Shown here: positions 1-46,729 of the stretch, piece after piece
Layout: every line of letters starts with the position of its first letter
Position numbering within the stretch: the first letter of the stretch is position 1
NCBI GenBank assembly: GCA_027366635.1
Contig: DAHXNE010000089.1
Span: 1-46,729 of the forward strand
Source of the DNA: Gammaproteobacteria bacterium
Lineage (GTDB): Bacteria > Pseudomonadota > Gammaproteobacteria > Steroidobacterales > Steroidobacteraceae
DNA length: 46,729 bases
Reading direction: 5' to 3'
Made by a program: the position numbers and the translations under genes
Notes under the pieces: generated by a model
The model's database searches: none
What the model saw: only the letters and a program-made list of their open reading frames with translations
What the model was told of the DNA's origin: nothing

Positions 1-1564
1 CCGTGAAGCCGAGGTCGCGGTTCAACCCATGGCGCACGTTGTCGCCGTCGAGCATGTAGGTGTGCGCGCCGTGGGCATGCAACTCGCGCTCCACGATGTT
101 CGCGATGGTGCTCTTGCCCGAGCCGGACAGGCCCGTGAACCACAGGATCGCGGGGCGATGGCCGTTGAGGCGCACGCGCGCGGACTTGTCGACCAGCAAT
201 GCCTGACGATGGATGTTCGTGGCGCGCCGTAGACCGAAGCTGATCATGCCCGCTCCGACAGTCGCGTGCGTGAAGCGGTCGATCAGCACGAAGGCGCCGG
301 TGGCGCGGTTATCCTCGTACGCATCGAGCGCCACCGGCAATGCGGTGGCAAGATTGCAGAACCCGATCTCATTCAGCCCCAATGTCTTGGCCGCGATGTG
401 CTCGAGCGTATTGACGTCGACCTTGTGCTTCAGACTGGTGACGCGCGCCGGCACGTAGCGCGTTCCAATGCGCAGCAGATACGAGCGACCCGGGAGCATG
501 GGTTCCTCGACCATCCACAGGACCTGCGCGGCGAACTGATCGACCACCTCCGGGCGCGTCTGGGCGTGCGCCAGCACGTCGCCGCGCGCGATATCGATTT
601 CGTCCGCCAGCGTCAAGGTGACGGCGTCACCGGCGCGCGCCTCGGGCAGATCGCCGTCGGCCGTGACGATACGCTCCACTTGGCTCTCGCGGCCGGACAC
701 GGCCACCACCACCCGGTCGCCTGGCCGTACGACACCCGAGGCGACGGTGCCGGAGAAGCCACGGAAATCCGCATTGGGGCGGTTGACCCACTGCACCGGA
801 AAGCGCACCGGCTTGTCGTCGAGCCCCTCGCCGGCATCGAGAGCCTCGAGCTGCTCGATCAGCGTCGGGCCCTCGTACCAACTCATGCGCTCGGAGCGGC
901 GCACCACGTTGTCCCCGTAACGGGCCGACAGCGGAATACTGGTGATGGAGCTGAACTTCAGCGCCGCGGCGAAGCCCAGATAGTCGGCGACGATGTGGTG
1001 GAAGCGCTCCCCGGAGAATTCGGCCAGATCGATTTTGTTGACCGCAAGCACCACGTGTCTGATGCCGAGCAGAGCGCAGATGTAGCTGTGGCGGCGCGTC
1101 TGGGTGAGCACGCCCTTGCGGGCGTCGATCAGGATCACCGCCGCCTCGCAGTTGGAGGCGCCGGTGGCCATGTTGCGCGTGTACTGCTCGTGCCCCGGCG
1201 TGTCGGCCACGATGAAGGCGCGGCGCGCGGTGGCGAAGAACCGGTATGCGACATCGATGGTGATGCCCTGCTCGCGCTCGGCCTGCAACCCGTCGACCAG
1301 CAGCGCCAGGTCGAGCTCCTCGCCGGTGGTCCCATGCCTGCGGCTATCGCGCTCCAGAGCGATCAACTGATCGTCGTGGACCAATTGAGTGTCGTACAGC
1401 AGCCGACCGATGAGGGTCGACTTGCCGTCATCGACCGAGCCACAGGTCAGAAAGCGCAGCAGCGCCCGGTCCGCGGCGCTGTCCCGGCCCGCATCGGCCC
1501 GGGACGAGGCGCCGGCCGCCGGTTGCGCAGCCTCTGGCGGGCGCGTCTCAGAAGTATCCGTCAC
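1..1564 (-). CDS. cysNC: CysNC: sulfate adenylyltransferase large subunit fused to APS kinase (partial, 3' end outside window)
   Basis: GTPase subunit of ATP sulfurylase joined to adenylylsulfate kinase; it makes APS and then PAPS in the cytoplasm for sulfate assimilation. I place the start at a GTG at 1564, which overlaps the last codons of cysD. Reading from there gives an N-terminal tail rich in Ala/Pro, then the G1 loop GSVDDGKST near residue 45. The kinase P-loop GLSGSGKS starts at residue 478 (bases 133 down) in the same frame, followed by [16 protein letters not shown], typical of CysC. About 521 residues are visible; a full CysNC is usually 600-650, so roughly the last 100 are missing. 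The overlap with cysD and the cysQ gene upstream indicate one operon. The fusion is firm; the exact start is less sure because GTG is inferred. Confidence 0.93.
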
Positions 1565-2489
1565 GTTTCTTCTTCTCCATTGATCCGGCCTCATCGGCAT
1601 CGATCAGCCGCCCGGAACGTTCCGAAGTGCGCGATACGAGCATCTCCTCGATGATCTCATCGAGGGTCGTGGCGCGACTCTCGATCGCAGCGGAGAGCGG
1701 ATAGCAGCCCAGGGAACGAAAACGCACCATGCGCACCTGCTCACGCTCCCCGGGCTTGAGCGGCATGCGCTCATCGTCGCGCATGATCAGCTGGCCGTCG
1801 CGCTCGATCACCGGACGCGGGGCGGCGAAGTACAGCGGCACCACCGGAATGCCCTCGGCGCGGGTGTACTGCCAGACGTCGAGCTCGGTCCAGTTGGAGA
1901 GCGGGAAGACTCGAATGGTCTCGCCCGCGTTGATCCGGGTATTGTAAAGGTTCCATAACTCCGGTCGCTGGTTGCGCGGATCCCATACGTGACCCGGCGA
2001 GCGGAACGAGAAGATGCGCTCCTTGGCGCGGCTTTGCTCCTCGTCCCGGCGCGCCCCGCCGAAGGCCGCATCGAATTGCCATTTGTCGAGCGCCTGCTTG
2101 AGCGCCTCGGTCTTCATCACCTGCGTGTGCAGCTTCGATCCGGAGCTGATGGGATTGATGCCGCGGGCGAGACCCTCGGGGTTGGTGTGCACGAGGAGCT
2201 GGACGCCGTAACGGGCGGCGATCTGATCCCGGAAGCGGATCATCGCGCGGAATTTCCAGGTCGTGTCGACGTGCAGCAGCGGGAACGGCGGCTTGCCCGG
2301 ATAGAAGGCCTTCAGCGCCAGATGCAGCATCACGCCCGAGTCCTTGCCGATCGAGTACAGCATGACCGGGTTACGGAACTCCGCGGCGACCTCGCGGATG
2401 ATGCCGATCGACTCCGACTCGAGGCGGCGCAGGTGCGGCGAGAGGGGTGCGCGCCGGGAATCGCGGGCGCTCGCGGTGGTGTCGTCCAT
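1548..2489 (-). CDS. cysD: CysD: sulfate adenylyltransferase small subunit
   Basis: Catalytic ATP-pyrophosphatase-type subunit that forms APS from ATP and sulfate together with CysN. The 313-residue product matches the family length (about 300). The N-PP-type loop [17 protein letters not shown] lies near residue 45. The family blocks [29 protein letters not shown] and [21 protein letters not shown] are all visible, and the C-terminus ends KKKRDGYF as in other CysD. The ATG at 2489 lies 6 bases after the cysQ stop, and the 3' end overlaps the cysNC start by 17 bases, which suggests co-translation of the two subunits. Confidence 0.97.
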
Positions 2490-2495
2490 TCGGGT

Positions 2496-3347
2496 TCAGG
2501 CAGCCATGGGCAGCAGCGGGAATGGCCCGCCGGCGACGAAGAAGGAATTACGGAATCCCGGCTTGCCGTAGCGCAGCGGCTCGCCATCAGGGGCCAGCAC
2601 CTGGCCGCCCGCCGCCGCCAGCACCGCGTGTCCGGCCGCGGTATCCCACTCCATGGTCGGTCCGAGGCGCGGATACAGATCCGCCTCGCCCGCGGCGACC
2701 AGGCAGAATTTCAGCGAGGAGCCGACCGAGACACGCTCTCGGACCGGGTAGCCCCCCAGGTAACTCTCGGTGTCCGGCGTGGCATGTGAGCGCGACACCA
2801 CCGCCGTCAGCCCAGCCTGAGGCGCCGCGCGCACGCGCAACGCCTGGCGCGCTCCGGCCGCGGCGCAGCGAGGCTCGGCCGGCTGCGCGCAGCGGAACGC
2901 CCGCCGCTGCTGTGTATCGCCGGCGTAGAGCATGCCCCCGACCGGCGCGTAGACCACGCCGAGCACCGGCGCGCCGGAGCGGATCAGCGCGATGTTGACC
3001 GTGAAATCCCCACGGCGCGCGATGAATTCCTTGGTGCCGTCGAGCGGGTCGACCAGGAAGAACATCGCGCCGACCGCCGGAACGTGTCCCGCAGCGCAGG
3101 ACTCTTCAGCCACCACCGGAACATCGGCAGCGATGCGGGCCAGGCTCTCGAGAATGACCGCCTCGGCGGCGCGATCCGCCGCCGTGACCGGGCTACTGTC
3201 CGCCTTGTACTCGACGGCGGCGTTGCCGCGAAGATAAATGGCATGGGCCTCCCGGCCGGCGGCCACCGCCACCGGCAGCAGCGCTTCGAGAAGCTCGGAA
3301 TCTGTGATCGGGGACACAGGATCGATCCAGTGAAAAAACCGATCCAC
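2496..3347 (-). CDS. cysQ: CysQ: 3'(2'),5'-bisphosphate nucleotidase
   Basis: Inositol-monophosphatase-fold enzyme that hydrolyses PAP to AMP, removing the inhibitory by-product of PAPS use. Metal-binding motifs are present: VAEES (residues 79-83), DPLDGTKEF (100-108) and the C-terminal WDTAAGHAVLAAAGG (near 233). Length (283) is slightly longer than the usual 250-270 because of an N-terminal extension, so a start about 14 codons in, near TDSELLEALL, is possible. It sits immediately upstream of cysD (6 bases), so PAP clearance and PAPS synthesis are probably transcribed together. Function is strongly supported by motifs and neighbours. Confidence 0.93.
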   Translation of the reverse strand: MDRFFHWIDPVSPITDSELLEALLPVAVAAGREAHAIYLRGNAAVEYKADSSPVTAADRAAEAVILESLARIAADVPVVAEESCAAGHVPAVGAMFFLVDPLDGTKEFIARRGDFTVNIALIRSGAPVLGVVYAPVGGMLYAGDTQQRRAFRCAQPAEPRCAAAGARQALRVRAAPQAGLTAVVSRSHATPDTESYLGGYPVRERVSVGSSLKFCLVAAGEADLYPRLGPTMEWDTAAGHAVLAAAGGQVLAPDGEPLRYGKPGFRNSFFVAGGPFPLLPMAA

Positions 3348-3358
3348 AGTCTACACAA

Positions 3359-3389
3359 TGCGCCGTCCGGCTGACTGCCGGGCGGCGCA
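3359..3389 (-). terminator. Hairpin after ald, probable terminator
   Basis: A 13-base-pair GC-rich inverted repeat (arms 3359-3371 and 3377-3389, one wobble pair, 5-base loop) lies in the 84-base gap between the ald stop and the cysQ start. Read on the minus strand it is followed by TTGTGT, a weak T-rich tract. It could end ald transcription and separate it from the cys operon. The short T tract makes this tentative. Confidence 0.45.
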
Positions 3390-3431
3390 CGGTCCGCCAG
3401 AATTTCCGGTTATGTCCTCAGGCGCGCATGC

Positions 3432-4544
3432 TCAGCCGGCGCGGATCGGCGCTGGGGCGAGCGGCAGGCCGAGCGACCCCGCCACCGCCGCGTGGGTAAT
3501 CGCGCCGGCGTAAACATTCAGCCCCGCAGCGAAACCCGCGTCGCGCCGCAGCGCTTCTTCCCAGCCGAGGTCGGCAAGCTGGCGCACGTACGGCAAGGTG
3601 GCATTGGTGAGTGCGAACGTCGAGGTACGCGCCACCGCGCCGGGCATGTTCGCGACGCAATAGTGCACCACGCCGTCGACGACGAAAGTCGGCTCGGCGT
3701 GAGTCGTCGCTTTGCTGGTCTCGAAGCAACCGCCCTGATCGATGGCGATGTCGACGAGCACCGAGCCGGGCTGCATGTTCGCGAGCATGGCGCGCGTGAC
3801 CAGCTTCGGGGCCGCCGCCCCGGCGATCAGTACCGCCCCGATCACCAAGTCTGCCGCCGCGACCAGCCGCTCGATTGTCGCGGTCGTCGAATACGCGGTG
3901 CGCAGCGATGAGCCGAACTGCTCGGAGAGTTGGCGCAGCCGCTCGAGCGAGCGGTCGACCACCGTCACGTCGGCGTGCATACCGACGGCCATTTGCGCGG
4001 CATGGGTACCGGCGACCCCACCGCCCAGGATGACGACCTTCGCCGGCAATACACCCGGGACGCCCCCGAGCAGCACACCGCACCCGCCATTGGCCTTCTG
4101 CAGACAGGTGGCGCCGACCTGTACCGACATGCGGCCGGCCACTTCGCTCATGGGGGTCAGCAACGGCAGTCCCCCGTTGCGCACGACGGTCTCGTAGGCG
4201 ATGGCCGTGGCGCCGGATTTCATCAAGGCGCGCGCCTGGTTCGGATCGGGCGCCAGATGCAGATAGGTGAAAAGCACCTGACCGCGGCGCAGCATCGTGC
4301 ACTCGGCCGGCTGCGGCTCCTTCACCTTCACGACCAGATCGGCGCCGGCAAACACCTCGGCCGCGCTCGGCACGATCCGGGCGCCGACCGCCTGGTAGAG
4401 CGCATCGGGAAACCCGATACCCAGTCCGGCACCGGCCTGGATCAGCACCTCATGGCCCGCGCCGGTAAGCTCGCGCACTCCTGCCGGCACCAGCCCGACC
4501 CGATATTCGTGAATCTTGATCTCGCTTGGAACGCCGATTCGCAT
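3432..4544 (-). CDS. ald: Alanine dehydrogenase
   Basis: NAD-dependent enzyme interconverting L-alanine and pyruvate plus ammonia. The 370-residue length is exactly the family norm. The N-terminus MRIGVPSEIKIHEYRVGL, the block TYLHLAPD with the catalytic His, and the Rossmann motif ILGGGVAGTHAAQMAVGM (near residue 172) are diagnostic. The C-terminal NATLPYVRQLADLGWEEAL is also typical. Divergent from an Lrp/AsnC regulator 137 bases away; that pairing is common for ald, and the regulator is the obvious candidate for alanine-responsive control. Confidence 0.96.
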   Translation of the reverse strand: MRIGVPSEIKIHEYRVGLVPAGVRELTGAGHEVLIQAGAGLGIGFPDALYQAVGARIVPSAAEVFAGADLVVKVKEPQPAECTMLRRGQVLFTYLHLAPDPNQARALMKSGATAIAYETVVRNGGLPLLTPMSEVAGRMSVQVGATCLQKANGGCGVLLGGVPGVLPAKVVILGGGVAGTHAAQMAVGMHADVTVVDRSLERLRQLSEQFGSSLRTAYSTTATIERLVAAADLVIGAVLIAGAAAPKLVTRAMLANMQPGSVLVDIAIDQGGCFETSKATTHAEPTFVVDGVVHYCVANMPGAVARTSTFALTNATLPYVRQLADLGWEEALRRDAGFAAGLNVYAGAITHAAVAGSLGLPLAPAPIRAG

Positions 4545-4681
4545 GGGACTCTCCGCCAGGATGGAATGCGTCCAGAGCTTAAGGACCGCAGTCGGCGCGG
4601 GCTTGCGAATTACGCGCTAAAATGTCATTCAGCCGCATAATCTGCCCAATGAGCGCACTAATATGGCAGACTCTTGCCACC
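4545..4681. promoter_or_regulatory. Divergent ald/lrp control region
   Basis: A 137-base AT-richer gap separates two divergent genes. On the plus strand a -10-like TAATAT lies at 4659-4664. Two inverted repeats surround it: TCTGCC (4641-4646) with GGCAGA (4665-4670), and TGGCA (4664-4668) with TGCCA (4675-4679). These are candidate operators for the AsnC/Lrp protein acting on its own gene and on ald. No convincing -35 was found, so the promoter assignment is weak. Confidence 0.4.
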
Positions 4682-5143
4682 ATGAGCCTTGATCGTTACG
4701 ATCACGCCATTTTGCGGCGGTTGCAGCAGGATGCGCGCATCACCAACGCGCGCTTGGCCGGGGAGGTCAGCCTGTCGGAGTCCGCCTGCCTGCGGCGGGT
4801 CAAATCACTCGAAGAATCCGGCCTCGTCCAGGGGTACACCGCGATCATCGACCAGCACAAGGCCGGCTATCCGGTCAACGTGTTCGTCAATATCACCCTC
4901 GACCGCCAGAGCCAGTCCGGGCTCGAGGCCTTCGAGGCCGCGGTCCGCAAAATCCCCCAGGTGATGGAGTGCTACTTGATGACCGGAGAGCACGACTACC
5001 TGCTGCGCCTGGTGGTGGCCGATCTCGATGACTTCGAGCGCATCCACAGCCAGCACCTCACGCGCCTACCGAGTGTGGTGCGCATCCAGTCGAGCTTCGC
5101 CATGCGCACGGTCACGCGCTCCGCCGTGCTGCCGGTACGCTAG
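4682..5143 (+). CDS. Lrp/AsnC-family transcriptional regulator
   Basis: Leucine-responsive-type regulator of 153 residues, the normal family size. The N-terminal winged helix-turn-helix (residues 1-60) reads LDRYDHAILRRLQQDARI followed by LAGEVSLSESACLRRVKSLE. The C-terminal RAM ligand-binding domain (about 65-145) includes MECYLMTGEHDYLLRLVV. The frame is open upstream to 4622, but the ATG at 4682 matches the family N-terminus and leaves room for a promoter. Being divergent from ald, it probably regulates alanine catabolism; this target is inferred from position only. Confidence 0.92.
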   Translation: MSLDRYDHAILRRLQQDARITNARLAGEVSLSESACLRRVKSLEESGLVQGYTAIIDQHKAGYPVNVFVNITLDRQSQSGLEAFEAAVRKIPQVMECYLMTGEHDYLLRLVVADLDDFERIHSQHLTRLPSVVRIQSSFAMRTVTRSAVLPVR

Positions 5144-5502
5144 CGCCTCGGGGGGGCGTCGCGCACAACCGAACGAGTTCCTCGAGCTCCGCGGTGCTAA
5201 ACGCTGCGACCCCAAAAGGTGTCGCAGGTCTTGGAATAAGAGCATGGAAATGTGAGTGCGCAGCGGTTCACGACCGCGACCTCAACTCAGCGCGAAACAG
5301 CCTGGTAGCGGGACGTCGCCGTCTTGCAGAACGAATTCTCGCCCGCGCCGCGCAAGCGGCGGCCTGAGCAGGCCGAGAGCGAGGAGGACCTCAGCAGACC
5401 ATCACAGGAGCTACCGCGGGCCGGCGCGACATCGGCTCTGAGCTCAGGCCATTGTCCGCGCGCAGGAGCCGTCACACTCACTGCCAGCGGGATGCAAGCG
5501 CG
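5144..5502. other. Intergenic region with one hairpin, no supported gene
   Basis: No reading frame here has family-like content. Just after the regulator gene, CTGCGAC (5204-5210) and GTCGCAG (5221-5227) form a perfect 7-base stem around an A-rich loop. There is no T tract, so it is at best a weak terminator. The remainder separates two converging genes and shows no further structure I can support. Confidence 0.5.
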
Positions 5503-6675
5503 TTACGAAAGATCGGGCTCTGCGCAGTAGCGCAGAATGTAATCGCGGGCGGCATCGCGCAGACGCACCGCTGCGCAGAACATACTGCCGTCGGGACACT
5601 CGAGCGGGGCACCCATCGTGATCGTGACGGGGCGGCGCCGCAGCAGCACCTGCCCGTCGCGCAAGATCGAGCGAGTCCCCCGCAGCGCAACCGGAATGAC
5701 CGGCACGCGGGCCCCCGCCGCAACTTGGAACGCGCCCAGATGAAAGGGCCGCAACCCGGCGGCAGCGGTGAACGTGCCCTCGGGAAACACCACCAGGCTG
5801 TCACGTGTCATGTCGAGCGCCGGATCGGCGCGCGCGCCGCCGCTTTCAATCGGCTCGGTGCGCTCGATGAAGATCGCGCCTAGTTTGCGCAGCCACGCAC
5901 CGAGCAATGGAACGTGGGCCAGCCAGCTGGTCGCAACGAAGCGATGCGGAGCGCGCAACACGGCCAGGACCATGATGGCGTCCATGTAGCTGCAATGGTT
6001 TGCCACGAGCACATGCGGATACGGCGGATCGGCCGCGAACGGACCGGCGGACAAGGGTATGCCGCAGATGCGAACCAACCAACGTGCCGACCGGTGCGTC
6101 ACATCCCAGGCCCGCCGCCGGCCTGGCACCAGCAACGCCGCGACACAGGCCGGAATACCGATGAGCGCGACGGCCAGCCAGGCGAACACCCCATATACAA
6201 CGTGTGCACAGCGCCGCCATCCGACGTCCATCCGTGGCCCGTTAGCAACGTCACTGTTCGTATCGGCGTGGGCATCCTCGCGCTGGCCGTCCGCGCGTGA
6301 ACCCGCCGCTGCGGCAAACGCGCGCGGGTTCCTCTTCTGCCCGGTAGGCCGCCGCATCGGCGCTGCACCGCATGCCCTGAGCAGATCATCGACCGTATCG
6401 AGAGTTGCGAGCGTGGCCTGCGGCAGCTTCAGGCACAGGCGATCCTCGAGCCGGCGCCCCAATTCGATGCGCGCGAGGCTGTCAATGCCAAGGTCGCGAT
6501 CGAGGTTGCTGCCGCAACCGAGGGCATCGCCCGGCGGCCGCCCACGGTGCAACTGCGCATACAGCGCAGCAACCGCGGCAAGGACGGCTTCGGCGCGGAT
6601 CGGGCGCGCATCGGCCGCGAGAGCCCCGGACCTCGTGGGCGCGCCGACCGGCGGGCTTGGCGGGAAATTCGTCAT
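5503..6675 (-). CDS. Acyl carrier protein domain fused to PlsC-type acyltransferase
   Basis: A 390-residue protein with two clear parts. Residues about 25-100 are a phosphopantetheine carrier domain with the attachment motif DLGIDSLARIEL (Ser66). After a low-complexity linker (110-150) comes a hydrophobic membrane segment (about 158-183). Residues about 190-370 are a lysophospholipid acyltransferase domain with the HX4D motif HCSYMD (227-232) and FPEGT (297-301). The natural reading is that the tethered carrier delivers an acyl chain to a lysolipid at the inner membrane. The substrate is unknown. It lies 196 bases downstream of the arn cluster's last gene on the same strand, so shared transcription is possible but not shown. 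Both domains are convincing; the combination is unusual. Confidence 0.85.
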   Translation of the reverse strand: MTNFPPSPPVGAPTRSGALAADARPIRAEAVLAAVAALYAQLHRGRPPGDALGCGSNLDRDLGIDSLARIELGRRLEDRLCLKLPQATLATLDTVDDLLRACGAAPMRRPTGQKRNPRAFAAAAGSRADGQREDAHADTNSDVANGPRMDVGWRRCAHVVYGVFAWLAVALIGIPACVAALLVPGRRRAWDVTHRSARWLVRICGIPLSAGPFAADPPYPHVLVANHCSYMDAIMVLAVLRAPHRFVATSWLAHVPLLGAWLRKLGAIFIERTEPIESGGARADPALDMTRDSLVVFPEGTFTAAAGLRPFHLGAFQVAAGARVPVIPVALRGTRSILRDGQVLLRRRPVTITMGAPLECPDGSMFCAAVRLRDAARDYILRYCAEPDLS

Positions 6676-6871
6676 CCATTTCTGCCTGAAGTCGGGAAAT
6701 TCCTCCTGATCGAGCGCCCAAGGCTGCGACCCCGATCACTGACTTCTCCGACGCCATCGAGCGCAGCTGTCGGGCGCATCTCACCGAGTGCATAGTGCGC
6801 CAGGTTCCACGCGCTCGCAATGTCCGGGCCGCCGCAGCGCCGAGCGGCGCGACAAGCACCGCGCAGACTGT

Positions 6872-7870
6872 TCAAACACGCAGCGCGATTTTCCCGATGT
6901 GGGCGCCGGACTCCATCAACGCATGCGCGCCGGCCGCGTCGGCCAGCGGAAAGGTTGCGTGGATCGGCAGTCGGAGCGACTGCGACTCGATCAACGGCCA
7001 GATCTCGCGGCGCAGCGCCGCACCGATCCGGCCCTTGCGCACGGTGGTCTGCGCCCGAAGCGTCGAGCCGCCGATCATCAGCCGCTTCACCATCAGTTGC
7101 GTCAGATCGATCTCGGCCATGCGGCCGCCCAGCGTGGCGATGATCGCGATCCGGCCGTCGGGGGCGGCCGCCGCGATATCGCGCGCGATGTAATCCCCGC
7201 CGACCATGTCCAGGATGACATCGGCACCCTTGCCTGCCGTGGCCGCCGCGGTCGCGGCCACGAAATCCTCCTGTTTGTAGTTGATCGTGGCATCCGCGCC
7301 AAGCGCCGAGCATGCGGCGCATTTCTCGGCGCTACCGGCCGTGACGATGACGCGGGCGCCATATGCCTTGCCGAGCACAATGGCGGTAACGCCGATTCCG
7401 CTCGATCCCCCGTGGACCAGCAGCCACTCCCCGGGCCGCAGGCGCGCTCGCTGGAAGACGTTGTAATAGACGGTAAACACCGTCTCCGGAAGCACCGCGG
7501 CCTCCTCCAATGAGAGATTGCCGGGCACCGGCAGGCATTGCACGGCCGGCGCCACGGCATACTCGGCGTAGCCGCCGCCGGCGATCAGGGCACACACCCG
7601 ATCGCCCGCGGACCAATTGCGCACCTGCGATCCCACCCGCGCCACTTCGCCCGCAACCTCCAGGCCTGGGATATCGCTCGCACCGGGCGGCGGTGGATAC
7701 AAGCCCCGGCGCTGCAAAACGTCCGGACGGTTGACCCCGGCCGCCGCCACCCGGATCAACACCTCGCGCGGTCCCGGCTGCGGCATGGGCCGGCGCGCCG
7801 GCCGCAGCGCTTGCGGACCACCCGGCGCCACGATTTGCACGACATCGATACTTGCGGGCAATTCACTCAT
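6872..7870 (-). CDS. NAD(P)H quinone oxidoreductase, PIG3/QOR type
   Basis: Medium-chain dehydrogenase/reductase of 332 residues lacking the catalytic zinc ligands. The N-terminal GroES-like part has AAAGVNRPDVLQRRGLYPPP and PGLEVAGEV, signatures of the PIG3-type quinone oxidoreductases. The Rossmann segment LVHGGSSGIGVTAIVLGKA lies near residue 145. The ATG at 7870 overlaps the arnD stop by 4 bases; a longer frame to 8014 would run through arnD and is rejected. This coupling puts it at the end of the arn operon, although it has no known step in L-Ara4N synthesis. Confidence 0.9.
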   Translation of the reverse strand: MSELPASIDVVQIVAPGGPQALRPARRPMPQPGPREVLIRVAAAGVNRPDVLQRRGLYPPPPGASDIPGLEVAGEVARVGSQVRNWSAGDRVCALIAGGGYAEYAVAPAVQCLPVPGNLSLEEAAVLPETVFTVYYNVFQRARLRPGEWLLVHGGSSGIGVTAIVLGKAYGARVIVTAGSAEKCAACSALGADATINYKQEDFVAATAAATAGKGADVILDMVGGDYIARDIAAAAPDGRIAIIATLGGRMAEIDLTQLMVKRLMIGGSTLRAQTTVRKGRIGAALRREIWPLIESQSLRLPIHATFPLADAAGAHALMESGAHIGKIALRV

Positions 7871-8769
7871 ACGCTGGCCTCCCCTTGCAATGCGAGCCTG
7901 CCGGCACGCCCGGGCACCGTGCCGGACTCGATCGGGCAGCGTCGCAGGCGACCGAGATCCAATCCGGCAGCATAGGTTGCCAGGTCGGTCAGCACCACAC
8001 CTCGCGCGCGCCACCGGGCGAGCAGCCGCTGGAAGCCCGGCCGATATGCCCCGCCTTCGAGTTCGGCGTGCAGGGTGAACACGTGGTCGCTGGGCGTCTC
8101 GGTCAGCGCCAACAGGTGGTCAATCGGATCGACCCCGCGCAGATCCGGCCGGCCGATCAGCTCATCGAGCGTCGGCAGCGTGGTGGGCAATTGCGGAACC
8201 GGGATCTCCCGGCCGTCTACGACCGGGACGAACGGACCGACACCGCGCGTGTCGGATGCGTAGCGGAAACCGGCCTCGGCCTCGAGCTCCGGGACGAAGC
8301 GATTGACCTGCCAGCCGGCCGCACCGTGCGACTCGGGGACCCGCCCGAAGATCCTGACGAACTCCTGGCGCGCGAGCCACAGTTGGCGCCGAGTCCACGG
8401 CGCATTCGCACGCGCCACGCCATCCTGCCACTTGACGTGATCCCAGGTGTGCACGCCCACCTCGAAGCCGCGGGCGGCAACCGTCCGCAGCACCGACTCG
8501 CAGCGCCGTCCGATCCGCGGACCCGGCAGTAACACCCCGTAGAGCAGCGTGCGCAGTCCGTAATGACTCGCGACCGACGTCCGCCGCACCTTGCCGAGGA
8601 AGCCGCGGCGCAAGACTCGCTTGATCGCTCGACCGGTGTGATCGGGGCCCAGGCTGAACAGAAAGGTCGCGCGCGCACCGGCGCTCTCGAGTGTGTCCAT
8701 AAGACTCGGGACGCCTTCGAGCGTGCCCCGGTACGTATCGACATCGATCTTCAGCGCAATGGTGCTCAT
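7867..8769 (-). CDS. arnD: ArnD: deformylase of undecaprenyl-phosphate-4-formamido-arabinose
   Basis: Polysaccharide-deacetylase (NodB) fold enzyme that removes the formyl group from the lipid-linked sugar before flipping, so polymyxin-resistance L-Ara4N can be made. The 300-residue length matches ArnD. The metal-binding start KIDVDTYRG, the VGVHTWDHVKWQD block and SHGAAGWQ are all typical of ArnD. Its 3' end overlaps the next gene (ATGA), and it lies 28 bases after the formyltransferase gene in the operon. Confidence 0.95.
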   Translation of the reverse strand: MSTIALKIDVDTYRGTLEGVPSLMDTLESAGARATFLFSLGPDHTGRAIKRVLRRGFLGKVRRTSVASHYGLRTLLYGVLLPGPRIGRRCESVLRTVAARGFEVGVHTWDHVKWQDGVARANAPWTRRQLWLARQEFVRIFGRVPESHGAAGWQVNRFVPELEAEAGFRYASDTRGVGPFVPVVDGREIPVPQLPTTLPTLDELIGRPDLRGVDPIDHLLALTETPSDHVFTLHAELEGGAYRPGFQRLLARWRARGVVLTDLATYAAGLDLGRLRRCPIESGTVPGRAGRLALQGEASV

Positions 8770-8797
8770 GGGCCCTTCAGCGCGGCGCGGATCGCCC

Positions 8798-9718
8798 TCA
8801 GACCAGCAGCCGCGGCTGCGCTTCCCATTCCCGCGCCGCCCGCCTCAGATCCAGAGGTCCCCCATCATCGGCTGCCGCCAGAATCCGCAGCGTTCCCTGA
8901 CCGCACGCGGCATAGCACGCGCCCGCGCGGCCGTAGAGCCGCGGAGCGCCCGCATCGCCGTGATCCTCGAGACGCGTTCGATGAATCCACAAGCGTCGTC
9001 CCGCGACATCGCTGAACGCACCCGGAAACGGCGGCGCGACGGCACGCACCAGGTTGTGGACGCGCGCCGCCGGCCAACGCCAGTCGATCCGACCGTCCTC
9101 GGGTCGCCGCCGGCCGAAGTACTGTCCCGGCACGATCGGCTGCGGCCGGCGCGGCGCAGTGCCGGCAAGCAGCCCCGGGAGCGAGCGCACGAGAACGATT
9201 TCCGCCGCCACGGTCACCTTGGCGTACACCTCCCGGGCCTCGTCGTCCGCGAGAATCGGCACCGCCATCTGATCGACGATGTCGCCCGCGTCGGCGCGCG
9301 CGACCATCTCGTGCAGAGTCGCACCGGTCTCGGGCTCACCGTTGAGGATCGCCCAGTTGACCGGGGCGCGGCCGCGGTATTTTGGCAGCAGCGAGCCGTG
9401 CATGTTGAGCGCGCCGCGCCGTGCACAGCGCAGCAGCGCCTCCGGGAGCAGCGCCCGGTAATAGAAAGAGAACACGAAGTCCGGCGCAAGCGCGGCCAGA
9501 CGCTCCTCGAGCCGCACCGCGCCGGGACTATCGGCCGTGACGACCTCGATGTCGTACTCCCGGGCCGCCTCGGCCACGCTCGCGAACCATTGACGTTCGC
9601 CCGGATCATCGGCCACCGTGACCACCAGCGGCACCTCCACCCCACCGCCGAGGAGCGCTTTCAGACAGCGTACGCCGACGTCGTGATAGGCGAACACGAC
9701 CGCGCGGGCATGGCTCAT
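8798..9718 (-). CDS. arnA (formyltransferase part): Stand-alone formyltransferase half of ArnA
   Basis: N-10-formyltetrahydrofolate-dependent formyltransferase acting on UDP-L-Ara4N. The 306 residues correspond to only the N-terminal domain of the usual 660-residue ArnA. The catalytic Asn-X-His is in LNMHGSLLPKYRGRAPVNW (Asn105, His107), and the catalytic Asp is in RADAGDIVDQ (near 146). The ATG at 9718 overlaps the arnC stop by 4 bases; a longer upstream frame to 9865 lies inside arnC and is rejected. The missing decarboxylase domain is encoded separately at 13982-15040. Confidence 0.93.
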   Translation of the reverse strand: MSHARAVVFAYHDVGVRCLKALLGGGVEVPLVVTVADDPGERQWFASVAEAAREYDIEVVTADSPGAVRLEERLAALAPDFVFSFYYRALLPEALLRCARRGALNMHGSLLPKYRGRAPVNWAILNGEPETGATLHEMVARADAGDIVDQMAVPILADDEAREVYAKVTVAAEIVLVRSLPGLLAGTAPRRPQPIVPGQYFGRRRPEDGRIDWRWPAARVHNLVRAVAPPFPGAFSDVAGRRLWIHRTRLEDHGDAGAPRLYGRAGACYAACGQGTLRILAAADDGGPLDLRRAAREWEAQPRLLV

Positions 9719-10809
9719 GGCGCACGGCCGGGTTCGCGCTCGGCGCGCAGCATCTCCGTGTGATCGAGCGCCGGGTTTACCGTGCGCGCCGGTTCGAGGC
9801 TCTCGCGCCGGCGATCGGGATTGCAGGCCGCCGTACCCGCCGGGCTCGGCGCCGTGTCCGGGCATTCGGCCGGTGGCGGCTCGCTCTCCAGGATCGCCGT
9901 GATGGTGTAGCGCGGCCGCTGCCGGACCTGCTCGTAGATTCGCCCGACGTATTCCCCCATCACCCCGACGCTGACCAGCAAGACACCGATGAAGAAAAAC
10001 GCCAACCCGAACAAGGTAAATACGCCCTGAACTTCCGGACCGATGAAGATGCGCTGAATTGCCAGCACCACCACGAAGGCGAGCGAGATCAGCGCGACCA
10101 CCATGCCCACCATGGTGAAGAATTGCAGCGGCACGACGGAAAAGCCCGTCAACAGATCGAAATTCAGGCGAATCAGCCTATAAATCGAGTATTTAGATTG
10201 CCCGGCGGCGCGTTGCGAATGAGCTACCTCGATCTCGACCGGATGGCGGGCGAAGGTGTACGCGAGGGCCGGCACGAAGGTGCTCACCTCCAGGCAGCGG
10301 TTGATGGCGTCGACGACGGTGCGATGGTAGCCGCGCAACATGCAGCCCTGATCGGTGATGCGAATCTGCGTGGTGCGCTCGCGCACCCGGTTCATCAGCC
10401 GGGAAGCCGCCTTGCGCCACAGCGCGTCCCGTCGGCGCGCGCGCACCGTGCCGACATAATCGGCGCCCTGATCCATGGCCGTCACCAGCTTGCTGATCTC
10501 CTCCGGCGGGTTCTGCAGGTCCGCGTCAAGGGTGACGACGTAATCGCCGCGGGTGTGCGCGAAACCGGCCAGGATGGCCATATGCTGGCCGGCATTACGC
10601 GTCAACAAAACGACCCGCGTGCACTCCGGGCGACGCTCGAACAGCTGGCGCAGCACCGCCGCCGACCGGTCACGGCTACCGTCGTCGACGAAAATAACCT
10701 CGTAGCCGCGCCCGAGCGCATCGAGCACCGGATACAAGCGTTCGGCCAGCGCCTCGAGTCCGGCTTCCTCGTTATAGACGGGAATGACGACTGAAATCGT
10801 CGCGCTCAT
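9715..10809 (-). CDS. arnC: ArnC: undecaprenyl-phosphate 4-formamido-arabinose transferase
   Basis: Family 2 glycosyltransferase that moves the formylated sugar from UDP to undecaprenyl phosphate on the inner face of the membrane. Residues 1-230 carry the GT2 fold with VVIPVYNEEAGLEALAERL, IFVDDGSRDRS and TLDADLQNPPEEI. Two hydrophobic segments follow (about 235-262 and 270-295), as in known ArnC. The C-terminal tail of about 60 residues is Pro/Arg rich and longer than in E. coli. It overlaps arnB upstream and the formyltransferase gene downstream by 4 bases each. Confidence 0.95.
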   Translation of the reverse strand: MSATISVVIPVYNEEAGLEALAERLYPVLDALGRGYEVIFVDDGSRDRSAAVLRQLFERRPECTRVVLLTRNAGQHMAILAGFAHTRGDYVVTLDADLQNPPEEISKLVTAMDQGADYVGTVRARRRDALWRKAASRLMNRVRERTTQIRITDQGCMLRGYHRTVVDAINRCLEVSTFVPALAYTFARHPVEIEVAHSQRAAGQSKYSIYRLIRLNFDLLTGFSVVPLQFFTMVGMVVALISLAFVVVLAIQRIFIGPEVQGVFTLFGLAFFFIGVLLVSVGVMGEYVGRIYEQVRQRPRYTITAILESEPPPAECPDTAPSPAGTAACNPDRRRESLEPARTVNPALDHTEMLRAEREPGRAP

Positions 10810-11933
10810 CGCCTCGCCCCACGCAGCACCTCGTTGACCGCCGTAACGACCCGCTCGGGGTCCGAGTCACTCATTGCCGGGAACAGCGGCAACGTAACCG
10901 TCTCGCGGCCGATGCGCTCGGCGTTGGGGAACTGGCCCTCCCGGTAGCCCAGTGCGCGATAAGCACTGAACAGGTGGATCGCCGGATAATGCACGCCGAT
11001 ACCGATGCCGCGGGCGGCCATCGCCTCGATGAACTCCGCCCGGCTGATACGCAGTCGATCGATCGGCAGGAGCGCCGCGAACATGTGCCAATTGTGCCCT
11101 GCGTCCCCGCGCGCCGGCAGCCGCAGCGGCGGATCCTCGCCCCACAGCGCGAAATAGCGGGCCGCGAGCTCGCGGCGACGCGCATTGAAGACCTCGAGCT
11201 GGCGTAATTGCCCAAGGCCGACGCAGGCGGCGACATCGGACAGATTGGCCTTGCCGCCGGCGAAGTAGGTCTCGGACTGATCGGCCGCGATCCTGGCTTG
11301 ACCATGGAAGCGATGCAGTTCCAGCTCGCGCACCTCTTCGCTCGAGCCGCCGACCACCGCCCCCCCCTCGATCGAGGTGATGTTCTTGTTGGGATGAAAG
11401 CTGAAACAGACCAGATCGCCGCCGCTGCCGATGCGCCGCCCGCGGTAGCTCGCGCCCATGGCCTGGGCGGCATCCTCAATCACGCGCAACGCGTGCCGGT
11501 CGGCGAGCGCGTACACGCGCTCAAGGTCTACCGCAAGCCCCGACAGGTGCACGGGCATGATGGCGCGCGTTCGTGCGCTGATCGCCGCCTCGGCCTGATC
11601 GAGATCCATCGAGCGAGTGTCGAGATCCACATCGACGAACACCGGACGTGCGCCGGTGCGCACCACGACATTTGCGCTCGCCACGAAGCTCATCGCCGGC
11701 ACGATTACCTCGTCCCCGGCGCCGATGCCGCACGCCAGAAGCGCGTGCTCGAGGCTGGCCGTGGCCGAGGTTTGGGTGCGCACTGGCCGCCCGCCGAAGT
11801 ACGCCGAGAGTGCCGCCTCGAAAGCCGCGACCTTCGGGCCACTGGCGAGCCAGCCGGAGCGCAGCACCTCGGCGACCTCAGCGATGGTCTGCTCGTCGAT
11901 GCTCGGCCGGGTAAAGGGCAGAAAGGCACTCAT
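10806..11933 (-). CDS. arnB: ArnB: UDP-4-keto-arabinose aminotransferase
   Basis: PLP-dependent DegT/DnrJ/EryC1 aminotransferase making UDP-L-Ara4N from the 4-keto sugar. The 375-residue length is typical. The N-terminus FLPFTRPSIDEQTIAEVAEV is close to known ArnB. The PLP lysine lies in FSFHPNKNITSIEGGAVVG, and VIEDAAQAMGASYRGRRIG holds the cofactor-contacting Asp. The start lies 3 bases after the stop of the flippase-like gene; the stop overlaps arnC by 4 bases. Confidence 0.96.
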   Translation of the reverse strand: MSAFLPFTRPSIDEQTIAEVAEVLRSGWLASGPKVAAFEAALSAYFGGRPVRTQTSATASLEHALLACGIGAGDEVIVPAMSFVASANVVVRTGARPVFVDVDLDTRSMDLDQAEAAISARTRAIMPVHLSGLAVDLERVYALADRHALRVIEDAAQAMGASYRGRRIGSGGDLVCFSFHPNKNITSIEGGAVVGGSSEEVRELELHRFHGQARIAADQSETYFAGGKANLSDVAACVGLGQLRQLEVFNARRRELAARYFALWGEDPPLRLPARGDAGHNWHMFAALLPIDRLRISRAEFIEAMAARGIGIGVHYPAIHLFSAYRALGYREGQFPNAERIGRETVTLPLFPAMSDSDPERVVTAVNEVLRGARR

Positions 11934-11936
11934 ACC

Positions 11937-12308
11937 TTACGAGCGCGCCACCAGCACCACACCGAAAATGATCACCACAATGCCCGCCACCCGCTCCAGG
12001 TTCGGCGCCTCGCCGAGCAGCCACCACGCCAATCCCACATTGATGATGTACCCGAGGGAGAGCATGGGATAAGCCTGGGTCACCGGCACCCTCGACAACC
12101 CGATCACCCACACGATCAGCGACACGCCGTAACAGCCTATCGCGAACCACATCCAAGGCACGGCGGCGAGCTCGAGCAGCCGCCTGGGGATGTTGACGCC
12201 TGTGCCGAACAACGCGCCGGTATCGTCGGTGGCAGCCTTCAGAGCGAGCTGGGCCACCGCGTTCAGCAACACGCCGCCGAACAGGAAGCCGAATACCGAC
12301 CACTTCAT
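11937..12308 (-). CDS. ArnE/ArnF-like small flippase subunit (EmrE fold)
   Basis: A 123-residue membrane protein with four predicted helices (about 5-22, 43-64, 70-90, 98-121), the size and layout of the ArnE and ArnF subunits that flip lipid-linked L-Ara4N to the periplasm. I see MKWSVFGFLFGGVLLNAVAQ at the start and a helix with YPMLSLGYIINVGLAWWLLGE. The ATG at 12308 overlaps the arnT stop by 4 bases. Only one such gene is visible in the cluster, whereas E. coli uses two; it may work as a homodimer. Which of the two subunits it most resembles cannot be settled here. Confidence 0.85.
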   Translation of the reverse strand: MKWSVFGFLFGGVLLNAVAQLALKAATDDTGALFGTGVNIPRRLLELAAVPWMWFAIGCYGVSLIVWVIGLSRVPVTQAYPMLSLGYIINVGLAWWLLGEAPNLERVAGIVVIIFGVVLVARS

Positions 12309-13951
12309 CGGCGGCTCACCGCCACGGTGAAGCTGTCCCGCCCGATCACCCGGCCCGGCAGGCCTTCCTTTCGATAGCGCCGCCACACCGAGGGACCGAA
12401 GAACGCGACCGCATCACGGCTCGCGTCCCAGCGTCGAACGAACTGCTTCGGTGTCGCGGTCATCAGGCCAGGCTGGAGCCTCTCCCCGTAACCGAGCTCG
12501 CCGGCATAGCCAACCAGCGTCAGCAGCCGGCCCAGGTAAGGCGGGATGGTCTGCCGATACTGGCCCACGCTGTAGAGCGCGGTACCGGGATGAACGTCGG
12601 GTTTTATTTCCTGCACCAGCTGATACGCGGAACGTGACGGCGGAATCACGGTGTACTCGCACAACAGCGCCTGCCAGACGAAGATGAACATCAGCATCAC
12701 CACGAACATTCCGACCGGCGCACGCTCGGCGGCCACCTCGGTCGATGCCCTCGGCCCGGCGAACGCCGCGATGAGCGCCGCCACGAGCGCGGCAACCGCC
12801 CAGGCCGTGGCTGCATCCGGAATGAAACCATTGCGGTGATGTGAATAGACGAGCAACCCCGCCGCCACCAGCACCGCCAAGCCCGCCGCGGTCCACGTCA
12901 CCCGGGCGATGCCGCCCGGGCGACGCACGATGTACACCCCGGTCAGCGCAGCCAGTGGCGGAAACATCGGCAGAATGTAGGTCGCGAGTTTCGAGTGCGA
13001 CAGCGAGAAGAAGATCAGCGTCAGTACCGAGTACAACAGCAGAAATTTCAGCGGCTTGAAGTGCGGCACCGGGCCCGGATCGGACCAGCTCGAGCGCGCC
13101 GCGCGCGCCAGCGGCAACAGCCACGCGAACGCACCGATGACCAGGATCACGATGAAGTAGTACCACGGCTCGACACGCCGCGCCCGGTTGGTCAGGAAGC
13201 GCTCGAAATGCTGAACGATGAAAAAGTAGTGGGCGAAAGTCGGATTGCGCAACGAAACGAGCACCAGCCAGGGCGCCCCAATCGCGACCATGATCGGCAA
13301 CCCGAGCCCCACGTGCAAGCGCCGCCAGGGACGCGCGTCGCGCTCCAGCACGGTGTAGCCGATCAACGCCAACCCCGCCAGCACGTACACCTCCAGTCCC
13401 TTGGTCAGCAACGCCAGCGCCGCGAGCGCCCAGGACAGCAGCATCCAATTGCGTTCCGATTTCGAGCCCGGCTCGGCACATTGCCCACGCGTGAACGCGA
13501 GCACCATCGCCGTCAGCCAGAAACACAAGCCCGCATCGAGCAGATCGAGGTGCGCGACGATACCGAAATACGGACTCATGGCGAGCAGCGCCACCGCGGC
13601 AAGCGCCGAGCGTCGATCGTATAGCCGCGTGAGCCAGGCATAGATCAGCGCCAGACAGCCGAACCCGAGCCCCACGGTCCAGAGCCGCGAGGTGAGATTG
13701 CCCACGCCGAACACCGAGTAGATCGACGCGGTCGCCCAGTATTGCAGGGCCGGCTTCTCGAAGTACTTCAGGCCATCGAGCCGCGGCGTCACCCAGTTGC
13801 CGGTGACCAGCATCTCGCGCGGAATCTCGGCGTAGCGGCCTTCATCCGGATCGAGCATCGGGCGGATCTGCATGGTGACGAACCAGACCACCCCAAGCAC
13901 GATCCACGCCCACCACCTGAGTCTGCCGGCACCTGTGTGCGCTGTGCTCAT
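12305..13951 (-). CDS. arnT: ArnT: L-Ara4N transferase of lipid A
   Basis: Polytopic inner-membrane glycosyltransferase (GT83) that attaches L-Ara4N to lipid A phosphates on the periplasmic side, lowering affinity for polymyxins. The 548 residues match the family. The first periplasmic loop has PDEGRYAEIPREMLVTGNW, containing the conserved acidic pair, then YFEKPALQYW. About a dozen hydrophobic helices fill residues 12-420, and a soluble periplasmic domain follows. It lies 30 bases after the decarboxylase gene and overlaps the flippase-like gene by 4 bases. Confidence 0.95.
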   Translation of the reverse strand: MSTAHTGAGRLRWWAWIVLGVVWFVTMQIRPMLDPDEGRYAEIPREMLVTGNWVTPRLDGLKYFEKPALQYWATASIYSVFGVGNLTSRLWTVGLGFGCLALIYAWLTRLYDRRSALAAVALLAMSPYFGIVAHLDLLDAGLCFWLTAMVLAFTRGQCAEPGSKSERNWMLLSWALAALALLTKGLEVYVLAGLALIGYTVLERDARPWRRLHVGLGLPIMVAIGAPWLVLVSLRNPTFAHYFFIVQHFERFLTNRARRVEPWYYFIVILVIGAFAWLLPLARAARSSWSDPGPVPHFKPLKFLLLYSVLTLIFFSLSHSKLATYILPMFPPLAALTGVYIVRRPGGIARVTWTAAGLAVLVAAGLLVYSHHRNGFIPDAATAWAVAALVAALIAAFAGPRASTEVAAERAPVGMFVVMLMFIFVWQALLCEYTVIPPSRSAYQLVQEIKPDVHPGTALYSVGQYRQTIPPYLGRLLTLVGYAGELGYGERLQPGLMTATPKQFVRRWDASRDAVAFFGPSVWRRYRKEGLPGRVIGRDSFTVAVSRR

Positions 13952-13981
13952 GAATTCGCTCCCCCGCGCAGCCGCTGCCGC

Positions 13982-15040
13982 CTACAGTCCACTCGCCGCC
14001 GCGTTCAACGGATCGAAGCTGCCGAGCTTGACGTAGAAATCGATCGTACGACGGATCGCGGTGTCGAGATCGGTATGGGGCTGCCAGCCGAGGTCGCGCT
14101 TGGCCGCTTCAATCGCCGGCACGCGCACCTGAATGTCCTGGTAATACTTGCCGTAGTACTCCCCGGCGGAAACCTCGGTGATCTCGGTGGCCTTGGCCGC
14201 CGCGCGCAACTCGGGGAACTCCTGCGCGATGCGAATGGTCCGCTCGGCGAGCTCACGGATCGAGACGCAATTGTCGGGATTGCCGATATTGAAAATGCGG
14301 CGGGTCGCCCGTCCGTTCCGGTTCTCCAGGATCGTCAGCAGGCACTCGACGGCATCATCGATGAACGTGAAGGAGCGCTTCTGGCGTCCGCCATCGACCA
14401 GCTTGAAGGGCCGGCGATGCAGAACGTTGGAGAGAAACTGGGTGAATACCCGCGAACTGCCCTCCTTGGGCTCCTCGATGTTGTCGAGATTCGGGCCGAT
14501 GAAGTTGAACGGCCGAAACAGCGTGTAATCCAGGCTGTCACGCACGCCGTACGCGTAGATCACCCGGTCGAGCATCTGCTTGGAGGCGGCGTAAATCCAG
14601 CGCTGCTTGTTGATCGGACCGTAGACCAGCGGGCTCGTTTCCTCATCGAGCACCGCGTCCGGGGACATGCCGTAGATCTCGGAGGTCGACGGAAACACCA
14701 GCCGCTTGCCATACTTGACGCAGTGACGCACAACAGCGAGATTGGCCTCGAAATCGAGTTCGAAAACCCGCAACGGATGGGTGACGTACTGCGCCGGGTT
14801 GGCGATCGCCACCAGCGGCACAACCACGTCGCACTTCTTGACGTGATACTCGACCCACTCCTTGTTGATGGTGATGTCGCCCTCGACGAAGTGGAAGCGC
14901 TCGTCCCGCGGCAGCTCGCCGAGCTTGTTGTCGGTGAGATCGATGCCGTACACCTCCCAGTCTCGCTCGCGCAGAATCGCGCCGGTAAGGGCGCTGCCGA
15001 TGAATCCGTTCGCTCCGAGAATCATGATCTTCAGTGCCAT
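13982..15040 (-). CDS. arnA (decarboxylase part): Stand-alone UDP-glucuronate decarboxylase half of ArnA
   Basis: Short-chain dehydrogenase/epimerase-type enzyme oxidising and decarboxylating UDP-glucuronate to UDP-4-keto-arabinose, the first committed L-Ara4N step. The 352 residues correspond to the C-terminal domain of ArnA. The NAD-binding GANGFIGSAL lies near residue 10. FPSTSEIYG carries the catalytic Ser/Glu, and IYAASKQMLDRVIYAYG has the YXXXK pair. The ATG at 15040 begins MALKIMILGANG; a longer frame to 15268 has no family content. It is the first gene of the arn run, so the promoter should lie in 15041-15170. Confidence 0.94.
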   Translation of the reverse strand: MALKIMILGANGFIGSALTGAILRERDWEVYGIDLTDNKLGELPRDERFHFVEGDITINKEWVEYHVKKCDVVVPLVAIANPAQYVTHPLRVFELDFEANLAVVRHCVKYGKRLVFPSTSEIYGMSPDAVLDEETSPLVYGPINKQRWIYAASKQMLDRVIYAYGVRDSLDYTLFRPFNFIGPNLDNIEEPKEGSSRVFTQFLSNVLHRRPFKLVDGGRQKRSFTFIDDAVECLLTILENRNGRATRRIFNIGNPDNCVSIRELAERTIRIAQEFPELRAAAKATEITEVSAGEYYGKYYQDIQVRVPAIEAAKRDLGWQPHTDLDTAIRRTIDFYVKLGSFDPLNAAASGL

Positions 15041-15170
15041 AGAAGTCCTTGCTGCCACCGCTGGGCCCGATGCATAAAAAAACCTAATTTTACCAGCTTC
15101 CGGCTGGCGCGCGCGCGGACTTGGTCGCCGCTTGCGCCCGCTCACGGCGCGCGCCGGGACCTCGAACGGC
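15041..15170 (-). promoter_or_regulatory. Region upstream of the arn operon
   Basis: A 130-base gap before the first arn gene. Read on the minus strand it holds a short hairpin (CCAGC, 5 bases, GCTGG, near 15095-15109), then TAAAAT, which resembles a -10 box, then a run of seven T near 15077-15083. The hairpin plus T run may end the upstream outer-membrane gene. TAAAAT may start the arn transcript, but no matching -35 is visible. I do not see a clear PmrA box. Confidence 0.35.
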
Positions 15171-15851
15171 TCAGAAGCGCAACCCGACCGTGATCGGCAC
15201 GAACACGGTGGGCTCGGTGGTCTGTATACGCTGATAGCGCGCTTCGACAAACAGCGTCTGCCCGTCACTCAGCGCGAAATCCAGGCCGACGCCGGCGTTC
15301 CAGGAGAACCGGGTGGAGGAGCCGCTGGCGACCTCCACCTGCCCCGGCACCAGACCATAGGCGCAGTAACCGAACCATGGGTTGCACAGGTAGGAGCCGA
15401 ACGCCACGGTCTGGGTGAGTCCGACATGCATGTGATCCACCCCTATGCCCACCAGGGTAAAGCCGGTGACCCGCGCGGAGATGGGCACCCGATATTCCGC
15501 ATCGACGTTCAGCCCGATCACGTCGCCGTAGCCGCCGTCGATCTGGGTCTGGTCCGCCGCCTGGTTGATGGCGATGAGGTTGCGCGTGGCGTTGAATCCA
15601 CTGTAATCCACGTCGGCGCGCAACGCGATCGGTACGGTCGGGCGTGGCTGCCAGGTCAGTCCCCCGCCTATGGTCCACCCGCCCTGGAAGTACTGCGCCG
15701 TGGTTCCAACGGTCGGGCTGTACCCCAAGTCGAAATGCCAGCGCACGGGCTGCACCGGATTGAAAGTCTGTTCGTAGTAGGTCTGCGCCGACGCGCGCGC
15801 CGACAGGCCGAGGAGGATCAGCGCCCCCAGCGGATAAAGATAACGGTTCAT
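15171..15851 (-). CDS. Outer-membrane beta-barrel protein, unknown role
   Basis: A 226-residue secreted protein. Residues 1-22 are a signal peptide ending ARASA before Gln23. The rest alternates polar and hydrophobic residues with many aromatic positions, consistent with an eight-stranded barrel of the OmpA/opacity type. It ends in VPITVGLRF with the terminal Phe used by the BAM machinery. A loop holds two Cys in YLCNPWFGYCAYG that could form a disulfide. It is upstream of the arn operon on the same strand. I recognise the class but not the specific family. Confidence 0.8.
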   Translation of the reverse strand: MNRYLYPLGALILLGLSARASAQTYYEQTFNPVQPVRWHFDLGYSPTVGTTAQYFQGGWTIGGGLTWQPRPTVPIALRADVDYSGFNATRNLIAINQAADQTQIDGGYGDVIGLNVDAEYRVPISARVTGFTLVGIGVDHMHVGLTQTVAFGSYLCNPWFGYCAYGLVPGQVEVASGSSTRFSWNAGVGLDFALSDGQTLFVEARYQRIQTTEPTVFVPITVGLRF

Positions 15852-15921
15852 CTGATGAGCTCCTTAAACAGCGCCGCCTGGCGCCCGGTCCAGCCGCCCG
15901 TGCCGCGCTCGCCAAGAGCGC

Positions 15922-17541
15922 TCACGCGGCACGCAGCTTACGTTTGACCACCTGCGCGATATCGCGCATCTCCTCGATGCGCAGCAGCATCGCACAACCA
16001 AAAAACGCGCCTATTCCTGTTACTATGACCAGCAGCAGCCCACCGAGTTTCGGCCAGAAGGCCTCGCCGGGCCAATTGCCGAGCAGCCAGCTCGATCCGC
16101 CCCAGCAAATCAGCGCAAGTACCGCACAGGCGACGCTCAGCCTCGAGAGCAGCTTCAGCATGGCGCGCGATTCGAGCCGGCCGAGATAGCGGCGCATAAG
16201 AGCATACAGCACCACGAAATTCGCGGTGGCCACGCACGCGGTCGAGAATGCCAGGCCCTGCGGGCCCCAGTGTAGCCGCAAGGTCGTCAGCCAGCACAGC
16301 AGCACGTTGAGCGCCATGGAGCACAGGCTCACCACCATTGGAGTCTTGCGCCGGTCGATAGCGTAGAAGGCGTTGACCAGCACCTTCAGCGCCGCATAGC
16401 CGCACAATCCGATGGCGTACAGGCGTAGCGCCCCAGCCGTCTCGAGCGCATCGTGCGCGCTGAAGCGGCCGTGTTGGTAGAGCACAGAGACAATCGGGCC
16501 GGCGAGCATGATCAGGCCGATCGCCGCAGGCACTGTCATCAGCAGCACCAGGCGCAGGCCGCGGGCAAGCTCGGTGCGAAACCCCTCGTGATTGCCGGCC
16601 GCGGCCATCCGCGAGAGCATCGGCAGCGCCACCGTGCCGAGCGCGACCCCGAACATCCCGAGCGGGAACTGCATGAGCCGAAAGGCGTACTGCAACCAGG
16701 TGATCGGTCCGTTGCCGAGCAGCGACGCGAAACCCGAGTTTACTACGACGTTGACCTGCACCGAGCTCGCGGCAATCAGTGACGGGCCCATGATCAACAG
16801 GATGGCCTTGACGCGCGAATCCCGCCAGCGAAAATCCGGCCGAAACCGATAGCCGAACCGCCGCAGCCGCGGAATCTGCACCCCCAGTTGCAGCAGCCCC
16901 CCGATGAGCGTGCCGAGCGCCAATCCCACGGTGGCCTTGGGACCGAAGTGCGGATCGAGCCACCAGCCCAGGCCCGCCCCGGCGATGATGGTGCCCAGAT
17001 TAAAGAAGGACGAGGCCAGCGCCGGTATGCCGAATACGTTGCGTGCGTTCAGCATGCCCATGACCAGGGCCGCGAGCGACACGATCAGGATGAACGGGTA
17101 CATGATCCGCGCCAGCTCGACGGTCAGCGCCGCCTTGGCCGGACTGAACCCCCAGCCGAGCATCGCCACCAGCCACGGCGCCAACGCAATGCCCAACAAC
17201 ACCAGCCCGCTGATCACGATCACCGCCAGCGTGAGCACCTTGTTGGCGAGCTGCCAGGCGGACTGCTCGCCTTCGCGAAGCAATGTCTTGCTGAAGGTAG
17301 TGACGAAAGCCGTCGAGAGCGCCCCTTCGCCCACCAGATCGCGCAGCAGGTTGGGAATGCGGAAGGCGGTGATGTACGCATCCATGAGCCGTCCACCGCC
17401 GAACAACGCGCCGAACACGATCAGGCGCACCAGGCCCAGCACCCGGCTGCACAGCACCGCGAGCGCGATCAGCATGGCGCCGCGGGTATTGAGCTTCTCT
17501 CCCGGCACGCTCGCGGGCAGGGGTGGTTCCATTGAGGCCAT
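15922..17541 (-). CDS. murJ: MurJ: lipid II flippase
   Basis: MOP-superfamily membrane protein moving lipid II to the periplasm for peptidoglycan synthesis. It has 539 residues with about 14 hydrophobic helices. Characteristic segments include FGALFGGGRLMDAYITAFRI, RDLVGEGALSTAFVTTFSK and LVNAFYAIDRRKTPM. The listed start MASMEPPLP could equally be the ATG three codons later; both lie ahead of a soluble lead of about 20 residues before helix 1. The rpsT gene often found beside murJ is not seen here. Confidence 0.95.
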   Translation of the reverse strand: MASMEPPLPASVPGEKLNTRGAMLIALAVLCSRVLGLVRLIVFGALFGGGRLMDAYITAFRIPNLLRDLVGEGALSTAFVTTFSKTLLREGEQSAWQLANKVLTLAVIVISGLVLLGIALAPWLVAMLGWGFSPAKAALTVELARIMYPFILIVSLAALVMGMLNARNVFGIPALASSFFNLGTIIAGAGLGWWLDPHFGPKATVGLALGTLIGGLLQLGVQIPRLRRFGYRFRPDFRWRDSRVKAILLIMGPSLIAASSVQVNVVVNSGFASLLGNGPITWLQYAFRLMQFPLGMFGVALGTVALPMLSRMAAAGNHEGFRTELARGLRLVLLMTVPAAIGLIMLAGPIVSVLYQHGRFSAHDALETAGALRLYAIGLCGYAALKVLVNAFYAIDRRKTPMVVSLCSMALNVLLCWLTTLRLHWGPQGLAFSTACVATANFVVLYALMRRYLGRLESRAMLKLLSRLSVACAVLALICWGGSSWLLGNWPGEAFWPKLGGLLLVIVTGIGAFFGCAMLLRIEEMRDIAQVVKRKLRAA

Positions 17542-18057
17542 CGGGCGCGCGCTCAGCGAAGCGCAACGGCCGGGGATCGAGCCGCCGACTCGAGATCACC
17601 GCACCCGCCCCGCCACCGCGCTACTCCCACCGCCAACGCGCCGCTCATCTGCTCCGCCCGCTTTCGTCGCTGTTCGCGGCGCACCGCCGCCGCGCGCGCA
17701 AGCATACCGGCCGGCACAGGCCGGCGCGAGCCGGCTGCTCGGCGCTCAGCACTTGCGCTGAGCCCCCTCGACCCAGATGCCCCATTCACACTTCGGACGC
17801 GAGCTGCCGCCAGGCCCCTCGGTACCCTCGGCAAAGGCATCGTCAGTGACCGCGCGGCACGGAGCCTCGGCTGCGATCTGCTCGCGCAGCAGCTCGAAGG
17901 ACTCCGCGGGGCGGGTTTGCACCGGAAGAATTGCGCCGCAGCGGATCGGTCGCGCCCACTTGCGTCAATCCGGGCGCTGCGGCGCCGGAACCTGCCTCCC
18001 CCCTTGAAGTGTGTCGCGCCTCGGTGCCCGTTCGCATCGTGCGCCGCGCTCCACGCG
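17542..18057. other. 516-base gap between murJ and acuI
   Basis: This region is very GC-rich and its long frames (for example minus strand up to 18098) are Arg/Ala/Ser-rich and low in content, typical of shadow frames. The only stretch with protein-like composition is the short minus-strand frame listed separately at 17746-17922. I see no RNA gene or clear promoter. Confidence 0.5.
17746..17922 (-). CDS. Possible small ORF or gene remnant
   Basis: A minus-strand frame of 58 codons from a GTG at 17922 to a TGA at 17746. Its composition is balanced, unlike the surrounding shadow frames: VQTRPAESFELLREQIAAEA near the start, then a C-terminal CEWGIWVEGAQRKC with two Cys. The frame is open upstream only to about 17960, with no good ATG or ribosome site, so it may be the tail of a decayed gene. 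I do not recognise it. Confidence 0.25.
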   Translation of the reverse strand: MQTRPAESFELLREQIAAEAPCRAVTDDAFAEGTEGPGGSSRPKCEWGIWVEGAQRKC

Positions 18058-19047
18058 CTAGAGGCGCACCACGAAGCGGCCCTGCGCCTGCCCGGCAATC
18101 AGCGCCTGAGCCGCCGCGGGCACGGACTCAAGGCCGATGACCGCGCGGACGATTCGCGCCTCGATATCAGCCGGCCGCCACGGTCCGCCGAGCAGTTCCC
18201 ATATCGCCAGACGCCAGGCGCGCGGCACCTGCACCGAGTGGATCCCCAACAGGCTGACGCCGCGCAGGATGAGCGGCATGACCGTGCCGGTGAGCGCCCG
18301 CGACTGAGCGAGCCCGATGCAGGCGACATTGCCCCACGGTTTGACCGTGCGTGTCAGGTACGTCAGGACCTCGCCGCCGAGGTTGTCGACCGCCCCGCCC
18401 CAAACGGCCTTCTCGAGCGGTTTGCTGCCCAGATCGAGCCGCGCGCGATCGATCACCTCGTCGGCACCGAGCTCGCGCAGGAACGCGCCGGCCTGCGGCT
18501 TGCCGGTGATCGCCGCGGTGGCGAAGCCCGCGCGCTTCAGCAGGGCAAGCGCGATGCTCCCGACGCCGCCGGTGGCGCCGGTCACCGCGATCGGTCCCTG
18601 AGCAGGATCCTGATGGTTCTCGAGCATGCGCCGCAGCGCCAGCGCAGCCGTAAAGCCCGCAGTTCCGAGCGCCATGGCTTCGAGGAGGCTCAGTCCCGTA
18701 GGCAGCGGCACGAGCGCCTCGGCGGGCACGCGCGCATATTCGGCGAATCCCCCGTCCCGCCACTCCCCCAGCCCGGCGCCGGTGGCCAATACTCGCTCCC
18801 CCGGCTTGAAGGCCGTATCGCTGCTGTGCTCGACCACCCCGGAGAAATCGATGCCGGCAATCCGCGGGTACGTGCGCAGGACCCCGCCCCGGCCGGTCAC
18901 CGCCAGCGCATCCTTGTAATTGAGCCCCGAGAAAGCGACTCGCACGAGAACCTCGCCTGGCGTCAAGTCAGCCAAGGTCACCGACTCGAGCAATGCGGTC
19001 GGCCCACTCGGGGTTTGATGGACACGCAAGGCCTTGAACGACGTCAT
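18058..19047 (-). CDS. acuI: AcuI/YhdH-type acrylyl-CoA reductase
   Basis: NADPH-dependent medium-chain reductase of 329 residues; characterised members reduce acryloyl-CoA to propionyl-CoA, detoxifying acrylate. Family signatures are SGLNYKDALAVTGRG, YPRIAGIDFSGVV, the cofactor loop VTGATGGVGSIALALLKRAG and LLGIHSVQVP. The start MTSFKALRV at 19047 matches the family better than the ATG seven codons upstream. It is divergent from a thiolase gene 152 bases away, suggesting a shared control region for acyl-CoA metabolism. Confidence 0.92.
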   Translation of the reverse strand: MTSFKALRVHQTPSGPTALLESVTLADLTPGEVLVRVAFSGLNYKDALAVTGRGGVLRTYPRIAGIDFSGVVEHSSDTAFKPGERVLATGAGLGEWRDGGFAEYARVPAEALVPLPTGLSLLEAMALGTAGFTAALALRRMLENHQDPAQGPIAVTGATGGVGSIALALLKRAGFATAAITGKPQAGAFLRELGADEVIDRARLDLGSKPLEKAVWGGAVDNLGGEVLTYLTRTVKPWGNVACIGLAQSRALTGTVMPLILRGVSLLGIHSVQVPRAWRLAIWELLGGPWRPADIEARIVRAVIGLESVPAAAQALIAGQAQGRFVVRL

Positions 19048-19199
19048 GACGGCAGCACGCGGGGACACATCATTATTATTCTACCTTCGCGGTTCCCGTC
19101 GTGATCCGCGCGAAGCCCGCAGCCGGGGACTTGGTTGGATAATTACCCGTCGATGCCGTAGTCTAACCACCTTATTTTTCAAGCACTTGGATGGCACAC

Positions 19200-20405
19200 A
19201 TGAGTCAGGCGCTCATCTGCGATGCGATTCGCACGCCTTTCGGCCGCTATGGAGGCGCGCTCGGAGACGTTCGCACGGACGACCTCGCGGCGGTGCCGAT
19301 TCGCGCCTTGCTCAAGCGGCACCCGCGAGTCGACTGGGCCAGCCTCGACGACGTTTACCTCGGCTGCGCCAATCAGGCCGGCGAGGATAACCGCAACGTA
19401 GCGCGCATGGCCGTCCTGCTGGCCGGGCTACCCGAGAGTGTGCCCGCGTCGACCGTGAACCGGCTATGCGGCTCGAGTCTCGATGCCGTGGCAATCGCGG
19501 CACGGGCGATCGCGGCCGGCGAGGCGCATTTGATCATCGCCGGCGGCATCGAGAGCATGACACGCGCGCCCTACGTCCTCGGCAAAGCCTCGACACCCTT
19601 CGAGCGCGGCGCCAGGCTCGAGGACACCACATTGGGATGGCGATTCGTCAACCCCATCATCCGCCGCCGCTTCGGCATCGATTCCATGGCCGAGACCGCC
19701 GAGAATCTGGTCGCCGAGCGCGGCATTTCCCGAGCCGACCAGGATGTATTCGCCCTTGGCAGCCAGCAACGCTATGCGCGCGCCCATGCGCGCGGGTTCT
19801 TCGAGCGCGAAATCGTCCCGGTCACCGTGACTCGGCCCAAACAGCCCCCACAGCAGCTCTCACAAGACGAGCACCCACGGACGCAGACCACGCTGGAGAC
19901 GCTCGCCCGCCTCAAGGGCATCGTGCGCCCCGAGGGCTCGGTCACCGCCGGTAACTCCTCGGGTATCAACGACGGCGCCGCCGCGGTATTGCTGGCCAGC
20001 GAAGCGGCGGTACGTCGCTTCAGCCTCACGCCGCGTGCCCGGGTGATCGGCAGCGCCGTGGCCGGCGTGCCGCCGCGCATCATGGGCATCGGACCGGTGC
20101 CGGCGACGCGCAAGCTGTTGCACCGGACCGCAACATCGCTCGCAGAGATCGATGTCATCGAGCTCAACGAGGCGTTCGCCGCACAGTCGCTGTCGGTACT
20201 GCGCGAACTCGGCCTGCCCGATGGCGCCGAGCACGTGAATCCCAATGGCGGTGCGATCGCGGTCGGTCACCCACTCGGGGCGAGCGGAGCGCGGCTCATC
20301 GCCACGGCGCTGAACCAACTGGAGGCGACGGGCGGGCGGCGCGCCCTATGCACGATGTGCATCGGCGTGGGCCAGGGCATCGCGCTGCTGATCGAGCGGC
20401 TGTGA
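19200..20405 (+). CDS. Thiolase, probably 3-oxoadipyl-CoA/acetyl-CoA C-acyltransferase
   Basis: Degradative thiolase of 401 residues, the size of PcaF/PaaJ. The nucleophilic Cys90 lies in VNRLCGSSLDAV. The other catalytic blocks are ELNEAFAAQ, GGAIAVGHPLGASGAR (His) and CTMCIGVGQG (second Cys). The start SQALICDAIRTPFGRYGGAL closely resembles 3-oxoadipyl-CoA thiolase, but no other beta-ketoadipate genes are present, so the substrate is open. The in-frame ATG at 19191 is an alternative start; GGATGG upstream of 19200 favours the later one. Confidence 0.9.
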   Translation: MSQALICDAIRTPFGRYGGALGDVRTDDLAAVPIRALLKRHPRVDWASLDDVYLGCANQAGEDNRNVARMAVLLAGLPESVPASTVNRLCGSSLDAVAIAARAIAAGEAHLIIAGGIESMTRAPYVLGKASTPFERGARLEDTTLGWRFVNPIIRRRFGIDSMAETAENLVAERGISRADQDVFALGSQQRYARAHARGFFEREIVPVTVTRPKQPPQQLSQDEHPRTQTTLETLARLKGIVRPEGSVTAGNSSGINDGAAAVLLASEAAVRRFSLTPRARVIGSAVAGVPPRIMGIGPVPATRKLLHRTATSLAEIDVIELNEAFAAQSLSVLRELGLPDGAEHVNPNGGAIAVGHPLGASGARLIATALNQLEATGGRRALCTMCIGVGQGIALLIERL

Positions 20406-20435
20406 CGGGCAGACCGCCCGAGGCGCGAGCGCCTC
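20406..20435. terminator. Paired inverted repeats between convergent genes
   Basis: Directly after the thiolase stop are two short perfect inverted repeats: CGGGC/GCCCG (20406-20420) and GAGGCG/CGCCTC (20420-20435). They lie where the thiolase and the FAA hydrolase genes converge and could act as a bidirectional stop, but neither has a T tract. Confidence 0.3.
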
Positions 20436-21129
20436 AGACGACGCGCACCCGCAACGGCTCCAGGCCGGTAACACTTGCCTCCATCAGATCGCCCCGCTCG
20501 ACGGCGGCGACCCCGGCGGGTGTGCCGGTGAACACGAGATCACCGGGCACAAGCGTCCACGCGGCCGACAGGTGCGCGATGATGTCCGGGACGCTCCAGA
20601 TCATCTGAGCTATCGCGCTGCGCTGGCGCTCGACGCCGTTTACATTCAGCGCGATCTGCCCCGTGCCAAGCTGCACCTCCCGCGCCTGCGCAGTGATCGG
20701 CCCGAGCGGCGCGGCGTGCTCGAACGCCTTGCCGATGCACCACGGACCCGAGCGCTTCTTCATCGCGGCCTGCAGGTCACGCCGGGTCATATCAAGACCC
20801 ACGGCATAACCGAATACGTGCCGCTGCGCCTCGGCGCGCGCGATGTCACACCCCCCCTCGCCGATCGCCACGACCAGCTCCACCTCGTGGTGAAAGTCGT
20901 GCGTCAGGCTCGGATAGGGCAGCCGCCCCTCCTCACCGGAGTCGACCGGCAGCAACGCATCCGCCGGTTTCATGAAGAATACCGGCGGCTCGCGCCCGGT
21001 GCGGCCCATCTCCTGGGCATGGGCCGGATAGTTCGAGCCCACACAATAGATACGATGCACCGGAAAACGCCCGGCAGAGCCGGCGACCTGCGCGCTCATT
21101 ATGCGCGGCGGAGTAACGACGTAATCCAT
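20434..21129 (-). CDS. Fumarylacetoacetate-hydrolase-family protein
   Basis: A 231-residue FAH-fold enzyme; relatives hydrolyse fumarylpyruvate or related beta-diketo acids, or isomerise or decarboxylate them. The single-domain layout begins IYCVGSNYPAHAQEMGR. The metal-binding acidic residues lie in FHHEVELVVAIGE, and GYAVGLDMTRRDLQ and GDLVFTGTPAGV complete the signature. The ATG at 21129 is preferred; a longer frame to 21327 adds only Ala/Arg-rich sequence. It is a likely aromatic-catabolism enzyme; the substrate is not determined. Confidence 0.9.
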   Translation of the reverse strand: MDYVVTPPRIMSAQVAGSAGRFPVHRIYCVGSNYPAHAQEMGRTGREPPVFFMKPADALLPVDSGEEGRLPYPSLTHDFHHEVELVVAIGEGGCDIARAEAQRHVFGYAVGLDMTRRDLQAAMKKRSGPWCIGKAFEHAAPLGPITAQAREVQLGTGQIALNVNGVERQRSAIAQMIWSVPDIIAHLSAAWTLVPGDLVFTGTPAGVAAVERGDLMEASVTGLEPLRVRVV

Positions 21130-21170
21130 GGCAGCGCAGCGTAACACGCCGGCACGGCTCGAGCCGCACC

Positions 21171-21365
21171 CTACGGCCGCCCGCCGAGCAATCGCGCCGG
21201 CAACAGCACCACGGCCCGCAGCAGCTGAAATACACCATCGACGGCGATTCCAAGCAGCCGCAGAGGCAGCAACAGCAGCCACAGGATCGGCCACACCAGC
21301 AGCGCCAGCACCGCCAGCGGCCAGCACACCACGAAGAGAATCAGCCAGAGCAGCAGCTTCACCAT
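21171..21365 (-). CDS. Small hydrophobic membrane protein (64 aa)
   Basis: Almost entirely hydrophobic, starting MVKLLLWLILFVVCWPLAVL and probably forming two helices with a Pro break near residues 16 and 26. The C-terminus has several Arg, suggesting a cytoplasmic tail. The start at 21365 is the first Met before the hydrophobic run; upstream codons of the open frame look like noise. No family recognised. A clearly related N-terminus (KLLLWL, then CWPL) occurs in the small ORF at 30919-31140. Confidence 0.6.
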   Translation of the reverse strand: MVKLLLWLILFVVCWPLAVLALLVWPILWLLLLPLRLLGIAVDGVFQLLRAVVLLPARLLGGRP

Positions 21366-21599
21366 CGCGTTACGGTAGCGCCACCCCCTGCCGGCGGCAA
21401 GTCGCCACTGGCACACATCACTCGAGCCAAACGGCGTGCCGGCTCGCTTCGTCGCGATTGCGGTGGCGTTCGCCGCAAAACCAGCCGCCCTGCCAACCCG
21501 CGGCATCCCACTCGTTGATCGATGCGGCATCATAGCCGCCGCGCGCGCTCATGAATTCAATCCATCAAGATCCGGGCGGCGCGCCGAAGGAGCACCCGA

Positions 21600-23222
21600 A
21601 TGAAGCCTGCCATTCCAGTCACGGCGATTGTCTCGCTCGCAGCGTGCGTGGCGTGTCTCACGCCGGCGTTCGCCGCTGAGCACAGCGCCGCGCCCGCCGC
21701 CGCGGCATCGGCCTCCACGCTATTCACGCCCCGCGCGGTGAGAAGCTACGGCACCGTCACGGTCAACGGCCACAAGATCGCCTACCAGGCTGTTGCCGGC
21801 ACGCTCATCGTGCATCCGCCCGGCTGGGACGACGCAGCGACGCCGGCCACCGGCAAACACGCGCTCGGCCAGCCCGACGGACCGCCCGTCGCCTCGATGT
21901 TCTACGTCGCGTATTTCAAGCGTGGCGTACCGCCGCAGGACCGGCCAATCATGTTCCTCTACAACGGCGGGCCGGGCTCATCGAGCGTATGGTTGCACAT
22001 GGGCGCCTACGGCCCAGTGCGGGTCGTAACCAACAGTCATACGCACACCCCGCCGGCGCCTTATCGCCTGGTCAACAATCAATACAGCCTGCTCGACGCC
22101 GCCGATTTGGTGTTCATCGACGCTCCCGGCACCGGCTACAGCCGGATCGAAGGCAAAGGAAAGGACAAGGCATTCTACGGAGTCGATCAGGACGCCAATG
22201 CGTTCGCCACGTTCATCCTGCAATTTCTCTCGCGCTTCCACCGCTGGAACTCCCCGAAGTACCTGTACGGAGAAAGCTATGGCACGCCCCGATCGGCCGC
22301 GCTGATCTACGATCTCGAGGTCAACGACAATGTCGACTTCAACGGCGTTGTCATGCAGTCGCAGATCCTGAACTTCGACCTGAGCGCCGATGATCCGCAG
22401 CACAATCCGGGCATCGAGCTGCCGTACGAAATCGCGCTGCCGTCCATGGCGGCCACCGCGTGGTATCACCACGTTCTGCCCGCCGAGCCCGCTCATCTGC
22501 GGCCGTTCCTCAAGAAAGTGGAGCGATTCGCCATGGGGCCTTACGCCGATGCGCTTGCGCAAGGCGCCGACCTGCCCCGCGCGCAGGAGCGCTCGCTCGC
22601 CGAGCAGATGCACCGCTACACCGGGCTGCCAGTCCCCTATCTGCTCAAGGCCGACCTGCAGGTCAGCGGCCTGATGTTCGAGCACGAACTGCTCAACAAC
22701 CGGGACGAGACCACCGGCCGGCTCGACACCCGCTTCGACGGGCCCTCCATCGATCCGCTCAACGAGCACGCCCAGTACGACCCGCAGGGCGCGGCCATCA
22801 GCTCGGCGTATGTGGCGGCATTTAACACCTATGCGGCCGCCGATCTGCACTACAAGACCAATCTGGAATACTTGCCGGAGATCAACATTCCCGACTGGCA
22901 GATGAAGCATCAACCGCCCGGCGCCTCCATGAAGCTGCCGATCGACGTCAATGTCATGCCCGATCTCGCCTATGCGATGAAATACGATCCGGATCTCAAG
23001 GTCATGCTGAACGGCGGCTACTTCGACCTGGCCACCCCTTTCTATGAAGGCTGGTACGAGATGCATCACCTGCAGATACCGCGGCGCCTGGACCAGAACA
23101 TTCAGTATCACTACTACAAGTCCGGACACATGATCTACGTGCGAGTCGCGGACCTGAAGAAGCTGCATGCCAACGTCGTGGCCTTCATCCGCCAGACCGA
23201 CAACCTGGGAGGCCGATCATGA
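21600..23222 (+). CDS. Secreted S10-family serine carboxypeptidase-like protein (first of two)
   Basis: A 540-residue exported hydrolase. Residues 1-25 are a signal peptide ending AFA. The alpha/beta-hydrolase core has the oxyanion motif NGGPGSSS (122-129), the nucleophile in GESYG (Ser226), Asp476 in NGGYFDLATPF and His510 in YKSGHMIYV, so the full S10 triad is present. AAGGAG-like GAAGGAG sits 8 bases before the ATG, supporting this start. The stop overlaps the start of a second S10 gene by 4 bases. It probably trims C-termini of peptides outside the cytoplasmic membrane; true substrates are unknown. Confidence 0.92.
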   Translation: MKPAIPVTAIVSLAACVACLTPAFAAEHSAAPAAAASASTLFTPRAVRSYGTVTVNGHKIAYQAVAGTLIVHPPGWDDAATPATGKHALGQPDGPPVASMFYVAYFKRGVPPQDRPIMFLYNGGPGSSSVWLHMGAYGPVRVVTNSHTHTPPAPYRLVNNQYSLLDAADLVFIDAPGTGYSRIEGKGKDKAFYGVDQDANAFATFILQFLSRFHRWNSPKYLYGESYGTPRSAALIYDLEVNDNVDFNGVVMQSQILNFDLSADDPQHNPGIELPYEIALPSMAATAWYHHVLPAEPAHLRPFLKKVERFAMGPYADALAQGADLPRAQERSLAEQMHRYTGLPVPYLLKADLQVSGLMFEHELLNNRDETTGRLDTRFDGPSIDPLNEHAQYDPQGAAISSAYVAAFNTYAAADLHYKTNLEYLPEINIPDWQMKHQPPGASMKLPIDVNVMPDLAYAMKYDPDLKVMLNGGYFDLATPFYEGWYEMHHLQIPRRLDQNIQYHYYKSGHMIYVRVADLKKLHANVVAFIRQTDNLGGRS

Positions 23223-24868
23223 GTCGCACCGCGCACAACCGCTCGCTGCTGAGCGGCATCGCCCTGGTCACGGCCATCGCGCTGGCGGCGTTCGGCGCCA
23301 GCACACCCGCGCGCGCCAAATCGCCGTCCAAACTGCTCCATTCCGGCACGCGCAATCCGTATTTCCACACCCACGCCAGCACCACGCAAGGCGCGGTCAC
23401 CGTCGACGGACACACGATCCACTACCACGCCGTCGCCGGCATGATCATCGTGCACGGCCCGGGCTGGAATGACGCGACGGATGCCTATGGATCCGGGCAA
23501 CCGAGCCCCGCAAAGGTCCCGCGGGCCCAATCCGAGGCCGCGATGTTCTACGTCGCCTATTTCAAGGACGGCGCCAAACCGAGCAATCGCCCGATCACCT
23601 TCCTCTATAACGGCGGCCCCGGCTCGGCGAGCCTGTGGCTGCACATGGGCGCCTTCGGCCCGCGCCGCGTGATCACGGCGGATCACACTCAGACTCCACC
23701 GGCGCCCTACAAGCTGGTGAACAACGAGTACAGCCTGCTCGACGCCTCGGATCTGGTGTTCATCGATGCTCCCGGAACGGGATTCGGCCGGGTGCGCGGC
23801 CCCGACCCGGCCAAGAACTTCTACGGCGCCGACCAGGACGTGCACGCGTTCGCGCAGTTCATCATGAAGTTCCTGTCCAAGTACGGCCGCTGGAACTCGC
23901 CGAAGTACCTGCTCGGCGAAAGCTACGGCACACCACGCTCGGCCATGCTGGTCAACAACCTCGAAACCCATCACAACATCGACTTCAACGGTGTGATTCT
24001 GTTGTCGGCGATCCTGAACTTCGACGACTCCAATGGCATCGGCATGGCGCGCTTCAATCCCGGTGTCGATCTGCCGTATGAGCTCTCGCTGCCTTCGTTC
24101 ACCGCTACCGCCTGGTATCACCACAAGTTGCCCGGCGGCGAGCCTCCGTTGCGGCCACTGCTCGCAACAGTCGAACGCTTCGCGATGACCGACTATGCGC
24201 AAGCGCTGCGTGCGGGCTCGCTGCTGAGCACCTCGAACTTCGACACCATCGCCGCCCGACTGCACGAGTACACGGGACTGCCCATCGGCTACATTGAGAA
24301 GGCGAATCTGCGCGTCACCGGCGGGGAGTTCCAGCACGAACTGCTCGCCGCCACCGATGAGTCCACCGGCCGCCTGGACTCGCGCTTCGCCGGGCCCTCG
24401 TTGAATCCGCTCGGTCAGCGCGCCGAGTATGATCCGCAGTCTGCGGCCATCAGCTCCGCCTATGCGGCGGCCTTCAACGATTACTCGCGCAAGGTTCTGC
24501 ACTTCGGCAAGGGGCTGCGCTACAAGGTGCAGATCCCGGTGTGGCGGATCTGGAACTTCAATCACCGCCAGCCCGGGGTGGGCTACACGCTGTCCCGGGC
24601 GCTCAACGTGATGCCGGATCTGGCCAACGCGATGAAGCAGGATACGGATCTGAAGGTGATGCTGAACGGCGGCTACTTCGACCTGGCGACGCCCTTCTAC
24701 GAGGGCATCTACGAGATGAAGCATCTGCCCATGCCGCGCAAGCTGCAGGCCAACATCCAGTACCACTACTACATGTCCGGTCACATGATCTATGTGCACG
24801 TGCCGGCGCTGAAGCAGTTGCACGCCAATATCGTCGCGTTCATCGACTCGACGGACCATCAGCACTAG
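23219..24868 (+). CDS. Secreted S10-family serine carboxypeptidase-like protein (second of two)
   Basis: A 549-residue paralogue of the preceding gene, similar throughout. A signal peptide spans residues 1-33 (ending ARA). NGGPGSAS is at 131-138 and GESYG at 233-237 (Ser235). The Asp in NGGYFDLATPF and the His in YMSGHMIYV complete the triad. The ATGA overlap with the first gene implies coupled translation and a tandem duplication that has kept both active sites. Differences are concentrated in the N-terminal 50 residues and the middle lid region. Confidence 0.92.
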   Translation: MSRTAHNRSLLSGIALVTAIALAAFGASTPARAKSPSKLLHSGTRNPYFHTHASTTQGAVTVDGHTIHYHAVAGMIIVHGPGWNDATDAYGSGQPSPAKVPRAQSEAAMFYVAYFKDGAKPSNRPITFLYNGGPGSASLWLHMGAFGPRRVITADHTQTPPAPYKLVNNEYSLLDASDLVFIDAPGTGFGRVRGPDPAKNFYGADQDVHAFAQFIMKFLSKYGRWNSPKYLLGESYGTPRSAMLVNNLETHHNIDFNGVILLSAILNFDDSNGIGMARFNPGVDLPYELSLPSFTATAWYHHKLPGGEPPLRPLLATVERFAMTDYAQALRAGSLLSTSNFDTIAARLHEYTGLPIGYIEKANLRVTGGEFQHELLAATDESTGRLDSRFAGPSLNPLGQRAEYDPQSAAISSAYAAAFNDYSRKVLHFGKGLRYKVQIPVWRIWNFNHRQPGVGYTLSRALNVMPDLANAMKQDTDLKVMLNGGYFDLATPFYEGIYEMKHLPMPRKLQANIQYHYYMSGHMIYVHVPALKQLHANIVAFIDSTDHQH

Positions 24869-24909
24869 AACCCCGATTTGGCCCTTCGTTGAGCTGTTCC
24901 TGACTGCGC

Positions 24910-25089
24910 CGGCATGAGCGCCCTCCCGACGCACCTTGCATCCGGTTCGGGCTTCTTGAACGCCTGGCGCACTACTTCGGCGGCGACCCCGCGAGCCGGC
25001 TGGCGCTGCAAGGGGACTACGACCTGCGCCCGCTGCCGACGCGCAACGACATCGAGCGCAACGTCACACCCCGCGAGGCAACCGCGTGA
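24910..25089 (+). pseudogene. HigA antitoxin relic
   Basis: Frame 24958-25089 ends ERLAHYFGGDPASRLALQ, then DYDLRPLPTRNDIER and a TGA, nearly the same as the C-terminal 44 residues of the intact antitoxin at 25948-26253. Similarity continues about 35 bases past the stop and, weakly, upstream to about 24910, where the middle of the gene is missing and the frame is shifted. It is therefore a decayed duplicate of the nearby antitoxin locus, just outside the left tRNA-like repeat. Confidence 0.8.
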
Positions 25090-25245
25090 TCTGAGCCCCG
25101 TTACCTCTACCCTGCCGTAGATCCCGCCGGGGCAACGCCCAAAACGCTCACCCGGCTGGCGCGCCGACTCCCGAACAGCAGCGCCACACGGGCGCACCAT
25201 GCCAAGTTGCATGTACTACGCCGCCGAAGTTGCTGATTTCAATAA

Positions 25246-25289
25246 GGGGCGTGACGGTATCGAACCCTCGACCAGCGGATTCAAGGTCC
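25246..25289 (-). repeat. Degenerate 3' tRNA copy, candidate island attachment site
   Basis: Forty of 44 bases match the 3' half of the tRNA-Lys gene at 32498-32570 (acceptor, T arm and anticodon stem-loop), in the same orientation. Two mismatches fall in the anticodon loop, which would read TTG instead of TTT. The 5' half is absent or scrambled, so it cannot be a working tRNA. It fits a displaced att site left by integration into the tRNA. Confidence 0.7.
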
Positions 25290-25493
25290 AGCTCGAACTC
25301 TACGCCAGACCACCAGAGCCCTCTTACCTCAACGGCTTGCGAACGCGGCATCGCGCCGCCCGGTGCGGATTTGCGGCGGCAAGTGTGCCAGGAGCGCGCC
25401 AGAGCCCCGGACTTCGCCGGCGCCGAGTGCGCCGGTCGCGAACGACGCGGACCGAGGCACTGTCTGCAACCCCTATCCGCGGCAATGGGGAAG

Positions 25494-25570
25494 GACAAAG
25501 AGGCGCGCGAGCCATTCCCACAGCGTGACCTGCGGCGCACCTGCGAGACAATGCTGGCGAACCGCAATGC
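25494..25570 (+). pseudogene. Tyrosine integrase relic
   Basis: The frame through 25524-25559 reads RDLRRTCETMLA, preceded by PFPQ. This is the box II region of P4-type phage/island integrases, which carries the catalytic Arg in LRRT. Nothing of the catalytic Tyr region or the N-terminal domain is recognisable in any frame. The position, between the tRNA-like repeat and the first toxin gene, is where an island integrase would sit. A short match, so moderate confidence. Confidence 0.5.
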
Positions 25571-25620
25571 GGCGAAATGTCCAATACCGTGCCTAACGCG
25601 CTGTCTCTGAGTCTTTACTG

Positions 25621-25649
25621 TTGACGTATTACGTTACAGGTAATACCCT
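25621..25649 (+). promoter_or_regulatory. Promoter and operator of the first higBA operon
   Basis: TTGACG (25621-25626) is a good -35. A poorer -10, TACCCT, lies 17 bases on (25644-25649). Between and across them is a perfect inverted repeat, GTATTAC (25626-25632) and GTAATAC (25640-25646), 7 bases apart, which is a likely operator for the HigA antitoxin. The toxin ATG at 25656 is where transcription would begin. Confidence 0.55.
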
Positions 25650-25655
25650 ATTCGC

Positions 25656-25937
25656 ATGACCATCCAGTCGTTCGCCTGCAAGCGCACCGAGGCACTGTTC
25701 CAGGGCGGTCATCCGCGAGAGTTCCGGGCATTCGAGAATGTGGCCACGCGCAAGCTGCGCATGCTGAATGTCGCCAAGACGCTCGACTTTCTACGTTCAC
25801 CGCCCGGCAACCGCCTGGAGCCCTTGAAGGGCGACCGGAAAGGCCAACACAGCATCCGCATCAACGACCAGTTCCGTATCTGTTTCACCTGGACGGACGC
25901 GGGTCCGTGCAACGTTGAGATTGTCGATTACCACTGA
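25656..25937 (+). CDS. higB: HigB-type toxin (RelE/ParE superfamily)
   Basis: A 93-residue type II toxin of the HigB/GraT (plasmid killer) family, expected to cleave ribosome-bound mRNA. Diagnostic segments are TRKLRMLNVAKTLDFLRSPP, the LEPLKGDRKGQHSIRIN block and QFRICFTW, ending VEIVDYH. It is followed after 10 bases by its HigA antitoxin, the usual toxin-first order. There is no ribosome site upstream of the ATG, and the promoter places the start of transcription at or near it, so the message may be leaderless. Confidence 0.93.
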   Translation: MTIQSFACKRTEALFQGGHPREFRAFENVATRKLRMLNVAKTLDFLRSPPGNRLEPLKGDRKGQHSIRINDQFRICFTWTDAGPCNVEIVDYH

Positions 25938-25947
25938 GGGCTACCCT

Positions 25948-26253
25948 ATGAGCAAACCCACCGACCGCATGCGCGCCATTCACCCTGGCGAGGTCCTGCG
26001 CGAGGAGTATTTGGCTCCCCTCGGCATGAGCGTGCACGCACTTGCCATGGAACTTGGGGTGCCGGCCACCCGTCTGCACGAAATCGTAAAGGAGCGCCGC
26101 TCCGTGAGCGCCGACACAGCCGAACGGTTGGCACGCTACTTCGGCGGCGACGCCGCGAGCTGGCTGGCGCTGCAAGCGGATTACGACCTACGCACGCTGC
26201 CGACCCGCAAGGACATTGAGCGCAAAGTCACACCCCGCGAGGCTGCCGCTTGA
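25948..26253 (+). CDS. higA: HigA-type antitoxin (XRE family)
   Basis: A 101-residue helix-turn-helix antitoxin pairing with the preceding toxin and expected to repress the operon. It has the HigA signature IHPGEVLREEYLAPLGMSVH. The recognition helices lie around MELGVPATRLHEIVKERRSV, and AERLARYFGGDAASWLALQ follows. The ATG at 25948 fits the family; the frame extends upstream into the toxin only by chance. A decayed copy of its C-terminal half lies at 24958-25089. Confidence 0.93.
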   Translation: MSKPTDRMRAIHPGEVLREEYLAPLGMSVHALAMELGVPATRLHEIVKERRSVSADTAERLARYFGGDAASWLALQADYDLRTLPTRKDIERKVTPREAAA

Positions 26254-26296
26254 TCTGAACCCAGCCGCCTCTACGCTGCTGTTGATTCCGATGCAA

Positions 26297-26464
26297 AATT
26301 TCCTCGGTTTGGACCCACCCGATTTCCTCGGTTGAGGACCACGTGATTTCCTCCGATCGGACCCACCTGATTTCCTGAGGTGAGGACCACCTGATTTCCT
26401 GGCAGGGGACCACCCGATTTCCCGGGTGAGGACCACCCCCCTTTCCCGGAGTGTGGTTTTTGTG
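26297..26464. repeat. Seven 24-base tandem repeats at the IS21 remnant end
   Basis: The core (A/C)TTTCC recurs at 26298, 26322, 26346, 26370, 26394, 26417 and 26441, a period of 24 (once 23). Each unit continues with a variable 5-8 bases and then GGACC(C)ACC. Upstream at 26280 is TGTTGATTCC, which resembles IS21-family termini. The array lies between higA and the istA remnant and is probably the multi-repeat end bound by the transposase. The 5' boundary is uncertain because similarity to the downstream flank of the HigA relic crosses it. Confidence 0.7.
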
Positions 26465-26683
26465 CGCGGTCGCCGTGGTGGCGAGCTCGGGGAGCGCTTG
26501 TGCGCCCACCGAGCGCGCCGCTACGCGGCAATGAACCGCCGTCGGCTCGAGTGGCCAGGACGGCCTTGGTCTGGGATGACCGGGGCGGCTGGCGAGCTCT
26601 CTGGCGGCGGTTCTGGGCAAAACGAGCCTCCCGCACTGCCCCCCGTATCCTTGCCGTTTACGGCAACTCGGGGGTTCGGGAGG

Positions 26684-27366
26684 ATGAAGCACAGGAGACT
26701 GACCGTGGCTCGATACGAAGAGATCCAAAGACGTTTGGCTGAGGGCCGAGGGGTGCGGGAGATTGCCCGCGCGCTGGGCTGCTCGCGCACCACCGTGCGG
26801 GAGATCCGCGATGGGCTCAAGGGCTCCCCGGCGCACCTGCCCGAGCGGGCCGACCCGCCGTGGATGCTGCAGCTGCAGTGGCCGCAGGTGATCGAGGACC
26901 TCGGGATGGGACACCCGATGAAGCTGATCTGGGAGGAGAAGGCCGAGACGTTGACCACCTACTCGAACTTCTGGAAGCAGTTCTACCGCAAGTTCCCGCA
27001 GTACCGTCAGCCGAGTGTGACGGCCCGGGATTTCTCCCCGGGAGAGCGGGTGGAAGTTGACTGGGCGGGAGACCCGATCGAGTGGATTGATGTCAAGACG
27101 GGTGAGATCCACCCAACCTGGGTGTTTGTCGCGGGGTTGGGCTTTAGTCAACTCGCTTTTTTGCCTGGGCAACAGCGGACATGAAGAGCGCGAACTGGCT
27201 CGCCTGTCACAGGAGGATGTACGAGTACTACGGCGGGGTGCCCGCTGTGACGGTGCCGGACTGTTTGAAGCAGGGCGTGCTCAAGTGTCACATCTACGAC
27301 CCGGACATCAACCCCGGCTATGCGCAGATGGTGGCGCATTTTTCCACGGCAGTGGTACCAGCGCGT
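26684..27366 (+). pseudogene. IS21-family transposase (istA) remnant
   Basis: Encodes the N-terminal and central part of an IstA transposase. MKHRRLTVARYEEIQRRLAE opens a helix-turn-helix. VEVDWAGDP holds the first catalytic Asp, and after a frame change VPDCLKQGV holds the second. Reading breaks within a run of six T (27157-27162): codons before it are in one frame, and ADMKSANWLACHRRMYEYYG continues in the -1 frame. The protein ends near AVVPAR, before the third catalytic residue, where it is joined to Tn3 transposase sequence on the other strand. No istB is present. Confidence 0.85.
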
Positions 27367-29153
27367 CTTGTACTTGGTTGATGAAGCGATCCGCATCGAG
27401 GGGGAGATCCAGCGCCTTGTAGTATTCGTCGCGGTTCGCCTCGAAATCGGCGGGCAAATCCTCATGTTACCGGCGCCTCAAAAATCATTGTAATCGGCCG
27501 GTTTGCAAATCGACGGCATAGAAATTGCGTAGCGGGCCGCCAGACCCACTCGCTGTGAGTCCGGACCGACTATGCAGCCCGCAAGCCCTTGTTGCAGCCG
27601 GGAAAGACGCCAGGATGAACAAGATCGTCAATGGAAACTGGCGGAAGAAAGCGGAAGAAGACATTGAGTTTCAAACTGCCCGGATTTCAAGAGTTTCAGC
27701 TTGCCGATGACATCCTCATCCGGGTCACGATAGCGATTGGCGCCGACGATCCAGATTTCCTTGCAGCGCAGCGGCTCGCGCACGGCCTCCAGCACCGAAA
27801 CCTCATACGTGACACGATTGACGCGATCGCGCCCGGCGGCATCCTTCTCCACCACGGCATCGCGCCACAGGCCACGCACGACGCCCTCGAGCGGCACCTC
27901 CTCCTCGATCGGAAAGGTTCGCAGCTTGGTGTCTGCGAAACGTTTCACGAGATCCACCGCCTGCATGACTGGGCGATGACGTTCGTTGTTGGACCGGAAT
28001 TCGAGGGCCGCCAGGAGTTTCGGCACCATGCGCCGGTAGTGCCCCTGATAGGAGTTGCGGATCACCGTGCGCAGCGTCGTGCGGTAGGTCGGCCCCGTGG
28101 CTTTCCACTCCTTGACCAGATCGCGCAGGGTCTCCTGCCAACCACCGGAAAGACGACCTCGCGCACCACGCCGTCCGGCTGGGCCAGTGTGGCGTCAGCC
28201 AATTCGAACAGCAGATTTTGCTTGCCCGTGACGCGCTTGAGGTCATTGAGCAATTCCCGTTCGACCTTGCGTTCGGCGCGGGCACCGATGCGGTGAATCG
28301 TCTCGATCAGCAGGTCGACCAGATCGTCGGTCAAGCTGCGAGCTCGCAGATAGGCAAACGCAGTCAGCCAGGCGATCCGCGCGGCATCGGGATGCCGGCG
28401 CAGTTCATGCGGTGCCTCGACTGCGACGCGCCGCCGGCAGCGCTCCAGCTCGCGTGGCGAAGCGTGATCGAACAGATCGGTGGGCAGCTCCACACGACGA
28501 ATCAGCTCCACCTTCGCCAATTCCTCCTGCATGCTGGCGAGGTTCGGCCGCCCTGGATTGCCGCGCAGTGCCAAGAGCGGCGCGGGCGCACTGCCCGGAC
28601 CCTTTTCAGCCACGGACGGATCTCCTTCGCCCTCCACACCCAGCAGCCGGTCAAGACGCTCGCGGATCGCCGGCGACAACCGTCCATAGATATCGGCGTG
28701 AAAGCGCTCCTCGTCCGCTCGCAGCGCGGCCCGGGCGATACGTTCCACCCGTTCGGCCGTCGGCGGTTCAATCGACAATTCACGGCAGCGCGCTTCGAGT
28801 CGTTCGACCATCGCTGCAATCTCGCCGCCGGCCTCGGCGGCCACGTGATCTCGCGGCCATTCGGTCAGCGTGTCGGCGTCGGCAACGGTAGCTTCCCGAA
28901 AGCCAAAGCGGGCGCGAATCTCGTTGCGCAGGCGTTTCGCCGTTCTCTCAGCGAGGAGCAATCCTCCATCGGCAGGGACGGTGACCTCGAGCTGGCGCGC
29001 CAGAGCGGCAATGTCCAGCAACTCCAGGTCGGACGAATCGCGTGGAAACCGTCCGTGATCGCGGAAGAACATCATCCACGCTGCAAAAGCGAGTCGGTTC
29101 TCTCGGCTCTTGGTCATCACCATGGCGAAATCGCTAGGCATCAACGGCTGCAT
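27367..29153 (-). pseudogene. Tn3-family transposase (tnpA) remnant
   Basis: Starting MQPLMPSDFAMVMTKSRENR, the sequence first shows the N-terminal DUF4158-type region (ENRLAFAAWMMFFRDHGRFP) and then the central Tn3 region, including NSYQGHYRRMVPKLLAALEF. Three lesions are visible. There is a frameshift near 28135-28141, just after VVFPVVG, where the adjacent frame continues ETLRDLVKEWKATGPTYR. A 246-base insertion lies at 27466-27711. The gene is truncated after DADRFINQVQDAL near 27367, where the IS21 fragment begins. The C-terminal catalytic domain is absent. Confidence 0.88.
27466..27711. mobile_element. MITE-like 246-base insertion with 8-base target duplication
   Basis: Interrupts the tnpA remnant between two copies of ATCCTCAT (27458-27465 and 27712-27719). 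Removing the insert and one copy restores an uninterrupted frame (PDEDLPADFEANRDEYY). The ends begin GTTACCGGC and, on the other strand, GTCATCGGC, and imperfect inverted similarity extends about 50 bases inward, including AATC and GTTTG blocks. It encodes no transposase. An 8-base duplication is compatible with IS66 or a few other families; the parent element is not identified. Confidence 0.8.
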
Positions 29154-29313
29154 CACAGAGTCATTCCGTCCTTGGTTTGTCGCGGTGCAATAACCCTGGT
29201 TTGTACGACAGTTGAGCAAGCTCCAAAAATCGGCCGATTTGGCGCCGATATCTGGCGCAATACCCGTCGCGTATTCTATGATGCGTAAACGGCACCATAC
29301 CAGGGTTACAGCG
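29154..29313. promoter_or_regulatory. Candidate resolution (res) site of the Tn3-type element
   Basis: The 160-base gap between divergent tnpA and tnpR holds several symmetric motifs: TAACCCTGGT (29191-29200) with its exact inverse ACCAGGGTTA (29299-29308); two direct TGGTTTGT copies near 29173 and 29197; and GCGCC/GGCGC (29242-29258) around GATATCT. This is the place and size of a three-subsite res region where the resolvase binds and both promoters lie. Subsite boundaries are not resolved. Confidence 0.55.
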
Positions 29314-29868
29314 ATGAAAATCGGCTATGCGCGAGTCTCGACGGATGATCAGACGCTGGATCTGCAGCGCGATGCCCTGAAGCGCGCCAAGTGTCGTGAT
29401 ATTTACGAGGAGCACGCCAGCGGGAAGAACACCGCGCGCCCGCAGCTCGAGGCCTGCCTGAAGTCCCTACGCGAGGGCGATACGCTGATCGTCTGGCGCC
29501 TCGACCGACTGGGCCGCAGCCTCGGCGACCTCATTCACCTAACCCACGAGTTCAAGACGCGCGGCATTGGGTTTGCCTCGCTCACCGAGCAGATCGACAC
29601 GCGATCGCCGGCCGGGCAGCTGGTATTTCACGTCTTTGGGGCACTCGCAGAGTTCGAGCACAATCTGATCCGCGAGCGCACGCTCGCCGGCCTGAAGGCT
29701 GCCCGGGCCCGGGGCCGCAAGGGTGGCCGGCCCCGAAAGCTCAGCTCGAAGGACCTAAAGACCGTACGCGCGTTGCTCCGCTCCGGTGACGTTCCCGTCA
29801 GCACAATCGCCGAGCAGTTCCGCGTCGCTCGGTCGACGCTCTACCGGAACATCGGTACAGCCGGGTAG
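29314..29868 (+). CDS. tnpR: Tn3-type serine resolvase
   Basis: A 184-residue serine recombinase, apparently intact. The catalytic Ser9 lies in KIGYARVSTDDQTLDLQRDA, the helper Arg in VWRLDRLGRSLGDL, and the dimer helix in FHVFGALAEFEHNLIRERT. The GRKGGRPRKL hinge is followed by a C-terminal helix-turn-helix. The ATG at 29314 matches family N-termini; the frame's earlier ATG at 29212 lies in the res region. It is divergent from tnpA as in the Tn3 subgroup. With the transposase broken, it may persist as a site-specific recombinase acting on its own res site. Confidence 0.94.
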   Translation: MKIGYARVSTDDQTLDLQRDALKRAKCRDIYEEHASGKNTARPQLEACLKSLREGDTLIVWRLDRLGRSLGDLIHLTHEFKTRGIGFASLTEQIDTRSPAGQLVFHVFGALAEFEHNLIRERTLAGLKAARARGRKGGRPRKLSSKDLKTVRALLRSGDVPVSTIAEQFRVARSTLYRNIGTAG

Positions 29869-29886
29869 CGAGGGCGAAATCCAAAG

Positions 29887-30528
29887 ATGCGCCAGGTATT
29901 CGTATATTCCGACTCGCTCTCGTGGGGAATCATTCCGACAACGCGGGCGCGGCTGCGTTTTGATCAGCGCTGGCCAGGTGTGCTCGAGGCGGAGCTTCTC
30001 AAACAGGGGCAGTCAGTGCGTGTCCTGGAGGACTGCTTGAATGGTCGGAGAACGGTCTTCGAGGATCCGTTCCTACCAGGGCGTAACGGCATCGTCGGAC
30101 TTGCACAAAAGATCGAGATGCACTCGCCGTTGGCGCTTGTCATCGTGATGCTGGGCACGAACGACTTTCAGTCCGTGCATCCGCATACCTCGTGGCATGC
30201 GGCGCAGGGCGTAGGAACCCTTGTTCGCACCATCCAACAGGCGCCGGTGGAACCGGGAATGCCCGTACCGCAGGTACTGGTCGTGGTGCCTCCCCCCATT
30301 GTTGCTCCGAAAGGCCCGATCGCGGCAAAATTTGCGGGCGCCGCGGAGAAATGTGTCGGACTAGCGCAGGCCTATCGAGAAGTTTGTACCGCACTGAGCT
30401 GCCATTACTTCGACGCGGCAGCGGTGACAAGCTCGAGCCGTGTTGACGGCGTGCATCTGGATGAGGATCAACACGCCGCGCTCGGACGGGCATTGGCGGG
30501 CACGGCTGGCGAGATCATCAATGGATGA
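29887..30528 (+). CDS. SGNH/GDSL hydrolase
   Basis: A 213-residue esterase-type enzyme. Block I is YSDSLSWG with the nucleophilic Ser, block III is MLGTNDF with the conserved Asn, and block V is VDGVHLDEDQH with the catalytic Asp and His. There is no signal peptide, so it should act in the cytoplasm. It starts 18 bases after the resolvase stop and is followed by an acetyltransferase 21 bases on, so the three may share a transcript. The substrate is unknown; relatives are arylesterases or acetyl-ester hydrolases. It is visibly richer in A/T than the flanking chromosome. Confidence 0.88.
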   Translation: MRQVFVYSDSLSWGIIPTTRARLRFDQRWPGVLEAELLKQGQSVRVLEDCLNGRRTVFEDPFLPGRNGIVGLAQKIEMHSPLALVIVMLGTNDFQSVHPHTSWHAAQGVGTLVRTIQQAPVEPGMPVPQVLVVVPPPIVAPKGPIAAKFAGAAEKCVGLAQAYREVCTALSCHYFDAAAVTSSSRVDGVHLDEDQHAALGRALAGTAGEIING

Positions 30529-30549
30529 TGACGAAAGGAGGTCGATTCC

Positions 30550-30963
30550 GTGGAATGGACGAGAGACGAATTTGTATTGACGGATGACTCGAGCCGATTC
30601 GATCTGGAGCGGACATTCTTGCTCCTACAGGGAACCCACTGGGGCGTTCGCCGACCTCGCGAAGTAGTCGCCAAAATGTCCGAACACTCTCTGTGCTTCA
30701 TTTTATTGCGCGGTGGCATTCAGGTCGGCTTTGGTCGTGCGGTTACCGATTACACCGTATTTTCTTGGATTGCAGACATCGTCGTGGATCCAGAGTACCG
30801 GAGCAAAGGACTCGGAAAATGGATAATGGGGTGCATCGGGGAACACCCGGCCATTCTGCCCACGCAGAAGGTTTTGCAAACGCGAGATGCCCACAGCCTC
30901 TACGAAAAATACGGATTCTCAAAAAACCCGGCCCTTATGAGCACCCCGGTTGTTGGTCTGTAA
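30550..30963 (+). CDS. GNAT-family N-acetyltransferase
   Basis: A 137-residue acetyltransferase with the acetyl-CoA loop in PEYRSKGLGKWIMGCIGEH and the C-terminal LYEKYGF motif typical of GNAT enzymes. I chose the GTG at 30550 because a near-perfect ribosome site AAAGGAGGT ends 7 bases before it. Base composition is low in G/C for this window. Paired with the GDSL hydrolase as apparent transposon cargo; the acceptor substrate cannot be told. Confidence 0.88.
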   Translation: MEWTRDEFVLTDDSSRFDLERTFLLLQGTHWGVRRPREVVAKMSEHSLCFILLRGGIQVGFGRAVTDYTVFSWIADIVVDPEYRSKGLGKWIMGCIGEHPAILPTQKVLQTRDAHSLYEKYGFSKNPALMSTPVVGL

Positions 30964-31140
30964 CCTCAAATGGCCCCTGGTGACACGACTGTTGGGTTTA
31001 CCCCTGAACGCGAGGGTGGCCAGCCCGACCAGCAGCGTGAGCGCCCAGCTCGCGCAGATCCACAGCGACCAACCGACCGCCACCGCCAAGGTGAGCGGCC
31101 AGCAAAACGCTGCCAAAAACAGCCACAACAAGAGTTTCAT
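30919..31140 (-). CDS. Small membrane protein, probably with a foreign C-terminus
   Basis: A 73-codon frame starting MKLLLWLFLAAFCWPLTLAV, two hydrophobic helices up to about residue 46. Its N-terminus closely parallels the small membrane protein at 21171-21365. The last 25 or so codons (after LAFRGKPNS) are polar and run antisense into the acetyltransferase gene, so the original tail was probably lost at an insertion boundary near 30965-31000. The ATG overlaps the stop of the ORF upstream by 4 bases, which supports translation. Confidence 0.5.
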   Translation of the reverse strand: MKLLLWLFLAAFCWPLTLAVAVGWSLWICASWALTLLVGLATLAFRGKPNSRVTRGHLRLQTNNRGAHKGRVF

Positions 31141-31328
31141 TCGGCTGCCCTCCGAAGTTCAGCCGCCACGATCTGCGCCACGGCGCGCAGGTGCGCGGCC
31201 TCGAGCCGCCGGCCGCCGCGGGCGTGCTGCAAGCGACGCAATATCCGCACGGCGGCCTCGGTGAGCCGCAGAGCGGCGGCAATGTCAGCCGGGTCGGGCC
31301 CCACGGGCCGCCAGCTCGAGGGCCGCAC
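31137..31328 (-). CDS. Small ORF, Arg/Ala-rich helical protein (63 aa)
   Basis: GTG start at 31328, ending at 31137 with a 4-base overlap into the small membrane protein gene. The C-terminal half (ALRLTEAAVRILRRLQHARG and beyond) looks like a long amphipathic helix. No family recognised. It is supported mainly by the overlapping arrangement with ORFs on both sides; in GC-rich DNA this composition can also arise by chance. Confidence 0.35.
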   Translation of the reverse strand: MRPSSWRPVGPDPADIAAALRLTEAAVRILRRLQHARGGRRLEAAHLRAVAQIVAAELRRAAE

Positions 31329-31407
31329 AGCGCAGCGTGGCGCGGTCGTGGGGCCGGCGCTGGTCGGGGCCGAAGGCGCGGGAAACCATTGCGGCCCAGT
31401 AACTCAC
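31285..31407 (-). CDS. Very small ORF (40 aa) upstream in the same run
   Basis: GTG at 31407 gives MSYWAAMVSRAFGPDQRRPH and continues to a TGA at 31285, overlapping the next ORF by about 44 bases. It would be the first gene of a three-ORF run divergent from the second toxin-antitoxin operon. No family recognised and no strong ribosome site, so it is tentative. Confidence 0.3.
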   Translation of the reverse strand: MSYWAAMVSRAFGPDQRRPHDRATLRCAALELAARGARPG

Positions 31408-31431
31408 GGCGCAGCCCTCTGGAGTCCGGCG

Positions 31432-31460
31432 TTGACGTATATACGGCGTTGACGTATAGT
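31432..31460 (+). promoter_or_regulatory. Promoter with repeated operator before the second toxin operon
   Basis: TTGACG (31432-31437), 17 bases, then TATAGT (31455-31460): a near-consensus sigma-70 promoter. The sequence GGCGTTGACGTATA occurs twice in part (TTGACG again at 31449-31454), so a direct repeat overlaps the promoter and could be the antitoxin's operator. The toxin ATG is only 6 bases beyond the -10 box. Confidence 0.7.
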
Positions 31461-31466
31461 GCGTCC

Positions 31467-31787
31467 ATGTTCACGGTGATCGAGACCACGACCTTCACGC
31501 GTCTGTGGCCCGATTACTGGACCGAAGATGAACGCGGCGAATTCGTCGCATGGCTGGTAGCGCACCCGGAAGTCGGCGATGTGGTACGCGGCTCCGGTGG
31601 CTGCCGTAAGGTTCGCTGGTCGCGGCCTGGCATTGGTAAGCGCGGCGGCGTACGGGTCATCCACTACAACCGCTTGGCGGATGGAGTGATCTACCTGCTC
31701 CTGATCTACGCCAAGAACGTGCGAGATGACATACCAGCCAAGACCCTGGCTGTGATTCGGGAGACGATCGATGCCGAAAATGACTGA
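31467..31787 (+). CDS. RelE/HigB2-type toxin
   Basis: A 106-residue RelE-superfamily toxin. FTVIETTTFTRLWPDYWTED opens the fold, VRGSGGCRKVRWSRPGIGKR is the typical central loop, and RVIHYNRLADGVIYLLLIYA is the core strand pair of this family. It probably cleaves mRNA at the ribosome. The ATG at 31467 matches family starts, has no ribosome site, and coincides with the expected transcription start, so the mRNA is probably leaderless. It overlaps its antitoxin by 17 bases. Confidence 0.9.
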   Translation: MFTVIETTTFTRLWPDYWTEDERGEFVAWLVAHPEVGDVVRGSGGCRKVRWSRPGIGKRGGVRVIHYNRLADGVIYLLLIYAKNVRDDIPAKTLAVIRETIDAEND

Positions 31788-32085
31788 ACGTGCGCTGCGC
31801 AAGCGCGATAAGGCCCGTGATCTCGGTGCCGAGCTGCTCGAGTCCGTGCGCGAGATGAAGGCCGGCCGTGTCGGCCATGTGCACCGCGTGCCCGTATCGG
31901 CGGTGACGGAGGCCCGGACGCGCGCCGGCTTCTCGCAACAGCAGTTCGCACAGCTCCTGGGTGTATCCACGCGGACGCTGCAGGAATGGGAGCAGGGGCG
32001 CCGCCAGCCGACGGGGGCCGCCCGCTCTCTCCTGACGATTGCAGCGAAGCGCCCCGAGGTGCTACGGGACGTGCTCGCGACCTGA
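31771..32085 (+). CDS. XRE-family antitoxin, HigA2 type
   Basis: A 104-residue antitoxin. The N-terminal 45 residues are charged and probably wrap the toxin. Residues 46-95 form a helix-turn-helix with TRAGFSQQQFAQLLGVSTRT and LQEWEQGRRQPTGAARSLL. The start at 31771 overlaps the toxin gene; the ATG three codons later is an alternative. The overlap suggests coupled synthesis, and the protein likely represses the promoter at 31432-31460. Confidence 0.9.
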   Translation: MPKMTERALRKRDKARDLGAELLESVREMKAGRVGHVHRVPVSAVTEARTRAGFSQQQFAQLLGVSTRTLQEWEQGRRQPTGAARSLLTIAAKRPEVLRDVLAT

Positions 32086-32497
32086 TTGCGCTGGTCGCAA
32101 TAGGACGCCCCAGACACCGCGCAGGGACCGGCCCGCACCGATGATGCCGCGGCCGCAGGCGGCGGACGGCGAGGCAGCGGTCATGCCGCACCTCGAGTGC
32201 AAAGCGAGTGCAAATCGACCGCCAAGCGACTGATTCTGCGAGCCCGTTTTATCGCCAGCGGATTGATACTCCGCTGGTGCCCTCCCAAGGCTGATCTGAC
32301 GTGGGCGGGGGCGCGGCGCAGGGGGACGCCGGCCCCTGGCTGCGCCTAGGAAAAGCGCCTCTCTCCCCCAGAATCGCGCGGTTCCTCGTACCCGCCAACA
32401 CCTATCGGACCGTAGTGGAAACTTAGTGCAAATTCGCGCTTATTTTTTGACCAGTCGGCTGGGCCGAATCGGCATTAAGTGCTTGGTTTTCTTGGTA
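32086..32497. other. Gap beside tRNA-Lys with three GTGCAAA repeats
   Basis: No gene is supported. GTGCAAA occurs at 32197-32203, 32208-32214 and 32426-32432, always in the same orientation; the first two are 11 bases apart. Short repeats of this kind next to a tRNA attachment point are typical of integrase arm-binding sites. An AT-richer stretch lies at about 32400-32498. Confidence 0.45.
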
Positions 32498-32570
32498 TGG
32501 GGCGTGAGGGAATCGAACCCTCGACCAGCGGATTAAAAGTCCGATGCTCTACCGACTGAGCTAACGCCCC
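32498..32570 (-). tRNA. tRNA-Lys (anticodon TTT)
   Basis: A 73-base cloverleaf: acceptor GGGGCGT pairs with ACGCCCC, the D arm is GCTC/GAGC, the anticodon loop is CTTTTAA, and the T arm is GAGGG TTCGATT CCCTC. The anticodon TTT decodes Lys. The discriminator is A. CCA is not encoded; the next bases read TAC. The first anticodon-stem pair is a T-C mismatch. It lies 67 bases after queC on the same strand and marks the right end of the island. Confidence 0.96.
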
Positions 32571-32637
32571 GACGTGGGTGCCGCGGCAGTCCCCGAACGG
32601 GCGCCGCAGGACCGCAAATCATACCCGGATACGCTCA

Positions 32638-33312
32638 TCATCGGTAGCGCGTAGGGTCCGGAATCCCCGCCGCCTCGAATCCCGCCCGGCGCAGCCGGCA
32701 GGCATCACATCTTCCGCAGGCACGTCCATCGGAGTCCGCCTGGTAGCACGAGACCGTCGTACCGTAATCGACACCAAGGGTGATCCCCTCGCGAACGATC
32801 CGCTCCTTGCTCCAGGCGATAAGCGGAGCGTGAATGCGGCAGTGCTTACCTTCGACGCCGGCTTTCGTCGCCAGATTCGCCAGATGCGCGAAGGCCTCGA
32901 TGAACTCCGGGCGGCAATCCGGATAGCCGGAGTAGTCGACAGCGGTCACGCCGACGAAAATATCCTGCGCTGCCAGCACCTCCGCCCACGCAAGCGCGAG
33001 CGAAAGCAACATCGTGTTGCGCGCGGGGACATAGGTCACCGGAATACCGCTCGCCGATGTCTCAGGAACCGCGATCGAGGGGTCTGTCAAGGCCGACCCG
33101 CCGATACCCGCCAGATCCACACGCATGACGCGGTGCTCGCAAGCCCCGATCGCCGCAGCCACGCGCACCGCCGCGCTCAGCTCTGCCTCGTGACGCTGGC
33201 CATAGTCCACCGATAGCGCGTAGCACTCGAATCCCTGCGCGCACGCGATGGCGAGGGCGGTGGCCGAATCAAGCCCGCCCGAGACCAGCACGACCGCTTT
33301 CCGATGGCTCAC
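32638..33312 (-). CDS. queC: QueC: 7-cyano-7-deazaguanine synthase
   Basis: ATP-dependent enzyme making preQ0 from 7-carboxy-7-deazaguanine in queuosine synthesis. It has 224 residues. The PP-loop [10 protein letters not shown] (11-20) and [11 protein letters not shown] are typical, and a C-terminal zinc site is formed by the Cys in [20 protein letters not shown] chose the GTG at 33312 because GGGGAGGT lies just upstream and the family begins KAVVLVSGG. It is 52 bases after queE, the preceding enzyme. Confidence 0.95.
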
Positions 33313-33364
33313 CCAGACCTCCCCGCGGACGCGGAGCTGCAATGTGCCGCTGAGACACTGGCCA

Positions 33365-34018
33365 TCATTTCCCCGGTGTGTTCCCCCAAAGAACCTTGTG
33401 CAACTGGATCTGAAACCGAACCGGCAGGCGATCAGCCAGGATCCATTCGGCAAGCTCCGGCGCCGCTAGCTGCGCGTAACTCGGCGAGAACAAGATCCCG
33501 CAACGATCCAGCAGCGCCAGCTCGCGCACCTTGGTCGCGCTCCACTCGTAATCGGCGCGATCGCAAATCACGAATTTCACCTGATCCTTCGCCTCGAGGC
33601 GCGCCAGCTCCTCGTAGCGGTTGCGAGGCTCCTCGCCCGATCCCGGAGTCTTCACGTCGACCACGCGCACCACGCGGGGATCGACCTCCGTCAAGCTCAT
33701 CGCCCCGCTGGTCTCGATCGAGACCCGGAAGTCCGCGTCACACAGCCGCAGCAGCAGCTCGAGACAGCCGCGCTGAGCGAGCGGCTCCCCACCGGTGACG
33801 CACACGTAGCGCGATCCGAGCGCTCGCACCCTCGCCAGCACTGCCTCGATCTCCCACCACTGCCCGCCATGAAATGCGTATGCCGTATCGCAATACTGGC
33901 AGCGCAGCGGACAGCCGGTCAGCCTAATGAAGCTGGTCGGGATGCCGACCGTGTCGGCCTCCCCCTGCAGCGAGTGGAAGATCTCGGTGATCTTCAGCCG
34001 CGTGATCGGCCGCCCCAT
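33365..34018 (-). CDS. queE: QueE: 7-carboxy-7-deazaguanine synthase
   Basis: Radical SAM enzyme that contracts 6-carboxytetrahydropterin to 7-carboxy-7-deazaguanine. It has 217 residues. The iron-sulfur ligands are in GCPLRCQYC (Cys36, Cys40, Cys43). [20 protein letters not shown] precedes them and [12 protein letters not shown] binds SAM. The start at 34018 is the only good one. It sits between cpoB and queC, a common gammaproteobacterial order. Confidence 0.95.
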
Positions 34019-34039
34019 GCCCCGGTGCTTCGCTCCGGC

Positions 34040-34783
34040 TCAATTCGATGCCGGGTTGGCAAGTGCGCTCGCGGCGCGCCGCGCCGGCCCCGAGTCCGGA
34101 TAGCGCTTGATCACCTGCGCGAGCATCATGCGACCCGCAGCGGTCTTGCCTTGGGCAATCAGCGTGTTACCGAGATCGAACATCGCCTCCGGCGCCTTGG
34201 ATGACTGCGGCCACTGCCTGAGGACACTGCGGAACGACTGCTCGGCCGCTGGGTAGTTCTCGTTCACGAATTGCGTCTCCCCGAGCCAATACTCGGCATC
34301 CGCCGCCAGCGGGCTCGCCGCATACTTCTTCACGAAAGCCTGGAAGCCCTTGGCCGCGGCCGTGTAGTGGCCGGCCTTGAGGGCCGTGAAGGCTTGACCG
34401 TACCGCTTCTCCTGGGCCGAAGTCACACCGGGCAGAGACGCACTGCCTTGCGCCGGCGGGGGACTGGCTGCGCGGTTGCGCTCGAGTGTCTGCAGGCGCT
34501 TCTTGAGGCTGGCGTACAGATCGTGCTGCTGGCGCGTCAGCCGCCGATTCGCCTGCTGCAACTGCTCGACCCTGCCGCGCAGATCGCGCACCTGCGCCTG
34601 CAGTGCCTCCTGCCGCTGAGCCAGCTGCACGAGACTGCCGTTGGTGACGAAGCGCTCGAGCTTCGAGACCCGGGTCTGCAGGTGCTGGACCGCGACCTGC
34701 GTCCGGGTCGGTCCGGTGGCACATCCGGCGAGCAGCGCTGCGAGCAGCGCTGCCGTCACCCCAAGCAGTGGTAGCGTACGCAC
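34040..34783 (-). CDS. cpoB: CpoB/YbgF: Tol-associated periplasmic coordinator
   Basis: Coordinates outer-membrane constriction by Tol-Pal with peptidoglycan synthesis at division. It has 247 residues. The N-terminal signal ends in LLAALLAGC with Cys21, which reads as a lipobox. A coiled coil spans about 32-100 (rich in Gln, Leu, Arg), followed by a linker and three TPR repeats at about 125-240 (YGQAFTALKAGHYTAAAKGF, YWLGETQFVNENYPAAEQSF, MFDLGNTLIAQGK). E. coli CpoB is not a lipoprotein, so the lipobox is notable. It is 18 bases after pal. Confidence 0.93.
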   Translation of the reverse strand: MRTLPLLGVTAALLAALLAGCATGPTRTQVAVQHLQTRVSKLERFVTNGSLVQLAQRQEALQAQVRDLRGRVEQLQQANRRLTRQQHDLYASLKKRLQTLERNRAASPPPAQGSASLPGVTSAQEKRYGQAFTALKAGHYTAAAKGFQAFVKKYAASPLAADAEYWLGETQFVNENYPAAEQSFRSVLRQWPQSSKAPEAMFDLGNTLIAQGKTAAGRMMLAQVIKRYPDSGPARRAASALANPASN

Positions 34784-34801
34784 GGCGTGCGACTCACGCG
34801 C

Positions 34802-35383
34802 TCACTGCGCCGACGAACCGGGAGGAAACTGAGCCGCTCCCGGCTGCGTGGGCGTCAGGTACACGATATGCACGCGCCGGTTTTCCGCCCACGCGACCCG
34901 GTTGTTCGCCGGATTGACCGGGTCCTCCTCACCGTAGCTGACCACGGTGATCTGGCTCGGTGAGACGCCCTGCAGCAGCATGGCTTGGCGGACCGATTCC
35001 GAACGGCGCATGCCGAGGCCAATGTTGTATTCGGGCGAGCCGCGATCATCCGTGTAGCCCTCCAGCCGCACACGCGCATTGGGATGTGCCGCCAGATAGG
35101 CCGCGTGCGCCGCGACCACCTTCATGCCGTGCGCACTGAGGACCGCGCTGTTGAACGCAAAGTGAACGACACGGTCGGCGAGCAGCCCTTGGGTCGGGCC
35201 GGGCACGGACTGCTGGCTGCCCAGAGCGCCTTCGCTCGCGTTTGCACCCGAAGCGGCGCCTTGCGACGCCGCGCCAGGCGCAGCGGTCGATTGCGAGCTG
35301 GCCACCGGCTTGACCGGATGACTCGCGCAACCAGCAAACCCAAGAGCACTCGCCACCACCAACATCGTTAGAATACGACGCAT
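34802..35383 (-). CDS. pal: Pal: peptidoglycan-associated lipoprotein
   Basis: Outer-membrane lipoprotein that anchors to peptidoglycan and works with TolB. It has 193 residues. The signal peptide ends with the lipobox GFAGC (Cys19). A Ser/Ala/Gly-rich linker runs to about 75, then an OmpA-like domain contains VRLEGYTDDRGSPEYNIGLG and SYGEEDP. A C-terminal tail of about 20 residues is longer than in E. coli. The ATG at 35383 is the natural start before the signal; ten upstream codons of open frame are ignored. Confidence 0.96.
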   Translation of the reverse strand: MRRILTMLVVASALGFAGCASHPVKPVASSQSTAAPGAASQGAASGANASEGALGSQQSVPGPTQGLLADRVVHFAFNSAVLSAHGMKVVAAHAAYLAAHPNARVRLEGYTDDRGSPEYNIGLGMRRSESVRQAMLLQGVSPSQITVVSYGEEDPVNPANNRVAWAENRRVHIVYLTPTQPGAAQFPPGSSAQ

Positions 35384-35461
35384 AAGACACCTATTCTCCG
35401 TGGATACCGGCACGCCGGCACCCAGTTGTTGCCCTGCACGCGAACCACCCGATCCGCGTTC

Positions 35462-36799
35462 TCAATTGCTCTGCTTCCGCGGGAACGGTCCCCAGGTCGG
35501 GTCCTCGACCTGGCCATGAGCCGGCTTGAGCGTCATACCCGTCAAGCCATCGACCGATATCGTAGCCAGAATGCTCCCACCTTTCTGACCCATCAGCAGC
35601 TTGGTGTACATGATAGTCGCCCCGTTCGGCGCGAAGGTCGGGGTGCTGTCGAGCGGGCCGTGGGTCAGTACGCGGAACGCGCCGGTCTTTAGGTTCTGCA
35701 CGGCGATGCAGAACCGGCCGTCGACGCCGGTCACCATCGCGAGCAGCTTGCCGTTCGGGGAAACCCGGGGACTGGCATTGTACCCGTCCGCAAACGTGAC
35801 GCGCACCGGGAGACTGCCCGGGGTCAGCCCGATGCGGTAGATCTGCGGCGAGCCGTCCCGATCGGAAGTGAAGTAGATCGACCGGCCATTGGGCGCCCAA
35901 TCGGCGCTGGTATTGATCGCCGGCACATCGGTGATGCGGGTGAACCGCCGGGTATGCAGATTCAGTACGTAGATCTCCGGGTAGCCCGACGCCCCGCTCA
36001 GCGTCAGCGCCAGCTCCTGACCGTTCGGCGACCAGGCCGGCGCACCGTTCTCCCCGGCACGCGCCGACACCCGGTAGCGCTGGCCGGTTTTTACCCGCTG
36101 CACGTACACGGCTGACAGATGGTCCTCGAAGGATACGTAGGCCAACCATTTCCCGTTCGGCGACCAGACCGGCGACATCAGCGGAAGGGGCGATTGGAGA
36201 ATCAGGTGCTGATTGTATCCGTCCGCATCGGCCACCACCAACTGGAAGCGGCGCGCAGCCCCGGTGCCGACCTGCGCCACATAGGCAATGTGCGTATCGA
36301 AGGCACCGCGAATGCCGGTGATCGCTTGAAAGACGACGTCGCTCACCCGATGCGCCGCGTTGCGCAGGGCGTGCGGCGTGCCCGTGAAGCGCTTGCGAGC
36401 CACGCTCTGATGGGTGAGCACGTTCAGCAGGTTGAAATCGACGCCGAGGCGCCCGCGCGACAGCGGCACCACCCGCCCGACCACGATGTAGTCGACGCCG
36501 GTCGCCTTCCACGCCGCGAAATGAATCCGGGCGGCGTGATGCGGCATCCCCGGCATGCGCGAACGCCCCAACGTGTGGAAGCGGCCACTGCCGGTGAGAT
36601 CGTTGTCAATCACCGCGGCGACATCGACCGGGTCGTGCCGGGATTCGGCGAAGGGCACGATGGCGATCGGCACCGGGTGGTTCACCCCCGAGGTGATCTT
36701 GATGGTCAATTGCGCGAACGCCGGCGTCATGCCGCCCGCGACCAGCAATAGCGCGAGCGCGATGCTGCGCAGCCGCATGTATAAAATTGAGTGTTTCAT
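35462..36799 (-). CDS. tolB: TolB: periplasmic beta-propeller of Tol-Pal
   Basis: Periplasmic protein linking TolA to Pal during envelope constriction. It has 445 residues. A signal peptide is cleaved after AFA (about residue 29), the N-terminal domain (30-165) includes PIAIVPFAES, and a six-bladed propeller follows with repeats such as SPVWSPNGKWLAYVSFE, GAPAWSPNGQELALTLS and SADWAPNGRSIYFTSDRDGS. Two starts are possible (36799 and 36778); neither has a strong ribosome site. A 78-base gap to pal is the widest within the tol run. Confidence 0.96.
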   Translation of the reverse strand: MKHSILYMRLRSIALALLLVAGGMTPAFAQLTIKITSGVNHPVPIAIVPFAESRHDPVDVAAVIDNDLTGSGRFHTLGRSRMPGMPHHAARIHFAAWKATGVDYIVVGRVVPLSRGRLGVDFNLLNVLTHQSVARKRFTGTPHALRNAAHRVSDVVFQAITGIRGAFDTHIAYVAQVGTGAARRFQLVVADADGYNQHLILQSPLPLMSPVWSPNGKWLAYVSFEDHLSAVYVQRVKTGQRYRVSARAGENGAPAWSPNGQELALTLSGASGYPEIYVLNLHTRRFTRITDVPAINTSADWAPNGRSIYFTSDRDGSPQIYRIGLTPGSLPVRVTFADGYNASPRVSPNGKLLAMVTGVDGRFCIAVQNLKTGAFRVLTHGPLDSTPTFAPNGATIMYTKLLMGQKGGSILATISVDGLTGMTLKPAHGQVEDPTWGPFPRKQSN

Positions 36800-36817
36800 C
36801 CTTCAGGGTTCTCCGGC

Positions 36818-37738
36818 TTATTGGGGCGCAAATACGAAATTCAGCTCCTGGTTGTACAGCGCGGGATCCGGCGGCGGCGGCAGCGGCGAGGCGCGATAGA
36901 CGGCCGCCTCGATCGACTGGCGCACCGCTTCGTCCCCGTTGCACTCGCCCACGCTCGCACCGGCCACGGCGCCACCCTTCACCAGCGTCACGTGTACGAT
37001 GCAGCTGAGATTCTGCCCGGTGTTCGGTGGTTTAATCCAGGCCGCCTCCACTCGCTGCGTCACCTGGCTGATCCAGCCGGCAGTCGCGGCGCGCATCTTC
37101 GCGTCGCTCTGGGCATTCTCCGCGAGCGCCTGGCGCAGCTGCGCGATGCGCGCGGCGCGGGCCGCAGCCGCCCGTTCGGCGGCAAGCTTTCGCTCGAGCG
37201 CCATTTGTCTCTGCTCGGCGAGCCTCTCGGCTCGCTCACGTGCGCGCTGTTCCTGCGCGAGCTTCTCGGCTTCGGCACGCTTTCGGGCCTCGGCCTGCGC
37301 CTTCGCGAGCGCCTCGGCCCGGGCGGCCGCCCGCTGCTTCTGGAGGCGCGCGCGCTCGGCTTCAGCGGCCGCGAGATGCTGGGCCTCGGCCTGAGCCGCT
37401 TGTGCACGCAACGCCAGCGCCTGTGCAGTGGTCGGCACAGGCGGTCCCTGCGGAGAACTCACGGCCTGTGGTTTGGCCTTCGGCTTCGGCTTCGGCTTCG
37501 GGGGCGGGGGCGGGGCTTTGGGCAGAGGAGCCGGCTGGCGCGCCGCACCCATGCCATTGAGCGCCTGCGCGTCGACGACCCGGGCCTCGACCGAGACCGA
37601 TGGGATCACGGGCCGGTGCTCATATCGCCACCAGCCATAAGCCAGCAGCCCAATGATCGTGCCGTGCAGCAGCACGGACATCCCGATCGACAGCCAACGA
37701 TCGCGGTCAGGCTCACGCATTGCGGGCGGTCGCTTCAA
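36818..37738 (-). CDS. tolA: TolA: inner-membrane to outer-membrane link of Tol-Pal
   Basis: It has 306 residues with the three TolA parts. An N-terminal transmembrane helix lies at about 18-38 (SVLLHGTIIGLLAYGWW). A Pro/Lys linker PPPPPKPKPKPKAK is followed by a long charged Ala/Glu/Arg helix (about 105-215). The C-terminal domain has paired Cys in NLSCIVHVTL and ASVGECNGDEAV. The ATG at 37738 overlaps the tolR stop by 4 bases, which favours it over the ATG at 37720. Confidence 0.95.
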   Translation of the reverse strand: MKRPPAMREPDRDRWLSIGMSVLLHGTIIGLLAYGWWRYEHRPVIPSVSVEARVVDAQALNGMGAARQPAPLPKAPPPPPKPKPKPKAKPQAVSSPQGPPVPTTAQALALRAQAAQAEAQHLAAAEAERARLQKQRAAARAEALAKAQAEARKRAEAEKLAQEQRARERAERLAEQRQMALERKLAAERAAAARAARIAQLRQALAENAQSDAKMRAATAGWISQVTQRVEAAWIKPPNTGQNLSCIVHVTLVKGGAVAGASVGECNGDEAVRQSIEAAVYRASPLPPPPDPALYNQELNFVFAPQ

Positions 37739-38172
37739 TTTCCGGGCCGTGCGCCCTTGGGCTGTGTGATGAAATCCATCTTGTGCACGCCGGCATCCTG
37801 CAGGATCACCATGGCGCGCATCACCGTGCCATACGGCACCGCGGTATCGGCCTTGATCAACACCGCCCGACTGGGGTCGCTCGCCATCTCGGTCGCGATA
37901 TGCGAGTGAATGGTGGCGGCGCTCACCGGACCGATCGTATTACCGCCAACCGTCAGGTACATCTGACCCTGGCGGTTCACCGACAGAACGAGCGGAGCCG
38001 CCTTGCCCACCGGCAGCGTCCGAGCGGATGCCCGCGGCAGATCGACCTTGACGCCCTGAGTGATCAAGGGCGTGGTGATCATGAAGATGATGAGCAGCAC
38101 CAGCATCACGTCGATGTACGGCACGACGTTGATGTCGCTCATCAACCTGCGCCCGCGCGAAACCTGCGCCAT
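37735..38172 (-). CDS. tolR: TolR: proton-channel subunit
   Basis: ExbD-family protein of 145 residues. A single helix lies at about 18-38, with the proton-handling Asp21 in VPYIDVMLVLLIIFMITTPL. The periplasmic domain contains VLIKADTAVPYGTVMRAMVI. Together with TolQ it uses the proton gradient to energise TolA. It lies 9 bases after tolQ and overlaps tolA by 4 bases. Confidence 0.97.
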   Translation of the reverse strand: MAQVSRGRRLMSDINVVPYIDVMLVLLIIFMITTPLITQGVKVDLPRASARTLPVGKAAPLVLSVNRQGQMYLTVGGNTIGPVSAATIHSHIATEMASDPSRAVLIKADTAVPYGTVMRAMVILQDAGVHKMDFITQPKGARPGN

Positions 38173-38181
38173 GGAACTCCC

Positions 38182-38937
38182 CTAGCGAGCCTTGCCGCCC
38201 GTCGGGACCGCCGGCGCCGTCATCGATCCGCCGGCCGCGGCGCCCACCGTCGGGGGCGCGGCGATGCCGCGGTTCGAATGCCGCTGCAGAATGGTCGAGA
38301 ACTCTTCCATGAAGGCGTCGAAGCGCACCTCGAGCCGCCCGACCTGGTCGGCAAAGCGGTTGAAGGCAACCACCGCCGGAATGGCGGCGAACAGACCGAT
38401 CGCTGTCGTCACCAGTGCTTCGGAGATGCCCGGCGCCACCGCCGCCAGGGTCGCCTGGCGCACGTCGCCGAGTGCGGAAAACGCGCTCATGATGCCCCAC
38501 ACCGTGCCGAACAGGCCCACGTACGGACTGGTGGAGCCGACGGTGGCGAGCGTCGCCAGGCTGTACTCCAGCCGGTCGATCTCCTTCAGCTGCGCCACAC
38601 GCATGGCACGCCGGGCACCCTCGAGCATCACGTCCGCAGGTCCGGCACCCTGCTGGCGCTGGCGCGCGAATTCGCGAAAGCCCATCTCGAAAACGCTGGC
38701 CATGCCGGTGGCGCCACCGCGCGTCTCGATCGCGCGGTACAACTGCGCCAGGTCGCCTCCGGACCAGAAGTTGTCCTCGAACCGGTCGGCCTCGCGGCGT
38801 GCCCGCGACAGCAACAGTCGCTTGCGGAAGATGATCGCCCAGGAGGTGAGCGAGGCCATCAGCAGCACGCCAATCACGATTTTCACCACGAAGCTCGCGT
38901 TCACGACGAGCTGAATCAGCGACAAATGTCCAGTCAT
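38182..38937 (-). CDS. tolQ: TolQ: proton-channel subunit
   Basis: ExbB/MotA-family inner-membrane protein of 251 residues with three helices (about 15-35, 135-160, 170-195). It has FGTVWGIMSAFSALG and GISEALVTTAIGLFAAIPAV, the channel-lining signatures. The ATG at 38937 overlaps the ybgC stop by 4 bases; the open frame further upstream is antisense noise within ybgC. The last 25 residues, rich in Gly/Ala/Pro, are longer than usual. Confidence 0.96.
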   Translation of the reverse strand: MTGHLSLIQLVVNASFVVKIVIGVLLMASLTSWAIIFRKRLLLSRARREADRFEDNFWSGGDLAQLYRAIETRGGATGMASVFEMGFREFARQRQQGAGPADVMLEGARRAMRVAQLKEIDRLEYSLATLATVGSTSPYVGLFGTVWGIMSAFSALGDVRQATLAAVAPGISEALVTTAIGLFAAIPAVVAFNRFADQVGRLEVRFDAFMEEFSTILQRHSNRGIAAPPTVGAAAGGSMTAPAVPTGGKAR

Positions 38938-39362
38938 GATGCGGGGTGCCCCTCCAGGGGTGAGTTCAACACCAGGCGCAGCGGCTCTGGAAGCTTCGTC
39001 GGCCGCAGCGTGCGCGCATCCACGCAAGCGACCCTGACCTCGGCGGTCACCAAAGGGGCGGGCTCGGCGCCACGCAGGATGCGCTGCGCAAAACGCATGC
39101 ACACCGCCCCGTCAACCCGCGGCTCGCAGGTAATCAACAGCTCATCGTCCAACCGCGCCGGCCCGTGGTAGTCCACCGATAAGTTCACGACCATGAACAG
39201 CACGCCAGGTTCCCGAGCCATCTGCTGCTGCGAGAAGCCCAGCGATCGGAGCCACTCGGTACGAGAACGTTCCAAAAAACGCAGATAATTCGCATAATAG
39301 ACGATTCCGCCGCCATCCGTATCCTCCCAGTACACTCGAGCCGGCCACCGGAAGACACTCAC
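38934..39362 (-). CDS. ybgC: YbgC: tol-pal-associated acyl-CoA thioesterase
   Basis: Hotdog-fold thioesterase of 142 residues, first member of the tol-pal run. The catalytic motif is [20 protein letters not shown], with the Asp near residue 14, followed by [11 protein letters not shown]. It overlaps ruvB upstream and tolQ downstream by 4 bases each, physically coupling the DNA-repair and envelope parts of the run. Confidence 0.95.
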
Positions 39363-40399
39363 GGGCTGTCCTCGAAAAGCGGCAGCGCTCCGCCGGGCCG
39401 CTCCGGCGGCGTGCGCCCGAAGTGCTCGTACGTGGCGCGCGTGGCCACCCGCCCCCGGGCGGTGCGGACCAGAAAGCCCTGCTGAATCAAGAACGGCTCG
39501 ATGACGTCTTCCAAAGTACCGCGCTCCTCTCCGACGGCCGCCGCAATGCTGTCGATACCGGCCGGACCACCGTCGAATCTGTCGATGAGGGTCATGAGAA
39601 GCTTGCGATCGAGGGTATCAAAGCCCTGCCGATCGACCTCGAGCAAATCAAGCGCAGCCGCGGCCACCGCCTCGACGATACGCCCGTCCGCCTTAACCTC
39701 AGCGTAATCACGTACTCGGCGCAGCAATCGGTTCGCGATGCGGGGGGTGCCTCGGGCGCGCTGGGCAATACGACTCGCCCCCGCGGTATCGATGGGCACG
39801 CGAAGAATGCCCGCCGAACGCCGCACGATGTGCTCCAGATCCTCGATTCCATAGAACTCGAGCCGCTGCACGATGCCGAAGCGGTCGCGCAGGGGCGAGG
39901 TCAGCAGCCCCGCGCGCGTAGTCGCCCCAACCAGCGTGAAGGGCGGCAGATTCAGCTTGATCGAGCGCGCCGCCGGTCCTTCGCCGATCATGATATCGAG
40001 TTGATAGTCTTCCAGGGCCGGATACAGAATCTCCTCGACCACTGGCGAAAGACGGTGGATCTCGTCGACGAACAGCACGTCGCGCGGCTGCAGATTGGTC
40101 AGCAGCGCCGCGAGGTCCCCGGGGCGCTCGAGCACCGGTCCGGACGTCTGCCGCAAGTTGACGCCAAGCTCCGCGGCGATGATGTGCGCAAGGGTGGTCT
40201 TGCCGAGTCCCGGCGGGCCAAACACCAACACGTGATCGAGCGCCTCGGCGCGCTGGCGCGCCGCGCCGATGAAGATTTCCAGCTGCGCGCGCGCCTTGGG
40301 CTGCCCGACATACTCAGCGAGGCGCCGCGGGCGGATGGCATGCTCCAGCACCTCCTCCTCACCGCTCGCCTCGGGGTTCAAAGTACGCTCCAGTTCCAT
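39359..40399 (-). CDS. ruvB: RuvB: Holliday junction branch-migration motor
   Basis: AAA+ ATPase of 346 residues working with RuvA. Walker A is GPPGLGKTT and Walker B is [11 protein letters not shown]; sensor 1 lies in VGATTRAG, and the arginine finger region is [10 protein letters not shown]. The C-terminal winged helix includes [12 protein letters not shown]. The ATG at 40399 (MELERTLNP) is 4 bases after ruvA; the longer frame to 40432 starts within ruvA. Confidence 0.97.
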
Positions 40400-40403
40400 G
40401 CGC

Positions 40404-40991
40404 TCAATCCCGGGTCGCGCCCCGCAGCGCATGCCGAATCAGCTCCTCGGTCGAATGCTGCTCGCCGCCCGCCGCCTTCAGCAGCCGAGTCGCCTCCGCC
40501 GGCTTGTAACCGAGAGCCATGAGCGCATCGAACGCTTCGCGCTCGGGCACACCACCGAGGGCGTTCGGTCGCGGCTCCTCGCCGCCGCCGCCCTCCAGCC
40601 GATCGCGCATCTCGACCACCAAGCGCTCGGCGATCCGCCGCCCGATGCCCGGCACCCGCGTCAACGCATCGACGTCCTGTTCCTGCACGCAGCGCGCGAA
40701 CGCCACGACGCTGACACCGGATAACAGCGCCAGGGCGATTTTCGGTCCGACGCCCGAGACTCTGATCAGGCTGCGGAACAGGCGCCGCTCATCCTCGGTC
40801 CTGAAGCCATACAACACGTGCGCGTCCTCGCGCACGTGCAGATGCGTAACCAGCCGCACATCCGCACCAACCTCCGGCAGATGGAAGTACGTCGACATCG
40901 GCACCTCGAGTTCGTAGCCGAGGCCACCGGCCTCCACCGTTACTCGCGGCGGTGTCTTGGAGAGGATGTGTCCGTGAATCGAGCCGATCAT
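40404..40991 (-). CDS. ruvA: RuvA: Holliday junction DNA-binding subunit
   Basis: It has 195 residues. The N-terminal OB fold starts [15 protein letters not shown]. Two helix-hairpin-helix motifs are present ([20 protein letters not shown] and [20 protein letters not shown]). A C-terminal three-helix domain that contacts RuvB includes [19 protein letters not shown]. The ATG at 40991 overlaps the ruvC stop by 4 bases. Confidence 0.97.
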
Positions 40992-41545
40992 CTGGTAGAG
41001 CCGCTCCCGAAGGCCCCCGCGGCAGACGCGGCGGCAAGCCGCGCAAGCTGGCGTGAGTGAGCATGGCAGAGCGCCACCGCAAGCGCATCGGCCGCGTCGG
41101 CCGCCAGCCGCTCCTCGAGCCCGAGCACGGTACGCACCATGTGCGCCACCTGCGGCTTTTCCGCCGCGCCCGAGCCGACCAGAGCCAGCTTGACGGCGCG
41201 CGGAGCATACTCGAATACGGTCAGCTCGTGGGCCACCGCACACAACGCCGCTCCGCGTGCCTGGCCGAGCTTCAGTGCACTGTCGACATTGCGATTGACG
41301 AACACCCGCTCGACGGCCACCTCGGCCGGCCGATGCAGCGCGACGAGCTCGGTCAGTCGATCGAAAATCGAACGCAACCGAGCGGCGAGCGCGTCACCGG
41401 GCGGCACGGCGATGCAACCGTGCGCCACGTGCCGCCACTGCCCGCTCTGGTACTCGATCACACCGTATCCGGTGGTGCGCGATCCCGGATCCAGACCCAG
41501 CACGCGCAGCCGCTCCGGCGCCGCCGGCACCGAGACACTGACCGC
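40988..41545 (-). CDS. ruvC: RuvC: Holliday junction resolvase
   Basis: Endonuclease of 185 residues. The four acidic active-site positions are visible: Asp in LGLDPGSRTTGYG, Glu in EVAVERVF, and the C-terminal pair in ADAADALAVALCHAH. I chose the GTG at 41545, 16 bases after the preceding gene; ATG candidates at 41599 and 41626 would add a tail unlike the family and overlap the YebC-like gene. The start is the least certain part. Confidence 0.93.
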   Translation of the reverse strand, partial: AVSVSVPAAPERLRVLGLDPGSRTTGYGVIEYQSGQWRHVAHGCIAVPPGDALAARLRSIFDRLTELVALHRPAEVAVERVFVNRNVDSALKLGQARGAALCAVAHELTVFEYAPRAVKLALVGSGAAEKPQVAHMVRTVLGLEERLAADAADALAVALCHAHSRQLARLAAASAAGAFGSGSTR

Positions 41546-41561
41546 CACAGGGCGATCCGGG

Positions 41562-42083
41562 TCAAACGTCCGCCAGGAAAGGGCCCGATATCTCGACATT
41601 TGAATATACGTTACGCACGCCATCAACCTCCGCCAGCGCAGCGAGAAGCTCCCGCATGCGCCGAGCCGCCACGCCCGAGAGCGGCACCGTGAGCGGCGCG
41701 CGCTCGATCACGCCCGCCTCCTGCGCCGTCAAACCGGCGCTCCCCAACGCCGCGCGGACCGATTCGAGCTCACGCGGATCGGTGAGCACGTCCCAGCCGC
41801 GCCGCCCATCGCCGAGCACCTCCTCCGCGCCGGCCTCGAGCGCCGCTTGCGCCAACCCGCAACCGTCGGGGCCGGGACCAAAATGCAGGCGGCCCACACG
41901 GTCGAATAGATAGCTCACGGAGCCCTCCGCGCCGAGGTACCCGCCGTGATGACGGAACGCGTCGCGCGCCCGCGCGCGCAGACCCTCAGCATCAACTGTG
42001 ACGCACTCGAGCAGAACCGCTCCGCCCCCGGGGCCATACCCCTCGAGCCGCAGAACTTGGCCACCGGATGGATTCACGAGCAT
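41562..42083 (-). CDS. YebC-like protein lacking the N-terminal domain
   Basis: A 173-residue protein matching domains 2 and 3 of YebC/TACO1: LRLEGYGPGGGAVLLECVT, then HHGGYLGAEGSVSYLFDRVG. Ordinary YebC is about 240 residues and starts with a domain beginning MAGHSKWANIKHRK. Nothing like it is found in any frame in the 120 bases upstream, which lead directly into the relA promoter region. It holds the normal yebC place before ruvC. Whether it is a working short form or a decaying gene is open; the frame itself is clean. Confidence 0.8.
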   Translation of the reverse strand: MLVNPSGGQVLRLEGYGPGGGAVLLECVTVDAEGLRARARDAFRHHGGYLGAEGSVSYLFDRVGRLHFGPGPDGCGLAQAALEAGAEEVLGDGRRGWDVLTDPRELESVRAALGSAGLTAQEAGVIERAPLTVPLSGVAARRMRELLAALAEVDGVRNVYSNVEISGPFLADV

Positions 42084-42203
42084 GGGGAAATATACAGCTG
42101 CGCAACCACACCGCACAACCGTCGCGGCGCAGCTCGCCAATTCGTTGATCCGCGGGCGTATCGCTATGATAGCTAGGGAACGCCCCCCAGGCACCGGACT
42201 CTC
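42084..42203 (+). promoter_or_regulatory. Divergent region with probable relA promoter
   Basis: The gap between the yebC-like gene and relA. On the plus strand TATGAT (42165-42170) is a good -10, with TCGTTG (42142-42147) as a weak -35 at 17 bases. The expected transcript would start near 42177, about 27 bases before the relA start codon. Signals for the opposite direction are not clear. Confidence 0.45.
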
Positions 42204-44327
42204 GTGGAGACGACGCAGCATTGCCCGACCGCCCTGCTCGAGTCGATCGACGCCGTACGGCGCGGGCTCGAAACGATCGGTGCCATCGAGCCCTCGGCGC
42301 TCGCGACCGGCGCCGAGGCCGCCGAGATCGTCGGAGCGATCACCCAGGACGCCACACTCGCCCGCGCCGTCCTGATCAAGCTCGCCCGCGCCCGCGCCGC
42401 GCTCGCACCCGAGGTGCTCCGGCGCCTGAGCGACCCAGAAGCATGGGCGACGGCCGAGGCACTGGCGAGGCTCGGGGAAATCGGGCTGCCCTCACACTGG
42501 TCACCGTCCCAGGGTCTCGACAGCCGCCAGGCGGAAACTCTGCGCAAAATGCTGCTTGCGGTGGTCAGCGATCCTCGGCTGATCATCGCGCGTCTCGCCG
42601 AGCAGCTGGTGGCGCTGCGCCACGCGCGCGACGCGCCAAACGAGTTCCGCGAGCGGCTCGCGCTCGAGGCCCGCGCGGTCTTCGCGCCGCTCGCCAACCG
42701 GCTGGGGATCTGGCAGCTTAAATGGGAACTCGAGGATCTGTCCTTCCGCTATCTAGATCCCGAGCACTATCGGCACATCGCCGAGGTCCTCAACGAGCGG
42801 CGCACCGATCGCGAACAGTACATCGAAGCATTCTGCGCCGAGCTGCGCGCCGCCCTCGCCCAGGCCGACGTCACCGCCGAGGTCTATGGCCGCCCGAAAC
42901 ACATCTACAGCATCTACCGCAAGATGCAGCGCAAGCACCTCGCCTTCGAGCAATTGTTCGACGTACGGGCGGTGCGGGTCATCGTCGCGGCGATGCCGGA
43001 TTGCTACGCGGCGCTCGGTGTCGTGCACAGCCTGTGGCGTTACATCCCCGGCGAGTTCGACGACTACATCGCCACGCCAAAGGACAACGCCTATCGCTCC
43101 ATCCATACCGCGGTGATCGGCCCGCAGGGCAAGAGCGTCGAAGTCCAGATCCGCACGCGCCAGATGCACGAGCATGCCGAGCTCGGCGTGGCGGCGCACT
43201 GGACGTACAAGGAAGGCATACCCGCCGACGTGCACTATCAGCGCAAGATCGAGGCGGTGCGCCGCATGCTGGCGCCGGGAGGCGGCGCACTCCCGGCGAT
43301 CGACGGAGAATTTCTCGAGCAAGTCAGCACCGAATTGTTCCGCGATCGGGTCTACGTGCTGACGCCCAAGGGCGAGGTGATCGATCTGCCCCATGGCGCC
43401 ACGCCGCTCGACTACGCCTACACCGTGCATACTTCGCTCGGGCACCGCTGCCGAGGCGCAAAGATCAACGGCCGCATCGTGCCGCTGACCCACGTACTGG
43501 CCAACGGCGAAGTCGTCGAGATCATCACCGCCAAACAGGATGGACCGAGCCGCGACTGGCTGGCCCCGGAACTCGGCTACCTCGTCTCGGCGCGCAATCG
43601 CGCCAAAGTGCGCGCATGGTTCCGCAAGCTCGATGCCGCCGATAATCGCGGCGCCGGCCGCCTGATCGCCGAGCGGGAGCTGAGCCGCCTCGGTGTCACG
43701 ACCGGCCGGCTTCCCGAACTGATCAGCGCACTTAATGCCGGTGACATCGACCAATTCCATCAGCTGATCGGCGAGGGTTCGCTTACCGTGCCGCAGCTCG
43801 CCCGCGCGGCTGAGCGGCTCTGGGGCCGCAGTGAACCGGCGCCGACGGCCACGCCGGCTCGCACCCGCGCGGCACGCGGCTCGCCGGTCAACATCGAGGG
43901 AGTAGGCGACCTGCCGATCACCTTGGCGCGCTGTTGTGCCCCGCTGCGACCCCAACCGATCGTCGGTTACATCACCGTCGGGCGCGGTGTCACCATCCAT
44001 CGCCGCGGCTGCGCCAGCTTCGAACGCATGCGCACAGTGCGACCGGACCGGGTTCTGCACGCCAACTGGAGTACGAGCCAGCCGGCCCCGCTGCCGGTGC
44101 GCATCGCGGTCCAAGCCCATGACCGTCGCGCCTTGGTGCGCGACTTGTCCGATGTGCTCGCCGTCGAGCGGCTGAGCATCCAGGCCATGACCACCACCAT
44201 CGATCACGACGCCGGCACAGCCGAGATCCTGCTCAGCGTCACGATCGACGACGAGGCGCAGCTGCAGCGGGTGCTGCAACGCCTGAGCGCCGTGTCGAAC
44301 GTCACCTCGGCACGACGGGCGCGTTAA
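42204..44327 (+). CDS. relA: RelA: (p)ppGpp synthetase
   Basis: A ribosome-associated alarmone synthetase of 707 residues. The N-terminal hydrolase-like domain lacks the HD metal motif, so hydrolysis is not expected. The synthetase domain has VYGRPKHIYSIYRKMQRKHL, FDVRAVRVIV and GEFDDYIATPKDNAYRS, whose EFDD is the motif of monofunctional RelA rather than SpoT. EVQIRTRQMHEHAELGVAAH closes it. TGS (about 390-450), zinc-finger-like Cys (RCCAPL) and ACT (about 630-707) domains follow. The start is a GTG at 42204. Confidence 0.96.
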   Translation: METTQHCPTALLESIDAVRRGLETIGAIEPSALATGAEAAEIVGAITQDATLARAVLIKLARARAALAPEVLRRLSDPEAWATAEALARLGEIGLPSHWSPSQGLDSRQAETLRKMLLAVVSDPRLIIARLAEQLVALRHARDAPNEFRERLALEARAVFAPLANRLGIWQLKWELEDLSFRYLDPEHYRHIAEVLNERRTDREQYIEAFCAELRAALAQADVTAEVYGRPKHIYSIYRKMQRKHLAFEQLFDVRAVRVIVAAMPDCYAALGVVHSLWRYIPGEFDDYIATPKDNAYRSIHTAVIGPQGKSVEVQIRTRQMHEHAELGVAAHWTYKEGIPADVHYQRKIEAVRRMLAPGGGALPAIDGEFLEQVSTELFRDRVYVLTPKGEVIDLPHGATPLDYAYTVHTSLGHRCRGAKINGRIVPLTHVLANGEVVEIITAKQDGPSRDWLAPELGYLVSARNRAKVRAWFRKLDAADNRGAGRLIAERELSRLGVTTGRLPELISALNAGDIDQFHQLIGEGSLTVPQLARAAERLWGRSEPAPTATPARTRAARGSPVNIEGVGDLPITLARCCAPLRPQPIVGYITVGRGVTIHRRGCASFERMRTVRPDRVLHANWSTSQPAPLPVRIAVQAHDRRALVRDLSDVLAVERLSIQAMTTTIDHDAGTAEILLSVTIDDEAQLQRVLQRLSAVSNVTSARRAR

Positions 44328-44333
44328 GACCTT

Positions 44334-45761
<1,428 letters not shown>

Positions 45762-45763
45762 GA

Positions 45764-46729
45764 TCAGACTCCCAACAACATGCGACCCGGATCCTCCAGG
45801 CAGTCTTTGACGGCCACCAGGAACTGCACGGCATCGCGACCGTCGATGAGACGGTGATCGTAGGTGATCGCGATATACATCATCGGACGCACGAGAATCT
45901 GCCCGTCGACCACCATTGGACGATCCTGGATCTTGTGCATGCCGAGAATCGCGCTTTGCGGGGCATTGACGATCGGCGTGGACATCAGCGACCCGAACAC
46001 CCCGCCGTTGGTGATGGTGAAGGTGCCGCCGGTAAGATCCTCGATGGCGAGCGCGCCGGCCCGCGCCTTCTTGGCGTACTCGGCGATCTCCTTCTCGATG
46101 AGCGCGAAACCCTTGACGTCAGCATCGCGCACGATCGGCACCACCAAGCCTCGGTCAGTCGAGACCGCCACGCCGATGTCGTAGAACTCGTGATAGACGA
46201 TGTCGGTGCCGTCGACGGAAGCGTTGACTACGGGGAACCGCTTCAATGCCTCGATGCAGGCCTTGACGAAGAACGACATGAAACCGAGTTTCACGCCGTG
46301 CTCCTTCTCGAAGCGCTCCTTGTGACGAGCACGCAGCTGATTGACTGCTGTCAGATCGACCTCATTGAACGATGTCAGCAGCGCCTGGGTGGACTGCGCT
46401 TCGACCATGCGCTGGGCGATACGCTGGCGCAGCCGGGTCATCGCAACGCGATGCTCGGCGCGCGCTCCAGCGGGCACCGCCAGCTTGGCGGCCTCGCCCC
46501 CTGGCACGGCCGACGTTCCTTCCTGGGCGGACGACTGCTTGCCGAGGAAGCCGACGACGTCGGACTTGGTCAACCGCCCGTCGCGCCCGCTTGCCGGAAT
46601 GGCACCGGGGTCGAGACGGTTCTCCTGCACCAGGCGGCGCACGGACGGGCTCAACTTGTCCTTCTCCTGCGCTGCCGACTCTTTCTCGCCGGCCTTCGCC
46701 TTGCCGGACTGCGCTGCTGCGGCGGGCGC
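45764..46729 (-). CDS. sucB: Dihydrolipoyl succinyltransferase (E2 of 2-oxoglutarate dehydrogenase), partial
   Basis: The 5' end lies outside the window; 321 residues are visible. They begin in an Ala/Lys/Glu-rich flexible linker. The E3-binding domain follows ([31 protein letters not shown]), then the catalytic acyltransferase domain with [19 protein letters not shown] and the active-site His/Asp in [15 protein letters not shown]. The spacing of 2 bases to lpdA marks one operon. The lipoyl domain must be upstream of the window. The sequence favours succinyl- over acetyltransferase. Confidence 0.95.

Follow-up and report, generated by a model that had tools for sequence, protein, structure and literature searches.

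The Tn3-family transposase gene in the stretch of DNA analysed here (46,729 nucleotides, hereafter the window) is interrupted by a 248-bp insert that matches both ends of IS21 elements and contains no genes; judging by these matches, it is very probably a deletion derivative of an IS21 element that was moved in trans by IstA and IstB. The insert has the properties of a bacterial MITE: it is short and lacks a transposase gene, its ends are inverted, it is flanked by a target duplication, its relatives occupy multiple unrelated sites, and its ends are those of an autonomous partner. The interpretation as a MITE-like non-autonomous element, proposed by a preceding sequence-only reading of the window, is thus borne out: copies occur at unrelated sites, their ends match, target sites are duplicated, and a full-length element shares both ends. 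Relatives were sought primarily in a sample of 58 genomes of the same genus (G numbers; G000 is the window's own genome, W the window copy, and C denotes a contig).

The octamer ATCCTCAT is present at 27458-27465 and again at 27712-27719, with 246 bases in between, and the exact 8-base repeat reported by the sequence-only reading is indeed there. In the window copy by itself, a 6-bp duplication around a TG...CA element and an 8-bp duplication around a G...C element are indistinguishable; the relatives separate them. The outer T is kept in six of seven istB-like ends and the outer A in eight of nine istA-like ends; the element therefore extends one base further outward on each side (T...A) than the boundaries of 27466-27711 that had been taken as base-exact, and the duplication is most simply the 6-bp sequence TCCTCA. 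The apparent 8-mer results from the A before TCCTCA and the T after it, which equal the last and the first base of the element: where an element runs TG...CA, a perfect 8-base repeat on its two sides may consist of 6 duplicated bases and the element's own end bases, a trap in reading such boundaries. The features of the insert and of its surroundings are collected in Table 1.

Table 1. Features of the insert and of the interrupted gene (window positions; strand "." where not applicable)
Feature	Position	Strand	Basis
Miniature element MITE-A	27465..27712	+	248 bp, TG...CA; aligned with 8 other loci; ends match both IS21 ends
Polarity of MITE-A: istB-like end left, istA-like end right	27465..27712	+	
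Target duplication TCCTCA, left copy	27459..27464	.	5-6 bp duplications in 5/6 full-length miniature copies
Target duplication TCCTCA, right copy	27713..27718	.	Exact repeat
Outer terminal repeat, istB-like end, TGTTACCGGCGCCTCAAAAATCAT	27465..27488	+	60-nt end against own-genome IS21 right end (C117): 44/57 aligned positions
Putative inner repeat, istB-like end, 24 nt further in	27489..27512	+	11/24 matches, reached by 333/1000 shuffles
Outer terminal repeat, istA-like end, TGTCATCGGCAAGCTGAAACTCTT on the minus strand	27689..27712	-	60-nt end against own-genome IS21 left end (C40): 41/60 positions
Putative inner repeat, istA-like end	27664..27687	-	Placed at the 25-nt spacing of most ends
Degenerate Tn3-family tnpA, 5' part, internal frameshift	27713..29219	-	NF033527, 195 bits (cut-off 500) on the ORF 28062-29219; tblastn
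Downstream remainder of interrupted tnpA, residues 493-524	27368..27464	-	tblastn with intact TnpA
istA remnant of a different IS21 subgroup, outside the miniature element	26684..27366	+	NF033546, 57.7 bits (cut-off 160) on 26684-27184; six-frame match reaches 27366

The two ends of the window copy are related as inverted repeats over about 50 bases, as had been noticed, in imperfect form: 30 of 52 positions match, and 30-34 of 52 across the three full-length copies described below. The assessment that the insert has no coding capacity also holds, the longest ORF that lies wholly within the 248 bp comprising 61 codons' worth of protein (61 aa) and neither istA, istB nor a passenger gene being present. 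The insert is not an autonomous IS21 element, as istA and istB are absent. A mobile insertion cassette (MIC) carries a passenger gene between IS ends; this reading was rejected because the insert holds only ORFs of at most 61 aa.

An autonomous partner was found in G029:C305, a 3438-bp IS21 element (TGTCATCGG...GGTAACA) that has the same two ends as the miniature together with an intact istA (NF033546, 266 bits; cut-off 160) and an intact istB (NF038214, 257 bits; cut-off 200); G067:C174 follows the same plan. A first pointer to IS21 was a remnant in G070, in which a miniature-type end is followed by what appears by eye to be the start of istA. In IS21 elements, the counterpart of the miniature's left end is the end on the istB side, and that of its right end the end on the istA side. 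When the ends of W and of its full-length relatives in G011 and G068 were compared with IS21 ends, the scores of all 30 comparisons were reached by only 0-18 of 2000 shuffles, 27 of them by none. For a second, related subfamily of miniatures, 16 of 20 comparisons were reached by 0-8 of 2000 shuffles, the remaining four, in which istA-like ends were compared with those of G067 and Caballeronia, being at or near chance (127-1156 of 2000). The polarity is clear on the istB side, where like ends score above unlike ends in nine of nine cases; on the istA side, like ends score above in six of nine, equal in two and below in one. The alignment to the istA-side leader runs to ~110 nt, beyond the inverted repeat, and that to the istB-side end to ~60 nt; ~70 nt in the middle of the element match none of the IS21 elements seen. 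The ends are identical to known IS21 ends at 63-82% of the aligned positions, short of near-identity, and the direct parent may thus be an IS21 element outside the sample. A putative inner repeat is best placed at a spacing of 24-25 nt in 10 of 12 ends, each weak by itself (reached by 18-371 of 1000 shuffles); for the istA-like end of the window copy, the best-scoring offset is 31, not 25. Ahead of istA, this IS21 group carries an ORF of 191 aa (L137:599-1174) that has no match in Pfam, NCBIfam or PADLOC, and two annotated Caballeronia copies have two hypothetical genes at this position.

The duplications fall in the IS21 range. Five of the six full-length miniature copies of both subfamilies are flanked by 5-6 bp, exact in the first subfamily as TCCTCA in the window, GCATAG in G068 and GTTCC in G011; the exception, G011:C19, is full-length with its right half replaced and has no duplication. 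The edges of an autonomous relative could be read in the IS21 element of Caballeronia sp. SBC1/SBC2 (IstA 66% identical), which occurs at 11 places in six plasmid records and of which five copies were used, the first as the reference for the other four. On the left, two of the three informative pairs first differ at the base adjoining TGTCATCGG and the third pair two bases further out, the difference in the fourth comparison arising earlier, inside the element; on the right, the first difference is the base directly after the element in four of four. Four of the five copies retain both ends: three of these are flanked by duplications (6, 5 and 5 bp) and one is not; no duplication was found at the complete-looking IS21 elements G029:C305 and G067:C174. 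For IS5376 of the IS21 family, the passages available give a target duplication of 5 bp (PMC10122671, PMC11208146). Published duplications of Paracoccus IS21 elements measure 7-8 bp, and 8 bp alone would therefore not exclude IS21.

DNA and end-pattern searches located, in 6 of the 58 same-genus genomes, nine loci of the first subfamily that retain one end or both: two each in G000, G011 and G012, and one each in G029, G036 and G068, G011:C68 and C75 being counted as one insertion because of a 127-bp overlap at their contig ends. Full length is reached by four of them, W, G011:C68, G068 and G011:C19; each of the remaining loci runs into a contig end, is truncated or is interrupted, G012:C204 being counted as truncated because the match of its first 60 nt does not exceed chance, though the model described below spans the locus. 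The second copy in the window's own genome (C119), at a contig end, is 97% identical over 140 nt. The full-length copies W, G011 and G068 measure 246-248 bp, are 71-80% identical and have a homologous interior. Among 17 flanks compared, most of 1 kb, no common sequence was seen at E 1e-3; by this comparison, the miniature copies sit at unrelated sites.

A sequence-only model built from the nine loci, whose matches to them are hence no independent evidence, also finds the second subfamily and a fragment in G003:C81; overall, it has matches in 16 of the 58 genomes at E <=0.01, and the further ones include IS21 ends, the rest being left unassigned. The G003 fragment (L162, 1501-1613) is an interior-only relative without ends (0 of 1000 shuffles) and was left out of the locus count. 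Further afield, 23 other genomes of the order held no copy, and a search of 396 genomes across the order turned up a single 33-nt match, to a genome of a different genus of the family (G152, E 1.4e-4); this search scored only two candidates per genome and missed the copy-bearing G012, making its negatives weak. Plasmids gave no match with the 246-nt query, and IMG/VR yielded no contig with one end pattern. A pattern scan of an 84,980-species collection returned 13 stretches, five of which come from four MAGs of the host genus; inspection by eye of the other eight, which covered all but L095, a second Curtobacterium pusillum record, revealed no additional match. Outside the host genus, no certain copy was thus found in the order, plasmid and IMG/VR searches.

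The second subfamily was found in one of the 58 genomes, that of the window, with one copy of 281 bp (C39) and one of 290 bp (C80) that differ by six single bases and one 9-bp repeat unit. Both have exact 5-bp duplications, TGAAT and AAGCG, and their istA-like ends match that of the IS21 element C9 of the same genome at 47 of 58 positions. C9 encodes a stretch that matches residues 1-145 of the IstA of G029 at 77%; a contig end cuts the element. A second IS21 element is split between two contigs, C40 ending in its left end and C117 starting with its right end, and the 5-bp duplication CGTTC spans the gap; given this duplication, the two contigs are likely neighbours in the genome. C9 and C40/C117 are therefore potential helpers in the same cell, seen there without complete genes; G029 has both genes intact as well as one copy of the miniature, at a contig end. 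The window's genome also contains a 69-bp derivative (L192; G000:C2, ~9476-9544) in which the two IS21-type ends, those of the second subfamily, are joined at a run of C; no more than 2 bp of possible duplication flank it.

Both ends of the window copy are kept in IS21 polarity together with leader sequence, and the host carries cognate IS21 elements, all of which would also suit a single full IS21 insertion in decay, one that lost its middle later and never moved as a miniature. This origin is nevertheless very unlikely: in three genomes, a full-length copy of 246-248 bp occupies a site unrelated to the other two, yet the interiors of all three are homologous, and separate deletions would not produce the same interior; in addition, the two copies of the second subfamily lie at two sites, each with a duplication of its own.

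Hardly any weight can be given to a MITE derived from an IS66-family element, with G...C ends and a true 8-bp duplication, as the sequence-only reading had suggested. The IS66 family generates 8-bp duplications; the 8-base repeat is exact in the window, IS66 is common in the genus (29 of 58 genomes), and one copy of the miniature is followed by ORFs that by eye resemble tnpA and tnpB of IS66. IS66 parentage was first accepted from these genes beside the G036 copy and dropped because the IS66 element is nested in that copy: its own end, GTATCC..., starts at position 58 as in other IS66 copies. The nested element is inserted at position 1558 of L029 (G036:C315). When five IS66 left ends (left ends only) were compared with the ends of the miniature, all 20 comparisons were reached by 39-1000 of 1000 shuffles, against 0-18 of 2000 for IS21 ends; where further full-length copies are flanked by a duplication, it measures 5-6 bp, given the conserved outer bases T...A. 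A 28-nt match of 82% near an IS66 transposase was set aside, no IS end lying at that place. The full-length element that shares the ends of the miniature, G029:C305, is an IS21 and not an IS66 element. That the segment is instead a conserved RNA gene or regulatory element without any mobility is equally improbable: similarity does extend through the interior (71-80% among the three full-length copies) and an interior-only fragment exists in G003:C81, but there is no Rfam match, no consensus pair in the alignment, many of whose rows are partial, and no single-strand DNA fold better than shuffles (z -0.69), and the copies have target duplications and unrelated sites.

The IS21-derived miniature sits in a gene that can be traced piecewise with the intact 986-aa TnpA of the Diaphorobacter plasmid pDCB1: in tblastn, residues 12-371 align with 29144-28077, 353-495 with 28137-27709 and 493-524 with 27463-27368, confirming that the segment was inserted within a Tn3 transposase gene. 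Aligned separately on the Diaphorobacter tnpA DNA, the two flanks overlap by five bases (nt 1477-1481) plus one alignment-edge base. The local reading frame is thus continuous across the insertion, and an uninterrupted tnpA was formerly present, into which the insertion was local. The expectation that deletion of the insert restores the frame is correct in this local sense only; a separate frameshift is situated around 28077-28137, and the TnpA match stops at residue 524 of 986, no match being found past it where the istA remnant of the other subgroup abuts. The intact Diaphorobacter homologue lacks the inserted segment; with copies elsewhere and a partner element at hand as well, the segment does not belong to tnpA genes as a normal part.

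Several further features surround the Tn3 remnant. Next to it lie genes for a HigB-like toxin (PF05015) and for an HTH antitoxin (window 25656-26253 and 25000-25089), with a second, similar antitoxin tail visible by eye just upstream; the intact Diaphorobacter Tn3 region likewise carries a toxin/antitoxin pair of the HigB-like/HTH type. Ahead of the istA remnant, a GGACCACCTGATTTCCT-like unit recurs in several near-copies (window 26290-26450), which by eye resemble the multiple terminal repeats of another IS21 subgroup. A serine resolvase gene at 29314-29868 (PF00239, 160 bits) is divergent from the tnpA remnant.

IS21 elements have two repeats per end and a terminal CA, and structures show IstA on such repeats, according to the passages available (PMC10122671, PMC11208146). 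The miniature could exploit this machinery in the following manner: IstA would bind the outer and inner repeats at each end, pair the ends and join the 3' ends of the terminal CA to target DNA captured by IstB; strand joining would leave the 5-6 bp duplication. The miniature would contribute its ends alone, IstA and IstB from a full-length element acting in trans, and one transposition, in this genome or in an ancestor, may have placed the element into the Tn3 tnpA. Copies across the genus at unrelated sites with IS21 ends make it likely that the enzymes of a full-length element moved them.

Bacterial MITEs with IS5, IS1182 and Tn3 ends have already been published, as seen in the available parts of the reports (PMC3189936, PMC11578231, PMC4133298). 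An IS21-derived MITE was not found in the part of the literature that was searched; the available portion of a 2024 review of prokaryotic MITEs contains no occurrence of IS21 (PMC10969869), and three MITEs are reported in PMC5756416, whose available passages do not name their families. The two related subfamilies may, tentatively, be the first described IS21 miniatures, living off the Mu/Tn7-like IstA and its AAA+ helper IstB. If this is true, they define the smallest natural DNA accepted by IstA and IstB, the ends and ~250 bp, and the machine works fully in trans; the 69-bp derivative from the window's genome is a hint that still shorter DNA may be enough. An IS21-derived MITE would imply that elements can parasitise, in trans, a transposase that has its own AAA+ partner for target capture, and the 248-bp element would offer a compact natural substrate for work on IstA and IstB.

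Compared with the available descriptions of known systems, the element stands as follows: (i) with the IS21 family (IS21, IS5376), it shares TG...CA ends, end polarity, duplications of the 5-bp class, the match to istA/istB elements of the genus and probably two repeats per end (PMC10122671, PMC11208146), whereas it measures 248 bp against ~3.4-3.7 kb for the IS21 elements here and, without istA and istB, is non-autonomous; (ii) MITEPsy1, which has IS5-type ends, is likewise short and geneless, with inverted ends matching an autonomous element, a duplication and coding sequences as targets, but comprises 100 bp with 18-nt ends and a 4-nt duplication, has ISPsy2 as its probable parent and has been observed to transpose, the 248-bp element being known here from its sequence (PMC3189936); (iii) MITEPye1 is also a low-copy bacterial MITE with direct repeats and the ends of an autonomous IS, in its case IS1182, whereas the parent family of the 248-bp element uses a transposase together with an AAA+ helper (PMC11578231); (iv) TIMEs are likewise miniature derivatives of a larger transposon family and have Tn3-family ends, whereas here the Tn3 tnpA is the target only (PMC4133298, PMC13367494).
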